From positions 1 to 64,000 of the forward strand of contig CAJOEI010000003.1 of assembly GCA_905233465.1 (NCBI GenBank): DNA of 64,000 nucleotides. The letters run 5' to 3'. The stretch comes from an uncultured Bacteroidaceae bacterium. Lineage in GTDB: Bacteria; Bacteroidota; Bacteroidia; Bacteroidales; Bacteroidaceae. Shown piece after piece: positions 1 through 64,000 of the stretch; within the stretch, counting starts at the first letter, position 1, and each line of letters opens with the position of its first letter. Made by a program: the position numbers and the translations under genes. The notes under the pieces were generated by a model that was given only the letters and a program-made list of their open reading frames with translations, did not search any database and was not told the DNA's origin.

Positions 1-6
1 GCTTTT

Positions 7-786
7 CTATTTCATCAGCACGCGGTCGCCACAGCGACGGGCGAGTTCTTTCTGTGCTGCCTTGGCCTCGCCTATGGCTTGCATAACCTCCTGCAGACGG
101 TTTCTGTCGGCCATAGCTTCGAGGCTGCGCAGCTGCTGCATCAGCGATGATATGCGCTCCTCGATGATGGCCAGTTTGTAGTCTGTCATCAGATGGGGTA
201 CCAGATCCACAAGACGCTCTTCCTCTGTCTCGATGGTCTTCACACGGCTGTGAATCTTGCTCAGCGTCTCATTGTCGTGTGCCAACTCGTTGGCAATGCG
301 GGCTATCTCAATGTCGGGATGGTTCTCGAAGTAGCGGTCGGCACGGAAGCCCTCTTCGCCGCCATGCTCCACGGCTTCATCCAGGATGCGGGCGTAGATG
401 GGCGTACGCAGGCTGATGTCATCCTCATCGAGCGAGAAGCGTATGAAGTCCGTAACAGTGAGCTGTCGGGGCTGACCTTGCTCGTCCTCCACAGTGCACA
501 TCACCTTCTCCCCATGACGTATCACCATCTGCATGAGAGCCCGTTCCTTGCGTTGGAAGAGGGCGGCCCCACCCCCGGCCCCTCCCCTGTTAGGGAGGGG
601 AGAGGGGAGTGGTTCGACAGGCTCACCATGAACTGGTGTGAGGGGTGTGTCGCACCGGAGGCGGATGCGCACGGTGCGTCCTGCTGTGGCGGCGATGTAG
701 CCTTGGCGTATGTCGGCCTTGGAGGTGGCCATGCGCTTGTAGTCGTCGCTGAGGACGAGGAACTTGCGCTCTATTTCATAATGCAC
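7..786 (-). CDS. Chimeric ORF: truncated CYTH-domain N-terminus, repeat-derived linker, DnaG primase C-terminal region
   Basis: MHYEIERKFLV...GYIAATAGRTVRIRLR is a CYTH start. Residues after about 76 (RHGEKVM...ILDEAVEHGGEEGFRADRYFENHPDIEIARIANELAHDNETLSKIHS...ERLVDLVPHLM...GDRVLMK) resemble the C-terminus of Bacteroidetes DNA primase. The linker PLPSPLPNRGGAGGG is encoded by a dispersed GC-rich repeat. Confidence 0.7.
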   Translation of the reverse strand: MHYEIERKFLVLSDDYKRMATSKADIRQGYIAATAGRTVRIRLRCDTPLTPVHGEPVEPLPSPLPNRGGAGGGAALFQRKERALMQMVIRHGEKVMCTVEDEQGQPRQLTVTDFIRFSLDEDDISLRTPIYARILDEAVEHGGEEGFRADRYFENHPDIEIARIANELAHDNETLSKIHSRVKTIETEEERLVDLVPHLMTDYKLAIIEERISSLMQQLRSLEAMADRNRLQEVMQAIGEAKAAQKELARRCGDRVLMK

Positions 787-989
787 CTATGTAATTTACA
801 ATTTTACGATTTTACAATTTCGCGACAATGCATCAGCGCGGCGAAACCGCGCTGCACACTGCCGCAAGGGGAAGAAGGCGCCTTTATGAGCGCAATGGAA
901 AATGGAGTTCAATTCACAATGATCAATGTTCAATGATCAATGTTCAATGTCCAATGATCAATGTTCAATGTTCAATGTTCAATGGCTTG

Positions 990-1133
990 TTAGTTGCGTC
1001 CCCAGAAGACGTAGCTGATGAACATGATGATGAAGAGGGCTGCGAGGGCCCAGATGATGTAGTTGATGACGCGTTGTGCCTGCTGCTTCTCGCGTGCTGC
1101 ACGACGCTCGTCGCGGTTTTGCTTCTTTTTCAT
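990..1133 (-). CDS. Small membrane protein, 47 aa (absent from the supplied ORF track)
   Basis: Translation MKKKQNRDERRAAREKQQAQRVINYIIWALAALFIIMFISYVFWGRN*: basic N-terminus plus one TM helix. Confidence 0.65.
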   Translation of the reverse strand: MKKKQNRDERRAAREKQQAQRVINYIIWALAALFIIMFISYVFWGRN

Positions 1134-1237
1134 AATATAATTTACAGTTTACGGTTTACAGTTTACAAGTTTTTGGAGTTATAATGTGGAGTTAAAAAAG
1201 AACTCCACATCATAACTCCCTAAAGTTGAGTTCTTGA

Positions 1238-2347
1238 TTATTCTCCTCCAAACTGCATGAGGTATGCTTTGATGAAGGGGTCTATCTTGCCGTCCATGAC
1301 TGCTGTGACGTCTGATGTCTGGTGTCCGGTGCGGTGGTCCTTGACGCGTCTGTCGTCGAAGACGTAGGATCGTATCTGTGAGCCCCATTCTATTTTCTTC
1401 TTTCCGGCCTCGACCTTGGCTTGTTCCTGCATGCGATGCTGCAGTTCCTTGTCGTAGAGCATGGAGCGCAGGAGTCGTAGTGCGTTCTCCTTGTTCTTGG
1501 GTTGGTCGCGTGTCTCGGTGTTCTCGATGAGTATCTCCTCTTCCTCGCCGGTGTAGGGGTCTTTGTACTGATAGCGTAGGCGCACTCCGGACTCGACTTT
1601 GTTGACGTTTTGTCCTCCTGCACCGCTGCTGCGGAAGGTGTCCCATGAGATGCGTGCGGGTTCGATGTTGACGTCAATGGTGTCGTCGACGAGTGGTGTG
1701 ACGAAGACGCTGGCGAAGCTTGTCATACGCTTGCCTTGTGCGTTGTATGGTGAGACGCGCACGAGTCGGTGTACGCCGTTCTCGCCCTTGAGGTAGCCGT
1801 AGGCGTATTCGCCGATTATCTCGAGTGTACATGACTTGATGCCGGCGTCGTCGGCTTCCAGGAGGCTGCTGACGACGCATCGGTAGCCGTTCTGCTCGGC
1901 CCATCGCATGTACATGCGCATGAGCATCTCTGCCCAGTCCTGTGCCTCGGTGCCTCCTGCTCCGGAGTTGATCTTGAGGACTGCGTCCATGGGGTCTTCT
2001 TGCTGCCGGAGCATGTTGCGGAGCTCGAGTGCTTCGAGTGCTGCGGTGCAGCGTGCGTAGATGTCGTCGACTTCCTGCTCGGTGACGAGTTGTTCGCGAT
2101 AGAAGTCGAATGCTGTGGCGAGTTCGTCGGTGAGTGTGCGAACTTCGGCGTAGTCGTTGAGCCATTTCTGTAGGCTCTTGACTTTCTTCATCTGCTCTTC
2201 TGCGCGCTTGGCGTCTTCCCAGAAGTCGGGAGCCTGTGTGCGCAGCTGTTCTTCCTCGTACTCCATCTGTTTTGCTGGGATGTCGAGGTAGCGGTGGAGT
2301 GCTGCGGTGCGCTCTTGTATATCCTTGAGTTGTTCGGTTGTTATCAT
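1238..2347 (-). CDS. prfB: Peptide chain release factor 2
   Basis: GAGGTEAQDWAEML and GGQ motif (SSGAGGQNVNKVESGVRLRY). Likely start is MITTEQL at 2347 rather than the ORF-track start at 2386. Confidence 0.95.
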   Translation of the reverse strand: MITTEQLKDIQERTAALHRYLDIPAKQMEYEEEQLRTQAPDFWEDAKRAEEQMKKVKSLQKWLNDYAEVRTLTDELATAFDFYREQLVTEQEVDDIYARCTAALEALELRNMLRQQEDPMDAVLKINSGAGGTEAQDWAEMLMRMYMRWAEQNGYRCVVSSLLEADDAGIKSCTLEIIGEYAYGYLKGENGVHRLVRVSPYNAQGKRMTSFASVFVTPLVDDTIDVNIEPARISWDTFRSSGAGGQNVNKVESGVRLRYQYKDPYTGEEEEILIENTETRDQPKNKENALRLLRSMLYDKELQHRMQEQAKVEAGKKKIEWGSQIRSYVFDDRRVKDHRTGHQTSDVTAVMDGKIDPFIKAYLMQFGGE

Positions 2348-2395
2348 ATATTTAGTTGTGTTCGCTGTGAACAGCGACATACTCAACGTGGTTGG

Positions 2396-4204
2396 TTACT
2401 CGGCATACATCGCGTCAATTTGTGCTTTGTAGTTCTTGGCGATGACGGGTCGTTTGATTTTGAGTGTGTTGGTGAGTTCGCCTCGCTGCATGGAGAATGG
2501 TTCCGGGAGTAGTGTGATGCATTTGACTTGCTCGTAGTGTGCGAACTCCTGCTGTAGGGTCTCAATGCGGTGCATGACCATTTGGTTGACGAGTGGGTTG
2601 CTGCACAGTTGCTGTCGGTCTTCAAATGCTATGCCGTTGTCTGTAGCCCATTGCTCGAGGAGTTTGTAGTCAGGAATGACGAGTGCTGACACGAACTTGT
2701 GTTCGTCGGCTATGACGGCCACTTCATCGATATATCTGTCTACGACGAACTTGGACTCGAGTGTCTGTGGGGATATGTACTTGCCGTTGGAGGTCTTGAA
2801 GAGATCCTTGATGCGGTCTGTGAGGTAGAGTTCTCCGTCCTTGATGTATCCGCAGTCGCCTGTGTGGAACCACCCGTCCTCGTCGAAAGCCTGGGCTGTG
2901 ATTTCGGCTTTGCGGTAGTAGCCTCGTGTGATGGTATCGCCCCGCAGGAGTATCTCATTCTGTTCGCCGAATTTGATGTCTATGCCATCGAGGACACGTC
3001 CCACGGAGCCGATGCTTGCGGGTGAGTGATGCCAGTCGCAAGACACTGTGGCGGTGGTCTCGGTCATGCCGTAACCGGCCGTCATGCGTATGCCTACGGA
3101 ATGCACGAACTCCTCTATGGCTGGCGGGATGAATGAGCCAGCTGTGGGGAAGAAGTTGGCGCGTTCGAGGCCGAGGCGTTTCTTAAGCAGTGATAGTATG
3201 GTGCGCTCGTAGAAGGCGTATTTGAGTTTGAGTGCCATCGGTGGCACGAGTCCCTTGAGACGATATTCGACGTTGTAGCGTCGGCCCACGGAGAGGGCGT
3301 CGAGCATGAGTTTGCGTTGCATGGGGCTGCTGCTGCCAATCTTCTCCTGCACGCCGCTGTAGACCTTTTCCCAGAAGCGCGGCACGGCGGCCATGCATGT
3401 GGGGTGTACCTCGCGCAACGTCATCTGTATGTCTTGAGGACGGAGGTTTATGGCCAGCTGGCAACCGCGTGAGAGGCACCAGTAGCTCCAGGCGCGTTCG
3501 AAGACGTGGGTAAACGGCAGGAAGCACATGATGACATCCTTCTCCGTCAGGTCCATAATCTTGTCGTTGGCAGGAATGGCAGCGGAATACATCCGCTGTG
3601 TAATCATCACACCTTTTGACACACCTGTGGTGCCGCTGGTGTATAGTATGTTGATGAGGTCGTCGGGTTGGACGGCCTCGTTGCGGCGGATACGCTCGGC
3701 ATCATTGTCGAGGCTCTGCCCCATGGCAAGGAACTCCTCGAAGGTCATGGATACCTGATCGCGCTCGTTGCGCTGCACGGTGGGGTCGAAGATTATGAGG
3801 CGTTCCAGCGTGGGGCACATCTTGAAGACACGGAATGCTGTGTTATACTGATACTGCTCTCCAACAAATACAAAGCGCACCGATGCGTCGTTAATCATAT
3901 ATTGAATCTGCGCCTCGCTGCTTGTGGCATAGAAAGGTATGCTCACGGCCCTGATGCCGTATGCTCCGAAATCCACGCATACGCCTTCGGGCTTGTTCTG
4001 CGTGAAGACGGCGATGTTCTCCTGTTCGGCCACGCCGAGTGCGAGCAATGCACGCGAGACCTGTGCCACGCGTTCGGAGAACTGTGTCCATGTGATTTCG
4101 CGCCATGTTGATGTGGCATAGTCGCGATAGCTTAAGGCCACTTTCTGACCATATACTTTGGCCTGCTCGTGTATGAGCTGCCCCAAATTACATTTCTGAA
4201 GCAT
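2396..4204 (-). CDS. AMP-dependent synthetase / long-chain fatty-acid-CoA ligase
   Basis: ILYTSGTTGVSKGVMITQ and GYGMTETTATVS motifs, 602 aa. Confidence 0.93.
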   Translation of the reverse strand: MLQKCNLGQLIHEQAKVYGQKVALSYRDYATSTWREITWTQFSERVAQVSRALLALGVAEQENIAVFTQNKPEGVCVDFGAYGIRAVSIPFYATSSEAQIQYMINDASVRFVFVGEQYQYNTAFRVFKMCPTLERLIIFDPTVQRNERDQVSMTFEEFLAMGQSLDNDAERIRRNEAVQPDDLINILYTSGTTGVSKGVMITQRMYSAAIPANDKIMDLTEKDVIMCFLPFTHVFERAWSYWCLSRGCQLAINLRPQDIQMTLREVHPTCMAAVPRFWEKVYSGVQEKIGSSSPMQRKLMLDALSVGRRYNVEYRLKGLVPPMALKLKYAFYERTILSLLKKRLGLERANFFPTAGSFIPPAIEEFVHSVGIRMTAGYGMTETTATVSCDWHHSPASIGSVGRVLDGIDIKFGEQNEILLRGDTITRGYYRKAEITAQAFDEDGWFHTGDCGYIKDGELYLTDRIKDLFKTSNGKYISPQTLESKFVVDRYIDEVAVIADEHKFVSALVIPDYKLLEQWATDNGIAFEDRQQLCSNPLVNQMVMHRIETLQQEFAHYEQVKCITLLPEPFSMQRGELTNTLKIKRPVIAKNYKAQIDAMYAE

Positions 4205-4230
4205 GTCGTATTGTGGTTTTGTTGGTGCAA

Positions 4231-4238
4231 AAATACAG
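4231..4238 (-). promoter_or_regulatory. Candidate Bacteroidetes -7 box (TATTTTTG) upstream of the acyl-CoA ligase
   Basis: TAnnTTTG consensus about 27 nt upstream of the start codon on the minus strand. Confidence 0.45.
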
Positions 4239-4273
4239 ATTAATCTTGAAACCGACGCTCACAAATGTGAAAA

Positions 4274-4696
4274 TTATGAGGTGGCCAGTAATTTTTTGAG
4301 AGCCTCATCCTCGGCAGCCTCCATAATGGCGCGCTGACCTGGCCCCTTGTCGTTGATGCTGCATAGGTGTAGTATGCCGTGAATGATGACTCGATGGAGC
4401 TCGTTGTCGTATGCCTCACCCAGCGTTTGTGCGTTGGAGCGTACGGTGTCGATGCTTATTATGATGTCTCCGGAGATGATGTTGGCCTCGTCGTAGTCGA
4501 AGGTGATGATGTCGGTGTAGTAGTCGTGGCCCAGAAACTGGCGGTTTACCTGTAGAATCTGTTCATCATTTGTCAGGACATAGTTCACCTGTCCCACGCG
4601 TCGACCGTGTGATGCGGCAACGGCCTCTATCCATTGCCTCAGACGGTCCTCGTCAATCTGTGGCTTGTCAATGTCTAAAGTCTGGAAGGTGATCAT
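4274..4696 (-). CDS. ybeY: rRNA maturation endoribonuclease YbeY
   Basis: HRVIIHGILHLCSINDKGPGQ metal-binding motif; 140 aa. Confidence 0.9.
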   Translation of the reverse strand: MITFQTLDIDKPQIDEDRLRQWIEAVAASHGRRVGQVNYVLTNDEQILQVNRQFLGHDYYTDIITFDYDEANIISGDIIISIDTVRSNAQTLGEAYDNELHRVIIHGILHLCSINDKGPGQRAIMEAAEDEALKKLLATS

Positions 4697-4706
4697 TGGC
4701 TGTTAT

Positions 4707-5873
4707 TCATTTGTTGGCACACAGCTGACACTCGGCACAAGCACGGAAGCGGTGTTCGACAAGGCAGGACAGCCGCGGGCGCAGCTCCTCAAGAGGAATC
4801 ATGCCAATCACCTCGGCGGCGAAAGCTTGCTTGAGCAACATGCGTGCATCGGCATCGGCAATGCCTCGCTGCCGCATGTAGAATAGAGCATCGGCGGGTA
4901 GCTGTCCCACCGTGGCTCCGTGCGAACACTCGACATCGTCGGCATATATCTCGAGCATGGGCTGCGACCACACGCGTGCCGTGGATGTGCAAACGAGGTT
5001 GGCATTGCGCTCTATGCTTTTGGTCTGTACGGAGCCTTCAGGCACGAGTATGCGTCCTGCGAAGGCCACTTCGGCATGGTCGTCGACAACGTTCTTATAC
5101 AGTTGCTCGCTGCGGCAACCCACTGCGGCATGAGTTATCACGGTGTTAGCGTCCACATGCTGATGTCCGTCGGCTATGGCGCAGCCAAGCAATGTGGTGC
5201 TGCTGCCCTCTTCGGCCAGGCTAACGTGTGTCTGGCTGCGTGAGAGCCCGCATGTCAGCGTGAATGCAGCGTGGGTGAATGTGGCATCCTTTGCCACGTG
5301 TGAATAGAGGTTGTGGAAGCGCCTGTATTGGTCGTGTGTCTGTTCGATGTCATAGATTTCGACATGCGCACCAGTTTCTACAAAGACTTCTGTCACCTGT
5401 GTGGTGAGCATCTCCTGTTCGGCTGCCGTCTCGTCGATGATAAGCTGCAGCGATGTGCCTGCTTCAGCAATGACCATCAGCCTGCGATGTTGCATCAGTG
5501 GCGCAGTGGCGCGACTGGTGTAGCGCAGGTGTATCGGGTTGCCTGGTGCATCACCGTGTTTGGCTCGTAGCACCGTTACCTCCTGTGCCAGTGCGGTGTT
5601 GAGAGCTGTGATGGCATCTGTGTTGCAGTCGGCCAGGGTGCCATAGGTGTCAGGCACATCGGTTTGTGGCGGAGCCTTGCGGAGTTGTAGTCCGTAGTTT
5701 GGTGCCAGTGCTGCGGCCACGTCGGTGTAGCGATACGCCTCCACGTGCCGTGTGGGCAAGCCATTGGCCAGCAGCGCGCGTGCCGCTTCGTCGCGGCGAG
5801 CATTGATGATGCTCGATGAATGGGCATCTATCAGCACGCGTTGTTCGTTGAGTAGATCAAGGTACTGGTTCAT
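4707..5873 (-). CDS. sufD: Fe-S cluster assembly protein SufD
   Basis: SufBD core motifs (ARVWSQPMLEIYADDVECSHGATVGQLPADALFYMRQRGI); adjacent to sufC. Confidence 0.92.
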   Translation of the reverse strand: MNQYLDLLNEQRVLIDAHSSSIINARRDEAARALLANGLPTRHVEAYRYTDVAAALAPNYGLQLRKAPPQTDVPDTYGTLADCNTDAITALNTALAQEVTVLRAKHGDAPGNPIHLRYTSRATAPLMQHRRLMVIAEAGTSLQLIIDETAAEQEMLTTQVTEVFVETGAHVEIYDIEQTHDQYRRFHNLYSHVAKDATFTHAAFTLTCGLSRSQTHVSLAEEGSSTTLLGCAIADGHQHVDANTVITHAAVGCRSEQLYKNVVDDHAEVAFAGRILVPEGSVQTKSIERNANLVCTSTARVWSQPMLEIYADDVECSHGATVGQLPADALFYMRQRGIADADARMLLKQAFAAEVIGMIPLEELRPRLSCLVEHRFRACAECQLCANK

Positions 5874-6610
5874 GCCTGAAACTGTTCGAATCCGTGTTTC
5901 TCGATCTCTGTGGCAAGCTCTGGTCCGCCAGTGCGTACTATGCGTCCGTCTATGAGCACATGCACCTTGTCTGGATGCAGATAGTCCAACAGGCGCTGGT
6001 AGTGTGTGATGACAATGGCCGATGTCTCAGGCTTGCGCAGACGGTTGAAGCCTTCAGCCACCACGCGCAGCGCATCGACGTCCAGACCCGAATCGGTCTC
6101 GTCGAGGATGCAGAATGATGGTTCGAGCATAGCCATCTGGAAAATCTCGTTGCGCTTCTTCTCTCCTCCGCTGAAGCCCTCGTTTACAGAGCGTGATGTC
6201 AGCCGGCTATCCAGTTCCACCAGTTTGCGACGTTCGCGCATCAACTTGAGGAAAGCTCCGGCATCGAGGGGCTCCAACCCTTGGTGCTTGCGCTTGGCAT
6301 TGAGTGCCGTTCGCAGGAAGTTGACCATCGAGACACCAGGTATTTCCACTGGTTGCTGGAATGAGAGGAAGATACCCTCGTTGGCTCGTTCGTCAGGTGG
6401 CAACGCCAGCAGGTCGCGGCCGTTGTATGTCACCGAACCCTCGGTGACGGTGTATGCAGGATGTCCAACCAGGACGTTGGAGAGAGTCGATTTACCGGCT
6501 CCGTTGTGTCCCATCAGAGCGTGCACTTCACCGTCGCCAATTGTCAGGTCTATACCCTTTAATATCTCTTTGCCGGCAACGGTGGCATGTAGATTTCTGA
6601 TTTCAAGCAT
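5870..6610 (-). CDS. sufC: Fe-S cluster assembly ATPase SufC
   Basis: ABC ATPase: Walker A GHNGAGKST, signature NEGFSGGEKKRNEI, LDETDSGLDVDAL; 4-nt overlap with sufD. Confidence 0.95.
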   Translation of the reverse strand: MLEIRNLHATVAGKEILKGIDLTIGDGEVHALMGHNGAGKSTLSNVLVGHPAYTVTEGSVTYNGRDLLALPPDERANEGIFLSFQQPVEIPGVSMVNFLRTALNAKRKHQGLEPLDAGAFLKLMRERRKLVELDSRLTSRSVNEGFSGGEKKRNEIFQMAMLEPSFCILDETDSGLDVDALRVVAEGFNRLRKPETSAIVITHYQRLLDYLHPDKVHVLIDGRIVRTGGPELATEIEKHGFEQFQA

Positions 6611-6639
6611 TTCAGATGATTGTCATTGGTTTTGCGGCG

Positions 6640-6647
6640 CAAAGGTA
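6640..6647 (-). promoter_or_regulatory. Candidate -7 box (TACCTTTG) for sufCD
   Basis: TAnnTTTG consensus followed by CGCC, 30 nt upstream of sufC. Confidence 0.5.
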
Positions 6648-6721
6648 ATGAAAAACGCTGCTTTTTGCCACGCTGAACGGGAAAAAGTGGGATGTTTGTT
6701 GGGAGTATTAACAATTCTTTG

Positions 6722-6729
6722 TACTTTTG
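6722..6729 (+). promoter_or_regulatory. Candidate -7 box (TACTTTTG) for the thioredoxin-like gene
   Basis: TACTTTTGTGCCC about 42 nt upstream of ATG 6771. Confidence 0.5.
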
Positions 6730-6770
6730 TGCCCGCAAAACTCAATCTTACAACTCTCATCTTTTGACGT

Positions 6771-7892
6771 ATGAAAAAATTTATCTCCATCGTGGTCATT
6801 GTGATTGTTGCTGCAATGACATTCAACTGCACCAAGGCTAAGGGCTATACTATCAAGGGAACTGTCGTGGGTGCCGCTGACGGCGACACCGTAAGTCTCA
6901 TTGAGGGCCGAGGCAATGAGATGGAAGTGCTGGCTAATGCAGTGGTTAAGAACGGCAAGTTCACCATCACCGGCGAGCAGGACTCCACGCGTCTGCTTTT
7001 CCTATCCTATGTAAGCAACGATATGCAGCGCAATGCCACGGCATCGTTGTTCGTGGAGAATGCCGAGATTCTCGTAACATTGAATCCAGACTCAGCTGTT
7101 GCTGACGTGCGCGGCACACATGCTAACGAGATATGGACGGCTTTTGCCCGCCACAACGAGCAGCGCTCCAGCGTGGGCATGAAGGCTTTCTATGCCAGCA
7201 TCGATACAGCAGCTACGCCCGAAGCACGCAAGGCTGCCAAGGAACAATTGGATGCTATTGAGGCCGAGCTCACGGATTTCTATAAGGATTTCATCCAGAC
7301 CAATCGCGATAATGTCGTAGGACAGTTTGTGCTTGCCAGCTATGCTGAGCAGCTTGAGGACGAAGACTTTGTCAAGGCTCAGCTCGACGCAATAGACATG
7401 CAGAAGGCTATTCCTGCCGTTCGCAGGCTCAAACAACTTAAAGATATTCAGGCTGAGACCGCCGTTGGAAAGCCTTACAAAGACATTACTGCCGAGACTC
7501 CAGGTACGGAGATTCTCAGCGTGAGCAACTTCGTAGGCCGTCAGGGTGTGAAGCTCCTGATGATAGATTTTTGGGCCAGCTGGTGTGGTCCATGCCGTGC
7601 TGAGATGCCCAATGTGAAGGCTGTTTATGAGCGTTTCCACTCTCAGGGCCTTGAGATTCTCGGCGTGAGCCTTGACAACGACGAGGACGACTGGCGTGAA
7701 GCCATTGACCAGATGGATATGACCTGGCCTCAGATCTCTGACCTCTGTGGTTGGGAGAGTGCCGGTGCAGCAGCTTATGGCGTGCGTGCCATACCTGCAA
7801 CGGTGTTAATTAAGGACGGAATCATCGTTGCGCGCAATGTACGCGGTGCGGAGCTTGCAAAGAAGGTCGAAGAACTGCTGCAACAAGATTGA
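6771..7892 (+). CDS. TlpA-family thioredoxin-like lipoprotein with DUF4369-type N-terminus
   Basis: Signal peptide; FWASWCGPCRAEMPNVKAVYERF redox motif; N-terminal GYTIKGTVVGAADGDTVSLIE. Confidence 0.88.
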   Translation: MKKFISIVVIVIVAAMTFNCTKAKGYTIKGTVVGAADGDTVSLIEGRGNEMEVLANAVVKNGKFTITGEQDSTRLLFLSYVSNDMQRNATASLFVENAEILVTLNPDSAVADVRGTHANEIWTAFARHNEQRSSVGMKAFYASIDTAATPEARKAAKEQLDAIEAELTDFYKDFIQTNRDNVVGQFVLASYAEQLEDEDFVKAQLDAIDMQKAIPAVRRLKQLKDIQAETAVGKPYKDITAETPGTEILSVSNFVGRQGVKLLMIDFWASWCGPCRAEMPNVKAVYERFHSQGLEILGVSLDNDEDDWREAIDQMDMTWPQISDLCGWESAGAAAYGVRAIPATVLIKDGIIVARNVRGAELAKKVEELLQQD

Positions 7893-9145
7893 CAACATCC
7901 GAATTCATCAGCACGCATAAAACAGACGACGTCCATCGGTTGGCTCTTTCCAAGCCTCCGGCGGGCGTCGACCTGCATTATGCCCTGCAGCAGATTGAAG
8001 GCTGGCAGTTGGCTTGCAGCAAGCTGCCCACATGGGCTGCGACCGACGACATAAAGTATCCGCCACGGATAGCGCTTGAACAATGCTCAAGCGAAGCGAC
8101 GGCTCAATACAAGACACGGTTGCTGGGTGACGCAGCCCCTCCCCCGACCCCTCCCCTGTTAGGGAGGGGAGCCTTCTGCAATGCTTTTGCTGACCTCACG
8201 GGAGGTTTAGGCGTGGATTTCATGGCGCTTGCTCCATGCTTTGGTGTTGCAACGTATGTCGACAGACAGACGATTTTGGTTGATGCGGCGCGTCACAACG
8301 CTTCTCAGCTGTTAGGTGGCGCAACTATGGAACGCCTCAATTTCGTTTGTGCCACAGCAGAAGATTATTTACGTGAAATGGAGCCTGTCGACGTGCTCTA
8401 TTTGGATCCTGCACGGCGCGATGCAACCGGACGTAAGGTGGCTCTCATTGCAGACTGCAGTCCTGATGTAGCTCTACTGCATGATTTGTTGATGCAACGT
8501 TCACGCCGATGCATCATCAAGCTGTCTCCGATGCTTGATATTACGGCTGCCCTGAGCGTTTTGCCAGCAGCCGTTGAGGTGCATGTAGTGAGCGTTGACG
8601 GGGAGTGTAAGGAAGTGATAGTTGTGCTTGACAGGGAGCATCATGATATCGTCATCCACTGTGCAATGATATCAAAGGGGGGAGGTCGGGAGGTGGCTCT
8701 TTTCAGTTTTACACCTGCCGAGGAAGCTGTCTCGTCGCCGTTGCTTGCAGACGGGATAGACGAGTACGTCTACGAACCAGATGCGGCGTTGCTCAAGGCT
8801 GGTGCCTTTCGCAGTGTGGCATTGCGTTATGGCCTGCTCAAGCTGGCAACTGATACACATCTATATACTTCATCTGCACTACTGCCAGAGTTCCCAGGCC
8901 GCTGTTGGCGTGTGGTGGGGCATTGTGGGTTTGGTAAGCGAGAATTGCGCTCCATGCTTGCTGGTGTGCGTTCAGCGGAGATTGGTGTTCGTGGCTTTCC
9001 TGGCAGCGTAGCCAGCCTGAGACGTCAGCTGCACTTGTCTGACGGTCCAGATGCCCATCTCATCGCCACTACACTCGCCGATGGCAGCCATCGCTTGTTA
9101 CGTGTTGAGCTTGTGCAAAAAAGCTCCGCCGCACTGTGTGTATGA
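7889..9145 (+). CDS. SAM-dependent methyltransferase with THUMP-like domain
   Basis: FADLTGGLGVDFMAL SAM site, DVLYLDPARRD motif; contains the in-frame repeat-derived peptide APPPTPPLLGRG. Confidence 0.8.
   Translation: MTTSEFISTHKTDDVHRLALSKPPAGVDLHYALQQIEGWQLACSKLPTWAATDDIKYPPRIALEQCSSEATAQYKTRLLGDAAPPPTPPLLGRGAFCNAFADLTGGLGVDFMALAPCFGVATYVDRQTILVDAARHNASQLLGGATMERLNFVCATAEDYLREMEPVDVLYLDPARRDATGRKVALIADCSPDVALLHDLLMQRSRRCIIKLSPMLDITAALSVLPAAVEVHVVSVDGECKEVIVVLDREHHDIVIHCAMISKGGGREVALFSFTPAEEAVSSPLLADGIDEYVYEPDAALLKAGAFRSVALRYGLLKLATDTHLYTSSALLPEFPGRCWRVVGHCGFGKRELRSMLAGVRSAEIGVRGFPGSVASLRRQLHLSDGPDAHLIATTLADGSHRLLRVELVQKSSAALCV
8137..8170. repeat. GC-rich palindromic repeat copy inside the methyltransferase CDS
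   Basis: cccctcccccgacccctcccctgttagggagggg; shares CCCCTCCCCTGTTAGGGAGGGG with about 580-601 and, inverted, about 36597-36625. Confidence 0.8.
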
Positions 9146-9162
9146 TACACAATGCGGCGGAC
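9117..9162 (-). terminator. Rho-independent terminator for the small-protein module, within the 3' end of the convergent gene
   Basis: Minus strand TCCGCCGCA...TGCGGCGGA stem followed by GCTTTTTT. Confidence 0.6.
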
Positions 9163-9186
9163 TTGATAGTGGTATAGATTGTGTTG

Positions 9187-9411
9187 CTATTCGTCCCAGT
9201 GGAAGTCCCAGAGGTCATTGCCGTCCTGTTGTTCCTTGACACGTGCAGGCAGGTCGGCTCCATCACCATATTCGAAGCCGGCATTGCCGTCAACAGTGAT
9301 ATTGCTTGTGACGAGTATGGAGCTGTACGTTGAAGGTAAGATGACACATGTCATCGGTCGTTTGTATGTTTTCATAATGTTCATGTCGTTCTGCTCTTGG
9401 TCCCTCTTCAT
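9187..9411 (-). CDS. Small MKTY-type protein, 74 aa
   Basis: MKRDQEQNDMNIMKTYKRPMTCV...NDLWDFHWDE; ATGA overlap with the upstream secreted-protein gene. Confidence 0.6.
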   Translation of the reverse strand: MKRDQEQNDMNIMKTYKRPMTCVILPSTYSSILVTSNITVDGNAGFEYGDGADLPARVKEQQDGNDLWDFHWDE

Positions 9412-12400
9412 TTAACTACCATTTTCTTTTTGTTGACGATGTAGATGCCGCGTTGTAATTTGTCATTTACCATTTGTCCGGCGAGGTTATAGCAATTGTC
9501 AGATTGTAAATTGTCAAATTGTCCAATCGTATTGATGCCAGTGGTGGTGTCGTCGAAGTTGAGGACAAATGTATTTACGTTGGCTGCTCCTTCGTTGATA
9601 TGGAAATATGCCCTGAAAGCGTTGACCTTATATCCTTGTGCAGAAGGCCAATGCAGGCGATTGTCAGCAGCGACATACAGGTTGGACTTGTCTCCGCTGG
9701 GTAATGGGGTGGGGGAGTAAGTACCCTGGAAGGAGACAGTGGCGTCAACGCTGGTAACGGCTGTGGCGGGGGCGTCAGATAGTGTTACGTTGGTGAACGA
9801 TGGGTTGACAATGTCGTCGCCAGCAGTCCATTTAATTATGTACGGCACACCGGCTTCAATAGTTGTGGCATCTTTGAAGTTGAGATACAGTGTGTTTCCT
9901 TCGATGCCGGTGGTGTGTCCGTTGTATGTGCCGTTGATGTCGAGTTGCTTGAGTGCTGCTGGTGCGAGCTGCGCCTGGACCTGTTCTGCTGTCATGCTGA
10001 ATGGCAGGCAGATGGTGTTCCAACTGTTGTCCTTGTAGAGTGTGCGGCCTTGCAGAGTGACGTTGGCGAGCACTTGATAGGCATTGTTGATGGTTGTGGC
10101 ATTGTCTGAATTGTCAAGCAGTGTGACGCTGGCGGGTGTGACATCGTTGGAGTACTGATACTTGAAAGTTACAACTACTGGATGGTGGTCGCCGAGCGGC
10201 GTATTGTCGTCATTGGCTCCGCCATTGAGTGCGTTGACATAGCCGTAGGTGTAGTCCTGTTCAATGCGGAAGGTCTGTGGTGTGAGCCGAACGGTGTTAG
10301 CGGCAGTGGGGTTGATGTAGATAATCTTATCCACAATCTCGTACTTGGAGTAGTCTGTTGGGTCGGTGGCATCAGTGAGGTCGCTCATGTCGGTTGTCGG
10401 ATATATGCCTCCCCGATAGAACTCTACCCATACATCACTCATGGTAAGGTTGCTGCTGAGTCGGTTCTTGAAATGCGAGATTATGTCTTCGCGTGTCCAT
10501 CTGCTGTTGGTGTCGCCGATGATGAGTTTTGCACGGCTGAGGTCGCTTGCATTGATGGCATCGCAGAGTTGCTCCCACTGAGCGTGGCGTGACCATGTGG
10601 CATTGGTGTCGCCAGCATCCATGTGAAGTATATATACGTCGATGACAATACCTCCTTGCAGCGTCATGTCGTAGTGGCGGAAGCCCTTCTCTACGTATTG
10701 GTTGCCATCTGTTGATTCTGTGGAGTTCCAGCGTGTCCAACTTTCGTTGGAGGCTCCGAAGCTGTTCTTCCAGATGAGGTTCAGGCCGTCGGTCTCAACG
10801 TGGAGATTTCCTTTTATTAGTTCTCCATAGTCGAGTCCGCCGACGCTAAGTGTCTTTCTAATTGTGCCGCAGGAATAGTTGTCATTGAGATACTCCATGA
10901 GGGATCCGTTGTAGTTGAAGTCTTCGGAGCAACCGATAAAGTCATAGTTTTTTGAAGCGAGGTACTGACTTATCTTGAGCGTGCCTTCGGCTCCAGGCCC
11001 GTCGGGGTTCAGTTCATACTTACCAACAACATAATTGATTTCCTTTGGCAGACCATCAACGTTGAGTGCCACGCATGTGAAGGTGCCTTCCGTGACATTT
11101 CGGTATGGCATTATCACAAGTGTGGCATTATCAGCACTTGTCTTGAAGTATGTGCGGCCTACAGGCAGTGTCATCGTGCGTGTGGGGGTAGAGCCTGTGG
11201 CGGAGGCGCAGGGAACGTTGCCATTGGTTGTGTAGATGAGTTCGTTGAGCGGGCCGATGAGCTGGTATTCGGTGTTGTAGTCCACGTCGTAGTAGTACCA
11301 CTGGCCTGCGATTAGCTTTGTCCCGTTGTTGGGCAGACGCACAGCAACGCCATCGAGATACAGTGAACGGCAGTGCAGCTGCACGTCGTCTAACTTGAAG
11401 AAGGTTTGAGTTTCACCTTCATGACCTCCCACCCACCATCGTCCGGTGCTCTCACACGTAATAGTGAGTTGACCGTCGGTGATGATGGTACCTGACGTGT
11501 TGACGCGGATGCCCGTGCCGTCGCCTTGTCCGTTTTGTGTCACGGTGTTGTTATTGGCGGAAAGTGTTACGGTGCGGCCTTCCCATGCGGCTACAACGCC
11601 TGACACCTCATACTCGCCTGCAGGCAAATCGCTGATGGTCTGGCTGACGCTGAGCGACGGTGCCCACCACTGGTAGGCATTCATCAGATAGCTGCCGTCC
11701 TTGTTCGTCATACCGTAATCACCGCGAACCATGAACTCATTGTTGCTATCTTCTTTACCACTGAGCGTCCATCCTGTATCGTCACCTGTCTCAAATGATG
11801 GGTTCTGCACATGCCATGTTGCATCGCTGTTGCTGATAGTTTGTTGTAGGCTGAGTAGATTGGCACGGCTGATGCGCCACAGCCGATAGTGCCCAGCCTC
11901 GTCACCCGTGGTGTTGCGGCGGTTCAGTGCTATTGGCTCATTGGCCTCCACACGGTTGTTCCACGGACCCATGTAGCCACATGCCCAGTTGTCGGATGAA
12001 ATGGGGTATTTGCCGTTCTCGAAGAGCCAATAGCCGTTCTGGTATGTCGGTTTGAGATAGCACCAGTCGGACATTGTGGGCTCGGTGTATGTGAGTACAT
12101 ACATATATCCCGCGTTGTCGTGTGTCTGGAAGAGGCTTGTATGCAGCACTACGTTGCGCAGACCTATGTACTCATTCTCCTTCTCTATGGTGAAGAAGTT
12201 CGATAGGTCGGTGACAGGGTCACCAGCTTGACGGTAGCGTAGGGCCTTTGTGTCCTCACCAGCCCATCCGGGTTTTGCCTCGTAACGGCCAATACCGACA
12301 AAGAGTTGTGTGTTTTCAGCAGCCGTGATGAGGTAGCACTGTTGCGGGTCGGCAATGATACCGTCTTCGGATGTCACTTCTGTGAACCCTCGAGCTGTAT

Positions 12401-12488
12401 TGACATAGGTCGTATAGTCTGTAGCTAAGGTAGACAATGTGGCGGTCAGTATGGCAAACGAAAGTGTAAATAGATGTAAGATACGCAT
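9408..12488 (-). CDS. Secreted endonuclease/exonuclease/phosphatase-superfamily protein with sorting-like C-terminus
   Basis: Start at MRILHLFTLSFAILTATLSTLA signal peptide. EEP-like motifs VALNVDGLP, HMDAGD, GDTNSRW, DHHPVVV. C-terminus NLAGQMVNDKLQRGIYIVNKKKMVVK. Confidence 0.75.
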   Translation of the reverse strand: MRILHLFTLSFAILTATLSTLATDYTTYVNTARGFTEVTSEDGIIADPQQCYLITAAENTQLFVGIGRYEAKPGWAGEDTKALRYRQAGDPVTDLSNFFTIEKENEYIGLRNVVLHTSLFQTHDNAGYMYVLTYTEPTMSDWCYLKPTYQNGYWLFENGKYPISSDNWACGYMGPWNNRVEANEPIALNRRNTTGDEAGHYRLWRISRANLLSLQQTISNSDATWHVQNPSFETGDDTGWTLSGKEDSNNEFMVRGDYGMTNKDGSYLMNAYQWWAPSLSVSQTISDLPAGEYEVSGVVAAWEGRTVTLSANNNTVTQNGQGDGTGIRVNTSGTIITDGQLTITCESTGRWWVGGHEGETQTFFKLDDVQLHCRSLYLDGVAVRLPNNGTKLIAGQWYYYDVDYNTEYQLIGPLNELIYTTNGNVPCASATGSTPTRTMTLPVGRTYFKTSADNATLVIMPYRNVTEGTFTCVALNVDGLPKEINYVVGKYELNPDGPGAEGTLKISQYLASKNYDFIGCSEDFNYNGSLMEYLNDNYSCGTIRKTLSVGGLDYGELIKGNLHVETDGLNLIWKNSFGASNESWTRWNSTESTDGNQYVEKGFRHYDMTLQGGIVIDVYILHMDAGDTNATWSRHAQWEQLCDAINASDLSRAKLIIGDTNSRWTREDIISHFKNRLSSNLTMSDVWVEFYRGGIYPTTDMSDLTDATDPTDYSKYEIVDKIIYINPTAANTVRLTPQTFRIEQDYTYGYVNALNGGANDDNTPLGDHHPVVVTFKYQYSNDVTPASVTLLDNSDNATTINNAYQVLANVTLQGRTLYKDNSWNTICLPFSMTAEQVQAQLAPAALKQLDINGTYNGHTTGIEGNTLYLNFKDATTIEAGVPYIIKWTAGDDIVNPSFTNVTLSDAPATAVTSVDATVSFQGTYSPTPLPSGDKSNLYVAADNRLHWPSAQGYKVNAFRAYFHINEGAANVNTFVLNFDDTTTGINTIGQFDNLQSDNCYNLAGQMVNDKLQRGIYIVNKKKMVVK

Positions 12489-12520
12489 TGAGAATATTTG
12501 TTTTATCGAGTTTGACGGTG

Positions 12521-12528
12521 CAAAGCTA
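12521..12528 (-). promoter_or_regulatory. Candidate -7 box (TAGCTTTG) for the secreted EEP protein
   Basis: TAnnTTTGCACC 33 nt upstream of start 12488. Confidence 0.5.
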
Positions 12529-12570
12529 CATATTATTTTTGGACTGCACTGCACATAAAGTCTTTTTTTT

Positions 12571-12609
12571 GATAAAAAAGCTGCGCAAGGAACATCATCC
12601 TTGCGCAGC
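12571..12609 (-). terminator. Rho-independent terminator of pnp
   Basis: Minus strand GCTGCGCAAGG-loop-CCTTGCGCAGC followed by TTTTTTATC. Confidence 0.8.
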
Positions 12610-12638
12610 CAATGGTAACTGTATGTTTTGTGTCTTTA

Positions 12639-14882
12639 TCAATTACGGCGTTCGCCGCGGTCGTGGCGTTCTCCACGCTCACTGTGTTCACCGCGTTCGG
12701 GACGATCGCCGCGCTCGCGACGTGGACGGGGCGGACGCTCCACATAGCCTTCGGGCTTGGGCAAAAGGACGCGGCGTGAGAGCTTGAACTTGCCCGTCTT
12801 TGGATCGATGTCCAAGAGTTTAACGGTCATCTTGTCGCCTTCCTTGATGCCTGCTTCCTCGACGGTCTCGAGGCGCTTCCAGTCAATCTCGGAGATGTGC
12901 AGCAGGCCGTCCTTGCCAGGCATGAACTCTACGAAGCAGCCATAAGGCATGATGCTGCGTACAGTACCCTCATAGACTTCGCCGACCTCGGGGATGGCCA
13001 CGATTGCGCGAATCTTGGCCAAGGCTGCATTGATGCTCTCGGCATTTGGACCGCTGACCTGCACCTTGCCCACTCCATCCTCTTCGTCGATGGTGATGGT
13101 TGCACCGGTGTCTTCCTGCATGCCCTGAATAATCTTTCCGCCCGGGCCAATGACAGCACCAATGAACTCCTTCGGGATGATGATCTGCTCGATGCGGGGC
13201 ACGTGGGGCTTAAGTTCTGGACGCGGTTCGGGCATTGTCTCGAGTATCTTGCCGAGGATGTGCTCGCGGGCCTGCTTAGCCTGCATGAGTGCCTTCTCAA
13301 GAATCTCATAGCTGAGGCCGTCGCACTTGATATCCATCTGTGTGGCTGTGAGGCCGTCGCGCGTACCAGTGGTCTTGAAGTCCATGTCGCCGAGGTGGTC
13401 CTCGTCACCGAGAATGTCGGAGAGGACTGCGTACTTGTCTTCACCCGGGTTCTTGATGAGACCCATAGCGATACCGCTGACGGGCTTCTTGATGGGTACA
13501 CCAGCGTCCATCAGGGCGAGGGTGCCAGCGCATACGGTTGCCATTGAGCTGGAACCGTTGCTCTCGAGGATGTCGCTGACAACGCGGACGGTGTAGGGAT
13601 AGTCTGCGGGAATCTGACCCTTCAGGGCGCGCCATGCGAGGTGGCCGTGGCCGATCTCACGACGGCCTACGCCGCGCTGAGCCTTGGCCTCGCCTGTGGA
13701 GAAGGGCGGGAAGTTGTAGTGCAGGAGGAAACGCATGTATGAGCGGTCGAGGACGTCATCCACGAGCTTCTCGTCGAGCTTGGTGCCGAGGGTGACGGTG
13801 CTGAGGCTCTGGGTCTCACCACGTGTGAAGATGGAGCTTCCATGAGGTCCGGGCAGCGGGCTCACCTCGCACCAGATGGGGCGGATGTCGGTGGTGCCGC
13901 GGCCGTCGAGACGGATGCCCTCGTCAAGGATGCAACGGCGCATAGCGTCGCGCTCCACGTCGTGGTAGTAGCGGTCAACGAGCGCGTTCTTCTCCTCGAG
14001 TTCTGCGGCTTCCATGTCAGCATGGGCTGCAGCATAACGTTCCTTGAAATCTTCGCGGATCTTCTCGAATGCCTCAGCGCGGGCGTGCTTCTCCAGGGCC
14101 TGCTTCGTGATGTCGTAGGCGGGCTGGTAGCACTCCTTGTTGACCTGCTCGCGTAGTTCCTCGTCGTTGACTTCGTGGCAGTATTCGCGCTTGACGTCCT
14201 TGCCGAGTTCCTTGCTGAGCTCCTTCTGCAGGCGGCACATGGGCTTAATGGCTTCGTGAGCGACCTTCAGAGCCTGGAGCAGATCCTGCTCGCTGACCTC
14301 TTTCATCTCGCCCTCAACCATCATTATGTTTTCTTCGGTAGCACCGACCATGATATCCATGTCGGCATCCTTCATCTGCTCGAATGTGGGATCAACGATG
14401 TATTCGCCGTTGAGACGAATCACTCGTACCTCAGATATGGGACCATCGAAGGGAATGTCTGAGCAGCTAAGAGCTGCGCTGGCAGCAAAACCGGCCAGCG
14501 CATCAGGCATATCCACGCCGTCGGCACTGTACAGGTTAACATTTACATAGACCTCAGCATGATAGTTGCTGGGGAAGAGGGGACGGAGCGCACGGTCGAC
14601 AAGGCGACAAGTGAGGATTTCGTCATCATTGGCCTTACCTTCGCGCTTCGTGAAGCCACCGGGGAAACGTCCGGCAGCCGAATATTTCTCGCGATACTCT
14701 ACTTGAAGGGGCATGAAATCTGTGCCTGGCACAGCGTCTTTTGCGGCACACACTGTTGCTAACAACATGGTATTACCCATGCGCAGCATCACGGCACCGT
14801 CAGCTTGCTTGGCAAGCTTACCAGTCTCGATGGATATTTCACGACCATCGGGCAGCTGGACTGTCTTTGTGATTACGTTCAT
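12639..14882 (-). CDS. pnp: Polyribonucleotide nucleotidyltransferase
   Basis: Two RNase PH domains, KH ([16 protein letters not shown]), S1 domain, RGER-rich tail. Likely start [10 protein letters not shown] at 14882. Confidence 0.95.
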
Positions 14883-15070
14883 CTTACGATTCAAAAATAA
14901 AATTGCGTCAAAAAAAGTATACTTTCGTCTCAAATCAAGCATTGCAAATGCAATGCAATGTCAAAAACGGCGTAAAGGTACGCAATTCCATGCTACTTCA
15001 ACACAGAATGTCAGAACCTTTAGGTTTTTTTAACTGACATATAGCTATCACAGCCAGAACTCCTTAGGCG

Positions 15071-15976
15071 TTAGTGTTCTATTTTACTACTCATCAGTTG
15101 TTCAACCCTGTCTCGGCAGAGCTCCATGAGCCATTTGGGTGTAGATGTAGCTCCGCAGATGCCAATTGAGAGATTGTCGATTGCAATGTCGGAGTTAATA
15201 ACAAGATGCTCTGGCTTTATTTCTGCCGGAGTATCAATCATATATGATTGTTGATTGGCGCGCTGGCATTCGCCGAAGAGCACACGGCCGTTGCTGCTCT
15301 TGTGTCCACAGACAAAAAAGACCACATCATGTCGTGCAGCGAAGTCGCGAATATGCGGCATGCGATTGGCCACTTGCCGGCAGATGGTGTCGGCATATGT
15401 GAAATTTGCAGTATCAGTGATGTGTTCTCGTATGTATTCCACCACTTGACGGAAACCTTCGAGCGATTTTGTGGTTTGGGAGTAAAGTGCAATGTCTCGC
15501 GAGAAGTCCAGCTTCGCTGCTTCTTCCACATGTTCAATGACAATGGCTGTGCCGTTGGTCTGGCCTTCCAATCCCAAAACCTCGGCATGTCCCCTTTTGC
15601 CATATATGACAATCTGGCGTTTGTGCTGTGGGTCGCTGTCGTATTCGCGCTTGATGCGCTCCTGCAAATGCAGTACGACAGGGCATGTCGCATCTATAAT
15701 ATTAATATTGTTTGCGCGCGCGCACGCGTAAGTAGATGGCGGCTCGCCGTGAGCGCGCAGCAAAACATTAGCATCATGCAGCATCCTGAATTGCTTGTGG
15801 TCGATAGTGCGCAGCCCCATGTGCTCCAGACGTTCTACTTCCCGACCATTGTGCACGATGTCGCCGAGACAGTATAGTTCGTGGCCACGTGCCAGCTCCT
15901 CTTCGGCTTTGCCTATGGCACGTGTCACGCCGAAACAAAAGCCCGAACCAGTGTCAATCTCGATGGTCATGGTCAC
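15071..15976 (-). CDS. ispH: 4-hydroxy-3-methylbut-2-enyl diphosphate reductase
   Basis: GFCFGVTRAI, RAHGEPPSTY, DATCPVV, GICGATSTPKWLM. Confidence 0.95.
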   Translation of the reverse strand: MTMTIEIDTGSGFCFGVTRAIGKAEEELARGHELYCLGDIVHNGREVERLEHMGLRTIDHKQFRMLHDANVLLRAHGEPPSTYACARANNINIIDATCPVVLHLQERIKREYDSDPQHKRQIVIYGKRGHAEVLGLEGQTNGTAIVIEHVEEAAKLDFSRDIALYSQTTKSLEGFRQVVEYIREHITDTANFTYADTICRQVANRMPHIRDFAARHDVVFFVCGHKSSNGRVLFGECQRANQQSYMIDTPAEIKPEHLVINSDIAIDNLSIGICGATSTPKWLMELCRDRVEQLMSSKIEH

Positions 15977-16015
15977 TTAATAGCGAACAATCGTCATATT
16001 GTAATAACGATTCCG

Positions 16016-16705
16016 TTAGTCTGTTAATCTATGGAACTGCTCAATGAGCCATTGTTTCTGTTCTTCAATGGTGAGATGGCTATTATCCAACACCAGCGCA
16101 TCTTCAGCTTGGCGTAATGGCGCTACGGCACGTGTTGAGTCGATGTGGTCGCGCTCACGCAGGTTCTGCAAGACTGCATCGAAATCGGCGGGTTCACCCT
16201 TTGCCACAAGTTCATCGTAACGGCGCTGGGCTCGCACTTCGTCTGAGGCAGTGACAAAGACCTTCATTTCGGCATGTGGGAAAACAGCAGTGCCGATGTC
16301 GCGTCCGTCCATCACTATTCCGCCTTCGATGCCCATTTGCTGTTGTTGTTGTGTCATTGCCTTGCGTACAAATGGTATGGCAGCCACAGGGCTGACATGA
16401 CTACTAACCTCCATCGTACGGATATCACGTTCCACATTTATGCCATTGAGATATGTTTCGGGTCGTCCGGTCTCTGGATTCAGCTGGAATGAGACATGTA
16501 TCTGTGGCATCAAGGGCTCCAGCGTCTTAGTATCGATACTGCCGTCTGCAAGTACGAGGTTGTGTTGCATGCAGAACAATGTGCATGCACGATACATGGC
16601 ACCGCTGTCAATATATATGTAACCTATCTCGCGAGCTAAATCCTTGGCCATAGTGCTTTTGCCGCAAGAGCTATGTCCATCAATGGCAATGGTAATCTTT
16701 TTCAT
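16016..16705 (-). CDS. cmk: Cytidylate kinase
   Basis: [41 protein letters not shown]. Confidence 0.95.
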
Positions 16706-16751
16706 TATAGCGTTGCAGATTAGTAGTTAATAATGATGTTGTTAAAGGTGA

Positions 16752-17738
16752 CTATAGTGTGTACTGTGCATTGAAAAGGAAACTCGGAGCTGAGACATGA
16801 TACTTGGCGTATGCCACATCCAACTTGAACCGTTTAAGTTTCACTCCGGCACCGAAGCACAGCCCCGCTCCATGACTGCTACCGGCAGCCTTCATCTCGT
16901 ATGCTCTACGGAAGTTGAAGCCAGCAGAGATGTATAGTTGTTCTATGGGCAGGATGTCCAATCCTATGGCAAAGTGATTTGTCAGCTTGCGGCCAAAGCC
17001 CACTGTGCCCTTGCTGCTATAGAAGTCGGAGTCGCGCCAGCGTGTAAGGTCTGTAAGTGTCATAGTGAACTGAAGCGGAGCACTTTCAAGACGCTTGGTG
17101 ATGCCTGCCCGCAGGTCAAATGGCAGCCGCTCATGGTGGTCGCCAAAGCGATGCACCTGGCCGCCGAGATTGGCCGCCACCAATGAAACAGACAGGTCGC
17201 GTTGTTCGTTGTAGGCATTCAGGCCGAGGTCCACGGCTAATGCTACTGAGCTAAATTCGCCATAGTGGGAATATATGAACTTACCTGTGGCACCTCCCGC
17301 CAAATACTCTGTCAGTGTATAGGAATATCCGCCTGAGATGGCCATGTCTAAGGCTGAGAAGTCACCCATCTCAATGCCTTCTACGGTGGTCTCACGCAGT
17401 GTGCCATAGCCCACAAACTGCACGCCGACACCCCAAGTGCCCCGTTCACCCGAAGCCATCACCCACGATGCTGAGCCAGACTTACAGCCACGCATATATG
17501 TCAGGAAACTGAGGTTGAGGCTGCGGTCGCTTACGTTGGACATCAAGGCCGGGTTCTGCATCAGCAGTGAGGCATCGTCATCAGTAAGAGAGACATTCTG
17601 CCCGCCCAGCGCCATCCCGTGTGCAGATGTTGGCAACTCCAGGAAATTAAATACCGACGTACTCTGCGTCTGTCCGCGTCCTGCAAGAGTCGCTGACAGA
17701 AGAAAGACAGTGTAGAGTATCGTGCGTTTGATGTTCAT
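16752..17738 (-). CDS. porQ: Type IX secretion system protein PorQ
   Basis: FNFLELPTSAHGMALGGQNVSLTDDDASLLMQNPAL; linked to cmk and ispH. Start set at MNIKRTIL, downstream of a -7 box. Confidence 0.88.
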   Translation of the reverse strand: MNIKRTILYTVFLLSATLAGRGQTQSTSVFNFLELPTSAHGMALGGQNVSLTDDDASLLMQNPALMSNVSDRSLNLSFLTYMRGCKSGSASWVMASGERGTWGVGVQFVGYGTLRETTVEGIEMGDFSALDMAISGGYSYTLTEYLAGGATGKFIYSHYGEFSSVALAVDLGLNAYNEQRDLSVSLVAANLGGQVHRFGDHHERLPFDLRAGITKRLESAPLQFTMTLTDLTRWRDSDFYSSKGTVGFGRKLTNHFAIGLDILPIEQLYISAGFNFRRAYEMKAAGSSHGAGLCFGAGVKLKRFKLDVAYAKYHVSAPSFLFNAQYTL

Positions 17739-17753
17739 TGTCGTAATTGCGTG

Positions 17754-17761
17754 CAAAGATA
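17754..17761 (-). promoter_or_regulatory. Candidate -7 box (TATCTTTG) for porQ
   Basis: TAnnTTTGC 16 nt upstream of 17738. Confidence 0.5.
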
Positions 17762-17888
17762 CATAATAATTCATTATATTAACGAACGAAAAGGGCGTTT
17801 TGAGGTGTAGGATGTGCTTTTTTTGAAAAAAAACAACGTATTCTTAAAAAAAAAGTCGCAAAGAAATCGTGTTATCGAAAATTTGTGC

Positions 17889-17896
17889 TACTTTTG
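17889..17896 (+). promoter_or_regulatory. Candidate -7 box (TACTTTTG) for tonB
   Basis: TAnnTTTG consensus about 70 nt upstream of ATG 17967. Confidence 0.5.
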
Positions 17897-17966
17897 TCGC
17901 GTTAAGGCGCAAAAAATGCGCCTATAGCACTTATTTTAGCATTAAAGATAAAACAAAAATAACACT

Positions 17967-18686
17967 ATGGAAGAGATTAAGTCTATGACAGACGAGCTTC
18001 GTGGCCAACGCGGTACAAGCCTGTTGCTGGGTTACGTCTTGGTGCTCGCACTGATGTTTGTGGCTTTTGAGTACACGACACGAGAGATCAAGATTCAGGA
18101 ATTCGAGCCTATCTATGAGAGTGCCTTTGAGGAGGATATGATTCCCATCACCACTCAGAAGGAAGTCATGGCTCCGCCTCCTGCTGCTGCACCAAAGGTA
18201 GCAGAGATTCTGAATATCGTGGACAACGAGACCGAGCTCAACGAAGAAGAGGTGCAGACTTCCGAGGAAGTTAATCAGGCCATTACAACAGCTACTGGTG
18301 ACGGCGCTCCGACCGCTGTTGTCGCTGCACCTGGTCCTGTGGGTCCCGTGCGTGAGGAGTCTGATGACGACCGCATCTTTGAAGTCGTTGAGGAGAACGC
18401 AATGTTCCCTGGCGGTGATCAGGCATGTTACGAATGGCTCTCGAAGCACATCAAGTATCCCAGCATTGCGCAGGAGCAAGGCATTCAAGGTCGAGTATTT
18501 GTGCAGTTCGTCGTCAATAAAGACGGTTCTATTGTAGATGTTAAAGTGATGCGTTCACCCGACCCCTCTCTCTCCAAGGAGGCAGAGCGTGTCGTCAAGG
18601 AGATGCCGAAGTGGAAGCCTGCGCGTCAGGGTAACAAGCCTGTGCGTTCACGCTTCAACCTTCCCGTTATGTTCCGTCTGCAATAA
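17967..18686 (+). CDS. Energy transducer TonB
   Basis: N-terminal TM; C-terminal TonB domain YPSIAQEQGIQGRVFVQFVVNKDGSIVDVKVMRSPDPSLSKEAERVVKEMPKWKPARQGNKPV. Confidence 0.93.
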   Translation: MEEIKSMTDELRGQRGTSLLLGYVLVLALMFVAFEYTTREIKIQEFEPIYESAFEEDMIPITTQKEVMAPPPAAAPKVAEILNIVDNETELNEEEVQTSEEVNQAITTATGDGAPTAVVAAPGPVGPVREESDDDRIFEVVEENAMFPGGDQACYEWLSKHIKYPSIAQEQGIQGRVFVQFVVNKDGSIVDVKVMRSPDPSLSKEAERVVKEMPKWKPARQGNKPVRSRFNLPVMFRLQ

Positions 18687-18742
18687 TGCACAAAGCTTTG
18701 ACGATAGTGACCTAATATATAATAAGGTAGGTCTATATTCAA

Positions 18743-18781
18743 ACACAGAGGCTGCACTCATTTTGGGTGCAGCCTCTGTGT
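18743..18781. terminator. Terminator hairpin between convergent genes
   Basis: ACACAGAGGCTGCAC-loop-GTGCAGCCTCTGTGT, 15-bp perfect stem. Confidence 0.65.
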
Positions 18782-18784
18782 TCT

Positions 18785-19090
18785 TCAGTCATCAATCACT
18801 TCGAGATAGAAGCTGAAAGGTCTAAAACCGTCGTTGCAACTGATCATGGCGCTCATGGGATTCTTCATCCAGCCGTCATAGAAGTTGCCTTGCCCCGCCG
18901 CCAAAGCCTGCACAAATGATTTCATTGAGTCCCATGCCGACGGGCAAAGCCCTGCCGGGCACTGACCATCAACGGCAATCCATTGCTGTCCTTCAATGAC
19001 ATCACAGGTGTGTTCAATGGGATTCTCATATCGCGACATCAAGTCAGGATATACCGTCTGCCGAATGGCTGTTATGCTGACTTTGTTCAT
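18785..19090 (-). CDS. TIGR04076-like small protein
   Basis: 101 aa: [15 protein letters not shown]...[31 protein letters not shown]; 4-nt overlap with ribBA. Confidence 0.65.
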
Positions 19091-20292
19091 TTATTGAAAT
19101 GCAGTGTATGGCCCATGCGCTCCTGTTTTGTGCGAAGATATCGTTCGTTGTATGGGTTGGGTTGTATCTCAATGGGCACGTTCTCAACAATCTCCAATCC
19201 GTATGCCTCCAATCCGACCCTCTTGACGGGGTTGTTTGTCAGAAGTCGTATCTTGTGCACGCCAAGCTGCCGCAGAATTTGTGCACCCACGCCATAGTCT
19301 CGTTCATCAGGCTTAAAGCCGAGATGTACATTGGCCTCCACGGTGTCGTCGCCTTGTTCCTGTAGTTTGTAAGCACGCATCTTGTTAAAGAGTCCTATGC
19401 CGCGGCCCTCCTGGTTCATGTATAGCAGGATGCCTTTGCCTGCATTGTCAATCATCTGCATGGAGCGGTGCAGCTGTTCACCGCAGTCACATCGCTGGCT
19501 GCCGAAGATGTCGCCCGTGGCGCAGCTGGAATGCACGCGTACAAGAATGGGTTCGTCTGGTTGCCATGTCCCTTTGATGAGTGCCACGTGTTCGAGGCCG
19601 TTGGACTTCTGGCGGAAGGTGATGTCGCGGAAATGTCCGTATGCTGTTGGCAGGTCAACCTCTGGAGCGGCTTCTACCATCTGTTCTCTCTCAAGGCGGT
19701 ATGCTATGAGGTCGCGTATGGTGATTATACGTATTCCGTGTCGCTGTGCCACTTCCTGCAGCTGTGGCATGCGAGCCATAGTGCCGTCGGGGTTGAGTAT
19801 CTCTATCAGTGCCGCAGCAGGTTGCAGCCCGCTGAGCCGTGCCAGGTCAATGGCTGCTTCGGTATGTCCGGCGCGTCGAAGCACTCCTCGGTCCTGGGCA
19901 TAGAGTGGGTTGATGTGTCCGGGTCGTCCAAAGTCTGATGCCTTAGCCTGCGGGTTGGCCAGATGGCGTATGGTAGCAGCGCGGTCGGCCGTGCTGACTC
20001 CCGTTGTGCAACCGTCCAGTTTGTCCACTGTGACAGTGAATGGTGTGCCCAGCACAGAAGTGTTGTCTTGCACTTGGTGTGGCAACTCCAGTTCTTCGGC
20101 TCTGGATATGGTTATTGGTGCACAGAGCACTCCGCGACCTTCGCGGAGCATGAAGTTGACTTTCTCGGGTGTTATCATCTCGGCTGCCGTGATGAAATCA
20201 CCTTCGTTCTCGCGATCTTCATCGTCAACAACAATCACAAATTTGCCTTGCTTGAAGTCTTCCAATGCATCGGCTATAGAAGATAGGGTCAT
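19087..20292 (-). CDS. ribBA: Bifunctional 3,4-DHBP synthase / GTP cyclohydrolase II
   Basis: [11 protein letters not shown] (RibB); [21 protein letters not shown] and NQEGRGIGL (RibA). Confidence 0.95.
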
Positions 20293-20335
20293 TGAAAGTT
20301 GAAAATTGAAAGTTGAAAATTGAAAAATGAAAGTT
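20292..20335. repeat. 7-bp tandem repeat (TTGAAAA/G) upstream of ribBA
   Basis: attgaaagttgaaaattgaaagttgaaaattgaaaaatgaaag. Confidence 0.8.
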
Positions 20336-20353
20336 AGTTTACTATTTGCTGTT

Positions 20354-22267
20354 TCAAGTTCCTTGCAATGTGCTTACTTTGCCTATTATGGCATTGAGTG
20401 CAGTGGGCATAGCGTTGAGGTCTCTAGCCAGCAGTATTCTGTATCGCCAGATGCGTAGCCACATCACTATTCCTGCAGGGAAGAAGAGTCCGACAGCCAT
20501 GTTCATCTTGCGGGTCCTGAAGGGACGCGTGTGTGCGTCGGGGATGAGTTTAGGCACACGGTTGAGTAGTGCTATCACGTGTATGTCGCGTTCGTTGCCC
20601 AGTTCCTCTATGGCTGCATCCAGCCTATCGCTGAGCTGTGTCACTTCGGTGTCTGGCTCGTAGCGGAAGAAGAGGCTGAAATAGCTGGGCATGAGCAACA
20701 GGTGGTGGTGGTGGAGATATGATGTGCTATCCTCGGCGATGGTCTGCAGCTCCGGGATAAGGCGTGCGTAGTCCGGCTCTTCCATCACAATTTCTTTGCG
20801 AGCCACGATGTAAAAGCGCTCGCGCAGGCCGAGCAATCGCCTAAAGAAGCGTATGTATGCTTCCATGTTGAACACGGTACTGTCCTTATTTGCTTTCACG
20901 GTGAGCCAGATACCGACAGGTGTGAGCAACGCTGTGCTGAGCCATAGGCCGAAGGCTGTTTCCCACTTGCCGGTTTCGGCCAGCTTCTCTCCCAGTGCGT
21001 TGATCATGTAGTATATGATGAAGATAACCACCGATACCACGACTGGAACGCCTAATCCGCCCTTACGGATGATGGCTCCGAGAGGTGCTCCTATGAAGAA
21101 AAATATGATACACGCAAGTGCAAGGCTGAACTTCTTGTGTCGTTCGCGCATGTGTATGCGCAGTGTGCGGTTGATTCCGTAGTAGAAGTCCTGTAGTGAT
21201 GTTGTCTGTGTCTGTCCGGCCTGTGCCCGGCTGACGGCGACGCGTGCTGACTGGCTGCGTTCGTTGTCGGTGAGGCGTGCGAAGATGGTGTCGAAAGGAG
21301 TATCTGCTTTAGCTGCTGCAGCGATGATTTTGGCAGAATCGCTGCGGCCGTTGAGGTGAGTACACTGCAGGAAGCTCCAGCTATATTGCTTGAATTGCTC
21401 CAATCCCATTGAGTCCAGTCGTCCGCTGATGCTGTCTATGCCTCGTGTGAGCATTTCAAGATTCTTTGTCTGGGCGTTGCCGTTGAAGAGCTCTGCATCC
21501 ATGACGCTGAAGTTGTTGTCAAATGGGATAAGGTCGACTTCCTCGAGGAATGTCTCGCGCATGTATGGCACTGTGGCATGGTCGAGGGCGTTGCCTGTGT
21601 TCTGCATATTGCGGAACCGGCGGCCGTCGTAGAGCGTGAGCTTGAGATGCATCTGCTCGGCTGTGGTCTGCATGCGGCCGGAATCGGCCATGACCACCTG
21701 TGTGTCGTCGAAGTTGCGCCCCTGTGTGTAGATGAGTATGCCATATAGCATACCAGTTTCTATATCTTTGCGCTGAACGAAAAGGTTGTAGCCTGGTATC
21801 TCATTATAGAAGATGCCCTCTGGAATCTCCATCTCGGGGCTTTTCTGTTTGGTGGAGTAGAGCAGTGCAGCCAGTTGCTTGCTCGACTCTGGTGCTATGA
21901 CGTTCTGGAAATAGAACGAGCCTGCTGCCACAATCACAGATACGACCATCACAGGTTGCAGGATGCGCAAGAGGGGAATGCCGGCAGCTTTCATTGCCAG
22001 CAGCTCCAGACGCTCGCCCATATTGCCAAAGCTGATCAGCGAGGCCAGCAGCAGTGCCAACGGCAGCGATAACGGCACGAGCGTCATTGAGGCATAGAAG
22101 AAGAATTTCACCCACACCTCAAAGGGCAGGCCCTTGCCGATGAGGTCGTCGACATAACGCCACAGAAACTGCATCATCAAAATGAACAGGCATATGAAGA
22201 AGGTGCCTGCAAAGAGTAGGCAAAACTGCTTCAATATGAAGATGTCAAGTTTCTTGATGATGCGCAT
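20354..22267 (-). CDS. LptF/LptG family LPS export permease
   Basis: [69 protein letters not shown]. Confidence 0.9.
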
Positions 22268-22289
22268 GAGGGGCGGCCTACGGCCGCAG

Positions 22290-22318
22290 TTTAAAGTTTA
22301 AGGTTTAAAGTTTAAAGT
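22290..22318. repeat. 7-bp tandem repeat (TTTAAAG) next to a GC mini-palindrome
   Basis: ggcggcctacggccgcagtttaaagtttaaggtttaaagtttaaag. Confidence 0.8.
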
Positions 22319-22329
22319 GGAGGTGGCCT

Positions 22330-23787
22330 TTATTCTTCAACCGTGTAGCCGGCTATGCGGGCCATGGCGGGTGCAATCTCGATGTTGTTAATGCGGCCCT
22401 GGAAGACCTCCGTACCGGGACCTATGGCATATACTGGAACGTAGCCATTGCTGTGTCCGCCACTGGCCCAGCTGATGAGTGACACTTCAGAGAGAATGTG
22501 CTTGACGGTCTCGCAGAGGTCGCTGATGCGTCCCTTGACATCGTTCGTGGCCTTGGTGCGGGCATCTGCGGGAGCGTCAGCTGGCAAACCACTGACCACA
22601 TTCATGGCTTTCTCAATATTGTTCCATCTGCCTTGCAAGCGCTGTTGCTGCTTCTCGTCGAGGCTGATGCCGGTGCCGAAGCCCATCAGTTCGTGCAGCT
22701 GCTTGTCTACGGCAGCCTTAGTAAATTTCTTAGGCGAGCGCTTGTATTGCTCGTTGAGGATCCATTTCAACTCGTCGATGCTGCAGCGCTGGTAGCGTAG
22801 CAACTCGGTGTGTAGCTCATACGGGCCGCGCCCCATGACCAGGCCGCCTGTCTCGTGGTCAGCACTGATGACGATGATGGTCTCGTCGGGATGTTGCTCG
22901 TAGAACTCGTAGGCCACCTTGACGGCCTTGTCCAGGTCGAGCACCTCGTTGATGGCATTGCCGATGTCGTTGCGATGGCAAGCATAGTCTATCATGCCGC
23001 CTTCAATCTGGAAGAAAAAGCCGTCTTTCTGTTTCGACATCAGGAAGTTTATGCCAGCACGTGTGATCTGTTCCAGCGTGAGGTCGTCCTTTGTCTGGTC
23101 GATGGCGTATGGAATGTGGTCGCTTTCGAGCTTTGCGTTTTGTGCGTCACTCTGGATGAGGATGACCTTGTCGGCTTTGCGTCCGCGTTTGGTGTATTCT
23201 TTATAGCTCTTCACGATGGTGTAGCCAGCATCCTTTGCCTGCTGGTGCAGCGATGGCTCACCATCCTTGGTGTATGGACGGTGGAAATCGGCGCCGCCGA
23301 AGAAGTCATAGCCACTGGCACAGAGGTCTTTGCCGAGCTCGTAGTACATTTGTCGGCTGGGCTGATGTCCGTAGAACGATGCTGGTGTGGCATGTGTGAT
23401 GGCTACGCTTGTGGCCACGCCCACGGCTTTGCCGGCCTTATGTGCCCAAGCCGCGATGCTGGTGCATGGTGTCTCGAGATCCTCAAGCACGCCGATGGCG
23501 CCGTTTTTTGTCTTGTGGCCGGTGGCCAGTGCCGTGCCACCGGCAGCAGAGTCTGTCACTCCGTTAGTGGCGGAGTAAGTGTTTACCATACCCACTACGG
23601 GCAGGCTGGCCATGAGGATGGGTTCGTAACCAATCTTCCCTTTCACGGCTGCAAGATATGTTTCAGTGACGTTGATTTGATTGACTCCCATGCCGTCGCC
23701 GATGAAATAGAACACATACTTCACTTCGGCGCTGGCGGCCAGACACAATGTTGCTGCAAGGAGCAGCGAGAGAAAACGCTTTAGCAT
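22330..23787 (-). CDS. Alkaline phosphatase
   Basis: FIGDGMGVNQI; TDSAAGGTALATGHKTKNGAIG; ADHETGGLVMG. Confidence 0.93.
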   Translation of the reverse strand: MLKRFLSLLLAATLCLAASAEVKYVFYFIGDGMGVNQINVTETYLAAVKGKIGYEPILMASLPVVGMVNTYSATNGVTDSAAGGTALATGHKTKNGAIGVLEDLETPCTSIAAWAHKAGKAVGVATSVAITHATPASFYGHQPSRQMYYELGKDLCASGYDFFGGADFHRPYTKDGEPSLHQQAKDAGYTIVKSYKEYTKRGRKADKVILIQSDAQNAKLESDHIPYAIDQTKDDLTLEQITRAGINFLMSKQKDGFFFQIEGGMIDYACHRNDIGNAINEVLDLDKAVKVAYEFYEQHPDETIIVISADHETGGLVMGRGPYELHTELLRYQRCSIDELKWILNEQYKRSPKKFTKAAVDKQLHELMGFGTGISLDEKQQQRLQGRWNNIEKAMNVVSGLPADAPADARTKATNDVKGRISDLCETVKHILSEVSLISWASGGHSNGYVPVYAIGPGTEVFQGRINNIEIAPAMARIAGYTVEE

Positions 23788-23824
23788 GAGGTTATGAGAT
23801 TATAGGGTTTATACTGTTGCTGAT

Positions 23825-24526
23825 TTATTCTAATATTGCTTTCTTGATTATAACATCCTGCAGCGGGCGGTCGTCCTTGTCGGTGGGCATGGCTTGTATG
23901 GCCTTGACCACTTTCATGCCGTCAATGACGTGGCCGAAGACTGTGTATGTACCGTCGAGGTGTGGCGTACCTCCATATTGCAGATAGTCGTTCCACATGT
24001 CATAGGACATCTCTATGCCCTGTTCGGCCAGTGCAGCGCGCTGCTTGCCCAGCGCCCCTTCGCCCCACGAGCGTCCGTAGACAATATAGAACTGTGACCC
24101 GCTACTGCGCATCTCGGGGTTGACGTCGTCGCCCTCGCGTGCTGCGGCCACGGCTCCGCGCACGTGGTATAGCCACGGCAGACAGAACTCGGGCTCAATG
24201 GTATATGCTGGGCCGCCGTCGCCCAATGGCTTTGTGCGTGGTGGCGAGACAATGCTGTCGCCATCTGTGTGAACGCGGCTGTCGGGGTCGCCGCCTTGTA
24301 TCATAAAATCGCGGATAACACGGTGAAACAGAGTGCCGTCGTAGTACCCCTCGCTGCAAAGTCGCAGGAAGTTGTCCCGATGAAGAGGCGTTTCGTCGCT
24401 TAGTTCTATGCGTATCACGCCAGCTGTGGTCTCCAAGCGCACGCGGTTGGGCTTGGTCTTGGCACATGCGCCGACAAAAGACCATACCAGCATTAACAAT
24501 AATAAACAATGTCTTAGCTTTAGCAT
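23825..24526 (-). CDS. Cyclophilin-type peptidylprolyl isomerase
   Basis: GTLFHRVIRDFMIQGGDP; SSGSQFYIVYG; YTVFGHVIDGMKVV. Start reassigned to M7 because the ORF-track start lies in the -7 box. Confidence 0.9.
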   Translation of the reverse strand: MLKLRHCLLLLMLVWSFVGACAKTKPNRVRLETTAGVIRIELSDETPLHRDNFLRLCSEGYYDGTLFHRVIRDFMIQGGDPDSRVHTDGDSIVSPPRTKPLGDGGPAYTIEPEFCLPWLYHVRGAVAAAREGDDVNPEMRSSGSQFYIVYGRSWGEGALGKQRAALAEQGIEMSYDMWNDYLQYGGTPHLDGTYTVFGHVIDGMKVVKAIQAMPTDKDDRPLQDVIIKKAILE

Positions 24527-24531
24527 GGCTG

Positions 24532-24539
24532 CAAAGGTA
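24532..24539 (-). promoter_or_regulatory. Candidate -7 box (TACCTTTG) 5 nt from the cyclophilin start codon
   Basis: Minus strand TACCTTTGCAGCCATG. Confidence 0.5.
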
Positions 24540-24616
24540 TGCAAAAAAAGCGAGATGTGGAGTAGCGAGGGCTCTTTATCTTGTTTTTTAATCTTTTTTT
24601 ATGATTGTCGTAACAA

Positions 24617-24648
24617 AAATCCCTCTATGCTTGCGCGTAGAGGGATTT
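24617..24648 (-). terminator. Terminator downstream of the tRNA-Gln pair
   Basis: Minus strand AAATCCCTCTA...TAGAGGGATTTTTG. Confidence 0.75.
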
Positions 24649-24654
24649 ACCTTG

Positions 24655-24725
24655 TTGGGCTACCCGGACTCGAACCAGGAAAGGCAGGACCAGAATCTGC
24701 AGTGTTACCATTACACCATAGCCCA
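24655..24725 (-). tRNA. tRNA-Gln (CTG)
   Basis: TGGGCTATGGTGTAATGGTAACACTGCAGATTCTGGTCCTGCCTTTCCTGGTTCGAGTCCGGGTAGCCCAA; TGGGCTA/TAGCCCA acceptor, GGTTCGAGTCC T arm, loop TTCTGGT. Confidence 0.9.
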
Positions 24726-24801
24726 ATGTGTTTCACGATATATAGATTCAGGGCAAAATAAACTTATGAAACGATTAAAGAGTGTCTTAACTTATCCTTT
24801 G

Positions 24802-24872
24802 TTGGGCTACCCGGACTCGAACCAGGAAAGGCAGGACCAGAATCTGCAGTGTTACCATTACACCATAGCCCA
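24802..24872 (-). tRNA. tRNA-Gln (CTG), second identical copy
   Basis: 71 nt identical to the copy at 24655-24725. Confidence 0.9.
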
Positions 24873-24982
24873 ATCTTCGGATTTGCGGCTGCAAAAGTAG
24901 GTACTTTTGATGAAACGCACAAGCATTTCCCTAAAAAAATGTAATTTCGCGATGTTTTTTTCAGTTATCGGTTATTAAATAG

Positions 24983-24990
24983 TAACTTTG
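24983..24990 (+). promoter_or_regulatory. Candidate -7 box (TAACTTTG) for rsfS-ftsH-cdsA
   Basis: TAACTTTGCAGCC 25 nt upstream of ATG 25015. Confidence 0.55.
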
Positions 24991-25014
24991 CAGCCTGAAA
25001 CCAAACTCAACTAA

Positions 25015-25377
25015 ATGAAACAATCCACACAGCAATTATTGACAAGTATACAGGATGGCCTGCAAGATAAAAAAGGTCATGACATAGTTATAGCTGATAT
25101 AAGCAGCATCACAGAGGCAATATGTGAGGCCTTTGTGATCTGCACGGCCAATTCCCCTTCACACGTACAGGCATTGGCCGAGAGTGTTGGCGAGAAGGCC
25201 CGAGAGCTCAGCGACGCACGTCCTACGGCCGTGTCCGGCATGGCCAATGCCATCTGGGTGGCGATGGATTACACAGATGTCATAGTACATATTTTCTTGC
25301 GTGAGGCGCGCGAATTCTATGACTTGGAACATCTGTGGGCCGATGCCGAGTTGACGGCAGTACCCGACTTGGACTGA
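25015..25377 (+). CDS. rsfS: Ribosome silencing factor RsfS
   Basis: GHDIVIADISSITEAICEAFVICTANSPSHVQALAESV; WVAMDYTDVIVHIFLREAREFYDLEHLWADA. Confidence 0.93.
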   Translation: MKQSTQQLLTSIQDGLQDKKGHDIVIADISSITEAICEAFVICTANSPSHVQALAESVGEKARELSDARPTAVSGMANAIWVAMDYTDVIVHIFLREAREFYDLEHLWADAELTAVPDLD

Positions 25378-25430
25378 TAGTCGAAATGTCGAAATAACGG
25401 AAACCATAACGAAAACGCATAATAATCATC

Positions 25431-27407
25431 GTGGAACTTCAAGAACCCAACAACAACAAGAATAAAAATAAGATGCCGCGTTTCAATCTCACATGGTTGT
25501 ACGTGGCTATAGCTGTGGCATTGGGCTATCTCTTCTTTGCCGGAGGCGATAGCCAGCAGAGCGGTACGTCGAAGAATGTCACATACACCGTTTTCAAGCA
25601 ATATGTTGAGCAGGGCTATGCCAACAAGATTGTAGCCAACAAGGATGCAGGCTCAGTGCGTATGTATGTTAAGCCCGAGCACATCCGTGACGTGTTCGCC
25701 ACAGGTGTGGCGCAGACCGGCAAACAGCCCTTTGTTGAGGCCGACTATCCTTCTGCCGATAAGCTTGATGAGTTTGTGAGCCAGCAGCATGAACTCGGCA
25801 ACTTTACGGGTGAGCTAAGTTACAAGCGTCAGAACGACACGCTGTCGCAGCTCTTCTGGAATATCATGCCTCTGTTGGTAATCGTATTTGTGTGGATGTT
25901 CATCATGCGTCGCATGAGCGGTGGCTCAAGCGGCTTTGGTGGCATGGGCAGCATCTTCAATGTCGGCCGTTCAAGGGCGCAACTTGTGGAAAAGGGAGGC
26001 GAGAACGAGTCCAAGGTGACGTTCAAGGATGTTGCTGGTCAGGCGTCGGCCAAGCAGGAGGTGCAAGAGATTGTTGAGTTCTTGAAGAATCCAAAGAAGT
26101 TCACGGATCTGGGTGGCAAGATTCCCAAGGGTGCACTGCTTGTGGGTCCTCCGGGAACGGGTAAGACGTTGTTGGCCAAGGCTGTGGCAGGCGAGGCCGA
26201 TGTGCCCTTCTTCTCGATGTCGGGCTCAGACTTTGTTGAGATGTTTGTCGGCGTTGGCGCAAGCCGTGTGCGCGACCTCTTCCGTCAGGCCAAGGAGAAG
26301 GCCCCATGCATCATCTTCATTGATGAGATTGACGCTGTGGGTCGTGCACGTAGCCGCAATGTGGCTATGGGTGGTAATGACGAGCGCGAGTCAACGCTCA
26401 ACCAGCTGCTTACGGAGATGGATGGCTTTGGCACCAACAGCGGCATCATAATGATGGCTGCCACAAACCGTGCCGATATCCTCGACAAGGCACTGTTGCG
26501 CGCTGGACGCTTTGACAGACAAATCCACGTTGATCTGCCAGACCTGAAGGAGCGTCGCGAGGTCTTTGAGGTGCACCTGAAACCCATCAAGGTAGATGCA
26601 TCGCTGGATATCGACCTGCTGGCACGTCAGACACCCGGTTTCAGCGGTGCTGACATTGCCAACGTCTGCAACGAAGCTGCTCTCATCGCCGCACGTCATG
26701 GCAAGGAGGCAGTGACGAAAGAGGACTTCCTTGCTGCTGTGGACCGCATTGTGGGCGGTTTGGAGAAGAAAACAAAAGTGATGACCGAGGACGAGAAGCG
26801 CACCATTGCCATACATGAGGCTGGACATGCCACCATCTCATGGAACCTGCAATACGCCAATCCCCTCATCAAGGTTACAATCGTGCCGCGCGGACGTGCC
26901 TTGGGTGCAGCGTGGTATCTGCCCGAGGAACGCCAGATCACGACCAAGGAGCAGATGCTCGACGAGATGTGTGCCACACTGGGCGGACGTGCTGCCGAGG
27001 AACTCTTCACAGGTCACATCAGCAGCGGAGCAATGAATGACCTGGAGCGCGTCACCAAGCAGGCCTATGGCATGATAGCATACATGGGCATGAGCGACCG
27101 ACTGCCCAACCTGTGCTATTACAACAATGACGAATACTCGTGGCAGCGACCCTATTCCGAGGAGACGGCACGCCTTATCGATGAAGAGGCCAAGCGTATG
27201 ATCGCCGAGCAATATGAACGTGCCAAAGCGCTCTTGCTCCAGAAACGCGACGGCCACGGCCAACTGGCAGACCTGCTCGTGGAGCGGGAGGTGATTTTTG
27301 CCGAGGACGTTGAGAAAATATTTGGCAAGCGCCCCTGGGCCAGTCGGACAGAGGAACTGCTTGGAGGAGAGGAGGCGGCTGCGCCGCAGACTAATGTTGA
27401 AAGTTGA
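25431..27407 (+). CDS. ftsH: ATP-dependent zinc metalloprotease FtsH
   Basis: [21 protein letters not shown] region; HEAGHA zinc motif. Confidence 0.97.
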
Positions 27408-27424
27408 AAATTGAAAATTGAAAA
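27395..27424. repeat. 7-bp tandem repeat (TTGAAAA) spanning the ftsH 3' end and the cdsA start codon
   Basis: gttgaaagttgaaaattgaaaattgaaaatgaaa; the cdsA ATG is the end of the array. Confidence 0.8.
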
Positions 27425-28230
27425 TGAAAAATCTTGTTCTTCGCACTATTACCGGCGTGGCCTTTGTGGCCGTTATGGTGGCCGGTATATTGTATAGCCC
27501 ATTGACTCTTTGGGCCTTGTTCCTCGTGATAGCAGTCCTCACCACATGGGAATTCACGGGCCTTGTCAACACGCGTCCTGATGTCCAGGTGAACCGTGTT
27601 GTCACCACCACAGCTGCCGCGCTGCTTTTTCTCGGTGTGTCAGCGATGCAGACCGACATCTTGCAGGCGCGGATGCTGATTGTGCCTTGGTTGCTCAGTA
27701 TGGTTTTTATCATGGTTGAGGAGCTCTTCCTGCAACGTGAGGATCCGCTAAGCAACTGGGCCTACTCCATGTTGGCGCAGATATATGTTGCCTTGCCTTT
27801 TGCGCTGTTGACAATGTTCCCGTCGCAGACCTATGTCATGGCCATATTCCTTTTCCTGTGGTGCAACGACACCGGTGCCTACTGCACGGGTTCGCTCATC
27901 GGACGTCACAAGCTCTTCCCCCGTATCTCACCAGGCAAGACATGGGAGGGCAGTGTCGGCGGCGCTGTGCTGGCCATCATCGCAGCGCTGATTATGGCCT
28001 TCTATGTCGACACCACACTTGCTCCCTGGCAGTGGGTGGCATTTGCCCTGACGGTGGTCGTCATAGGCACTCTGGGCGATCTCGTGGAGAGCCTCTTCAA
28101 GCGCAAGCTCGGCGTGAAGGATAGCGGCAATATCCTGCCTGGCCACGGAGGTATGCTGGATCGTTTCGACAGCAGTCTCATGGCGATTCCTGCCGTGATG
28201 TCATTGCTCTTCATCTTGGCAGCGCTCTAA
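27418..28230 (+). CDS. cdsA: Phosphatidate cytidylyltransferase
   Basis: CdsA signature LGDLVESLFKRKLGVKDSGNILPGHGGMLDRFDS. Confidence 0.95.
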   Translation: MKMKNLVLRTITGVAFVAVMVAGILYSPLTLWALFLVIAVLTTWEFTGLVNTRPDVQVNRVVTTTAAALLFLGVSAMQTDILQARMLIVPWLLSMVFIMVEELFLQREDPLSNWAYSMLAQIYVALPFALLTMFPSQTYVMAIFLFLWCNDTGAYCTGSLIGRHKLFPRISPGKTWEGSVGGAVLAIIAALIMAFYVDTTLAPWQWVAFALTVVVIGTLGDLVESLFKRKLGVKDSGNILPGHGGMLDRFDSSLMAIPAVMSLLFILAAL

Positions 28231-28316
28231 ACAAATGTTAAATCTACACCTTATCCGTTAAACGAAGCCTTAGCCAGTTTGTCATTTGTTTTGCATAAAC
28301 AAGACACAAACACCCA

Positions 28317-31300
28317 ATGAAGCACTTCATTATTTCTCTTTTGCTACTCACGCTGGCTACGGCCGCCAGCGCACAGAAGGGTACCGTCAGCGGTACTATT
28401 GTTGACGGCGAGGGCGAACCGTTGCCAGGAGCAATGATTGTCATCATGCAACCTGATAGTGTGCAGACAACAGGTCAGCAGAGCAAGGCCGACGGCACAT
28501 TCAGCATCGGCAACATCAAGCTTGGCTCATATATCCTGAGAGCATCATTCATCGGATACAAGACCGTTTTCGCCAACTTCGAACTGACTAAGAAAAACCG
28601 TCAAATCAATCTTGGGCAAATAACTCTGTTTGAGAATGCCAAGCTCATGCGTGAGGCTGAAGTGACGGCGCGTGCGGCTCAGGTGGAGATGAAGGCCGAC
28701 ACCTTTGTATATAATGCCGATGCCTTTCGCATCCCCGAAGGAGCCGACTTGGAGGCCCTTTTGAAGAAATTCCCGGGTGCAGAGATAACAGAAGAGGGAA
28801 CAATTAAGATCAACGGCAAGGAAGTAAAGAAGATTCTCGTTAAGGGCAAGGAGTTCTTTGGCAACGACACCAAGATGAGCCTGAAGAATATCTCTGCCAA
28901 ATCAGTGAGCCGCGTCAAGGCCTACGACCGTCAGAGCGATTACAGCCGCGTCACGGGCATCGACGACGGCGAGGAGGAGACAGTACTTGACCTGCAACTC
29001 AAGCCTGGTATGAGCGAGGGATGGGTCATTAATGCCGACCTTGCCTACGGCACAGAGCATCGTTATGCCGAGCGCCTGACCATCAGCCGTTTCCTCGAAG
29101 ACTTCCAATTCACCGTCGTGGGTGCTGCCAACAACGTCAACGATCGCGGCTTCGGTGGATGGGGTCGTGGCGGCAATGGCCTCACCGCGACTAAGAACAC
29201 CGGTGCCAACTTCGCTTGGAGCAACGGCCTCAAGCAGAACGAAGCCGGACGTCTGGAGCTTGGTGGCAATGTCCGCTACCGTCACACGTCCACAGACAAT
29301 CTGACACGCTCCAACAGCGAGACGTTCCTGACATCAACAGCTTCGCAGTTTGTCAACCGCCTCAGCCAGAGCTATGGTAGCAACTCCAATGTCAATGCAG
29401 ACTTGCGCTTCGAATGGCAGCCCGACTCAATGACGAACATCATCTTCCGACCTGCATACTCATACTCGACCAACAGAAACGAGAGCACAAGCCGTAGCGC
29501 TACATTCAACGATAGTCCATACGAAGCAGGCATGACGGATCCGCTCAATGAGTACGAGACATTTGATTATGGCGACAATGACATTCGTGTCAACGACAAC
29601 AACCGCGAGAACCTCAGTAAGAGCAGCAACTACAATGTCAATGGCTCGCTGCAGGTCAACCGTCGGTTCAACAAGGCAGGACGCAACATCACCTTCGACT
29701 TGAGTGGAGCCACAGGACAGAATGCGAGCGAGAGTTGGAGCCGTAGCCTTGTCAACTTCTACCAGAACACCGAGAGACCCTTCACGTTCACCAATCAATA
29801 CAACGACAACCCCTCCAAGAACTGGAATTGGCGTGCGCGCGTCAGCTACAGCGAACCCATCTTCAAGGGTGCCAACTTGCAGTTCTCGTATCAGTTCCAG
29901 CGCCGCTACACCGACAGCGACCGAACGATGTACAGCATTGATTCGCTGATGACTAACAGCACACTGCGCAATCAAGTCTTCGGATACATCTCCGACAACG
30001 ACATCATTCAGGCGCTGGTGCTCGGCTATACGCCCAATGCAGACATCCTGCAGGCTCTGCGCAACATCGAGAACTCGCAGTATGCAACCTACAATGAATT
30101 CAACCACGATGCCAACGTCATGCTGCGCTATCAGATTGGCGACTTCCGCATCAATGCTGGTGTGGGAGTACAGCCACAGACGACACACATGGACTACACC
30201 AAGAACCGTCTGGATACAACTGTCACCCGCCAGGTCTTCAACTGGGCACCGAGGCTCGATGTGCGATGGAAGATTTCCAACACCAGCCAGCTACGTGCAC
30301 GCTACAATGCATCAATGGGACAGCCGTCGATGACCAACCTCCTTGATGTGGACGACACCAGCGACCCCCTCAATATCAGTCATGGTAATCCTGGCTTGAA
30401 ACCATCGTGGACAAACCGCTTCTTTGTGTTCTACAATGACTTCAAGACAGAGCAACAGATGGGATGGGCGGCCAACCTCAACTTCTCCAACACCATCAAC
30501 AGCATCTCCAACCGCACGGTGTACTATCAGGACACAGGTAAACGCGAGACCACGCCCGACAACATCAATGGCAACTGGAATGCTGGCGCATTCCTTATGT
30601 TCAACACGGCGCTGGACAAAGGCAAATATTGGAATATTCACACTTCGCTGCGTACCAACTACAGCAACAATGTGGGCTACATGAGTGTTGACCAGACATC
30701 AAACTCTGTCAAGAGCACCACCAAGAACACCAGCATCGGCGACAACCTGCGCATCAACTACCGCAATGACATCGTTGAGGTAGGTGTCAACGGCGGCTTC
30801 GACTTCAACCACGCCCGCAATGGCATACGCGAGAGCGCCAACCTTGACACATGGACGTATGAATATGGTGGCAATCTGCAGGTCAACGCTCCGTGGGGAA
30901 CAAGTCTGGCGACAGATATCACTCAGCAGAGTCGACGCGGTTACGAGGATGAGTCCATGAACACCAACGAACTCATCTGGAACGCCCAGCTCTCACATTC
31001 ATTCCTCAAGAACAAACAGCTCACGCTCAGCGTGCAGTGGTATGACATACTGCGGCAACGCTCCAACATCAGTCGCACCATCAGCGCCATACAACGTAGC
31101 GACTCATGGAACAACGCCATCAATTCCTATCTCATGGTCCACGTCATCTACAAGCTAAACCTTGTTGGCAACAAGGAAGCGCGACGTGATGGTTGGGGTG
31201 GCCCGGGCTTCGGTGGCCCTCCAGGCGGTCCCGGTGGCGGCCCTGGTGGTGACAGACCTGCTGGCGGGCGATCTGGTGGTGGCCGGTCCAGCGTCGGTGG

Positions 31301-31325
31301 CCCTGGATTCGGTGGCGGCAGATAG
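28317..31325 (+). CDS. Outer membrane beta-barrel protein with carboxypeptidase-like plug region
   Basis: Signal peptide, GTVSGTIVDGEGEPLPGAMIVIMQ, ALLKKFPGAEITEEGTIKINGKEVKKILVKGKEFFG; Gly-rich C-terminus. Confidence 0.88.
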   Translation: MKHFIISLLLLTLATAASAQKGTVSGTIVDGEGEPLPGAMIVIMQPDSVQTTGQQSKADGTFSIGNIKLGSYILRASFIGYKTVFANFELTKKNRQINLGQITLFENAKLMREAEVTARAAQVEMKADTFVYNADAFRIPEGADLEALLKKFPGAEITEEGTIKINGKEVKKILVKGKEFFGNDTKMSLKNISAKSVSRVKAYDRQSDYSRVTGIDDGEEETVLDLQLKPGMSEGWVINADLAYGTEHRYAERLTISRFLEDFQFTVVGAANNVNDRGFGGWGRGGNGLTATKNTGANFAWSNGLKQNEAGRLELGGNVRYRHTSTDNLTRSNSETFLTSTASQFVNRLSQSYGSNSNVNADLRFEWQPDSMTNIIFRPAYSYSTNRNESTSRSATFNDSPYEAGMTDPLNEYETFDYGDNDIRVNDNNRENLSKSSNYNVNGSLQVNRRFNKAGRNITFDLSGATGQNASESWSRSLVNFYQNTERPFTFTNQYNDNPSKNWNWRARVSYSEPIFKGANLQFSYQFQRRYTDSDRTMYSIDSLMTNSTLRNQVFGYISDNDIIQALVLGYTPNADILQALRNIENSQYATYNEFNHDANVMLRYQIGDFRINAGVGVQPQTTHMDYTKNRLDTTVTRQVFNWAPRLDVRWKISNTSQLRARYNASMGQPSMTNLLDVDDTSDPLNISHGNPGLKPSWTNRFFVFYNDFKTEQQMGWAANLNFSNTINSISNRTVYYQDTGKRETTPDNINGNWNAGAFLMFNTALDKGKYWNIHTSLRTNYSNNVGYMSVDQTSNSVKSTTKNTSIGDNLRINYRNDIVEVGVNGGFDFNHARNGIRESANLDTWTYEYGGNLQVNAPWGTSLATDITQQSRRGYEDESMNTNELIWNAQLSHSFLKNKQLTLSVQWYDILRQRSNISRTISAIQRSDSWNNAINSYLMVHVIYKLNLVGNKEARRDGWGGPGFGGPPGGPGGGPGGDRPAGGRSGGGRSSVGGPGFGGGR

Positions 31326-31346
31326 CTTTTTAATTTTGAATAATAT

Positions 31347-32492
31347 ATGACCAATGCTTTTGCCCTTGTAGGGCGCATTTACCATTCCACACATATACCC
31401 AGGGCTCTGCCCTGGGCTAAGTGCTTTATAGACCTTCGGGTCGTTTCAGGTATCACTTTCTTATTGTCATCTGCTCCATTCCTTGCGCAGCCTCGCATGA
31501 TAGTCGAAGCCGACGTGATGAATATGGGTGAAGTGGTCTATCAGACGCCGCGTCGTGTGGTATTCAATATCACCAATCGTGGTGCCGACCCACTCGTCAT
31601 CAGCCGTGTGCAGCCGTCATGTGAGTGTACGAAGGTCACATTTCCGCAGCAACCCGTGCCGCCGGGTGGCACAGCTGAGATAGCTGCTACATACGATGCC
31701 CGCATGTTGGGCTCGTTCCAGAAAGAGCTTGAGGTATATACCAATGCCTCTTCCGAGCCCGTGTACCTCACCCTGCAGGGACGCGTCGTGCAGGCTGCAA
31801 CAGACTATACTGGTGAATTCCCCATAGACATGGGGGCTGTGAGACTTGCCAACAATGTTGTAGAGTTTGATGATGTCAACCGAGGTGACAAGCCTGTTGT
31901 GGCCATACCCATCGTCAATACATCAAAGGGCAGCTACCGGCCAGCGCTCATGCATCTGCCGCCATATCTCAGTGCGACCTACGAGCCAGAGCAGTTGGCT
32001 GGTGGACGTGTGGGACGCATACTGCTTGCCCTCAATACCGAGAAGCTCAAGAACTACGGCCTCACTCAGACATCGGTATATCTCGCCCGCCACATGGGCG
32101 ACAAGGTCAGCATGGCCAATGAAATAGAAGTATCAGCTCTGTTGCTGCCGGACTTCTCGCGCCTCAGTGCAGAGGATATGATGCGTGCGCCGCACATGCG
32201 CTTGAGTGCTGACAGCCTTGACTTCTCAGGGCTCCAGGGCAAGCAGAAGGCATCGCAGGTCATCACCATCACCAACGACGGTCGTCAGCCGCTCAACATC
32301 AACAGCCTACAGGTATATGGCAAGGTCCTGAGTGTCAGTCTCGCCAATCGTGTCATAGCTCCAGGTCAGCAGGTGAAGCTCAAGGTCACCATCAACCGTA
32401 AGTTCGAAAAGGCCTCCAAGACACGCCCACGTGTCCTACTCATCACCGACGACCCCACACGCCCAAAGACCATCATCAACGTCAAACTATGA
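31347..32492 (+). CDS. DUF1573-domain protein (start uncertain)
   Basis: VFNITNRGADPLVISRVQPSCECTKVTFPQQPVPPGGTAEI. Confidence 0.8.
   Translation: MTNAFALVGRIYHSTHIPRALPWAKCFIDLRVVSGITFLLSSAPFLAQPRMIVEADVMNMGEVVYQTPRRVVFNITNRGADPLVISRVQPSCECTKVTFPQQPVPPGGTAEIAATYDARMLGSFQKELEVYTNASSEPVYLTLQGRVVQAATDYTGEFPIDMGAVRLANNVVEFDDVNRGDKPVVAIPIVNTSKGSYRPALMHLPPYLSATYEPEQLAGGRVGRILLALNTEKLKNYGLTQTSVYLARHMGDKVSMANEIEVSALLLPDFSRLSAEDMMRAPHMRLSADSLDFSGLQGKQKASQVITITNDGRQPLNINSLQVYGKVLSVSLANRVIAPGQQVKLKVTINRKFEKASKTRPRVLLITDDPTRPKTIINVKL
31360..31460. repeat. Candidate dispersed repeat with CCCAGGGCTCTGCCCTGGG palindrome at the 5' end of the DUF1573 gene
   Basis: Palindrome at 31398-31416 in a non-secretory-looking N-terminal coding extension. 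Confidence 0.5.
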
Positions 32493-33604
32493 TCCATCCC
32501 GAGAATAACGAAGAATATCGCGGCCTCACCGTCAACAGCGGTGTCGAGCAGCCATCCATTGTCAACCCATATCTCCAGCGAGGCCGTTTTGCTCGTCGCA
32601 GGCTCACCGCTGCCGACTATGTCGAAGGCATCATCAAGGGCAATGTCACAATACTCGGACAAGCCGTCACACTCGTCGAGAGCACCAACCCACAGCATCA
32701 GGCCATAGCACAGGAAGTCATAGAGAAATGTCTTCCCTACAGCGGCAACTCCATCCGCATTGGCATCAGCGGAGTGCCTGGAGCAGGCAAGAGCACCAGC
32801 ATCGACGAGTTTGGCATGCATGTCCTCCAGCGCACTGGCGGACGCCTTGCCGTTCTCGCCATTGACCCCAGTTCCGAGAAGACCAAGGGTAGCATCCTCG
32901 GCGACAAGACGCGCATGGAGAAACTCAGCACACACCCTGACTCCTTCATACGCCCCAGCCCCTCGGCAGGCTCACTCGGTGGCGTGGCACGCAAGACACG
33001 CGAGACCATCATCCTCTGCGAGGCAGCCGGCTTCGACAAGATATTCGTCGAGACAGTCGGTGTGGGCCAGAGCGAGACAGCCTGCCATTCCATGGTCGAC
33101 TTCTTCCTCCTCATCCAACTCGCTGGTACAGGTGATGAACTGCAGGGCATCAAACGAGGCATCATGGAGATGGCCGACGGTATTGTCATCAACAAATGTG
33201 ATGGTGACAATGTCGAGCCATGCAAACTTGCAGCACGCCAGTTCAGCAACGCCCTCCATCTCTTTCCCGCGCCAGAGAGCGGGTGGACGCCGCAAGTCCT
33301 CTGCTACTCCGGCTTCTATGGCCTCGGCATCAAGGAGGTGTGGGATATGGTCTACGCCTACTTCGATTTCACTCGGGCCAATGGCTACTTCCAGCATCGT
33401 CGCGCGCAGCAGGCCAAATATTGGATGTACGAGAGCATCAACGAGCAGTTGCGCAATGACTTCTACAACAACCCGACAATAGCATCCATGCTCGAGACGG
33501 CAGAACAATCTGTGCTCAACGGACAGAGAACATCATTCGTCGCCGCCAAGCAACTGCTCGATACCTACTACAACATCAGGCAGACAGCCGTCGAACAGCG
33601 TTAA
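32489..33604 (+). CDS. meaB: Methylmalonyl-CoA mutase-associated GTPase MeaB
   Basis: GISGVPGAGKSTSIDEFG; LAVLAIDPSSEKTKGSILGDKTRME; DGIVINKCDGDN. Confidence 0.94.
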   Translation: MIHPENNEEYRGLTVNSGVEQPSIVNPYLQRGRFARRRLTAADYVEGIIKGNVTILGQAVTLVESTNPQHQAIAQEVIEKCLPYSGNSIRIGISGVPGAGKSTSIDEFGMHVLQRTGGRLAVLAIDPSSEKTKGSILGDKTRMEKLSTHPDSFIRPSPSAGSLGGVARKTRETIILCEAAGFDKIFVETVGVGQSETACHSMVDFFLLIQLAGTGDELQGIKRGIMEMADGIVINKCDGDNVEPCKLAARQFSNALHLFPAPESGWTPQVLCYSGFYGLGIKEVWDMVYAYFDFTRANGYFQHRRAQQAKYWMYESINEQLRNDFYNNPTIASMLETAEQSVLNGQRTSFVAAKQLLDTYYNIRQTAVEQR

Positions 33605-33613
33605 GTCCACCTC

Positions 33614-34882
33614 ATGGAACAGCTCCTGCACTATGTCTGGCAATACCGAATGCTGCCCGTCGAGCCGCTAAAGACTACCGACGGCGACAGCGTTGAAGTG
33701 ATAGACCCGGGTCTGCACAACACCGATGCAGGTCCGGATTTCTTCAATGCCAAGGTGCGGTTGTCCGGGACTATGTGGGTGGGCAATGTCGAGATACATC
33801 AGCGCTCCTCTGATTGGGTGCGTCATGGACATCACACGGATCCGGCCTACGACTCTGTCGTCCTGCACATAGCTGAGACGGTGGATTCGGATGTCTATAC
33901 TCAGTCAGGCCGGCGCCTGCCACAGTTGCAGCTCTCGGTGCCTGCTTCTGTCCGTGAACACTATGATTCGCTCTTGTCTACACAGGACTATCCCCGTTGC
34001 TGGCGCATCATACCCAGCCTGCCCTCGCTGAAGACACATTCTTGGCTTTCTGCACTTCTCTATGAGCGTCTGACGCAGCGCGGCAATCTTTGTCTTCAGC
34101 GTTTGCAGGCCGTAGGTGGCGATTGGGAGCGCACAACATTCATCACCCTGGCACGCAACTTCGGCTTTGGCATCAATGGTGACGCTTTCGAGACATGGGC
34201 CCGCCACATGCCTCTCCATGCAGCGGCTAAACATCACGACAATCTCTTTCAGCTCGAAGCCCTTTTCCTCGGCTCTGCAGGCCTGCTCTCCTCACCCGAG
34301 GCTGATGATTATCTGCAGCGTCTGCGTGCTGAATGGGATTATCTGGCACATAAGTTCCAACTCCCGGCTCCCATGTCGCCGTCGCTGTGGCGCTATTTGC
34401 GACTGCGCCCACAGAACTTCCCGCATTTGCGCATCGCACAGCTGGCACAGCTCTACCACCGCCAGACGGCCACCTATTCACGCCTCTTAGAGGCCACTTC
34501 GCGACAGGCTTTGCATGAAGCTCTTGACACTGAGCCATCCGAATACTGGCGCAATCACTATCTTTTCGGCATGCCGTCGGCACCGAGCCGCAAGCGGCTC
34601 TCTGCTGCCAGCCGCGACCTCATCATCATCAACACTGTCGCTCCGCTCCTCTTCGCTACGGGTATGGCCCACGACAAAGAGGCCCTGCAGGAGCGGGCCA
34701 TGAGGATAATAGACGAGTTGAAGCCCGAACAGAACTACATCACACGCCAGTGGCAACAATGTGGCATCACTGCCCAGTCTGCAGCCGACAGTCAGGCTTT
34801 GATACAACTCAAACGCGAATACTGCGACCGCCGCGACTGCCTCCGCTGCCGATTCGGATACGAATACTTGAAATCCAAATAA
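33614..34882 (+). CDS. DUF2851 family protein
   Basis: MEQLLHYVWQYRMLP...VIDPGLHNTDAGPDFFNAKVRLSGTMWVGNVEIHQRSSDWVRHGH. Confidence 0.88.
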   Translation: MEQLLHYVWQYRMLPVEPLKTTDGDSVEVIDPGLHNTDAGPDFFNAKVRLSGTMWVGNVEIHQRSSDWVRHGHHTDPAYDSVVLHIAETVDSDVYTQSGRRLPQLQLSVPASVREHYDSLLSTQDYPRCWRIIPSLPSLKTHSWLSALLYERLTQRGNLCLQRLQAVGGDWERTTFITLARNFGFGINGDAFETWARHMPLHAAAKHHDNLFQLEALFLGSAGLLSSPEADDYLQRLRAEWDYLAHKFQLPAPMSPSLWRYLRLRPQNFPHLRIAQLAQLYHRQTATYSRLLEATSRQALHEALDTEPSEYWRNHYLFGMPSAPSRKRLSAASRDLIIINTVAPLLFATGMAHDKEALQERAMRIIDELKPEQNYITRQWQQCGITAQSAADSQALIQLKREYCDRRDCLRCRFGYEYLKSK

Positions 34883-34887
34883 CCGCT

Positions 34888-35298
34888 ATGCCAAAGAGTT
34901 ATAGATATGAGTTGAAGATGAAGGTCCGCGACTACGAGTGCGACCTTCAGGGCATTGTCAACAATGCCAACTACCAGCACTACACCGAGCACACACGCCA
35001 TGAGTTCCTACTCTCACAGGGCATCAGTTTTGCCGACCTGCACAACCGAGGCATAGATGCTGTGGTGGCTCGCATAACAATGCAGTTCAAGGTTCCACTG
35101 CACAGCGGAGATGAGTTCATCTCATGCCTCAATGTCACAAAGGACGGCGTCAAGTACGTCTTCCATCAGGACATCTACCGCCTGCCACAGCGCACACTCT
35201 GCCTCCGCGCCACCGTCGACTCCGTCTGTGTCGTCAATGGCCAGCTGGTGCGCGGCGTAGAAGAATTAGATAAGATTCTGAGCGTCGACATTTCATAA
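34888..35298 (+). CDS. Acyl-CoA thioesterase, hot-dog fold (4-hydroxybenzoyl-CoA thioesterase-like)
   Basis: MKVRDYECDLQGIVNNANYQHYTEHTRHEFL. Start reassigned to MPKSYRYE. Confidence 0.88.
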   Translation: MPKSYRYELKMKVRDYECDLQGIVNNANYQHYTEHTRHEFLLSQGISFADLHNRGIDAVVARITMQFKVPLHSGDEFISCLNVTKDGVKYVFHQDIYRLPQRTLCLRATVDSVCVVNGQLVRGVEELDKILSVDIS

Positions 35299-35309
35299 TG
35301 CCGAGTGTC

Positions 35310-35405
35310 GTTATATCGTTATACCGTTATACCGTTATATCGACATATCCGTGAAATCGTGAAATCGTGAAATCGTAAAATCGTGAAATTGTAAAATCGT
35401 AAAAT
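35310..35405. repeat. 8-bp tandem repeats (CGTTATAY)n and (GTGAAATC)n ending at the dprA start codon
   Basis: cgttatatcgttataccgttataccgttatatcg ... gtgaaatcgtgaaatcgtgaaatcgtaaaatcgtgaaattgtaaaatcgtaaaATG. Confidence 0.85.
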
Positions 35406-36540
35406 GTCAGAGCTTCTCTATCGCATGGCGATGACGCGCCTCATGCCTATGGCATCGAGGGAGCAGCGTATCATTCTGAATGAGCTGGGCTGTGCAACCG
35501 AGGTTTATGCCCATCGTCATGAGCTCCACCAGCTGCTCAGCCGCTCTGCATGGCGCGTGGCCGATGCCTTGGCTGACATGGACAGCGTGTTGGGGCGTTG
35601 CCAGGCAGAGATAGACTATTGTCGCAGTCACAACATCAGCATCCTCACTATCGGTGATGACGACTATCCAGCCCGCCTTGCCCAGGCCGATGACGCCCCT
35701 CTGGTGCTCTACGCACTCGGCCTGGGCGCGCGTCAGGTGCTCAATGCCCCGCATGTCGTCAGCGTCGTCGGCACACGACGTTGCACCGAGGCCGGCCGCC
35801 AGCTCTGCACACGCTTTGCTGCTGAGCTCCAGCAGCTCTTGCCCGACACAGTCATCATCAGCGGCCTGGCCTACGGCATCGACATCGCAGCCCATCGCGG
35901 CGCGCTGCAAGCCGGCCTGCCCACTGTGGCAGTACTTGCTCACGGCCTCGACCAGATATATCCACGCATGCATCGCGACACAGCCGTGCAGATGCTCCAG
36001 CAAGGAGGTCTCTTAACAGAATATATGAGCCAGACCACTCCCGACAAAGTCAACTTCGTACAGCGCAATCGCATCGTAGCAGCATTGGCAGATGTCGTTC
36101 TTGTCGTCGAAAGCGCCGCAAAGGGCGGTTCGCTCATCACGGCCAATATGGCCTTTGACTACGGACGCGATGTCTGCGCCTTCCCCGGACGTGTCACCGA
36201 TGCAGCATCGGCAGGCTGCAACATGCTCATACGCTCCACGCGTGCAGCACTCGTCCAGTCTGCAGCCGACCTCATAGAGACCATGCGCTGGCAACCGCAG
36301 ACACACACTCCCGACGGCATACAGACAGAGCTCCTGCCGCAGCTTACCGACGACCAACAAGCCATCATCAACGCCCTCCGCGACACAGACGAGGCCACGC
36401 TCACAGACATCTGCACACGCCTCCAATGGCCAGTGACACGGGTCATGCCCTTGCTCTTCGAGATGGAGATGAAAGGCCTCCTCCTCGCCCTCCCCGGCAA
36501 TCGCTACAAGAGCGCGGCGACGCCACAGTTGAAAGTTTAA
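35404..36540 (+). CDS. dprA: DNA-processing protein DprA
   Basis: VSVVGTRRCTEAGRQLC; ISGLAYGIDIAAHRGAL; GLLTEYMSQTTPDKVNFVQRNRIVAAL; C-terminal winged-helix-like region. Confidence 0.94.
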   Translation: MSELLYRMAMTRLMPMASREQRIILNELGCATEVYAHRHELHQLLSRSAWRVADALADMDSVLGRCQAEIDYCRSHNISILTIGDDDYPARLAQADDAPLVLYALGLGARQVLNAPHVVSVVGTRRCTEAGRQLCTRFAAELQQLLPDTVIISGLAYGIDIAAHRGALQAGLPTVAVLAHGLDQIYPRMHRDTAVQMLQQGGLLTEYMSQTTPDKVNFVQRNRIVAALADVVLVVESAAKGGSLITANMAFDYGRDVCAFPGRVTDAASAGCNMLIRSTRAALVQSAADLIETMRWQPQTHTPDGIQTELLPQLTDDQQAIINALRDTDEATLTDICTRLQWPVTRVMPLLFEMEMKGLLLALPGNRYKSAATPQLKV

Positions 36541-36640
36541 GGTTGAAAGTTTAAAGTAATTGTCCATTGTCCATTGTCCATTGTCCTCCCTTCTCCTCTC
36601 CCCTCCCTAACAGGGGAGGGGGCGGGGGTGGGGCTTGTCC
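36531..36640. repeat. Composite repeat: TTTAAAG and ATTGTCC heptamers plus an inverted copy of the GC-rich palindrome
   Basis: gttgaaagtttaaggttgaaagtttaaag...ttgtccattgtccattgtccattgtcc...cccctccctaacaggggagggggcgggggtgggg. Confidence 0.8.
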
Positions 36641-36789
36641 ATTATCCCTTTTCCATTAAATGGTGTTAATTTTTCCCTCTTCCCTTATGCCCCTTTAACA
36701 TAATTCATTACTTTTGCAAACACTTTAAACTTTAAACATTAAACTTTAAACATTAAACTTTAAACTGCGGCCGCAGGCCGCGTCCAATT

Positions 36790-38310
36790 ATGGCAAAAAA
36801 AGCACTACTGATGATCCTCGACGGTTGGGGCATCGGCAACAAAAGCAAGGGCGACGTCATCGCCCAGACACCAACACCCTATATGGACTATCTCAACGCC
36901 ACTTATCCCCACAGCCAGCTTCTGGCCAGTGGTGAGAACGTCGGTCTGCCAGATGGACAGATGGGCAACTCCGAAGTCGGTCACCTCAACATCGGTGGCG
37001 GACGCATAGTATATCAGGATCTCGTCAAGATCAACCGCGCATGCCGCGACAACAGCATCATGGAGAACAGCGAGGTCAAGAGCGCCTTCGAGTATGCCGT
37101 GCGCGAGAACAAAGCCGTACACTTCATGGGCCTCACATCCGACGGCGGCGTCCATTCCAGCCTCGAACACCTCTACAAGCTCTGCGACATATCCAAGGAA
37201 TATGGCGTCAGCCGAACATTCATCCACTGCTTCATGGACGGCCGAGACACCGACCCACACTCCGGCATCCGTTTCATCCGTGAGCTCACACAGAAATGCC
37301 AGCAGACAGGCGCTGCCATCGCCAGCATCATCGGACGTTTCTACGCCATGGACCGCGACAAGCGGTGGGAGCGCGTCAAGATAGCCTACGACCTGCTTAT
37401 CTCAGCACAAGGCTATCAAGCCAAGGATATGGTCGAGGCAATGGAGCTCTCCTACGCTGACGGCGTCACCGACGAGTTCATCAAGCCCATCAACAACGCC
37501 AACATCGACGGTACCATCAAGGAGGGAGATGTCATCATCTTCTTCAACTACCGCAACGACCGCGCCAAGGAGCTCACCATCGTGCTCACACAGCAGGACA
37601 TGCCCGAGCAGGGAATGAAGACCATCCCCGGCCTGCAATACTACTGCATGACACCCTACGACGCCAGCTTCAAGGGCGTGCACATCCTCTTCCCCAAGGA
37701 GAATGTCGACAACACCCTCGGCGAATACATCTCACGCCAGGGCCTGCGACAGCTCCACACAGCCGAGACAGAGAAATACGCACACGTCACATTCTTCTTC
37801 AACGGCGGACGCGAGCAGCCCTACGAGGGCGAGGAGCGCATACTCGTCGCCAGCCCTAAGGTGGCCACCTACGACCTCAAGCCCGAGATGTCCGCCTACG
37901 AGGTCAAGGACAAACTCGTAGCAGCCATCAAGCAAGACAAGTACGACTTCATCGTTGTCAACTTCGCCAACGGCGACATGGTCGGACACACTGGCGTATA
38001 TCAGGCTATACAGCAGGCCGTGATAGCTGTTGACAAGTGCGTCAATGAGGTCGTTGAGGCAGCCAAAGCCAACGGCAACTACGAAGTCATCATCATTGCC
38101 GACCACGGCAATGCTGATAACGCCATCAACGCCGACGGCACCCCCAACACCGCCCACTCACTCAACCCAGTGCCATTCATCTACGTCACCGCCAACACCG
38201 CCGCCACAGTCCAAGACGGCATCCTCGCCGACGTCGCCCCCAGCATACTCCACATCATGGGCCTGCAGCAACCCAAGGAGATGACCGGCCACTGCCTCAT
38301 CAAAGACTGA
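36790..38310 (+). CDS. gpmI: 2,3-bisphosphoglycerate-independent phosphoglycerate mutase
   Basis: [54 protein letters not shown]. Confidence 0.96.
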
Positions 38311-38380
38311 CAAATAAAAGCATCACCCCCAGCCCCTCCCTTCCATTGTCCATTGTTCATTGTTCAGAGGGGGGATAAAT

Positions 38381-38434
38381 CTTAACCCTGACCTTAGACT
38401 AAGATGAAAGTCTATGGTCAGGGTTAAGGTTTTA
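38381..38434 (+). terminator. Rho-independent terminator downstream of gpmI
   Basis: CTTAACCCTGACCTTAGACT-loop-AGTCTATGGTCAGGGTTAAG then T-rich tail. Confidence 0.75.
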
Positions 38435-38529
38435 TGTTATGCGCAATGTTCCGCTCGACCTCTGGTCGCTTGCACTGCAAGAATGCTCAATGCCCAATGC
38501 AGTGCAAATGAAGCAGTTATCTTTTTTAA

Positions 38530-38700
38530 CATTTTAGCGGTAAAAGGCCCGGGGGTTAGCAGTTGATGATCCAGGAGGTTTGCACTAAAACATCCGGGCC
38601 TTTCACGGAAAACTTCCAGGATCATTTTCCGCTAACCTCCGGATGTTTTCATGCCAACTTGTGGATGTTTTTGTCCCAACCTCCAGATGTTGCAAAAGTG
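38530..38700. repeat. Degenerate tandem array, about 22-nt period, about 7 units
   Basis: Reverse-complement units: catctggaggttgggacaaaaa / catccacaagttggcatgaaaa / catccggaggttagcggaaaa / tgatcctggaagttttccgtgaaa / ggcccggatgttttagtgcaaa / ... Confidence 0.55.
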
Positions 38701-38797
38701 TGTTCTCAATTCTCAATTCTCAACTTTCATTGTCCATTATTTCCTCTCCTCTCCCTTGGGGAGAGGCTGGGAGTGGGCCTCCTCTTGCCTACATATG

Positions 38798-38863
38798 AAC
38801 CTACATGGTTCTATCATGCACAGTCATAATGTGTTAGATGCATGTTATGATGGCATGTAGGTT
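38798..38863. repeat. Long inverted repeat / hairpin
   Basis: AACCTACATG...CATGTAGGTT outer arms with inner TCATAA/TTATGA. Confidence 0.55.
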
Positions 38864-38963
38864 ATTTTCTGGAAAACTACTGTGATGCGCGCGCGCGCGA
38901 GAGAGAATAGTTAAATAATCATATTATTTTTTGTAGAATTGTTGTTGCTTCCCAAATAGTTTG

Positions 38964-38971
38964 TACCTTTG
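38964..38971 (+). promoter_or_regulatory. Candidate -7 box (TACCTTTG) for hicBA
   Basis: TAnnTTTG about 72 nt upstream of ATG 39043. Confidence 0.45.
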
Positions 38972-39042
38972 AAACCAAATTACGAGACGCTTCTCCCAGC
39001 TAATTGCTGAAGGATGGAGTTTCTCTTTGACAGGTAGGAAAT

Positions 39043-39267
39043 ATGGCAGAGTATACAATTATTATTGAACACGACCCTGTGACGGGGCTTTATTGCGGAC
39101 AATGTCAGCAATTGCCAGAAGCAATCTCTCAAGGCACTACAGAAGGTGAGTTGATGGACAACATCCGTGAGGCCATAGAGCTTGTACTTGAAGACAGGGC
39201 AGAGAACATCAGACGACTCTACACTGGCCGTCACATAACACGTCGCCGTATTGCCGTTAATGCATGA
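39043..39267 (+). CDS. hicB: HicB-like antitoxin, short
   Basis: EYTIIIEHDPVTGLYCGQCQQLPEAISQGTTEGELMDNIREAIELVLED. Confidence 0.82.
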   Translation: MAEYTIIIEHDPVTGLYCGQCQQLPEAISQGTTEGELMDNIREAIELVLEDRAENIRRLYTGRHITRRRIAVNA

Positions 39268-39461
39268 AGAAAGAGAAATTCCTACGTTTCCTGCGAGACA
39301 ACCATTGCATCCCCACTGGACGGCAGAAAGGCAGTCATGCGCAGTTTCAGAATCAGACCAATGGCAACAAGACCATTGTACCTATGCATAACGACATAGC
39401 TGAGCCGACAGCTCGTGCAATCTGCAAGCAATTAGGTATTCCGCCCGTAAAATTCAATTAA
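39264..39461 (+). CDS. hicA: HicA-like mRNA interferase toxin
   Basis: FLRFLRDNHCIPTGRQKGSHAQFQN...KTIVPMHNDIAEPTARAICKQLGI; overlaps hicB by 4 nt. Confidence 0.85.
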   Translation: MKKEKFLRFLRDNHCIPTGRQKGSHAQFQNQTNGNKTIVPMHNDIAEPTARAICKQLGIPPVKFN

Positions 39462-39603
39462 TATTTATCGCACATACATCACAGTAGCAGCTGCAACACT
39501 CGTTGCAGCTGCTGCATAATATATTAGTTGAATCTTGCTATAGTTCAAGAATCATAGAACCTGAATTGTCAATTGTCCATTGTCAATTTTCAATTCTCTA
39601 TTA

Positions 39604-39804
39604 TTACTTGCTCCAGTCGTCATCCCATACGTTGTAGGATGACTGGCTGCCGTTATCACCCTTGACCATAGCTTCGCCAGTGGCATTGGCGTTATAGAAC
39701 GTGGCACTACCCGAAGCACCATTAGCTGTGAGCGAACCAGCGATGACCATTTGTTGCTGCACAGCCACCATCATGGTCATAGGAATAATATATGTCTTTT
39801 TCAT
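39604..39804 (-). CDS. Small MKKTY-type protein, 66 aa
   Basis: MKKTYIIPMTMMVAVQQQMVIAGSLTANGA...YNVWDDDWSK; ATGA overlap with the upstream secreted-protein gene. Confidence 0.65.
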   Translation of the reverse strand: MKKTYIIPMTMMVAVQQQMVIAGSLTANGASGSATFYNANATGEAMVKGDNGSQSSYNVWDDDWSK

Positions 39805-42800
39805 TTTACCAATACTTTTTTACCGTTAATAATATTGATGCCCTTCTGCATCTTGCTCAGGCGCTGACCTGCGAGGTTGTAAATGACGTTGGACATTGAA
39901 CATTGACCATTGACCATTGAACTGTCCTCATTGTCAATTGAGCGAATGCCATCCACAACAGCATCTAAGTCTATATTGAAGAACTCCTTTACATCTACAC
40001 CGCTCTCACTCTTCAAGATGCTGATGTATGCGCGGTTCTTGGCAACGGTTTTACCATTAGCTTTGTAGAAACCAATATTATCGTTAACCTTGTTCAGAAT
40101 ATAGTTATAGTTCGTTCCATCGTCCGTAGCTACTGTTGCACCAGTGCCTTTCACGAACTTGTTGCTAGTAACTGTTTCTGCACCAGTACCATCAAAGACA
40201 GGAATTTCCTCGGTCTTTGCTCCAGTACTATTATATATAAGAACACCAGTGTTAGCAGGGACCTTATTCACCTGAGTGAATGTTACACCTGTACCATTGC
40301 CTTTGGTAATAGCGATATAAGCGTTAATGTCATTATCTGTGAAGTCAAGAGGACTGTCGCTTGCATAAGTAGCGAAACCAGAAGCGTCAGAAATCTTAAC
40401 GACTTCAGCAAGTTTGGTCATTTCATCTGTGTTCTTAAGACCTTTAGTCGTAATATAGCCCGTAATATCTGCTTTTACTACGACCTTAGCAACACCAATA
40501 AAATGAGGATTATTCTGCACATTAAAGTTATCACGAATTGAACCCGAAGGTAGCTGGACAGCCACAGTATTATCAACATCGTCTTCATCTGGGTCATCCG
40601 CGATTGCTAAGTTCGTATTAGAATCTCCATTTCTTCCGAAATTACTCTTAGATCCACTTTTATAACTTCCAACGATATAACCTATTACATATTTTCCGGT
40701 TCCTTCTGCACCATTCTTCACCTCTGCTACAGTATAAGGATGAGCGGCTGTACCTGGAGCAGCAGTTACAGTAACTGTGCAGGAAGCATAGATGGAAGCA
40801 TTTTCGGTAGACTTAACTGTGATGGTTGCTTCACCAACGGCAACGCCAGTCACGACACCGTTTGCATCAACGGTGGCAATGGAAGTATTGCCCGATTCCC
40901 AAGTAACGTTCTTGTTCGTTGCGTTATTGGGGGATACGGTAGCAGTGAGTGTCGTTGTCTCACCAACATTCACAGATGCTGTGGCATTATTTACACTGAC
41001 GCCTGTCACGGCAACCGTATTCACGGTAATACTGTAGGTCGTGGTCTTGGTTGTTCCTTTGTGAGTATAAGAAACCGTGACAGTCTGCACACCTGCAGTG
41101 TTCATATTATAGCCTGTAAATGTTGCTTGACTTGTAACATCTGCGTTAGTTTCGTCATTGAATGTTGCCGTTACTGTCATGCCCTCATGCGAGAATGCAT
41201 CACCCACGTTGAATGTGGTAGGATAGGTGCCGCTCAGAGCGATAGACTCAAGTGCAGCGGGAGCCTTAACGGTAATGCTGTATGTTGTCGTCTTCTCAAC
41301 AGCATTCTCTGTATAACTGACTGTAACTGTTTTTATGCCTGTAGAAGACATGTCTGGTGTGCTGAAGGTAGCGCTGCTCGTAACAACAGCCTCAGAAGCA
41401 TCGTCATATGTAGCCGTTACCACTGCTCCCTCATGTGAGAAGGCGTCGTTAGTCTCGAACACGGTGGGATATGTACCAGAAACTGCGATAGAAGAGAGAG
41501 TCTTTTGCTTTTCGAGAGTTACCTCAGCACTACTAATAAAGCAATTTCCACTCAATGAAAATTCAACGCTCGTTGCCAAACCAGACCACGTTTTCCCATT
41601 CAGCGTTCCACTATTTACAGAAGGGGCATTCCATGTGTTGTTTCCACCAGTAGTGAAGGTGATTCCTTTTATATCATAACCCGAGGGGGCTGCAAACGTA
41701 ATAGTACTTCCATTATATACACGAATGTAGTCACCATCTCCACGAGGACGTGTGTTTGTACCATCGGTAATTGTCACTGTGACATTATCCTGAGATTTTA
41801 CAACAGGCAAAGCCCCTGAGTTAAGATTTCCTCCATTAGAAGACCCCAACCATTCATAGTTCATATTGAACGTTACGCTTGTTGGCTGAACATATTCGTT
41901 CACTGTAATTGCCTGTGTGGTTGTTTTGGTGACAGCGTTTTCAGTATAGCTTACAGTGATTGCTGTATTGCTTGTTGAGAGAGCAGTGGATGTAGAAGGG
42001 CTATATGTGCAGGAAGCCGTAACATCATCTGTAGTAGCGTCAGAATAGTTAGCCGTCACTACCATTCCTGTGGGATCAAATGTCTCCCCTTCAGTATAGG
42101 TTGTTTTAGTAGGTGCAGTTGTAATAGCAATACTACTCAAGGCGGGGTTTGTAACAGTAATGGTAGCCGTTGCTTCACCAGCGTTATAAGTGCCAGTTGC
42201 AGCCTGCTCTGCCTTTACGGTTACGCTACCTGCTGCAATGGCGGTTAGCGTGCTGCTTGAAAGAGTAGCATAGCTGCCTCCATCTGTTATGGTGTACGTA
42301 ACTGCCCCCGTGCTATTACTTTCGAAAAGCGTGCTGAGGTTAAGAGTTTTACCTATGCGTACGTTTCCATTGCTGAAAGTGATTGTAGGATCTACCTTGG
42401 CTGCAGTTTCCTCTTCTGTATTTACGCCCCAAAATACAGCGCGTTCACTATTGGCTGTTATAGTAATTGTAGCTGATGAAGTCAACGCTGTCGAAAGTGT
42501 AATTACTTTATAATAATTTGTCGTAGCATTTGCAGGTGTGGATAGAGTAAATGTTGTAGATGAACCGCTTATTCCATCATCTGCTGTTAAGGATTCTGCG
42601 TTAAGCAGCGTTGTCGAACCATTCTTGACAGTTAAAGTAGGGGATTTTCCATTCCAAGCTGCAATATGTATGTGAATGTATTTCGTTCCACTTGGAGCTG
42701 TAATCGTAGCGGATCCTCCGGAACCGCTCTTTCCCAGTTTTATACCATCATATTCAGTTCCGCTTGAGGAAAGCTTTACTTTACAAGTATTTACATTTGT

Positions 42801-42944
42801 TCCAGAAGTGGGAAGCGTGACATTGCTGGTATAAACGGCAGACTTGTCGCTTTGTCCCCACACACTTCCTGTTCCGAGGGAACACAATAAGGCTACGAGG
42901 AGGGCGATGCGTAGCCGGATTGAATTAAGTAAATTTTGTTTCAT
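39801..42944 (-). CDS. Large secreted protein with tandem bacterial Ig-like domains and sorting-like C-terminus
   Basis: Signal peptide; repeated SIAxSGTYPT...GxxFxxxGxxVTAxYxDxxxxxVT...VTVSYTENAVxKTTTxxITV; Big_2-like VSPNNATNKNVTWESGNTSIATVDANGVVTGVAVGEATITV; C-term NLAGQRLSKMQKGINIINGKKVLVK. Confidence 0.82.
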   Translation of the reverse strand: MKQNLLNSIRLRIALLVALLCSLGTGSVWGQSDKSAVYTSNVTLPTSGTNVNTCKVKLSSSGTEYDGIKLGKSGSGGSATITAPSGTKYIHIHIAAWNGKSPTLTVKNGSTTLLNAESLTADDGISGSSTTFTLSTPANATTNYYKVITLSTALTSSATITITANSERAVFWGVNTEEETAAKVDPTITFSNGNVRIGKTLNLSTLFESNSTGAVTYTITDGGSYATLSSSTLTAIAAGSVTVKAEQAATGTYNAGEATATITVTNPALSSIAITTAPTKTTYTEGETFDPTGMVVTANYSDATTDDVTASCTYSPSTSTALSTSNTAITVSYTENAVTKTTTQAITVNEYVQPTSVTFNMNYEWLGSSNGGNLNSGALPVVKSQDNVTVTITDGTNTRPRGDGDYIRVYNGSTITFAAPSGYDIKGITFTTGGNNTWNAPSVNSGTLNGKTWSGLATSVEFSLSGNCFISSAEVTLEKQKTLSSIAVSGTYPTVFETNDAFSHEGAVVTATYDDASEAVVTSSATFSTPDMSSTGIKTVTVSYTENAVEKTTTYSITVKAPAALESIALSGTYPTTFNVGDAFSHEGMTVTATFNDETNADVTSQATFTGYNMNTAGVQTVTVSYTHKGTTKTTTYSITVNTVAVTGVSVNNATASVNVGETTTLTATVSPNNATNKNVTWESGNTSIATVDANGVVTGVAVGEATITVKSTENASIYASCTVTVTAAPGTAAHPYTVAEVKNGAEGTGKYVIGYIVGSYKSGSKSNFGRNGDSNTNLAIADDPDEDDVDNTVAVQLPSGSIRDNFNVQNNPHFIGVAKVVVKADITGYITTKGLKNTDEMTKLAEVVKISDASGFATYASDSPLDFTDNDINAYIAITKGNGTGVTFTQVNKVPANTGVLIYNSTGAKTEEIPVFDGTGAETVTSNKFVKGTGATVATDDGTNYNYILNKVNDNIGFYKANGKTVAKNRAYISILKSESGVDVKEFFNIDLDAVVDGIRSIDNEDSSMVNGQCSMSNVIYNLAGQRLSKMQKGINIINGKKVLVK

Positions 42945-43223
42945 TTGTTTGTGGTTTATGTTAATGTGATTATTTTACTATTTCACAAATTTACAATCCA
43001 TTAGATTTCATTATTTCACAAATTAGCGATTTTACGTTTTTGTAATTGGTGTGAATATATAGATTGGTATGTGAATATATATATAATATAGGTGTCGACA
43101 GATGCCCAATTGGGCGTGATTGTGTCGTCGTTTGTGTTGTTTTTCTTATTTCAAGCCGCGAAATTACACGTTTTTTCACATTTGACCAAGAAAAATAGCG
43201 GGAATTGTTTTTTTTTGTTAATT

Positions 43224-43426
43224 TCTTGTACTTTTGCGCCCGATTACTTTACGGCGTGCCACAAAGTGGCACAAAGTGAGTAGTTTTTGTTTCAAATTTG
43301 GCAGCAGCCGATGTGAATCGCCTGACTGCTTTCATGAGTTTGTTGTCACCATCACCGAATTGGTCGATGGGTACAACTAAAACAGAAGCGCGACAGCCGT
43401 GAGGCCATCGCGCTTCGTCTCTTTTT
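43224..43426 (+). ncRNA. Candidate sRNA: -7 box to terminator with no convincing ORF
   Basis: TACTTTTGCGCC around 43229-43240, hairpin GTGCCAC-AAA-GTGGCAC at 43256-43272, terminator GAAGCGCGA...TCGCGCTTC + TTTTT at 43385-43426. Confidence 0.45.
43385..43426 (+). terminator. Rho-independent terminator
   Basis: GAAGCGCGA-loop-TCGCGCTTC followed by GTCTCTTTTT. Confidence 0.75.
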
Positions 43427-43497
43427 AATTATTTAAGTTTCGGGAGTTATAATGTGAACATCATAACTCCAGAAAGATGAATTAATTATATATGCCC

Positions 43498-43932
43498 TTA
43501 GAAGAAATTGAAGAAGAAGAACACTGCTGCCCATGTTCGGGGCACGCCCTTGGCGCTGCCCATGCTGCTGTTGTTGCGGTCGCGCACGGTGCCGTCGCTC
43601 TCTATGCGTCCGATGGTGGAGTTGTTGCGGTCGCGCACGGTGCCGTTACTCTCTACGCGTCCGATGGTGGAGTTGTTGCGGTCGCGTATGGTGCCGTCGC
43701 TCTCTATGCGTCCGATGGATGAGTTATTTCGGTCGCGTATGGTGCCGTTACTCTCTATGCGTCCGATGGTGGAGTTGTTGCGGTCGCGCACGATGCCGTT
43801 ACTCTCTATGCGTGCAACTTGTGAGTTGTTGGCGTTGCGGATATCCTGGGCCCGGGGAGAAGGGGATGCGGCGGACATGGATATGGAAATAATAAATAAT
43901 AAATAATAAATGATAAATAAGCGACTCTTCAT
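43498..43932 (-). CDS. Secreted repeat protein, beta-flower-like
   Basis: MKSRLFIIYYLLFIISISMSA signal, then five 17-aa repeats RIESNGTVRDRNNSTIG. Confidence 0.7.
   Translation of the reverse strand: MKSRLFIIYYLLFIISISMSAASPSPRAQDIRNANNSQVARIESNGIVRDRNNSTIGRIESNGTIRDRNNSSIGRIESDGTIRDRNNSTIGRVESNGTVRDRNNSTIGRIESDGTVRDRNNSSMGSAKGVPRTWAAVFFFFNFF
43558..43812. repeat. 51-bp coding tandem repeat, 5 copies
   Basis: Near-identical 17-codon units ctctatgcgtccgatggtggagttgttgcggtcgcgcacggtgccgt. Confidence 0.9.
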
Positions 43933-43991
43933 AATCAATTTTACGATTTGGTTCGACAGGCTCACCATAAATCAACTTTAAACTTTAAACT

Positions 43992-44078
43992 TTCCGCTCG
44001 ACCTCTGGTCGCTTGCCATAGCAAGCGCTCGGCTTTGCCGCTTTGCTCTGCAAAGAACTTTCAACTGCGGCGCAGCCG
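43992..44078. repeat. Mini-palindrome mosaic including a 25-bp dispersed repeat
   Basis: ttccgctcgacctctggtcgcttgc identical to 38449-38473, then gcttgccatagcaagc, ctttgctctgcaaag, ctgcggcgcagccgcg. Confidence 0.75.
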
Positions 44079-44081
44079 CGT

Positions 44082-45818
44082 CTAAACGATGGAGTAGAGG
44101 AGTAGGATGATGAGCTGGGCCGTGAGGATGCGCAGGAACATGCAGAGGGGATAGACGGTGCTGTAGCCCACGGCTGGCGCGTCGTTGTTGGCGGTCTGGT
44201 TGGCGTAGGCCAGTGCGGGCGGGTCAGTGGTGGCACCGGCGATGAGGCCCATGAGAGTGAAGTAGTTCATCTTGTAGCGCAGGCGTGCCAGTACACCTAT
44301 AATTAATATAGGTATTACGGTGATGAGGAATCCTGCCCACACGTATGTGAGGCCGTCGCCCTCGGTCACTGTGTTCCAGAATGTGGCTCCCGCCTTGATG
44401 CCCACGGATGCGAGGAAGAGTACGAGTCCGAGCTCTCGCAGCATGAGGTTGGCTGATGTGGTGGTGTAGCTGACGAGATGGAGTTTGTATCCGAAGCGTC
44501 CGATGAGGATGGCGATGATGAGCGGTCCGCCGGCGAGGCCGAGCTTCACGGGTGTGGGCACGCCAGGCAGTGCTATGGGCATCATGCCGAAGACGATACC
44601 GACGACGATGCCGATGAAGATGGCGCTGAGGTTGGGGTGGTCGAGGCGCTTCACCTCGTTACCCATGACACCTGCCATGCGGTCGACAGCATCCTCGGGT
44701 CCTACGCACACGAGCTTGTCGCCAATCTGTATGCGCAGGTTGCGGTCGGCGAAGAGGTTCATGCCGTTGCGGTGGATGCGTGTGACGTTGACACCATAGA
44801 CCGAACCGAAGTGCATCTGTCCGAAGGTCTTGCCGTTGACTTCGGGCTTGGTCACCAAGATGTTCTTGGACACCATCTTAACATCTTGCTCCTCCCACTC
44901 GACATTATCCACAGGTCCTATGAAGGCTGAGATGGCTTCCCAGTCGTCTTCGGCGCAGGTGATGTACATCTGGTCGCCGACGTTGACGATGATGTCGCGG
45001 TTGGGGATGAGGACGTGCCCGTTATGCAGGAAACGCGAGCAGACGAAGTTGCGCCCGATGAATTCGCGGATTTGGAGTATGCTCTTGCCGTTGAGGGCTT
45101 TGTTCTCGGCGCGGAGTGTCATGCGGTGGGGCTTGGCGTGGGGATTCTCATTCATCTCACGCTCGATGTCCTCGGCCTCTTTCTTGAGGCTGATGCCACA
45201 GATGTAGCGCACGGCAATGGTGGCTCCGATGATGCCCACCACGCCAAGGGGATAGGCACAGGCGTAGCCCGATGCTATCTGAGGGAGGCCCACCCCCGTC
45301 CCCTCCCCAAGGGAGGGGAGATTTTTGTAGATAGTTGCCACGGCCTCGGATGCGGCACCAAGGCCGGGAGTGTTGGTGATGGCGCCGCAGAGCACACCGG
45401 TCATCATCGAGAGGTTCCAGACGTTGTCGCCGCCCTTGATGTCTGGGTTGTAGAAGAGGACGAAGTAGAGCACCAGCATCGTGACGACATTCAGGGCCAC
45501 GATGCCCATAGCAAGCATGTTGGCTGTGATGCCGCCCTTGGCAAAGCTCTCGAAGAAGCCCGGTCCCACCTGCAGACCTATGCAGTAGACGAAGAGGATG
45601 AGGCCGAAGTCCTGAACGTAGTTGAGCACCTCGGGCGTGCCTGTGAAGCCGATGTGTCCGGCGAGGATGCCAGCAAAGAGGACGAATGTGACTCCGAGCG
45701 AGATGCCGAAGATCTTGAAACGGCCAAGGGCTATGCCGGTGGCGATGACCAACGAATAGAGCACCACGATGTGGGCTATTGAGTCGGTGTTGGTGAAGAG
45801 GTTAATGAGCCAATCCAT
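44082..45818 (-). CDS. Aspartate:alanine exchanger family / YidE-YbjL-type transporter with TrkA_C domains
   Basis: Duplicated AspT-like membrane halves ([43 protein letters not shown]), two TrkA_C-like domains; in-frame repeat peptide [14 protein letters not shown]. Confidence 0.9.
45284..45325. repeat. GC-rich palindromic repeat copy inside the transporter CDS
   Basis: aggcccacccccgtcccctccccaagggaggggagattttt. Confidence 0.75.
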
Positions 45819-45829
45819 GGTTTTATTTT

Positions 45830-46004
45830 ACGATTTTACGATTTTACGATTTTACGATTTTGGTTCGACATCTCGACATCTCGATATAACGTTAAACGTT
45901 ATTACGATCCTATGTAATTCACAATTCATAATTCACAATGCACAATTGGGCTGCGCGGTGACTTTCAATGTTCAATGCTCAATGTTCAATGTTCAATGTT
46001 CAAT
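45830..46004. repeat. 8-bp (TTTACGAT)n and 7-bp (TTCAATG)n tandem repeats between the transporter and aroB
   Basis: tttacgattttacgattttacgattttacgat; ttcaatgttcaatgctcaatgttcaatgttcaatgttcaatg. Confidence 0.85.
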
Positions 46005-46015
46005 GAATTCTCACC

Positions 46016-47065
46016 TTAGTTCTCTCGGTAGTAGTCGAGAGCCTCGCGGATGTCGTCGGGAGTTGCTGTCTGGTTGATGCGTATGTCGCCGACTGCGGCG
46101 AGGAGTGTGAAGTTGATTGTTCCGGCGGTGTTCTTCTTGTCGTGGCGCATGAGGTCGATGAGACTGTCGTAATGCTTGCATCCGAAGCTGAAGTGGCCAT
46201 AGTTGTCTCGCACGAAGGCCTCGACCTGATGCAGGCACTGTGTGGGGAAGCCGCAGCGTGTGGCGGCTAAGTACAGCTCAGGTATGAGGCCGTAGGCCAC
46301 AGCGTAGCCGTGCAGGATTGGCCTGTTCTGGGCCAGTGCAAAGCTCTCGAAGGCGTGTCCCACGGTGTGCCCGAGGTTGAGGGCTTTGCGTATGCCGTGC
46401 TCATGCGGATCCTCGGTGACAATGCGTTGCTTCACTGCTACGCTGCGTGCCACCATGTCGGCGAGTGCGGTGAAATCGACGTTTTCGAGGTCGAAACGCA
46501 GTAATTCGGCCAGAGTCTGCTCGTCGCTGATGAGGCCGTGCTTGAGCATCTCGGCATATCCGCTGCGTATGTTCTCAGTGTCCAACGTGCGCAGGAACTG
46601 CGTATCGAGGATGACTGTGTGGGGTGTGTTGAACACCCCGATTTCGTTTTTCAGGCCTCGGAAGTTGATGCCCGTCTTGCCTCCCACGCTGGCGTCGACC
46701 ATCGAGAGCAGCGTTGTGGGCACATTGACGTATGCCATGCCGCGCTTGAATGTCGAGGCAGCAAAGCCACCGAGGTCGGTCACCATGCCACCACCTATAT
46801 TAATAAGTAGTGAGTGGCGTGTGGCGCCGCCGTCCTGCATGGCAGCCCAGACGTGTGTGAGCGAATCGAGTGTCTTGGCTGCGTCGGTGGGCGGGATGGT
46901 TATCATCTGTGCCGCTGACAGGCACGCAACGTCGCACAGGCGCGGCCAGCAGCACTCGAGCGTGGTCTGGTCGGTGAGGACGAAGACGCGGTCGGGAGTG
47001 ATGGCGCTGACGGCTGCAGTGATGTCGGCTGCGATGTTGCGGCTTATGATGACGTTTTGATTCAT
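46016..47065 (-). CDS. aroB: 3-dehydroquinate synthase
   Basis: INIGGGMVTDLGGFAASTFKRGMAYVNVPTTLLSMVDASVGGKTGINF. Confidence 0.95.
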   Translation of the reverse strand: MNQNVIISRNIAADITAAVSAITPDRVFVLTDQTTLECCWPRLCDVACLSAAQMITIPPTDAAKTLDSLTHVWAAMQDGGATRHSLLINIGGGMVTDLGGFAASTFKRGMAYVNVPTTLLSMVDASVGGKTGINFRGLKNEIGVFNTPHTVILDTQFLRTLDTENIRSGYAEMLKHGLISDEQTLAELLRFDLENVDFTALADMVARSVAVKQRIVTEDPHEHGIRKALNLGHTVGHAFESFALAQNRPILHGYAVAYGLIPELYLAATRCGFPTQCLHQVEAFVRDNYGHFSFGCKHYDSLIDLMRHDKKNTAGTINFTLLAAVGDIRINQTATPDDIREALDYYREN

Positions 47066-47075
47066 ATATGCGGCG

Positions 47076-47083
47076 CAAAGATA
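47076..47083 (-). promoter_or_regulatory. Candidate -7 box (TATCTTTG) for aroB
   Basis: TATCTTTGCGCC 10 nt upstream of the aroB ATG. Confidence 0.5.
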
Positions 47084-47178
47084 ATGAAAAGTTGAAAGCT
47101 GAAGCCTAAAACATGAAACTTTTTGTACCTTTCAAGCAAAAACTTTCAACTTTCAACTTTCAACTTTCAACTTTTCAC

Positions 47179-47186
47179 TACCTTTG
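47179..47186 (+). promoter_or_regulatory. Candidate -7 box (TACCTTTG) for topB
   Basis: TACCTTTGCGGCC 9 nt upstream of the topB ATG. Confidence 0.55.
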
Positions 47187-47195
47187 CGGCCAATT

Positions 47196-49052
47196 ATGAT
47201 AGTTTGTATTGCAGAAAAGCCATCCGTTGCCCGCGACATAGCAAACGTGCTTGGAGCCAAGACCGAGCGCGGCGGCTACCTTGAGGGTAACGGATATCAG
47301 GTGACGTGGACCTTCGGACATCTCTGTGAGTTGAAGGAGCCTGCGGAGTATTCTCCGATGTGGAAGGCATGGAGCCTCTCGCAGCTGCCCATGATACCTC
47401 AGCGCTTTGGCATCCGGTTGAAGGCTGACAAGGGTGTGGAGCGACAGTTTGCCATCATCCAACAGCTGATGCAGGCAGCTGACGGCATCATCAACTGTGG
47501 TGATGCTGGTCAGGAGGGTGAGCTCATACAGCGATGGGTGATGCAGAAGGCCGGAGCCAAGTGTCCTGTGCAGCGTTTGTGGATAAGCTCACTGACTGAG
47601 GAGGCTATCCGCGAGGGCTTCCAGACGTTGCGTCCGCAGGATGACTACCAGAGCCTGTATGAGGCCGGACTGTGTCGCGCCATCGGCGACTGGACACTGG
47701 GCATGAACGCCACGCGGTTGTATACCATCAAATACGGCACCAACCGTCAGGTGCTCAGCATAGGACGCGTGCAGACGCCGACGCTGGCGCTGATTGTGAA
47801 CCGCCAACGCGAGATAGACAACTTCAAACCTGAGAAATACTGGGTGCTGACAACGGTGTATCGCGACACCACCTTCACCGCGGTGATGGAGGAGGGTGAC
47901 CGCGGTTTCCGCAGTGAGGAACAGGGCCAGAAAGCTTTGGAAGCTATCCGTCAGCTGCCATTCACCGTGACCAGCGTGGAGAAGAAGGCAGGCAAGGAAT
48001 CACCGCCACGCTTGTTTGACCTGACATCGTTGCAGGTGGAGTGCAACAAGCGCTTCGGCTACTCGGCCGACCAGACGCTGCAGCTAATACAGAGCCTATA
48101 CGAGAAGAAAGTGGCTACATATCCGCGTGTTGACACCACCTGCCTGCCCGATGACGTATATCCCAAATGTCCGCAGATACTGGCTGCGATGACACCATAC
48201 CAGAACTTCATCGCTCCGCTCACCGATGGCGGCAAGGCGCTGGAGAAACGCAAGACTGTGTTTGATAACTCAAAGGTCACCGACCACCATGCCATCATCC
48301 CCACTCCGACACCCGTCACCACGGTGCAGCTCTCTGTGATGGAGAAAAGGGTCTACGACCTCATTGCCCGACGGTTCATAGGTGCATTCTACCCCGACTG
48401 CCGTTTTGAGAAGACAACGGTGATGGGCGAAGTGCGCAGCGAAGGGTTGCACATCGGCTCCTTTGATGATTTTATCCCTTTCCGCGTCACAGGCAAACGT
48501 ATCATAGACCCGGCATGGCACATACTGTGGGAAAAGAAAGATTCCGCCGCCCCCGACACTCAGGACGAGGAACGCAGCCTGCCCGCTTTCCGCAAGGGTG
48601 AGAGCGGCCCGCACCAACCCAACCTGGCAGAGAAACAAACCACACCGCCCAAGCCATACACTGAAGCAACGCTGTTGCGTGCCATGGAGACAGCAGGACG
48701 AATGGTTGAGGACGACGAGTTGCGCGACGCCCTGAAGGAGAACGGCATAGGTCGCCCGTCAACGCGTGCTGCCATCATAGAGACGCTCTTCAAACGCAAC
48801 TACATACGCCGCGTCCGCACAAGCCTTGCGCCCACACCAACGGGCATACAGCTCATAGACCTCATACATGAGGAACTGCTCAAGAGCGCTGAGCTGACAG
48901 GTATATGGGAACGTAAGCTGCGTCAGATAGAACGTCGCGAATACGATGCTGCTACATTCATTGCTGAGCTCAAGCAGATGGTGACGGACATCGTTACTGC
49001 CGTGCTTAATGACCAAAGCAACCGGCACGTTTCTGCAGACGCAAAACAATAA
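47196..49052 (+). CDS. topB: DNA topoisomerase III
   Basis: MIVCIAEKPSVARDIANVLGA; GDAGQEGELIQRWV; active site YPRVDTTCLPDDVY. Start reassigned to 47196. Confidence 0.94.
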   Translation: MIVCIAEKPSVARDIANVLGAKTERGGYLEGNGYQVTWTFGHLCELKEPAEYSPMWKAWSLSQLPMIPQRFGIRLKADKGVERQFAIIQQLMQAADGIINCGDAGQEGELIQRWVMQKAGAKCPVQRLWISSLTEEAIREGFQTLRPQDDYQSLYEAGLCRAIGDWTLGMNATRLYTIKYGTNRQVLSIGRVQTPTLALIVNRQREIDNFKPEKYWVLTTVYRDTTFTAVMEEGDRGFRSEEQGQKALEAIRQLPFTVTSVEKKAGKESPPRLFDLTSLQVECNKRFGYSADQTLQLIQSLYEKKVATYPRVDTTCLPDDVYPKCPQILAAMTPYQNFIAPLTDGGKALEKRKTVFDNSKVTDHHAIIPTPTPVTTVQLSVMEKRVYDLIARRFIGAFYPDCRFEKTTVMGEVRSEGLHIGSFDDFIPFRVTGKRIIDPAWHILWEKKDSAAPDTQDEERSLPAFRKGESGPHQPNLAEKQTTPPKPYTEATLLRAMETAGRMVEDDELRDALKENGIGRPSTRAAIIETLFKRNYIRRVRTSLAPTPTGIQLIDLIHEELLKSAELTGIWERKLRQIERREYDAATFIAELKQMVTDIVTAVLNDQSNRHVSADAKQ

Positions 49053-49093
49053 AACGCCGTCTTCTGCGTTTTAATACGTGAAACGCAGCTGAA

Positions 49094-51469
49094 ATGGCAA
49101 CACATTATTTCATAAAGCATTATTTCCACGGATGTCATGCTCGGCATGTCATCTTGTGGTGTGTGTGTGCCTGCGTGTTTGCCATCGTCACAGCTTCACT
49201 GGGCTCGTGCAATGCCGAAAGCGCATTGCGCAAAGGAGACCAATTCTATTCTCGCGGCGAGTATTTTGATGCTGCAGCCGAATATAAGAAGGCATATTCC
49301 AAGACTCCGATACGCCAGCGTGACCAACGTGGAGAACGTGCGCTGAAGATGGCTGACTGTTATCGGCGCATCAACTATACCGCTAAGGCTGTAGGCGCAT
49401 ATCAGAACGCAATACGCTATACCGAGAAAGCTGTCAGCGACCGCCAGAAGGCAGCCAAAGCCGAAGCCGAGCGTAAGGCTAAGAAACAGAAAAACAGCCG
49501 CAAAGGCAAGCAGGCTGCGGATGAGTCCACCAATGATGGAGACGCAATTCCCACGACGACCTTTGCCAGCGCAGAAGACAGCATTGCGGAAGCAACGATG
49601 CTGGCATCCACACTGCAGTTGGCGCGGCTGCAGCACAAGAACGGCGACTACAAGAACGCCATCAAGACCTACGAACGATATATTGAGCAAAGCCAGATAC
49701 TATATCCGCTGCACCCCGATGTGTGCACGCCGCAGAACGACACACTGGCCATGAATGGCCTCATCGGTGCCCGGTCAGCCCTGCGATGGAAGCAGACACC
49801 GACGTTGCACACTGTGCGTAAGGAGCCAATGCTCAATTCACGCAGGTCCGACTTTTCGCCTGCGCTGCTTGGCGAGGATGCTGACCAGCTTTATTTCACC
49901 AGCACCCGGCAACAGGCAACGGGCGACGACATCAGCGGCATCACTGGTACGAAGTATGCCGACATCTTCGTTTCGAAGAAGGACGAGAATGGCCGTTGGC
50001 AGGCTCCTGAGGTTATCGAGGGAGAGCTGAACAGCGAACTGGATGAGGGCGTATGCAGCTTCTCTCCAGACGGCAAGACGATGTATCTCACACGCTGCAC
50101 TACCGACCCGGACTATCCGCGCTATGCACAGATATTCACCTCTTCGCGCAGCGATGCTTCATGGAGCAAGCCATCTGAACTGAAGATCTCCAAAGACACG
50201 CTCTCGTGTTTTGCCCACCCTGCTGTCTCGCCCGATGGCGAATGGCTCTATTTTGTCAGCGACATGCCTGGCGGTCACGGCGGCAAGGATATCTGGAGAA
50301 TAGCCATCACATCTACTGGCAAGCTCGGTGGAGCCGAGAACCTCGAAGCGCCCATCAACACTCCCGGTGACGAGATGTTTCCATCATTCCGGCCCAATGG
50401 TGACCTGTATTTCAGCAGCGACGGTCATCCGGGCATGGGAGGTCTTGACCTCTTCTGTGCCCACGAGGACACCATCACCCACCAGTGGACGGTCAAGAAT
50501 CTCGGCTATCCAATGAATTCAGCAGCCGACGACTTCGGTATGACATTTGAGGGTGCACACAACCGTGGCTTCTTCTCCACAAGTCGTGGTGATGCCCGCG
50601 GCTGGGATCATCTGATGAGTTTCGAATGTCCTGAGGTGGTGCAGACCATCAAGGGCTGGGTGTATGAGCGCGACGGCTACGAACTGCCACAGGCGCAGAT
50701 ACACATCATAGCCAACGACGGCACCAACCAGAAACTCACACCGCGCACCGATGGTTCATTTACCTTTGAGGTGCAGCCACGTGTCAGCTACCTCATGCTG
50801 GCAACATGTTCCGGATACCTCAATCATGCAGAGCGTCTTACGCCAGACACATCCAGTGTCAGTCGTGAGTATGTGCTGCAATTCCCGCTTGCAAGCATCA
50901 ATGCCCCTGTGCTCGTGCGCAATGTGTTTTATGAATTCGACAGTGCCGAACTCACTGAGAGCAGCACCACAGCTCTTGACAGCCTTGTGGCGCTGCTCAC
51001 GGAGAATGCCAACGTCACCATTGAGCTTGCCAGCCACTGCGACTATAGGGGTAACGATGAATATAACTTGAAGCTGTCTCAGCGCCGTGCAGAGAGTGTG
51101 GTCAACTATCTCATACAGCACGGTATTGCTGCCGATAGACTGACGCCGAAAGGTTATGGCGAGAGCAGCCCGAAGGTCATCAAGAAACGCATAGCCGAAC
51201 AATATGCTTTCCTGCATGAAGGCGACACGCTCACCGAGGCCTTCATCATGGCATTGCCTGACGAAGAGCAACGCGAAGCAGCCAATGCCCTCAACAGACG
51301 AACCGAGTTCCGTGTCCTCAGGACAACATACGGTCTAAACCTCATGCCCCAGAAGGCTGAGGCAAATAAAGATGAAGAGGTTAATGCAGAAAAAGAAGAG
51401 GGTGGTGAGGACGATAATGAAGGCGATGATGACGACGAACAAATGGCCGAAAGTGCAAAAAAAGATTAA
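49094..51469 (+). CDS. OmpA family protein with TPR and PD40 repeats, PorE-like (T9SS)
   Basis: TPR-like N-terminus, SPDGKTMYLTRC / SPDGEWLYFVSDMPGGHGGKDIWR PD40 repeats, carboxypeptidase-like domain, C-terminal OmpA ASHCDYRGNDEYNLKLSQRRAESVVNYLI. Confidence 0.85.
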   Translation: MATHYFIKHYFHGCHARHVILWCVCACVFAIVTASLGSCNAESALRKGDQFYSRGEYFDAAAEYKKAYSKTPIRQRDQRGERALKMADCYRRINYTAKAVGAYQNAIRYTEKAVSDRQKAAKAEAERKAKKQKNSRKGKQAADESTNDGDAIPTTTFASAEDSIAEATMLASTLQLARLQHKNGDYKNAIKTYERYIEQSQILYPLHPDVCTPQNDTLAMNGLIGARSALRWKQTPTLHTVRKEPMLNSRRSDFSPALLGEDADQLYFTSTRQQATGDDISGITGTKYADIFVSKKDENGRWQAPEVIEGELNSELDEGVCSFSPDGKTMYLTRCTTDPDYPRYAQIFTSSRSDASWSKPSELKISKDTLSCFAHPAVSPDGEWLYFVSDMPGGHGGKDIWRIAITSTGKLGGAENLEAPINTPGDEMFPSFRPNGDLYFSSDGHPGMGGLDLFCAHEDTITHQWTVKNLGYPMNSAADDFGMTFEGAHNRGFFSTSRGDARGWDHLMSFECPEVVQTIKGWVYERDGYELPQAQIHIIANDGTNQKLTPRTDGSFTFEVQPRVSYLMLATCSGYLNHAERLTPDTSSVSREYVLQFPLASINAPVLVRNVFYEFDSAELTESSTTALDSLVALLTENANVTIELASHCDYRGNDEYNLKLSQRRAESVVNYLIQHGIAADRLTPKGYGESSPKVIKKRIAEQYAFLHEGDTLTEAFIMALPDEEQREAANALNRRTEFRVLRTTYGLNLMPQKAEANKDEEVNAEKEEGGEDDNEGDDDDEQMAESAKKD

Positions 51470-51530
51470 AAATGCCCTTTCCCCCAAAGAAAACCCTAAA
51501 CTTTAAACTTTAAACTTTAAACTTTTTCCC

Positions 51531-51540
51531 TAACTTTGCG
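51531..51540 (+). promoter_or_regulatory. Candidate -7 box (TAACTTTG) for the corA leader
   Basis: cctaactttgcgcccg following the TTTAAAC tandem repeat. Confidence 0.5.
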
Positions 51541-51568
51541 CCCGTTAAACCAATCCCTTTCATCCGTA

Positions 51569-51601
51569 ATGGACGACTATCATCAACGTAACACCAAGTA
51601 A
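51569..51601 (+). CDS. Candidate leader peptide MDDYHQRNTK upstream of corA
   Basis: atg gac gac tat cat caa cgt aac acc aag taa, between the -7 box and corA. Confidence 0.4.
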   Translation: MDDYHQRNTK

Positions 51602-51617
51602 GGGGCTGGGGGCACAA

Positions 51618-51660
51618 GCATAAGCAGTGGCCTCCGGGCCAAACATCATTCTGCTTATGC
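51618..51660 (+). promoter_or_regulatory. Inverted repeat containing the corA start codon
   Basis: GCATAAGCAG (51618-51627) and CTGCTTATGC (51651-51660); ATG 51657-51659 is in the right arm. Confidence 0.6.
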
Positions 51661-52583
51661 GTACTTTCTGGAATTTCAAGCGTGGGTTGCACACGCTGGA
51701 GCAGTGGGAGCCAAACTGTTGGGTGCAGGTCACATGTCCCACTGACGATGATGCCAACTTCCTGCAACAGGAATTGCACATTCCCGACTATTTCCTTGAC
51801 GACATTGCCGACACGGATGAGCGTGCCCGTTATGACTTTGATGACGGGTGGGTGCTCATCATCTTGCGCATACCGTATGTCAAGGAAGTCCGCTCGCGAA
51901 CGCCATACACCACAATCCCATTAGGTATAATCCTCAAGGGAGATGTCTGCATCACTGTCTGCAATTTCGAGACAAACCTGATGATTGACTTCGTCACCTA
52001 TCAGCAGCGGCGAGGTGTTGGCTTCACCGATGCTGTGGACCTTGTGTTCAGACTCTTCCTGTCGTCAGCGGTGTGGTATCTGAAGCGACTCAAGCAAATC
52101 AATGCACGCATCGAGGCAGCAAAGTTGCACCTGGACCGCAAAGTGGATAATGCAGACCTCATATCGCTGTCCCGCCTGCAAGACTCACTCACATATTTTG
52201 CCACATCCATCAGGGGCAACGAGACCCTGCTCTCCAAACTGAAATTCAAGCTGCCCGTTGACGAGCTTGATGCCGACCTCATCGAAGACGTGAGCATTGA
52301 GATGAACCAGGCGCGCGAGACCACAGGCATATATTCCAACATCCTTGATTCCACGATGGACACCTATGCCAATATCATCAACAACAACATGTCAACGGTG
52401 ATGAAGACCCTCACACTTGTGTCCATGTTCCTGATGGTGCCAACATTGGTTGCCAGCTTCTTCGGCATGAATCTCATCAACGGATTGGAAAGTAATGTGC
52501 TCGGATTCCCCCTCGCGATCGTCATTTCCGTTGCCCTGACCGCCATCTTCTGGTGGTATTCGAGGCGTAAAACGTGGATTTAA
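51657..52583 (+). CDS. corA: CorA family magnesium/divalent cation transporter
   Basis: C-terminal FFGMNLINGLE (variant of the CorA GMN motif region), two terminal TM helices. Confidence 0.92.
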   Translation: MRTFWNFKRGLHTLEQWEPNCWVQVTCPTDDDANFLQQELHIPDYFLDDIADTDERARYDFDDGWVLIILRIPYVKEVRSRTPYTTIPLGIILKGDVCITVCNFETNLMIDFVTYQQRRGVGFTDAVDLVFRLFLSSAVWYLKRLKQINARIEAAKLHLDRKVDNADLISLSRLQDSLTYFATSIRGNETLLSKLKFKLPVDELDADLIEDVSIEMNQARETTGIYSNILDSTMDTYANIINNNMSTVMKTLTLVSMFLMVPTLVASFFGMNLINGLESNVLGFPLAIVISVALTAIFWWYSRRKTWI

Positions 52584-52698
52584 CAACCTTTTTTCCTATT
52601 TTATTAGGCTGTAAACGAAATTTTGCGTTAATTTGCAGCCCATTACAGCGGATTTCATACAATCCATTATCCATTATCCATTATCCATTTAACATCGT

Positions 52699-54597
52699 AT
52701 GAACGAGACCAATCCCCTGCAGCCCGCTCCCGAGGTGGAGAACGTGGCCGCAGAAGCACAGACAGAGCCTGCGCCCGAGACCGTGACGCAGGCTGAAAAC
52801 ATCGAGAACACAACAACAGAAGCCCAGGCACAAGTCGAGGCAGATGCTCAGCAGCCTGCAGAAGAGACTCTCACCCCAGAGGCTCCGCTTTACGAGACCA
52901 AGGAACAGGTTGTGGAGCGTGCACGGGCAATCGAGGCCGAAGGCACAGGTGGCGACAAGGCAGAGCTCGACTACCTCAAGCAGGTCTTCTACCGTTTGCA
53001 CAGAGCCGCACAGATTGCCGCCCGAAACGCTTTCGTGGAAGGCGGAGGTGCGCCCGAAGACTGGCGTCCGGAGATTGATGCTGCCGAGGAGAACTTCAAG
53101 AGTGCCATGCTCGCCATTCGCCAAAAGCGTGCCGAACTCGCTGAAGAGTTGGAGCGTTTCAAGGCTGAGAACCTCGATAAGAAGCTGGCAATCATCGAGC
53201 GCGTCAAGGAGCTCGCAACCTCACCTGAAGAAGCCAACCAGCATTTCGACGAGTTCAAGCAGCTGCAGGCCGCCTGGAAGGAAATCAAGGCCGTGCCCGC
53301 AGAGCGCGCAACAGAAATATGGAAGACCTACCAACACCACGTTGAGCAGTTCTATGACCTGCTCAAACTTAATATCGAAGCTCGCGAATATGACTTCCGC
53401 AAGAACCAGGAAGCCAAGGAGCGTCTTTGCCAGCAGGCCGAGGCACTCGCTGACGAGACTGACATCATCGCCGCATTCCAAAAGCTGCAGGCGCTGCATG
53501 CCGAGTACAAGGAGATAGGCCCTGTTGCCAAGGATCAGCGCGAAGCCATCTGGGAGCGTTTCAAGGCTGCCAGCACCATAATCAACAAGCGTCATCAGGA
53601 GCACTTCGAGAGCATCAAGGCCAAAGAGGAAGAGAACCTTGCAGCCAAGACCCAGCTTTGCGAGAGTGTAGAAGCTATACAGACCGACAACCTCAAGAGC
53701 TTTGCACAGTGGGATGAGGCTACCAAGCAGGTCATCGACATGCAGGCTCAGTGGAAGACCATAGGTTTTGCCAACCACAAGCAGAACGCCATCGTCTTCG
53801 ACCGCTTCCGCTCGGCATGTGATGCTTTCTTCACCGCCAAGGCCGACTTCTTCCGCAACGTCAAGGACGAGCAAAACCAGAACCTCGAGCAGAAACGTCA
53901 GCTCGTGGAGGAGGCTGAAGCCCTGCAGGATAGCACCGAATGGCGCAAGACAGCCGACAAGCTCATCAACCTACAGAAGCAGTGGAAGACCATTGGTGCA
54001 GTGCCACGCAAGTACAGCGAACAGCTGTGGCAGCGCTTCACGGCAGCCTGTGACCACTTCTTTGAGGCCAAGAACGCCGCTACATCCGACCAGCGCGCCG
54101 AGGAACGCAAGAATCTTGAAGACAAGCGAGGCATCATAGAGCAGTTGACACAGCTGGCACAGGACAAGGCCAACGCAACAATCGAACAGGTGCGTCAGCT
54201 GCAGGCACAGTGGGGCGAGATAGGACACGTTCCCTTCCGCGAAAAGGATGCCTTGTACAAGCAGTACCGTGCCGTTGCCGATGAGCTCTATCAGCACTTC
54301 GGAGCCAATCAGGTCAGACGTCGTCTTGAGGGATTCCAGAAGAGTGTTCGTCAGGCTGTGGCCAAGGGCGAGAGCACACTGAGCCGAGAGATGGATCGCC
54401 TGCAGCGCATATACGAGAGCCGCAAGGCCGAGATTCAGACCTATGAGAACAACCTCAACTTCCTCAACGCCACCAGCAGAAGTGGTAACACCCTTGTGGC
54501 CGAGATGAACCGCAAGGTGGAAAAACTGCGTGAGGAACTTGACCTCGTAGAGCAGAAGATCAAAGCACTGCAAGCCGAGATTAAGGCACAACAGTAA
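52699..54597 (+). CDS. DUF349 domain-containing protein
   Basis: Repeated coiled-coil units (LQAAWKEI..VPAERATEIWKTYQHH; MQAQWKTIGF...; LQKQWKTIGAVPRKYSEQLWQRF). Confidence 0.9.
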   Translation: MNETNPLQPAPEVENVAAEAQTEPAPETVTQAENIENTTTEAQAQVEADAQQPAEETLTPEAPLYETKEQVVERARAIEAEGTGGDKAELDYLKQVFYRLHRAAQIAARNAFVEGGGAPEDWRPEIDAAEENFKSAMLAIRQKRAELAEELERFKAENLDKKLAIIERVKELATSPEEANQHFDEFKQLQAAWKEIKAVPAERATEIWKTYQHHVEQFYDLLKLNIEAREYDFRKNQEAKERLCQQAEALADETDIIAAFQKLQALHAEYKEIGPVAKDQREAIWERFKAASTIINKRHQEHFESIKAKEEENLAAKTQLCESVEAIQTDNLKSFAQWDEATKQVIDMQAQWKTIGFANHKQNAIVFDRFRSACDAFFTAKADFFRNVKDEQNQNLEQKRQLVEEAEALQDSTEWRKTADKLINLQKQWKTIGAVPRKYSEQLWQRFTAACDHFFEAKNAATSDQRAEERKNLEDKRGIIEQLTQLAQDKANATIEQVRQLQAQWGEIGHVPFREKDALYKQYRAVADELYQHFGANQVRRRLEGFQKSVRQAVAKGESTLSREMDRLQRIYESRKAEIQTYENNLNFLNATSRSGNTLVAEMNRKVEKLREELDLVEQKIKALQAEIKAQQ

Positions 54598-54620
54598 ACA
54601 TAAGCCATCATGTATGGTAT

Positions 54621-54654
54621 AGCCCCCTCCCGCTCACTGCGAGAGGGGCTTTTG
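54621..54654 (+). terminator. Rho-independent terminator after the DUF349 gene
   Basis: AGCCCCCTCCCGC-TCACT-GCGAGAGGGGCT followed by TTTG. Confidence 0.65.
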
Positions 54655-54791
54655 TTGCTGAACACACCGACATCCCTTGCATGGACTTACGAAAAAATCT
54701 TAAAATTGAGGTGAAAACATCAAAATCCCTCAACAACTGGCGCTGAAACGACAAAAAAGTGATAAATTTGCACCGCAAGTAAAGTGTAACG

Positions 54792-55562
54792 ATGAAAATA
54801 GCTCTTATAGGATACGGTAAGATGGGACACATGATAGAGCAGATTGCTCTTCAGCGAGGTCACGAAGTGGTGTGCCGTATCGACATTGATAACCAACAGG
54901 ATTTCGACAGCGAGGCATTCCGCAGTGCGGATGTTGCCATCGAGTTTACAGCTCCAGCTGTGGCATACGACAATGTGCAGCGCTGTTTCAGCGCGGGCGT
55001 GAAAGTCGTATCCGGCAGCACCGGCTGGATGGCCCAGCATGGCGAGCAAGTCCGCCGGCAGTGTGCCGATGGCGGCTGCACGCTCTTCTGGAGTTCCAAC
55101 TTCTCGGTGGGGGTGTATATCTTCAACCTCATCAACCGCCAGCTAGCACGGGTCATGAACGGTTTTGCACAATATAGTCCTTCGATGACGGAGGTGCACC
55201 ATATTCACAAACTTGACCATCCCAGCGGTACGGCAATCACTCTTGCTGAGACCATAGTCAACGAGGTGAACCGCATCGACAAATGGGCTGTCGGCACACT
55301 GACACAGCCCGACGGCTCAGTCATTGAGCCTCCTGCGGGTGGTGACGCTGCCAAAAACACCATCACCATTGACAGCGAACGTCGTGGCGAGGTGCCAGGC
55401 ATACACTCCATTGTGTGGGATAGTGAGGCCGACAGCATCACCATCACCCATGATGCCCATTCGCGTCAGGGCTTTGCCCTGGGGGCTGTGCTGGCAGCGG
55501 AATACACTGCCACGCATTGCGGCTGGCTGACAATGGATGATATGTTTGGAGCAATGAGATAA
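54792..55562 (+). CDS. dapB: 4-hydroxy-tetrahydrodipicolinate reductase
   Basis: MKIALIGYGKMGHMIEQ; HHIHKLDHPSGTAI; HDAHSRQGFALGAVLAA. Confidence 0.95.
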   Translation: MKIALIGYGKMGHMIEQIALQRGHEVVCRIDIDNQQDFDSEAFRSADVAIEFTAPAVAYDNVQRCFSAGVKVVSGSTGWMAQHGEQVRRQCADGGCTLFWSSNFSVGVYIFNLINRQLARVMNGFAQYSPSMTEVHHIHKLDHPSGTAITLAETIVNEVNRIDKWAVGTLTQPDGSVIEPPAGGDAAKNTITIDSERRGEVPGIHSIVWDSEADSITITHDAHSRQGFALGAVLAAEYTATHCGWLTMDDMFGAMR

Positions 55563-55600
55563 TTGTTAGAAAGACAAAGATATAACCTCATAATCTTATA

Positions 55601-57061
55601 ATGAAGAAGCAAAAGAAGAAAGCCACATGGGGTGACTGGATGAAGATGCTGGTCTGGGTGGCTTTGTATATATGGTTCCTTGCTTGGGTTGATGCCTGGT
55701 GGGGACTCATCGTGGTGCCGTTTATCTTTGACGCGTATATCACTCAGTTGATTCCCTGGTCGTGGTGGAAAGAGCTGGAGAACCCTGTCACGCGCACCAT
55801 CATGTCGTGGGTGGACGCCATTGTGTTTGCACTTGTAGCGGTGTATTTCGTAAACATCTATTTCTTCCAAAACTACACCATCCCGTCGTCATCACTTGAG
55901 AAGAGTCTGCTTGTGGGCGATTATCTGTTTGTATCGAAGATGTCCTACGGCCCACGCGTGCCCCAGACACCACTGCATCTGCCGCTGGTGCAGCACACGC
56001 TGCCCAATGGTGCCAAGAGCTATCTCGAATGGCTGCGGTGGGACTACAAGCGCGTCTCGCCTAAGCCCGTGCAGCAGGGCGATATTGTGGTCTTCAACTA
56101 TCCGTCGGGCGACACCGTGGTGGCCAACCCGCGCTATCAGGCTGCTGACTTCTATGGCCTATGCTACGCCTACGGCAACCAGATCGTGGCCTCCAGCCCA
56201 GAGCCTAAGCCTGTCGTTGACAGTCTGTCGGCCATCGACCGCCGACGCTACTACGAGGCCATATATGCCATTGGCCGCAGCTATATCACCCAGAACAGTC
56301 AAGAGTTTGGCGAGCTCATAGCGCGACCCGTGGACCGTCGCGAGAACTATGTCAAGCGCTGCGTGGGACTGCCGGGCCAGACGCTGGAGATACGTGACCG
56401 CATCATCTACATTGACGGACAGGCCAGTAAGGAGCCCGAGAACGTACAATACAATTACTACGTGCGCCTTACAGCCGGCCGCGACCTGCCACAGCAGCTG
56501 ACGCGCGAGCTGGGTTTGGCCGAGGACGACCTCTTCGGGCCCAACGGCTTCCATCAGACAGGTATTCTGCCACTCACCGCCAAGGCCAAGGCTGCGCTTG
56601 AGCAGGCCACAGAATACGTGGAAAGCGTGACACTGGTGGAAGACAACTCTACCGACGAGCTTTATCCTCAGAACGGGCATCTGGGCTGGACGCGTGACAA
56701 CTACGGCCCCATCTGGATACCTAAGAAAGGCGAGAGCGTGCAGCTGACACTGGACAATCTGCCCATCTACGAGAGGCCAATACGCGTCTACGAGGGCAAC
56801 AGCCTTAGCGTGGATGACGACGGTACGATACGCATCAACGGCGAGGCTGCCACGAGCTACACCTTCAAGATGGACTACTACTGGATGCAGGGCGACAACC
56901 GCCACAACTCGGCCGACTCCCGCTATTGGGGCTTCGTGCCAGAAGACCACATCGTAGGCAAGCCCATCATCGTTTGGCTGTCAACAGACAAAGACCGCTC
57001 GTGGGGCGACGGCCATATACGCTGGAAACGACTGTTCCGCTGGGTGGAGAATATGAATTGA
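55601..57061 (+). CDS. lepB: Signal peptidase I
   Basis: TIPSSSLEKSLLVGDYLFVSK; RRENYVKRCVGLPGQTLEI; MQGDNRHNSADSRYWGFVPEDHIVGK. Confidence 0.94.
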   Translation: MKKQKKKATWGDWMKMLVWVALYIWFLAWVDAWWGLIVVPFIFDAYITQLIPWSWWKELENPVTRTIMSWVDAIVFALVAVYFVNIYFFQNYTIPSSSLEKSLLVGDYLFVSKMSYGPRVPQTPLHLPLVQHTLPNGAKSYLEWLRWDYKRVSPKPVQQGDIVVFNYPSGDTVVANPRYQAADFYGLCYAYGNQIVASSPEPKPVVDSLSAIDRRRYYEAIYAIGRSYITQNSQEFGELIARPVDRRENYVKRCVGLPGQTLEIRDRIIYIDGQASKEPENVQYNYYVRLTAGRDLPQQLTRELGLAEDDLFGPNGFHQTGILPLTAKAKAALEQATEYVESVTLVEDNSTDELYPQNGHLGWTRDNYGPIWIPKKGESVQLTLDNLPIYERPIRVYEGNSLSVDDDGTIRINGEAATSYTFKMDYYWMQGDNRHNSADSRYWGFVPEDHIVGKPIIVWLSTDKDRSWGDGHIRWKRLFRWVENMN

Positions 57062-57067
57062 CACACA

Positions 57068-57113
57068 AATACGTAAATCGTAAAATCGTAAAATTGTAAA
57101 ATTGTAAATTCAA
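57068..57113. repeat. 8-bp tandem repeat (GTAAAATC/T) ending at the next start codon
   Basis: gtaaatcgtaaaatcgtaaaattgtaaaattgtaaattcaaaatATG. Confidence 0.8.
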
Positions 57114-57116
57114 AAT

Positions 57117-58274
57117 ATGATTGCCATTAAGAAAGTAGAGAGCCGCAAACAGCTCAAGGAATTCATCAGGTTTAACTATTTCTTATATAAGGACAATACA
57201 TACGCCGTGCCTGACTTCCTCGAAGACATGCTCGACACATTCAACCGTCGCAAGAATGCAGCATTTGAGTTCTGCGAGGCCGACCTCTTCATGGCTTACC
57301 GCGACGGCAAACTCGTCGGCCGCGTGGCAGCAATCATCAACCACAAGGCAAACAAGACTTGGAATGTGCGCAACGTGCGTTTTGGATGGATTGACTTCGT
57401 GGACGACATCGAAGTTGCTAAGGCACTGCTCACAACCGTGGAGCAGTGGGGCCGCGAGCGCGGCATGACTAAGATTGTCGGGCCGCTGGGATTCACTGAT
57501 ATGGACCCCGAGGGCATGCTCACCGACGGCTTTGACCAACTGTCGACCTTCTCGTCAAGCTACAACTACCCCTACTATCCCAAACACCTTGAGGCACTGG
57601 GCTTTGAGAAGGAGGTGGACTGGGTGGAGCGCAAGGTGATGGTGCCCACCGACGACCATGCCCACGACGGTAACTATGAGAAATACATGCGTGTGGCTGA
57701 GATGAGCCGCAAACGCTATAACCTGCATGTGCGCAAGTTCAAGACTCATAAGGAAATCATTCATGCCGACAATGGGCAATACATTCACAAGGTGTTTGAC
57801 GTGGTCAATAAGGCATACGCTCCTCTCTATGGCTACAGCGAGATGAATGAGCGTCAGATAGACCAGTACGCAAAGACATACCTGCAATTCCTTGACCTGC
57901 GACTGCTCACAGTGGTGGAGAATGAGGACAACCAGCCCATAGCGATGGGTGTTGGCATGGGCAGCTTGTCACGCGCATTGCAGAAAGCTCATGGCAAACT
58001 GTTTCCATTCGGATGGTGGCATCTGCTCAAGTCTGTGTACATCAAGCACGAGCCAGTGCTCGATCTGCTGCTCGTGGCAGTGCACCCAGACTATCAGATG
58101 AAGGGCGTTAATGCACTCCTCTTTGCCGACATCATACCCATTGCCAAGGAAATGGGATTTGAGTGGGGCGAGACACATGTGCAGCTCGAGACCAACGAGA
58201 AGAGCCAGGGACAGTGGCAATATTTGGATTGTTCCATACATAAGCGCAGAAGATGCTTCCAGAAGACGCTATAG
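57117..58274 (+). CDS. GNAT-like / DUF-type hypothetical protein
   Basis: [16 protein letters not shown]...[47 protein letters not shown]; acetyltransferase-like C-terminal half. Confidence 0.7.
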
Positions 58275-60238
58275 TACAATATAACGACGACAACATACGC
58301 CATCTCTCCGACATGGAGCATGTGCGCACGCGTCCCGGCATGTATATCGGCAAGCTGGGCGATGGCACACATGCCGAAGACGGCATTTATGTGCTCCTGA
58401 AGGAGGTCATAGACAATAGCATCGACGAGTTCAAGATGGGTGCCGGTCGCCGCATCGAAGTGGACATCACTGATGACGGCTTGGTGCGCGTCCGCGACTA
58501 CGGCCGCGGCATCCCGCTTGGCAAGCTGGTGGAAGCCGTGTCGATGCTCAACACTGGTGGTAAGTATGACAGCAAGGCTTTCAAGAAAAGCGTGGGTCTC
58601 AACGGCGTGGGCCTCAAGGCCGTCAATGCTCTCAGCCAACGCTTTGTGGCCCAGAGTTTCCGCGACGGCGATACTCGACGTGCTGAGTTTGAGAAAGGTG
58701 AACTTATACAAGAGGCAAGCGTGCCCGATGGCTTTACAGGCGGTGCCGACGAGTCCGGCACTCTCATCGAGTTCATGCCTGACAGCAGCCTGTTCCATAA
58801 CTTCCGTTTCCAGTCGGAGTTTGTTGAGACCATGCTGCGCAACTACACCTATCTCAACACAGGCCTGACAATCATGTTCAACGGCCGACGCATAGCCTCG
58901 CGCAACGGACTGGTGGACCTGCTCACCGACACGATGACAACGCAGCCGCTGTACCCCATCATACACCTGCAGGGAGAGGACATTGAGATAGCCTTCACAC
59001 ACACCAACGGACAGTATGGTGAGGAATACCACAGCTTTGTCAACGGACAACACACCACACAAGGCGGAACGCACCAAAGTGCCTTCAAGAAGTATATCGC
59101 AGAGACAATCAAGGACTTCTCTGGCAAGAACTACGACTACACCGACATCCGCAACGGCATCGTGGCGGCTATCAGTATCAATATACAGGAACCCATGTTT
59201 GAGAGTCAGACCAAAATCAAACTGGGATCCACAACCACTGAGCCGGGTGGCGGAGGCATATCCATAGACAAGTTTATTGGCGACTTCGTCAAGGAGCAGG
59301 TGGATAACTACCTGCGACGCAATCCTGACGTGGCCGAAGTGATTCTGCAGAAAGCCACAGACAGCGAACGCGAGCGCAAGGCTATGGCAGGCGTGGCAAA
59401 GTTGGCGCGCGAACGCTCGAAGAAAGCAAATCTCCACAACCGCAAGTTGCGCGACTGCAGAATACACTTCAACGACCCAAAGGGCGACCGACAGGAAGAC
59501 TCGGCCATCTTCATCACAGAGGGTGACTCGGCCAGCGGTTCCATCACCAAGAGCCGGGATGTGCTCACACAGGCAGTGTTCTCACTGCGAGGCAAGCCCC
59601 TCAACAGCTATGGCCTGACGAAGAAGGTGGTTTACGAGAACGAGGAGTTCAACCTCCTACAGGCAGCCTTGAACATAGAGGATGGCCTTGATGGCCTGCG
59701 TTACAACCGTGTCATTGTGGCAACGGATGCTGATGTCGACGGCATGCACATACGTCTGTTGATGATAACATTCTTCCTGCAGTTCTTCCCAGAACTAATC
59801 AAGAAAGGTCACGTCTACATCCTGCAGACACCGCTCTTCCGTGTGCGTCAGCGTCGGAAGAAACTCTCCAAACAGAAACTCGAGGCGTTGGGCGAGACTG
59901 ACAACAAGGGCGACTTCATCACACGCTACTGTTATAGCGATGAGGAGCGCATGGACAGCATACAGGCTCTGGGGCCTGACCCCGAGATAACGCGATTCAA
60001 AGGTCTCGGAGAAATCAGTGCCGATGAGTTCCGCGCTTTCATCGGGCCCGACATGCGACTTGAGCAGGTGACATTGCACAAGAGCGATCAGGTGGCACAG
60101 CTGCTGGAATACTACATGGGCAAGAACACTATGGAGCGACAGGGCTTCATCATCGACAACCTTGTCATCGAAGAAGACAAGGCAGATGCCGATGATGAGG
60201 TGGAGCACGAATACAAAGACCTTGACGAAGTGCAATGA
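58253..60238 (+). CDS. parE: DNA topoisomerase IV subunit B (type IIA topoisomerase ATPase subunit)
   Basis: [58 protein letters not shown]. Confidence 0.92.
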
Positions 60239-60687
60239 CGACAATCCTCTTCCCCGGGTCATTTGACCCATTCACACGAGGCCATCAGTCGCTTGTGCAG
60301 CGAGCTTTGGCCCTATTCGACAACATTGTTATTGCCATAGGCATCAATGAGCGGAAAAGCGGATGGATGAGTGCTGAGCAAAGGCTCCAAGCAATAGAGA
60401 CATTATATAATGGTAACGCGCGCGTGCGCGTAGTCACCTACAGCGGCTTGACAACTGACTTCGCGCGTGAGGTCGGCGCTACGGCCATTTTGCGTGGCGT
60501 ACGCACGATGCAGGACTTCGAATACGAGCTCCAGATGGCCGATATCAACCGACAGTTGACGGATATCGATACTGTGTGCCTCTTTGCCGAACCGCAGTAT
60601 GCGGCCATATCCAGCAGCGTCGTGCGCGAGCTGGCGCACTTCGGACACGACATCACAGCATTCGTGCCCGAAGGCTACAAGATATAA
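60235..60687 (+). CDS. coaD: Pantetheine-phosphate adenylyltransferase
   Basis: [52 protein letters not shown]. Confidence 0.95.
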
Positions 60688-60709
60688 TCACACAATATAG
60701 ACACGACAC

Positions 60710-62317
60710 ATGACACATATAAAACACAATAACCAATTCCACTTAGCACATCTCACATCGCTCATACTCGCTTGCATCCTGCCGGCGATGGTTTGTGCGC
60801 AGGTTACGGACCCACGTGAAAGAGCCATACGCAAGCTCTTGCAGTCAACGATGATGATCAATCAGCTCTACGTGGACACAGTCAATCTCGATCGTCAGGT
60901 GGAGGATGCCATCACGGGTATGCTCTCGAAACTCGACCCGCATTCCACATACACCAACCCGCGCGACACACGACGCCTGACTGAGCCGCTGCAGGGCAAC
61001 TTCGACGGCATCGGCGTGCAGTTCAATATGCTCGAGGATACGTTGTTGGTCATACAGACAGTGGCCAAGGGTCCATCGGAAAAAGCTGGCATCGTGGCTG
61101 GTGATCGCATCGTCAGCGTCAACGACACCGCTATTGCAGGTGTGAAGATGAGTCGTGAAGACATCATGAGCCGCCTGCGGGGACCGCGTGGCACAAAAGT
61201 GCATCTTGGCGTTGTGCGTCGTGGCATCAGCGACACGCTGGCATTCAACATCACACGCGACCGCATACCCATCAACTCCGTTGATGCCGCATTCATGCTG
61301 CGACCGGGCATTGGACTGATACGATTCTCAAACTTTGCTGCAACCACACATGAAGAGGTGACACAAGCCATCGAGCGCCTGAAAAAGCAGGGCATGAAAT
61401 CGTTGGTGCTTGACCTGCAAGGCAATAGTGGGGGCTATCTTGGTGCTTCCGCGGAACTTGCAAATGAGTTCCTCGAGAAAGGCGATATGGTCGTTTACAC
61501 ACAGGGGCGAGATGGTGCCAGGACAAGCGAATACCATTCTGAGGGCAAAGGTCTCTTCCGCGAGGGCCGTCTGGTGGTGCTCGTAGATGAATACAGTGCT
61601 TCGGCTGCTGAAATCCTGGCAGGAGCCATTCAGGATCAGGATCGTGGCATCATCGTTGGCCGCCGCACCTTTGGCAAGGGACTCGTACAACGGCCGCTGG
61701 AACTGGAAGACGGCTCAATGATACGTCTGACAATAGCCAGATACTACACTCCATCGGGCCGATGCATTCAGAAACCATACTCCAAGGGCGATGCCAAAAC
61801 ATACGCACGTGATGTCGTTGAACGCTACAATCGCGGCGAACTGACATCCGCCGACAGCATCCATTTCCCAGATTCCCTGCGCTATCGCACGCTCAGGCAG
61901 CGGCGCATAGTCTATGGCGGCGGAGGCATAATGCCAGACCTCTTCGTGCCATTGGATACAGCGCGCTACACGCGACTGTACCGCGAACTCAACGCGCGCT
62001 CGTATATCATCAATGCCAGCCTGAAATATATGGATGCCCATCGCGACGCCCTGCGACAAAGGTATCCTGACTTCGAGACTTTCGCGACCAATTTCACGCC
62101 TGAAGAAGACTATCTGGCCGAAATTATTGCTCAGGCCGAGACAAAAGACAAACTCAAGCCCGCTGATGACGACGAACGTCAGCGCACAATATCTTCATTG
62201 GCACTGACGTTGAAAGCTTTGATAGCTCGAGACCTTTGGGATATGTCAGAGTATTTCCAGATTATCTACGAACACGACCCAGTCGTGCAGGCGGCGCTGG
62301 AAACGCTCACCAAATAG
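60710..62317 (+). CDS. S41 family C-terminal processing peptidase
   Basis: PDZ domain GIGVQFNMLEDTLLVIQTVAKGPSEKAGI; catalytic region VDEYSASAAEILAGAIQDQDRGIIVGRRTFGKGLVQ. Confidence 0.93.
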   Translation: MTHIKHNNQFHLAHLTSLILACILPAMVCAQVTDPRERAIRKLLQSTMMINQLYVDTVNLDRQVEDAITGMLSKLDPHSTYTNPRDTRRLTEPLQGNFDGIGVQFNMLEDTLLVIQTVAKGPSEKAGIVAGDRIVSVNDTAIAGVKMSREDIMSRLRGPRGTKVHLGVVRRGISDTLAFNITRDRIPINSVDAAFMLRPGIGLIRFSNFAATTHEEVTQAIERLKKQGMKSLVLDLQGNSGGYLGASAELANEFLEKGDMVVYTQGRDGARTSEYHSEGKGLFREGRLVVLVDEYSASAAEILAGAIQDQDRGIIVGRRTFGKGLVQRPLELEDGSMIRLTIARYYTPSGRCIQKPYSKGDAKTYARDVVERYNRGELTSADSIHFPDSLRYRTLRQRRIVYGGGGIMPDLFVPLDTARYTRLYRELNARSYIINASLKYMDAHRDALRQRYPDFETFATNFTPEEDYLAEIIAQAETKDKLKPADDDERQRTISSLALTLKALIARDLWDMSEYFQIIYEHDPVVQAALETLTK

Positions 62318-62343
62318 GGAATATCTCCTTTCTTGTAAGTGTG

Positions 62344-62366
62344 CCCGGCGGTTTTGCCGCCGGGGT
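62344..62366. terminator. Hairpin terminator between convergent genes
   Basis: CCCGGCGG-TTTTG-CCGCCGGGG followed by TTTC. Confidence 0.5.
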
Positions 62367-62403
62367 TTCATCCTTCCTCTCCCTCTCTAATCCTCTTTTC
62401 TCC

Positions 62404-63999
62404 TCACTTTTTTTCATCAAGCACCGTGTATATTGAGTTCTGACTCTTATACTCCGGCACTATCTGTTTCATCATCTTCACTGTTCCCAGGTTGTCGAAG
62501 TCCTTACTGATCTTCAACAGCTTGTCTATGTCCGTATTGACCTCAGCGTAGTCGTATTCGCGCACATTGGCAATCTTGATCTTCTTGTTGAATGTCGGCT
62601 TTGTGCGTTCCTCGTCGCCAAGCACCTCTTCATAGAGTTTCTCGCCATCGCGCAGGCCTGTGAACTTGACTTCAACATTCTTTGCACCTGACAACTGAAT
62701 CATTCTGCGTGCCAAGTCGGCAATCTTCACGGGCTTACCCATATCAAAGACAAAAATCTCGCCGCCGTTGCCCATCGTGCCTGCCTCCAACACCAGCTTA
62801 CACGCCTCGGGAATAAGCATAAAGAAACGGATGATGTCAGGATGCGTGACTGTGACTGGTCCGCCATTACGTATTTGCTCACGGAACAATGGTATCACAC
62901 TACCGTTGGAACCCAGCACATTGCCGAAGCGAGTGGTCACAAATTGTGTCTTGCCATTCACTTTGCCGTCTTTGATGGCCTTGTCAAGAGACTGCACATA
63001 AATCTCACAGATGCGCTTGGAACAACCCATGACGTTAGTGGGGTTCACAGCTTTGTCCGTAGATATCATGACAAACTTCCGCACGCCATACTTCACAGAC
63101 AAATCTGCCAACACACGCGTACCCTCAATATTGTTCTGAACAGCTTCCGAAGGATTGTCCTCCATCATGGGAACATGTTTGTAGGCTGCTGCATGGAAGA
63201 CATACTCAGGTCGATATGCGACGAAGAGTCGCTCCATACTGGCTTTATTGGCGATGTTCGTCACGATGGCTTCCACCTTGATGCCTGCAAACTCGCGTGC
63301 CATCATCAGGCGGATGTCATGCTGCGGCGTCTCGGACTGGTCCACGAGAACCAACTGCGACGGCTCCCACTTGGCAATCTGCCTCACCATTTCCGAACCA
63401 ATGCTGCCTGCCGAACCTGTGATGAGTATGCGACGACCCCGCAACAGTTTCTCAACGGCTTCCAGATCCACCTGTATCTCTTCACGGGGTAGCAGGTCCT
63501 CGATGTCTACTTCACGCAACTGCGAAGCGCTGATGTCGCTCTTGCCGTCCCACTTATGAGCCTGTGCGAGGGTGAAGACTTGAATGCCGGCGTCAATAAG
63601 TCGCTCAGACATTTCAGAGTTAGCCATGAACCGTTCCGCCTTCAGCGGCGAGACAAGCAATGCGTTGGCGCCTTCTTTCCTCATGTAGTCAACGATATGC
63701 TCATCATTGCGATACACCTTGGCGCCAAGCAGCGTATGGCCGGGCATGTCATCTGAGTCGCTCAGGAAACCGCGCAGCTGGAAACGTTGAGGACGCTCCA
63801 TGCGGATGCTCTTGGACAGGGCCACACCACCTGCCTTGGTACCATAGATGAAGACGCGACGCGTGCTCCGGTCTGACTCCACTAATTCAAAAATATACTT
63901 CATGAGGATGCGCGCAGTCATCATCACAAAAGTAGCCAGCAACCAGGCAAACAACAGGTCGCGCCAAGCAATGGGCACCAACCAGCGGTCCGTATTCAA
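62404..63999 (-). CDS. CapD-like polysaccharide biosynthesis nucleoside-diphosphate-sugar dehydratase/epimerase (5' end beyond window)
   Basis: ILITGSAGSIGSEMVRQIAKWEPSQLVLVDQSET; HAAAYKHVPMMEDNPSEAVQNNIEGT; STDKAVNPTNVMGCSKR. Confidence 0.92.
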   Translation of the reverse strand: MNTDRWLVPIAWRDLLFAWLLATFVMMTARILMKYIFELVESDRSTRRVFIYGTKAGGVALSKSIRMERPQRFQLRGFLSDSDDMPGHTLLGAKVYRNDEHIVDYMRKEGANALLVSPLKAERFMANSEMSERLIDAGIQVFTLAQAHKWDGKSDISASQLREVDIEDLLPREEIQVDLEAVEKLLRGRRILITGSAGSIGSEMVRQIAKWEPSQLVLVDQSETPQHDIRLMMAREFAGIKVEAIVTNIANKASMERLFVAYRPEYVFHAAAYKHVPMMEDNPSEAVQNNIEGTRVLADLSVKYGVRKFVMISTDKAVNPTNVMGCSKRICEIYVQSLDKAIKDGKVNGKTQFVTTRFGNVLGSNGSVIPLFREQIRNGGPVTVTHPDIIRFFMLIPEACKLVLEAGTMGNGGEIFVFDMGKPVKIADLARRMIQLSGAKNVEVKFTGLRDGEKLYEEVLGDEERTKPTFNKKIKIANVREYDYAEVNTDIDKLLKISKDFDNLGTVKMMKQIVPEYKSQNSIYTVLDEKK

Positions 64000-64000
64000 G

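Follow-up and report, generated by a model that had tools for sequence, protein, structure and literature searches.

Linear polyphosphorylated peptides (LPP) of Bacillota are the products of the LppA/K/B/S/D/N system (Popov et al. 2026, PMC13381572). The YxxP leader of LppA is bound by the discrete RRE LppB, Ser3 of the LppA core (A1-Q2-S3) is polyphosphorylated by the HprK-like LppK, and the leader is removed by the SipW-type LppS with the help of the RRE (PMC13381572). LPP clusters also comprise an MsbA-like exporter and an NTP-transferase and carry one to three precursors inside the cluster; they were stated to be restricted to Bacillota, and the biological role of the peptides was stated to be unknown (PMC13381572).

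The stretch of DNA analysed here (the window, 64,000 nucleotides from an uncultured Bacteroidaceae bacterium) carries two copies of a unit in which the gene for a secreted protein, the cargo, is followed by a gene for a small protein. We consider the small protein to be a ribosomally synthesised precursor peptide, either of the LPP type or of a close Bacteroidales cousin, a reading to which we assign a probability of about 0.7.

Cargo A is a secreted EEP-family protein of 1026 aa (9408-12488, minus strand, as for the genes, protein parts and hairpin of the window given below) which ends in ...NLAGQMVNDKLQRGIYIVNKKKMVVK, as described in a first-pass annotation of this DNA. Its assignment to the EEP (endonuclease/exonuclease/phosphatase-like) family was retained in part. 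The cargo A sequence alone gave no Pfam match, PF03372 and PF22669 included, while its orthologues match PF22669 (Exo_endo_phos2, E=6.2e-6) and PF03372 (E=3.8e-4). Cargo A thus appears EEP-like by its orthologues only, and the homologous stretch places the putative EEP domain at about residues 466-783 (10140-11093). It is followed by a penultimate domain of ~160 aa with a W-N-T-I-C-L-P-F motif, here called domain X (9528-10067; HMM A5 E=2.4e-41, a self-inclusive score, as cargo A is the first sequence of this HMM), and by a sorting-like C-terminal tail (9411-9539; tail HMM A4 E=7.9e-17, with cargo A in the model).

The gene for small protein A (MKTYKRPMTC...LWDFHWDE) had been proposed as a 74-aa ORF whose ATG overlaps the stop codon of cargo A as ATGA. 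This ORF exists mechanically at 9187-9411 and extends 5′ of the likely start. Homologues all start at the Met of MK(K)TY, which is the thirteenth residue of the mechanical ORF and lies at 9375, 33 bp 3′ of the cargo A stop, so that ATGA coupling is doubtful for copy A and a protein of 62 aa (9187-9375) is supported. The family HMM matches it at 9190-9375 of the contig (G000:C3; E=1.2e-17). Alignment and spacing suggest a leader of residues 1-21 (9313-9375) with a YKRP motif, the cleavage point being taken over from LppA; by alignment the conserved Ser is residue 24 (LVTS). An intrinsic-terminator-like hairpin of 15 pairs (9125-9161) followed by GCTTTTTT (T run) is found 3′ of the small gene, in agreement with the terminator claimed at 9117-9162.

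In copy B, cargo B (1047 aa, 39801-42944) contains Big_2, Big_3 and DUF6359 domains, domain X (39939-40418; HMM A5 E=2.8e-40) and a sorting-like C-terminal tail (39804-39944; tail HMM A4 E=1.0e-18), cargo B being part of both models. Its stop does overlap the start of small protein B as ATGA (39801-39804). Small protein B, recognised as an ORF and by the family HMM, has 66 aa (MKKTYIIPMTMMVAVQQQMVIAGSL...NVWDDDWSK; 39604-39804). By the spacing of 16 from Y..P to A-x-S, and with LppA as model, its residues 1-21 (39742-39804) would form the leader, and the core would begin with A22-G23-S24. The motifs that the two small proteins were said to share (an MKxYxxP start, a segment containing Ser and a W-D-x-x-W end) are real. 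A single family HMM matches small proteins A (E=1e-17) and B (7e-28), which both belong to the model, and detects 13 more genes in this genome. Directly after small protein B (39564-39586), and also at 38343 and 36564, lies a dispersed repeat rich in AT, GACAATGGACAATTGACAATT, and the linker before the sorting tail is encoded by repeat-like DNA near 39900-39940 (SSMVNGQCSMSN). The AT-rich repeat may be a recombination substrate for tail exchange.

The genome of the window is a MAG of 57 contigs with 85% completeness, and as far as completeness suggests its congeners are all MAGs as well. A search of this genome for ATG-Lys-Lys-Thr-Tyr returned four sites, all of which are small genes located directly 3′ of genes with sorting-like tails, and a search for C-terminal W-D-x-x-W yielded further small genes of like kind. 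With a profile built from ten members 15 small genes were found in this genome and 0-19 in each of 18 congeners. Among 44 small ORFs collected by motif with their flanks from 14 genomes, 41 lie 3′ of a gene with a sorting-like tail; two of the remaining three lie at the end of a contig, and for one no partner is visible. Nearly all members start 1-160 bp 3′ of such a secreted-protein gene. Over 107 pairs, cargo and small gene are separated by a median of 38 bp, and stop/start coupling by ATGA, which holds for copy B, was therefore rejected as a general rule. The family extends over the genus of the window and one more family of the same order (f110), which shows the same arrangement with a C-terminus of SLWGDDE instead of NVWDDDWSK; outside the genus the HMM undercounts these short, fast-evolving proteins. 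No Pfam or NCBIfam assignment was obtained for the small-protein family. The counts from the genome, the congeners and the second family strongly support the recurring unit of cargo and small protein that had been suggested from two copies. In genome G001 (C30, L091) tandem small genes are located at a contig end, and in G002 (C16, L109) two neighbouring cargos are followed by identical small proteins; both are probably cases of recent duplication or gene conversion.

The genes upstream have sorting-like C-termini, as anticipated, but the determinant is domain X and not the tail in general. Tail HMM A4 finds ~63 sorting-like tails in the genome of the window vs ~15 small genes. A domain X profile was trained on one half of the cargos with a small gene and tested on the other half in two folds. 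In this case-control sample domain X was recognised in 59 of 59 cargos with a small gene and, among 27 tail proteins for which no small gene was recognised, in 5; one of these five has a small gene after all, which leaves 4 of 26. In a prospective sample, 34 of 40 domain-X genes picked by domain score alone are followed by a small gene (one of the 34 is doubtful), vs none of 22 tail genes without domain X (Fisher 1e-11). The numbers of domain-X and small proteins correlate across 28 genomes (rho 0.94), and families without domain X are also without small proteins and vice versa. Thus the small gene is linked to domain X, the ~160 aa just before the tail, and a role as partner of sorting tails in general was rejected, as the majority of tails occur without a small gene and domain X decides. 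For domain X neither a Pfam family nor a sequence relative in the PDB was found. The AF2 model of the domain (pLDDT 83, pTM 0.83) retrieved nothing from the PDB at E<0.001 by Foldseek.

Orthologues of the EEP protein in congeners (loci L144-L173) carry interchangeable C-terminal ends. Those ending in two dockerin-like repeats (GDVN.DG..TIADVTALVNIILGK) or in a short tail that directly adjoins the enzyme have no small gene, while those with an extra region of ~200 aa (domain X) and a tail have one in four of six cases. Tail exchange among these orthologues looks frequent. An immunity protein or inhibitor for the EEP enzyme was also considered for the small protein and rejected, as the small gene is missing behind EEP orthologues with other tails and present behind non-EEP cargos.

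Sequence features were recorded for 107 distinct small proteins, a few of which are motif false positives. The Pro of Y-x-x-P is present in 107 of 107 and the Tyr in 103 (96%); Ser is found at P+16 in 79 of 107, and Ala precedes it at Ser-2 (A-x-S) in 68 of 91. The Pro is encoded by all four and the Ser by all six available codons, which shows that selection acts on the protein. The near-invariant Tyr is encoded by TAT in 98 of 103 sequences, in contrast to free variation among the codons for Pro, Ala and Ser; this bias may reflect an early-codon or RNA-level constraint. The middle of the proteins is hypervariable. Towards the C-terminus the proteins are acidic (mean net charge -5), and in 98% W or F is among the last nine residues. 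Residues 9-20 include a charge in 93% of the 107 sequences and only 4% reach the hydropathy of a signal peptide, so that a Sec-secreted peptide was rejected. AF2 predicted no fold for the small protein (pTM 0.21), with residues 1-20 confidently extended.

A candidate maturation locus is located outside the window (G000:C13:46640-48399, L244) and consists of genes for an HprK-like kinase, a SipW-type signal peptidase (S26B) and PqqD, neighboured by sigma-70-like and MFS genes. The genus has one such operon. A PqqD-type RRE is present in every congener examined, and PqqD alone is common across the order. The PqqD of the operon in the window's genome matches PF05402 (E=1.9e-13), and the PqqD profile reaches TfuB1 at 4e-6 and LppB (9x8z_B) weakly at E=0.067. 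The peptidase has the invariant SM and HR and a Ser-His spacing of 38 vs 39 in LppS, the assignment of the Asp being uncertain; its homologue in genome G128 matches TIGR02228 with E=6.7e-9, below the curated cut-off. The kinase shows similarity to TIGR04352/TIGR04249 below cut-off and a P-loop SGTGKST. Neither an ABC exporter nor an NTP-transferase adjoins the operon in the genus of the window. In f110 the gene order is kinase, peptidase, PqqD, ABC exporter; the operon of G128 includes an ABC gene, and those of G249, G037, G227, G296 and G072 include an ABC gene and a ~370-aa gene taken for an NTP-transferase. In family f77 a conserved secreted protein of ~650 aa is encoded near the kinase/peptidase/PqqD operon (L286 6095-8050 and L288 185-2140, genomes G095 and G201) and is possibly a further component of the system.

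Two data sets link the small proteins to this operon. Strong HprK homologues (E<1e-37) occur in 20 of 295 genomes of the order, namely in six of the seven with credible small proteins and in 14 of the other 288 (Fisher 3e-7), 'credible' excluding three hits: one containing stop codons, one that is weak, and one that belongs to a PqqD-HprK locus of a different subtype. If all ten genomes with small proteins and any HprK match are used, the test gives 2e-5. One genome with small proteins (G312, an 89%-complete MAG) gave neither an HprK nor a PqqD match. Furthermore, an HMM of the leader, trained on the 107 sequences only, was run on 2818 short ORFs from ~500 kb around operons; a match in G181 (C123) was left out, as its contig had been fetched for that match. 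The top matches are peptides beside the operon and on its strand: 39 bp from the kinase in G037 (MKKLYTSPEIEVVEVIEYGFAASEPLGRS...), between PqqD and kinase in G107 and G257, 2.3 kb from the operon in G249 and 3.6 kb in G277. The linkage of peptides and operon in these families is claimed from the leader HMM, since a loose YxxP rule revealed no enrichment near the operon (8/52 vs 45/317). The precursor lies within the maturation cluster in G037, G107 and G257 but not in the genus of the window, where the 8-10 kb around the operon, in the window's genome and in the congeners examined, contained no precursor; for this genus the link is consequently made by motif and by analogy with the other families.

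Based on these data the following course of maturation is proposed. The first ~21 residues of the small protein would act as leader, with Y-x-x-P bound by the stand-alone PqqD-type RRE (G000:C13). The conserved Ser, usually within A-x-S, would be phosphorylated by the HprK-like kinase of the operon, and the SipW/Sec11-type signal-peptidase homologue would remove the leader, the cut most likely falling just ahead of A-x-S. The core, acidic and with an aromatic end, would then be exported. The precursors would be dispersed outside the maturation cluster, each located as 3′ cistron behind the gene of a secreted protein that carries domain X and a sorting-like tail; therefore the peptide would be made with, and probably act with, the surface protein. 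A chaperone, inhibitor, co-secreted peptide or maturation factor had been offered earlier as functions of the small protein. The co-secreted peptide comes closest, while a precursor processed by the RRE/peptidase/kinase operon fits better than the other three.

As to the action of the mature peptide, a RiPP-type phosphopeptide may serve as dedicated subunit or glue of surface proteins, one per domain-X protein, with a shared operon and acting through domain X. We hold this as a tentative and rather doubtful extension, of which contact of the peptide with domain X at the surface is the most speculative part. Cassette hitchhiking alone could have created the domain X linkage, if domain X, tail and small gene were transferred as one 3′ cassette in tail swaps, peptide and cargo having no functional contact. 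The interchangeable tails of the EEP orthologues (dockerin-like, tail only, or domain X with tail and small gene) and the identical small proteins behind the two G002 cargos are consistent with such a transfer, which accounts for linkage but not for conservation, and the linkage is kept in the second family with its diverged C-termini and is ~85% complete prospectively. We rate hitchhiking as a serious possibility, somewhat short of even odds; it is compatible with a precursor role and rivals only the contact between peptide and domain X.

A chaperone or anti-folding factor which stays in the cytoplasm, is dedicated to domain X of the secreted partner and is translated from the mRNA of that partner would explain why the linkage is strict to domain X and not the tail, why the small proteins lack a Sec signal, and why the small gene comes after the cargo gene as 3′ cistron and is itself followed by a terminator. 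Nevertheless, in other families the HprK/S26B/PqqD operon has peptides with the same leader next to it, the YxxP and A-x-S pattern agrees with LPP precursors, and a hypervariable middle with no predicted fold is atypical of a chaperone, which makes this explanation improbable to us. Weak matches of NF033528 (lasso_cyano) to 6 of 34 members (best E=0.0059) suggest a leader with an RRE-binding Y-x-x-P and, like the YxxP leader itself, would suit lasso-peptide precursors. The leader protease of lasso peptides (B2, PF13471) was not found above cut-off in 13 genomes of the genus, the window's own and 12 congeners, and a kinase and a SipW-type peptidase are present instead; a lasso peptide is thus very improbable and was rejected.

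If the small proteins are indeed LPP-type precursors, this reading accounts for a group of small genes left without annotation in these genomes. The linkage to domain X hints at a purpose of such peptides and makes LPP function directly testable with peptide and domain X. As RiPP precursors these genes are positioned away from the maturation genes, and cluster-based mining would miss them.

Among described systems, the cargos resemble proteins with a type A CTD of the T9SS (TIGR04183 / PF18962) in that their C-terminal tail has hydrophobic-Gly and GKKV motifs, whereas the family described here has, in addition, domain X and a peptide gene on the 3′ side. None of 26 tails reached the cut-off of TIGR04183 or PF18962, TIGR04183 matching four of the 26 weakly (best E 0.021); SprA was found in 9 of 12 congeners and was not found in the 85%-complete genome of the window. 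Phosphorylated lasso peptides of the paeninodin type share an HprK kinase, a PqqD RRE, a Y/WxxP leader and, in some operons, a putative NTP-transferase with the Bacteroidales system, whereas the genus is without a PF13471 protease above cut-off and a linear product is expected. The likeness to LPP comprises a discrete RRE, an HprK-like kinase and an archaeal-type (SipW-like) signal peptidase I homologue in the operon, and a precursor with YxxP leader, A-x-S core start and variable C-terminus; some of the Bacteroidales operons also include putative NTP-transferase and MsbA-like ABC genes, and some are located near capsule genes. In contrast to LPP, the spacing from P to Ser is 16 where LppA has 15, the FET that precedes the cleavage site of LPP precursors is not conserved, and exporter and NTP-transferase are outside the operon in the genus of the window. 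Moreover, the Bacteroidales precursors number 4-20 in most genomes and are dispersed, each 3′ of a secreted domain-X protein, so that LPP-like precursors would occur in Bacteroidales, amplified to up to 20 per genome and tied to one undescribed domain.

Follow-up and report, generated by a model that had tools for sequence, protein, structure and literature searches.

Linear polyphosphorylated peptides (LPPs) were described in 2026 by Popov et al. as a class that is restricted to Bacillota and whose role is unknown (PMC13381572). The LPP leader has the consensus YxxPxVLxHQxIxFETxxS, with a serine at Tyr+18, and cutting of LppA between FET and AQS leaves a core that begins with AQS and is phosphorylated on S3 (PMC13381572). 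The YxxP motif is essential to binding of LPP and lasso-peptide leaders by the RRE (PMC13381572). For type IX secretion in P. intermedia, the part of the published account that is available (PMC11969387) describes short CTDs of 40-51 residues that are cut at PT/GI, carry GxR and GxY or GxN motifs, and have a basic end or KK. Searches of the open-access literature found no paper that links RiPPs with type IX secretion, and none that describes in Bacteroidota the small-protein family considered here. A member of this family, encoded immediately behind a secreted protein of an uncultured Bacteroidaceae bacterium, is likely to give rise to a RiPP-type peptide that functions in the manner of the Bacillota LPPs.

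The gene pair and its recurrence

The window, meaning the whole stretch of 64,000 nucleotides that was analysed, encodes on its minus strand a secreted protein of 1047 residues (39801-42944) and a small protein of 66 residues (39604-39804; MKKTYIIPMT...YNVWDDDWSK), which belongs to a family of 95 distinct members and is a predicted RiPP-type precursor. The stop codon of the larger gene and the start codon of the smaller share an ATGA (39801-39804, minus strand), as the first-pass annotation had reported. By inspection the larger protein, hereafter the cargo, has a signal peptide at its N-terminus, and the bacterial Ig-like repeats previously ascribed to its middle were recovered as Pfam matches to Big_3 and Big_2, together with DUF6359. 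The C-terminal module comprises an unnamed beta domain (residues 843-997; 39954-40418, minus strand), recognized from AlphaFold2 and from its association with the small ORF, and a tail of 49 residues (39804-39950, minus strand) with the pattern GIRS...GQR...GIN...GKKVLVK and the sequence IYNLAGQR..KGINIINGKKVLVK.

Other features lie close to the pair. Adjoining the cargo gene, a secreted-looking protein of 156 residues made of tandem repeats (RDRNNSTIGRIESNGT) is encoded at 43498-43968 (minus strand). Two small overlapping ORFs of 74 and 65 residues (39043-39461, plus strand) converge on the small precursor gene; by appearance they resemble a toxin-antitoxin pair of the HicB/HicA type, and they had no NCBIfam match at E 1e-5. 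A short interspersed repeat (TTGTCAATTGTCCATTGTCAATT-like) is located between genes at 39560-39600, and a related stretch at 39885-39950 apparently codes for the disordered linker that precedes the short CTD (SSMVNGQCSMSN); repeat-like linkers are also present in other paralogues.

The pair had been regarded as one of two modules in the window with the same architecture, the same ATGA overlap and different cargo. For the other module, copy A, a second cargo of the same kind (9408-12488, minus strand; domain/tail profile match at 9411-9788, E=4.5e-37) and a small protein (9187-9375, minus strand; MKTYKRPMTC...WDFHWDE; small-protein profile, E=1.5e-18) do form a pair, but 32 nt separate the cargo stop codon from the conserved MKTYKRP start, and an ATGA overlap results only if an upstream ATG is used. 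Searches of the source genome yielded 10 matches with the small protein as query and 15 with its profile. Besides the pair at 39604-42944, 13 members of the small family (copy A and the L073/L099 pair included) immediately follow a cargo gene of this kind; one match (L013) is an orphan that has lost its start region, and one (L016) is spurious. Of 38 loci in named assemblies that have the YNVWDD motif, 35 have such a gene just upstream, and at the other three the upstream gene is absent from the stretch examined. Among the 35 is a locus of Xylanibacter brevis ATCC 19188, a rumen strain in culture, where 18 nt separate the cargo gene from the small ORF (L056). The small-protein profile matches 91 of 151 Bacteroidaceae genomes, and outside this family the sole sampled genome of the order that it matches (G113) again has the small genes behind cargo genes. 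The architecture does recur with different cargo, as the first-pass annotation had held.

The cargo families are very varied, with little conservation from one species to another. When 80 congeners were searched with the cargo of the window, no close orthologue was found, and 12 C-terminal matches with loci were obtained; behind each of the 12 lies an intact small ORF, the gap ranging from -1 to 164 nt. This search was blind to the small ORF. The earlier view that the small protein belongs to a conserved unit holds. The pairing of cargo and small ORF is real and widespread, beyond chance. Coupling by ATGA, which had been put forward as a shared trait, is an incidental local detail: the genes overlap in 3 of 78 pairs, and the median gap is 38 nt. 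At one locus (L026), two tandem YxxP small ORFs follow a single cargo gene, with gaps of 14 and 208 nt.

PorQ (16752-17774, minus strand; NF033711, E=1.2e-109) and a PorE-family protein (NF052230, E=0) are encoded within the window, and both NCBIfam matches agree with the earlier suggestion of a type IX secretion system. SprA was not found in the source assembly, which is 85% complete, and is present in 9 of 12 congeners tested; G166, a near-complete congener with many predicted precursors and an RRE, has no SprA match. A type IX system in the source organism is likely.

The tail, and the beta domain with its small partner

By its sequence, the tail of the cargo is a known type IX short CTD, resembling those of P. 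intermedia in length, in the GI cut site, and in the GxR, GxN and KK motifs, as far as the available part of that account describes them (PMC11969387). The first-pass annotation had proposed that this tail and the small protein are the conserved unit. Approximately 65 genes of the source genome end in such a tail, most of them without a small partner; among the best 30 of these matches, a small ORF follows 13 of the 14 genes that have the full preceding domain and 1 of the 16 others. The profile of domain and tail was built partly from paired loci, so the congener search that was independent of the small ORF carries more weight. The small partner goes with the unnamed beta domain that precedes the tail, not with the tail. 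Locus L110 has the usual domain and small ORF and a different C-terminal tail (GGKIVIVNNGVKYSANGQKLN), which is possibly a second sorting tail.

The beta domain has no Pfam family. AlphaFold2 modelled the C-terminal module of 205 residues with a mean pLDDT of 87.3, including a disordered linker (156-175) before the short CTD, and the tail itself as a few short strands after this linker. Comparison of the domain with the PDB by Foldseek gave nothing below E=0.4, and the best match by VIA-align had a Z of 3.8 over 68 residues; because neither is a clear match to a solved fold, no fold is claimed.

Distances among the small proteins of the source genome are uncorrelated with those among their domains (mirror-tree, r=-0.09), so that nothing points to a one-to-one match of each peptide with its domain. 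This absence of sequence covariation, like the diversity of the cargo families and their slight conservation between species, would suit a pairing without joint function, in which a peptide family with a role of its own hitch-hikes beside a mobile C-terminal module. Such hitch-hiking is judged unlikely, since a single class of domain is paired among many tail-bearing genes, since the pairing persists with short gaps across several genera and one other family, and since the only orphan seen (L013) is the one without its start region.

The small protein and its candidate enzymes

The small proteins have no family in Pfam or NCBIfam. The 95 members begin with MKKxYxxP, in which the proline is present in 95 of 95 and the tyrosine in 94 of 95; in the small protein of the window, this motif (YIIP; 39781-39792, minus strand) is the predicted site of RRE binding. 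According to the logo of the family, YxxP is followed by strand-like alternating hydrophobic residues and then by [I/L]-A-x-S. A serine occurs at Tyr+19 in 69 members and at Tyr+20 in 17 more (86 of 95 at these two positions), and nine members have no serine at Tyr+18 to +20. A-x-S is the commonest pattern at the predicted cut, with IAQS in some members. From this logo and the LPP cut site FET|AQS, the leader is predicted to be residues 1-21 (MKKTYIIPMTMMVAVQQQMVI; 39742-39804, minus strand), although the cut site is extrapolated because HQ and FET are missing from these leaders. The predicted core (residues 22-66; 39607-39741, minus strand) ends in YNVWDDDWSK; its third residue, Ser24 (39733-39735, minus strand), matches S3 of LppA in position and is the predicted site of phosphorylation. 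The C-terminus of the family is acidic, with tryptophan among the last 12 residues in 90 of 95 members. Three members are matched weakly by the NCBIfam model lasso_cyano (E=0.025). AlphaFold2 gave the small protein no compact fold (mean pLDDT 64.7). The YxxP motif and the conserved serine make a RiPP-type precursor the most fitting reading of the small protein, which is probably not an unmodified subunit.

Two other routes of export were considered for the small protein and rejected: Sec, as inspection revealed no signal-like hydrophobic stretch, and a double-glycine leader for a C39 transporter, as no GG is conserved.

The source genome has one gene for a discrete RRE (PqqD; C13:46631-46900), beside which are an HprK-like gene and an S24/S26 or SpI-like gene, an arrangement that is conserved in congeners; 11 of 12 congeners have one or two PqqD genes. 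Across 11-22 cassettes, residues that are expected to be important are conserved in all three proteins: the P-loop APSGTGKST and an Asp pair of the kinase, the Ser, His and Asp of the peptidase (SMRPF, VLHRI, GDGN), and in the RRE an Asn and an Asp that are leader contacts in LppB. The RRE profile aligns with TfuB1 (6jx3, E=1.6e-5) and with LppB (9x8z, E=0.047), matching N33 and D70 of the latter, but scores TfuB1 above LppB, and its hosts are Bacteroidota, not Bacillota. The cassette of the source genome has no precursor, NTP transferase or exporter adjacent to it, the predicted precursors being dispersed.

In most RRE cassettes, a conserved secreted protein of approximately 150 residues and of no known family precedes the kinase (L153, 10401-10889, minus strand, with matching genes in L154, L156, L174, L175 and L177); such a protein is also encoded beside the RRE gene of the source genome. 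A second type of RRE cassette adjoins SprA in L172 (G224:C6) and L173 (G200:C8); by inspection, an ORF resembling an ABC exporter accompanies the first and one resembling an NTP transferase the second.

The predicted precursors co-occur with the RRE. With an RRE counted at E at most 1e-20 and precursors counted as present when a genome has two or more, 65 of the 151 genomes have both, 3 have precursors only, 42 have the RRE only and 41 have neither (p=1.9e-10, kinship ignored); the three exceptional genomes without a strong RRE are incomplete assemblies (86-94%). The corresponding counts for SprA and any precursor are 84, 7, 32 and 28 (p=6.6e-8, kinship ignored), and among SprA-positive genomes only, RRE and precursor are still associated (p=0.0012, kinship ignored). 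Some genera possess the RRE and SprA and have no match to the small-protein profile.

Physical linkage was found in six SprA-negative genomes outside the genus of the source organism (G169, G187, G212, G281, G292, G303), in which a homologue of the precursor lies less than 7 kb from the RRE on the same strand, beside the RRE and not beside a type IX cargo. Six of 10 matches with E below 0.01 are linked to an RRE, for which the chance is approximately 0.4% each (p about 1e-12). Locus L212 encodes in a row HprK, SpI (TIGR02228, E=2.2e-7), PqqD, NTP_transf_5 (E=1.9e-34), an ABC exporter and a YxxP peptide and is, by gene content, a complete LPP-type cluster. In the type IX-positive genome G183, the trio of RRE, kinase and peptidase adjoins a pair of cargo and predicted precursor.

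Loci L207, L208, L209 and L211 are located in polysaccharide-export (exopolysaccharide) loci. In each of these four, the gene for the YxxP peptide is followed by one for a large secreted fimbrillin-like protein, and the C-termini of the fimbrillin-like proteins (NSWDK, GNVWD, GNVWK) resemble those of the peptides. In L210, near an RRE and a YxxP peptide, an ORF of 683 residues (6171-8223, reverse-complement coordinates) has SpI-like motifs at its start and an end like the ATPase of an ABC transporter, and may be a peptidase-exporter fusion.

The steady adjacency of the small gene to the cargo gene, their occasional overlap, and the small ORF behind all 12 unbiased matches to the domain could also be accounted for by an unmodified escort, chaperone or subunit that binds the C-terminal region of the cargo, with the tail or domain as its ligand. 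Such a partner, having no visible signal peptide, would have to act in the cytosol, is not modelled with a compact fold, and leaves the conservation from YxxP to the serine without a reason, and homologues of the small protein adjoin RRE genes in genomes without SprA; this alternative appears quite improbable. The idea that the small proteins are lasso-peptide precursors served by trans-acting lasso machinery draws on the YxxP leader with its discrete RRE, the weak lasso_cyano matches and the closeness of TfuB1, a lasso RRE, among solved structures, and is very improbable, given that the source genome has no B2 protease for lasso leaders (PF13471) and the 12 congeners give one sub-threshold match, that PqqD-B2 pairs of the lasso type do turn up in G018 and G019, and that a SpI-like protease adjoins the RRE in place of B2. 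The absence of B2 from the source genome speaks for linear products.

The proposed pathway and its relation to known systems

In the proposed pathway for an LPP-like precursor, the YxxP leader would dock as a beta strand on the stand-alone RRE (the PqqD protein), the HprK-like kinase encoded beside the RRE would phosphorylate the conserved serine (Ser24), and the archaeal-type signal-peptidase-like protease, also encoded beside the RRE, would remove the leader just before A-x-S (before A22). Cleavage would free an acidic core of approximately 45 residues with a WDDDW-type end, and these steps are predicted from the biochemistry of LPPs. The core would then be exported, and the mature peptide may act in the envelope on or with its cargo. 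As the precursor gene is just behind the gene for a type IX cargo, every cargo that has the beta domain can be produced along with a peptide of its own. The working idea is that at the envelope the peptide joins the cargo or decorates it, because in Bacillota with LPPs, in the SprA-negative relatives and in type IX-positive Prevotella, the peptides sit with genes for surface polysaccharide or surface protein. A wider proposal, in which the phosphorylated RiPP-type peptide is the dedicated partner of a type IX surface protein, meets its own cargo at the envelope and possibly joins that cargo to surface polysaccharide, such that RiPP maturation and type IX secretion are one surface-assembly pathway across Prevotella-like Bacteroidota, is tentative and rather doubtful.

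An LPP-like family with its trio of enzymes in a majority of the Bacteroidaceae sampled, beside genes for surface proteins, would extend the class to another phylum. The pairing with surface-protein genes would tie LPP-like peptides to a concrete partner and make their purpose testable, and small ORFs that no family library names gain a predicted identity.

Compared to the short-CTD cargo of P. intermedia, a subset of the cargo here differs in having the extra beta domain and a paired precursor peptide; the available part of the P. intermedia account makes no mention of small partners (PMC11969387). A [Y/W]xxP leader that a discrete RRE recognizes is shared with paeninodin-type and other lasso peptides, as are accessory genes for an HprK-like kinase and for an NTP transferase, whereas no B2 leader protease above the family cut-off was found in the genus. 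The closest likeness is to LPPs, in which a YxxP leader is likewise followed at a similar distance (within 1-2 residues) by a serine, with A-x-S at the predicted cut, and a discrete RRE, an HprK-like kinase and an archaeal-type SpI peptidase are likewise encoded together; in the SprA-negative relatives, the likeness extends further to NTP_transf_5 and an ABC exporter, both in L212, and to a location in capsule or exopolysaccharide loci. The spacing and the final serine match those of LPPs but the inner leader consensus (HQ, FET) is absent, and therefore the family is called LPP-like and is not filed as LPP. Unlike the LPPs of Bacillota, these predicted peptides belong to Bacteroidota, in which up to approximately 20 precursors are dispersed in a genome, each 3' of a type IX cargo gene, and the machinery is encoded once, elsewhere.
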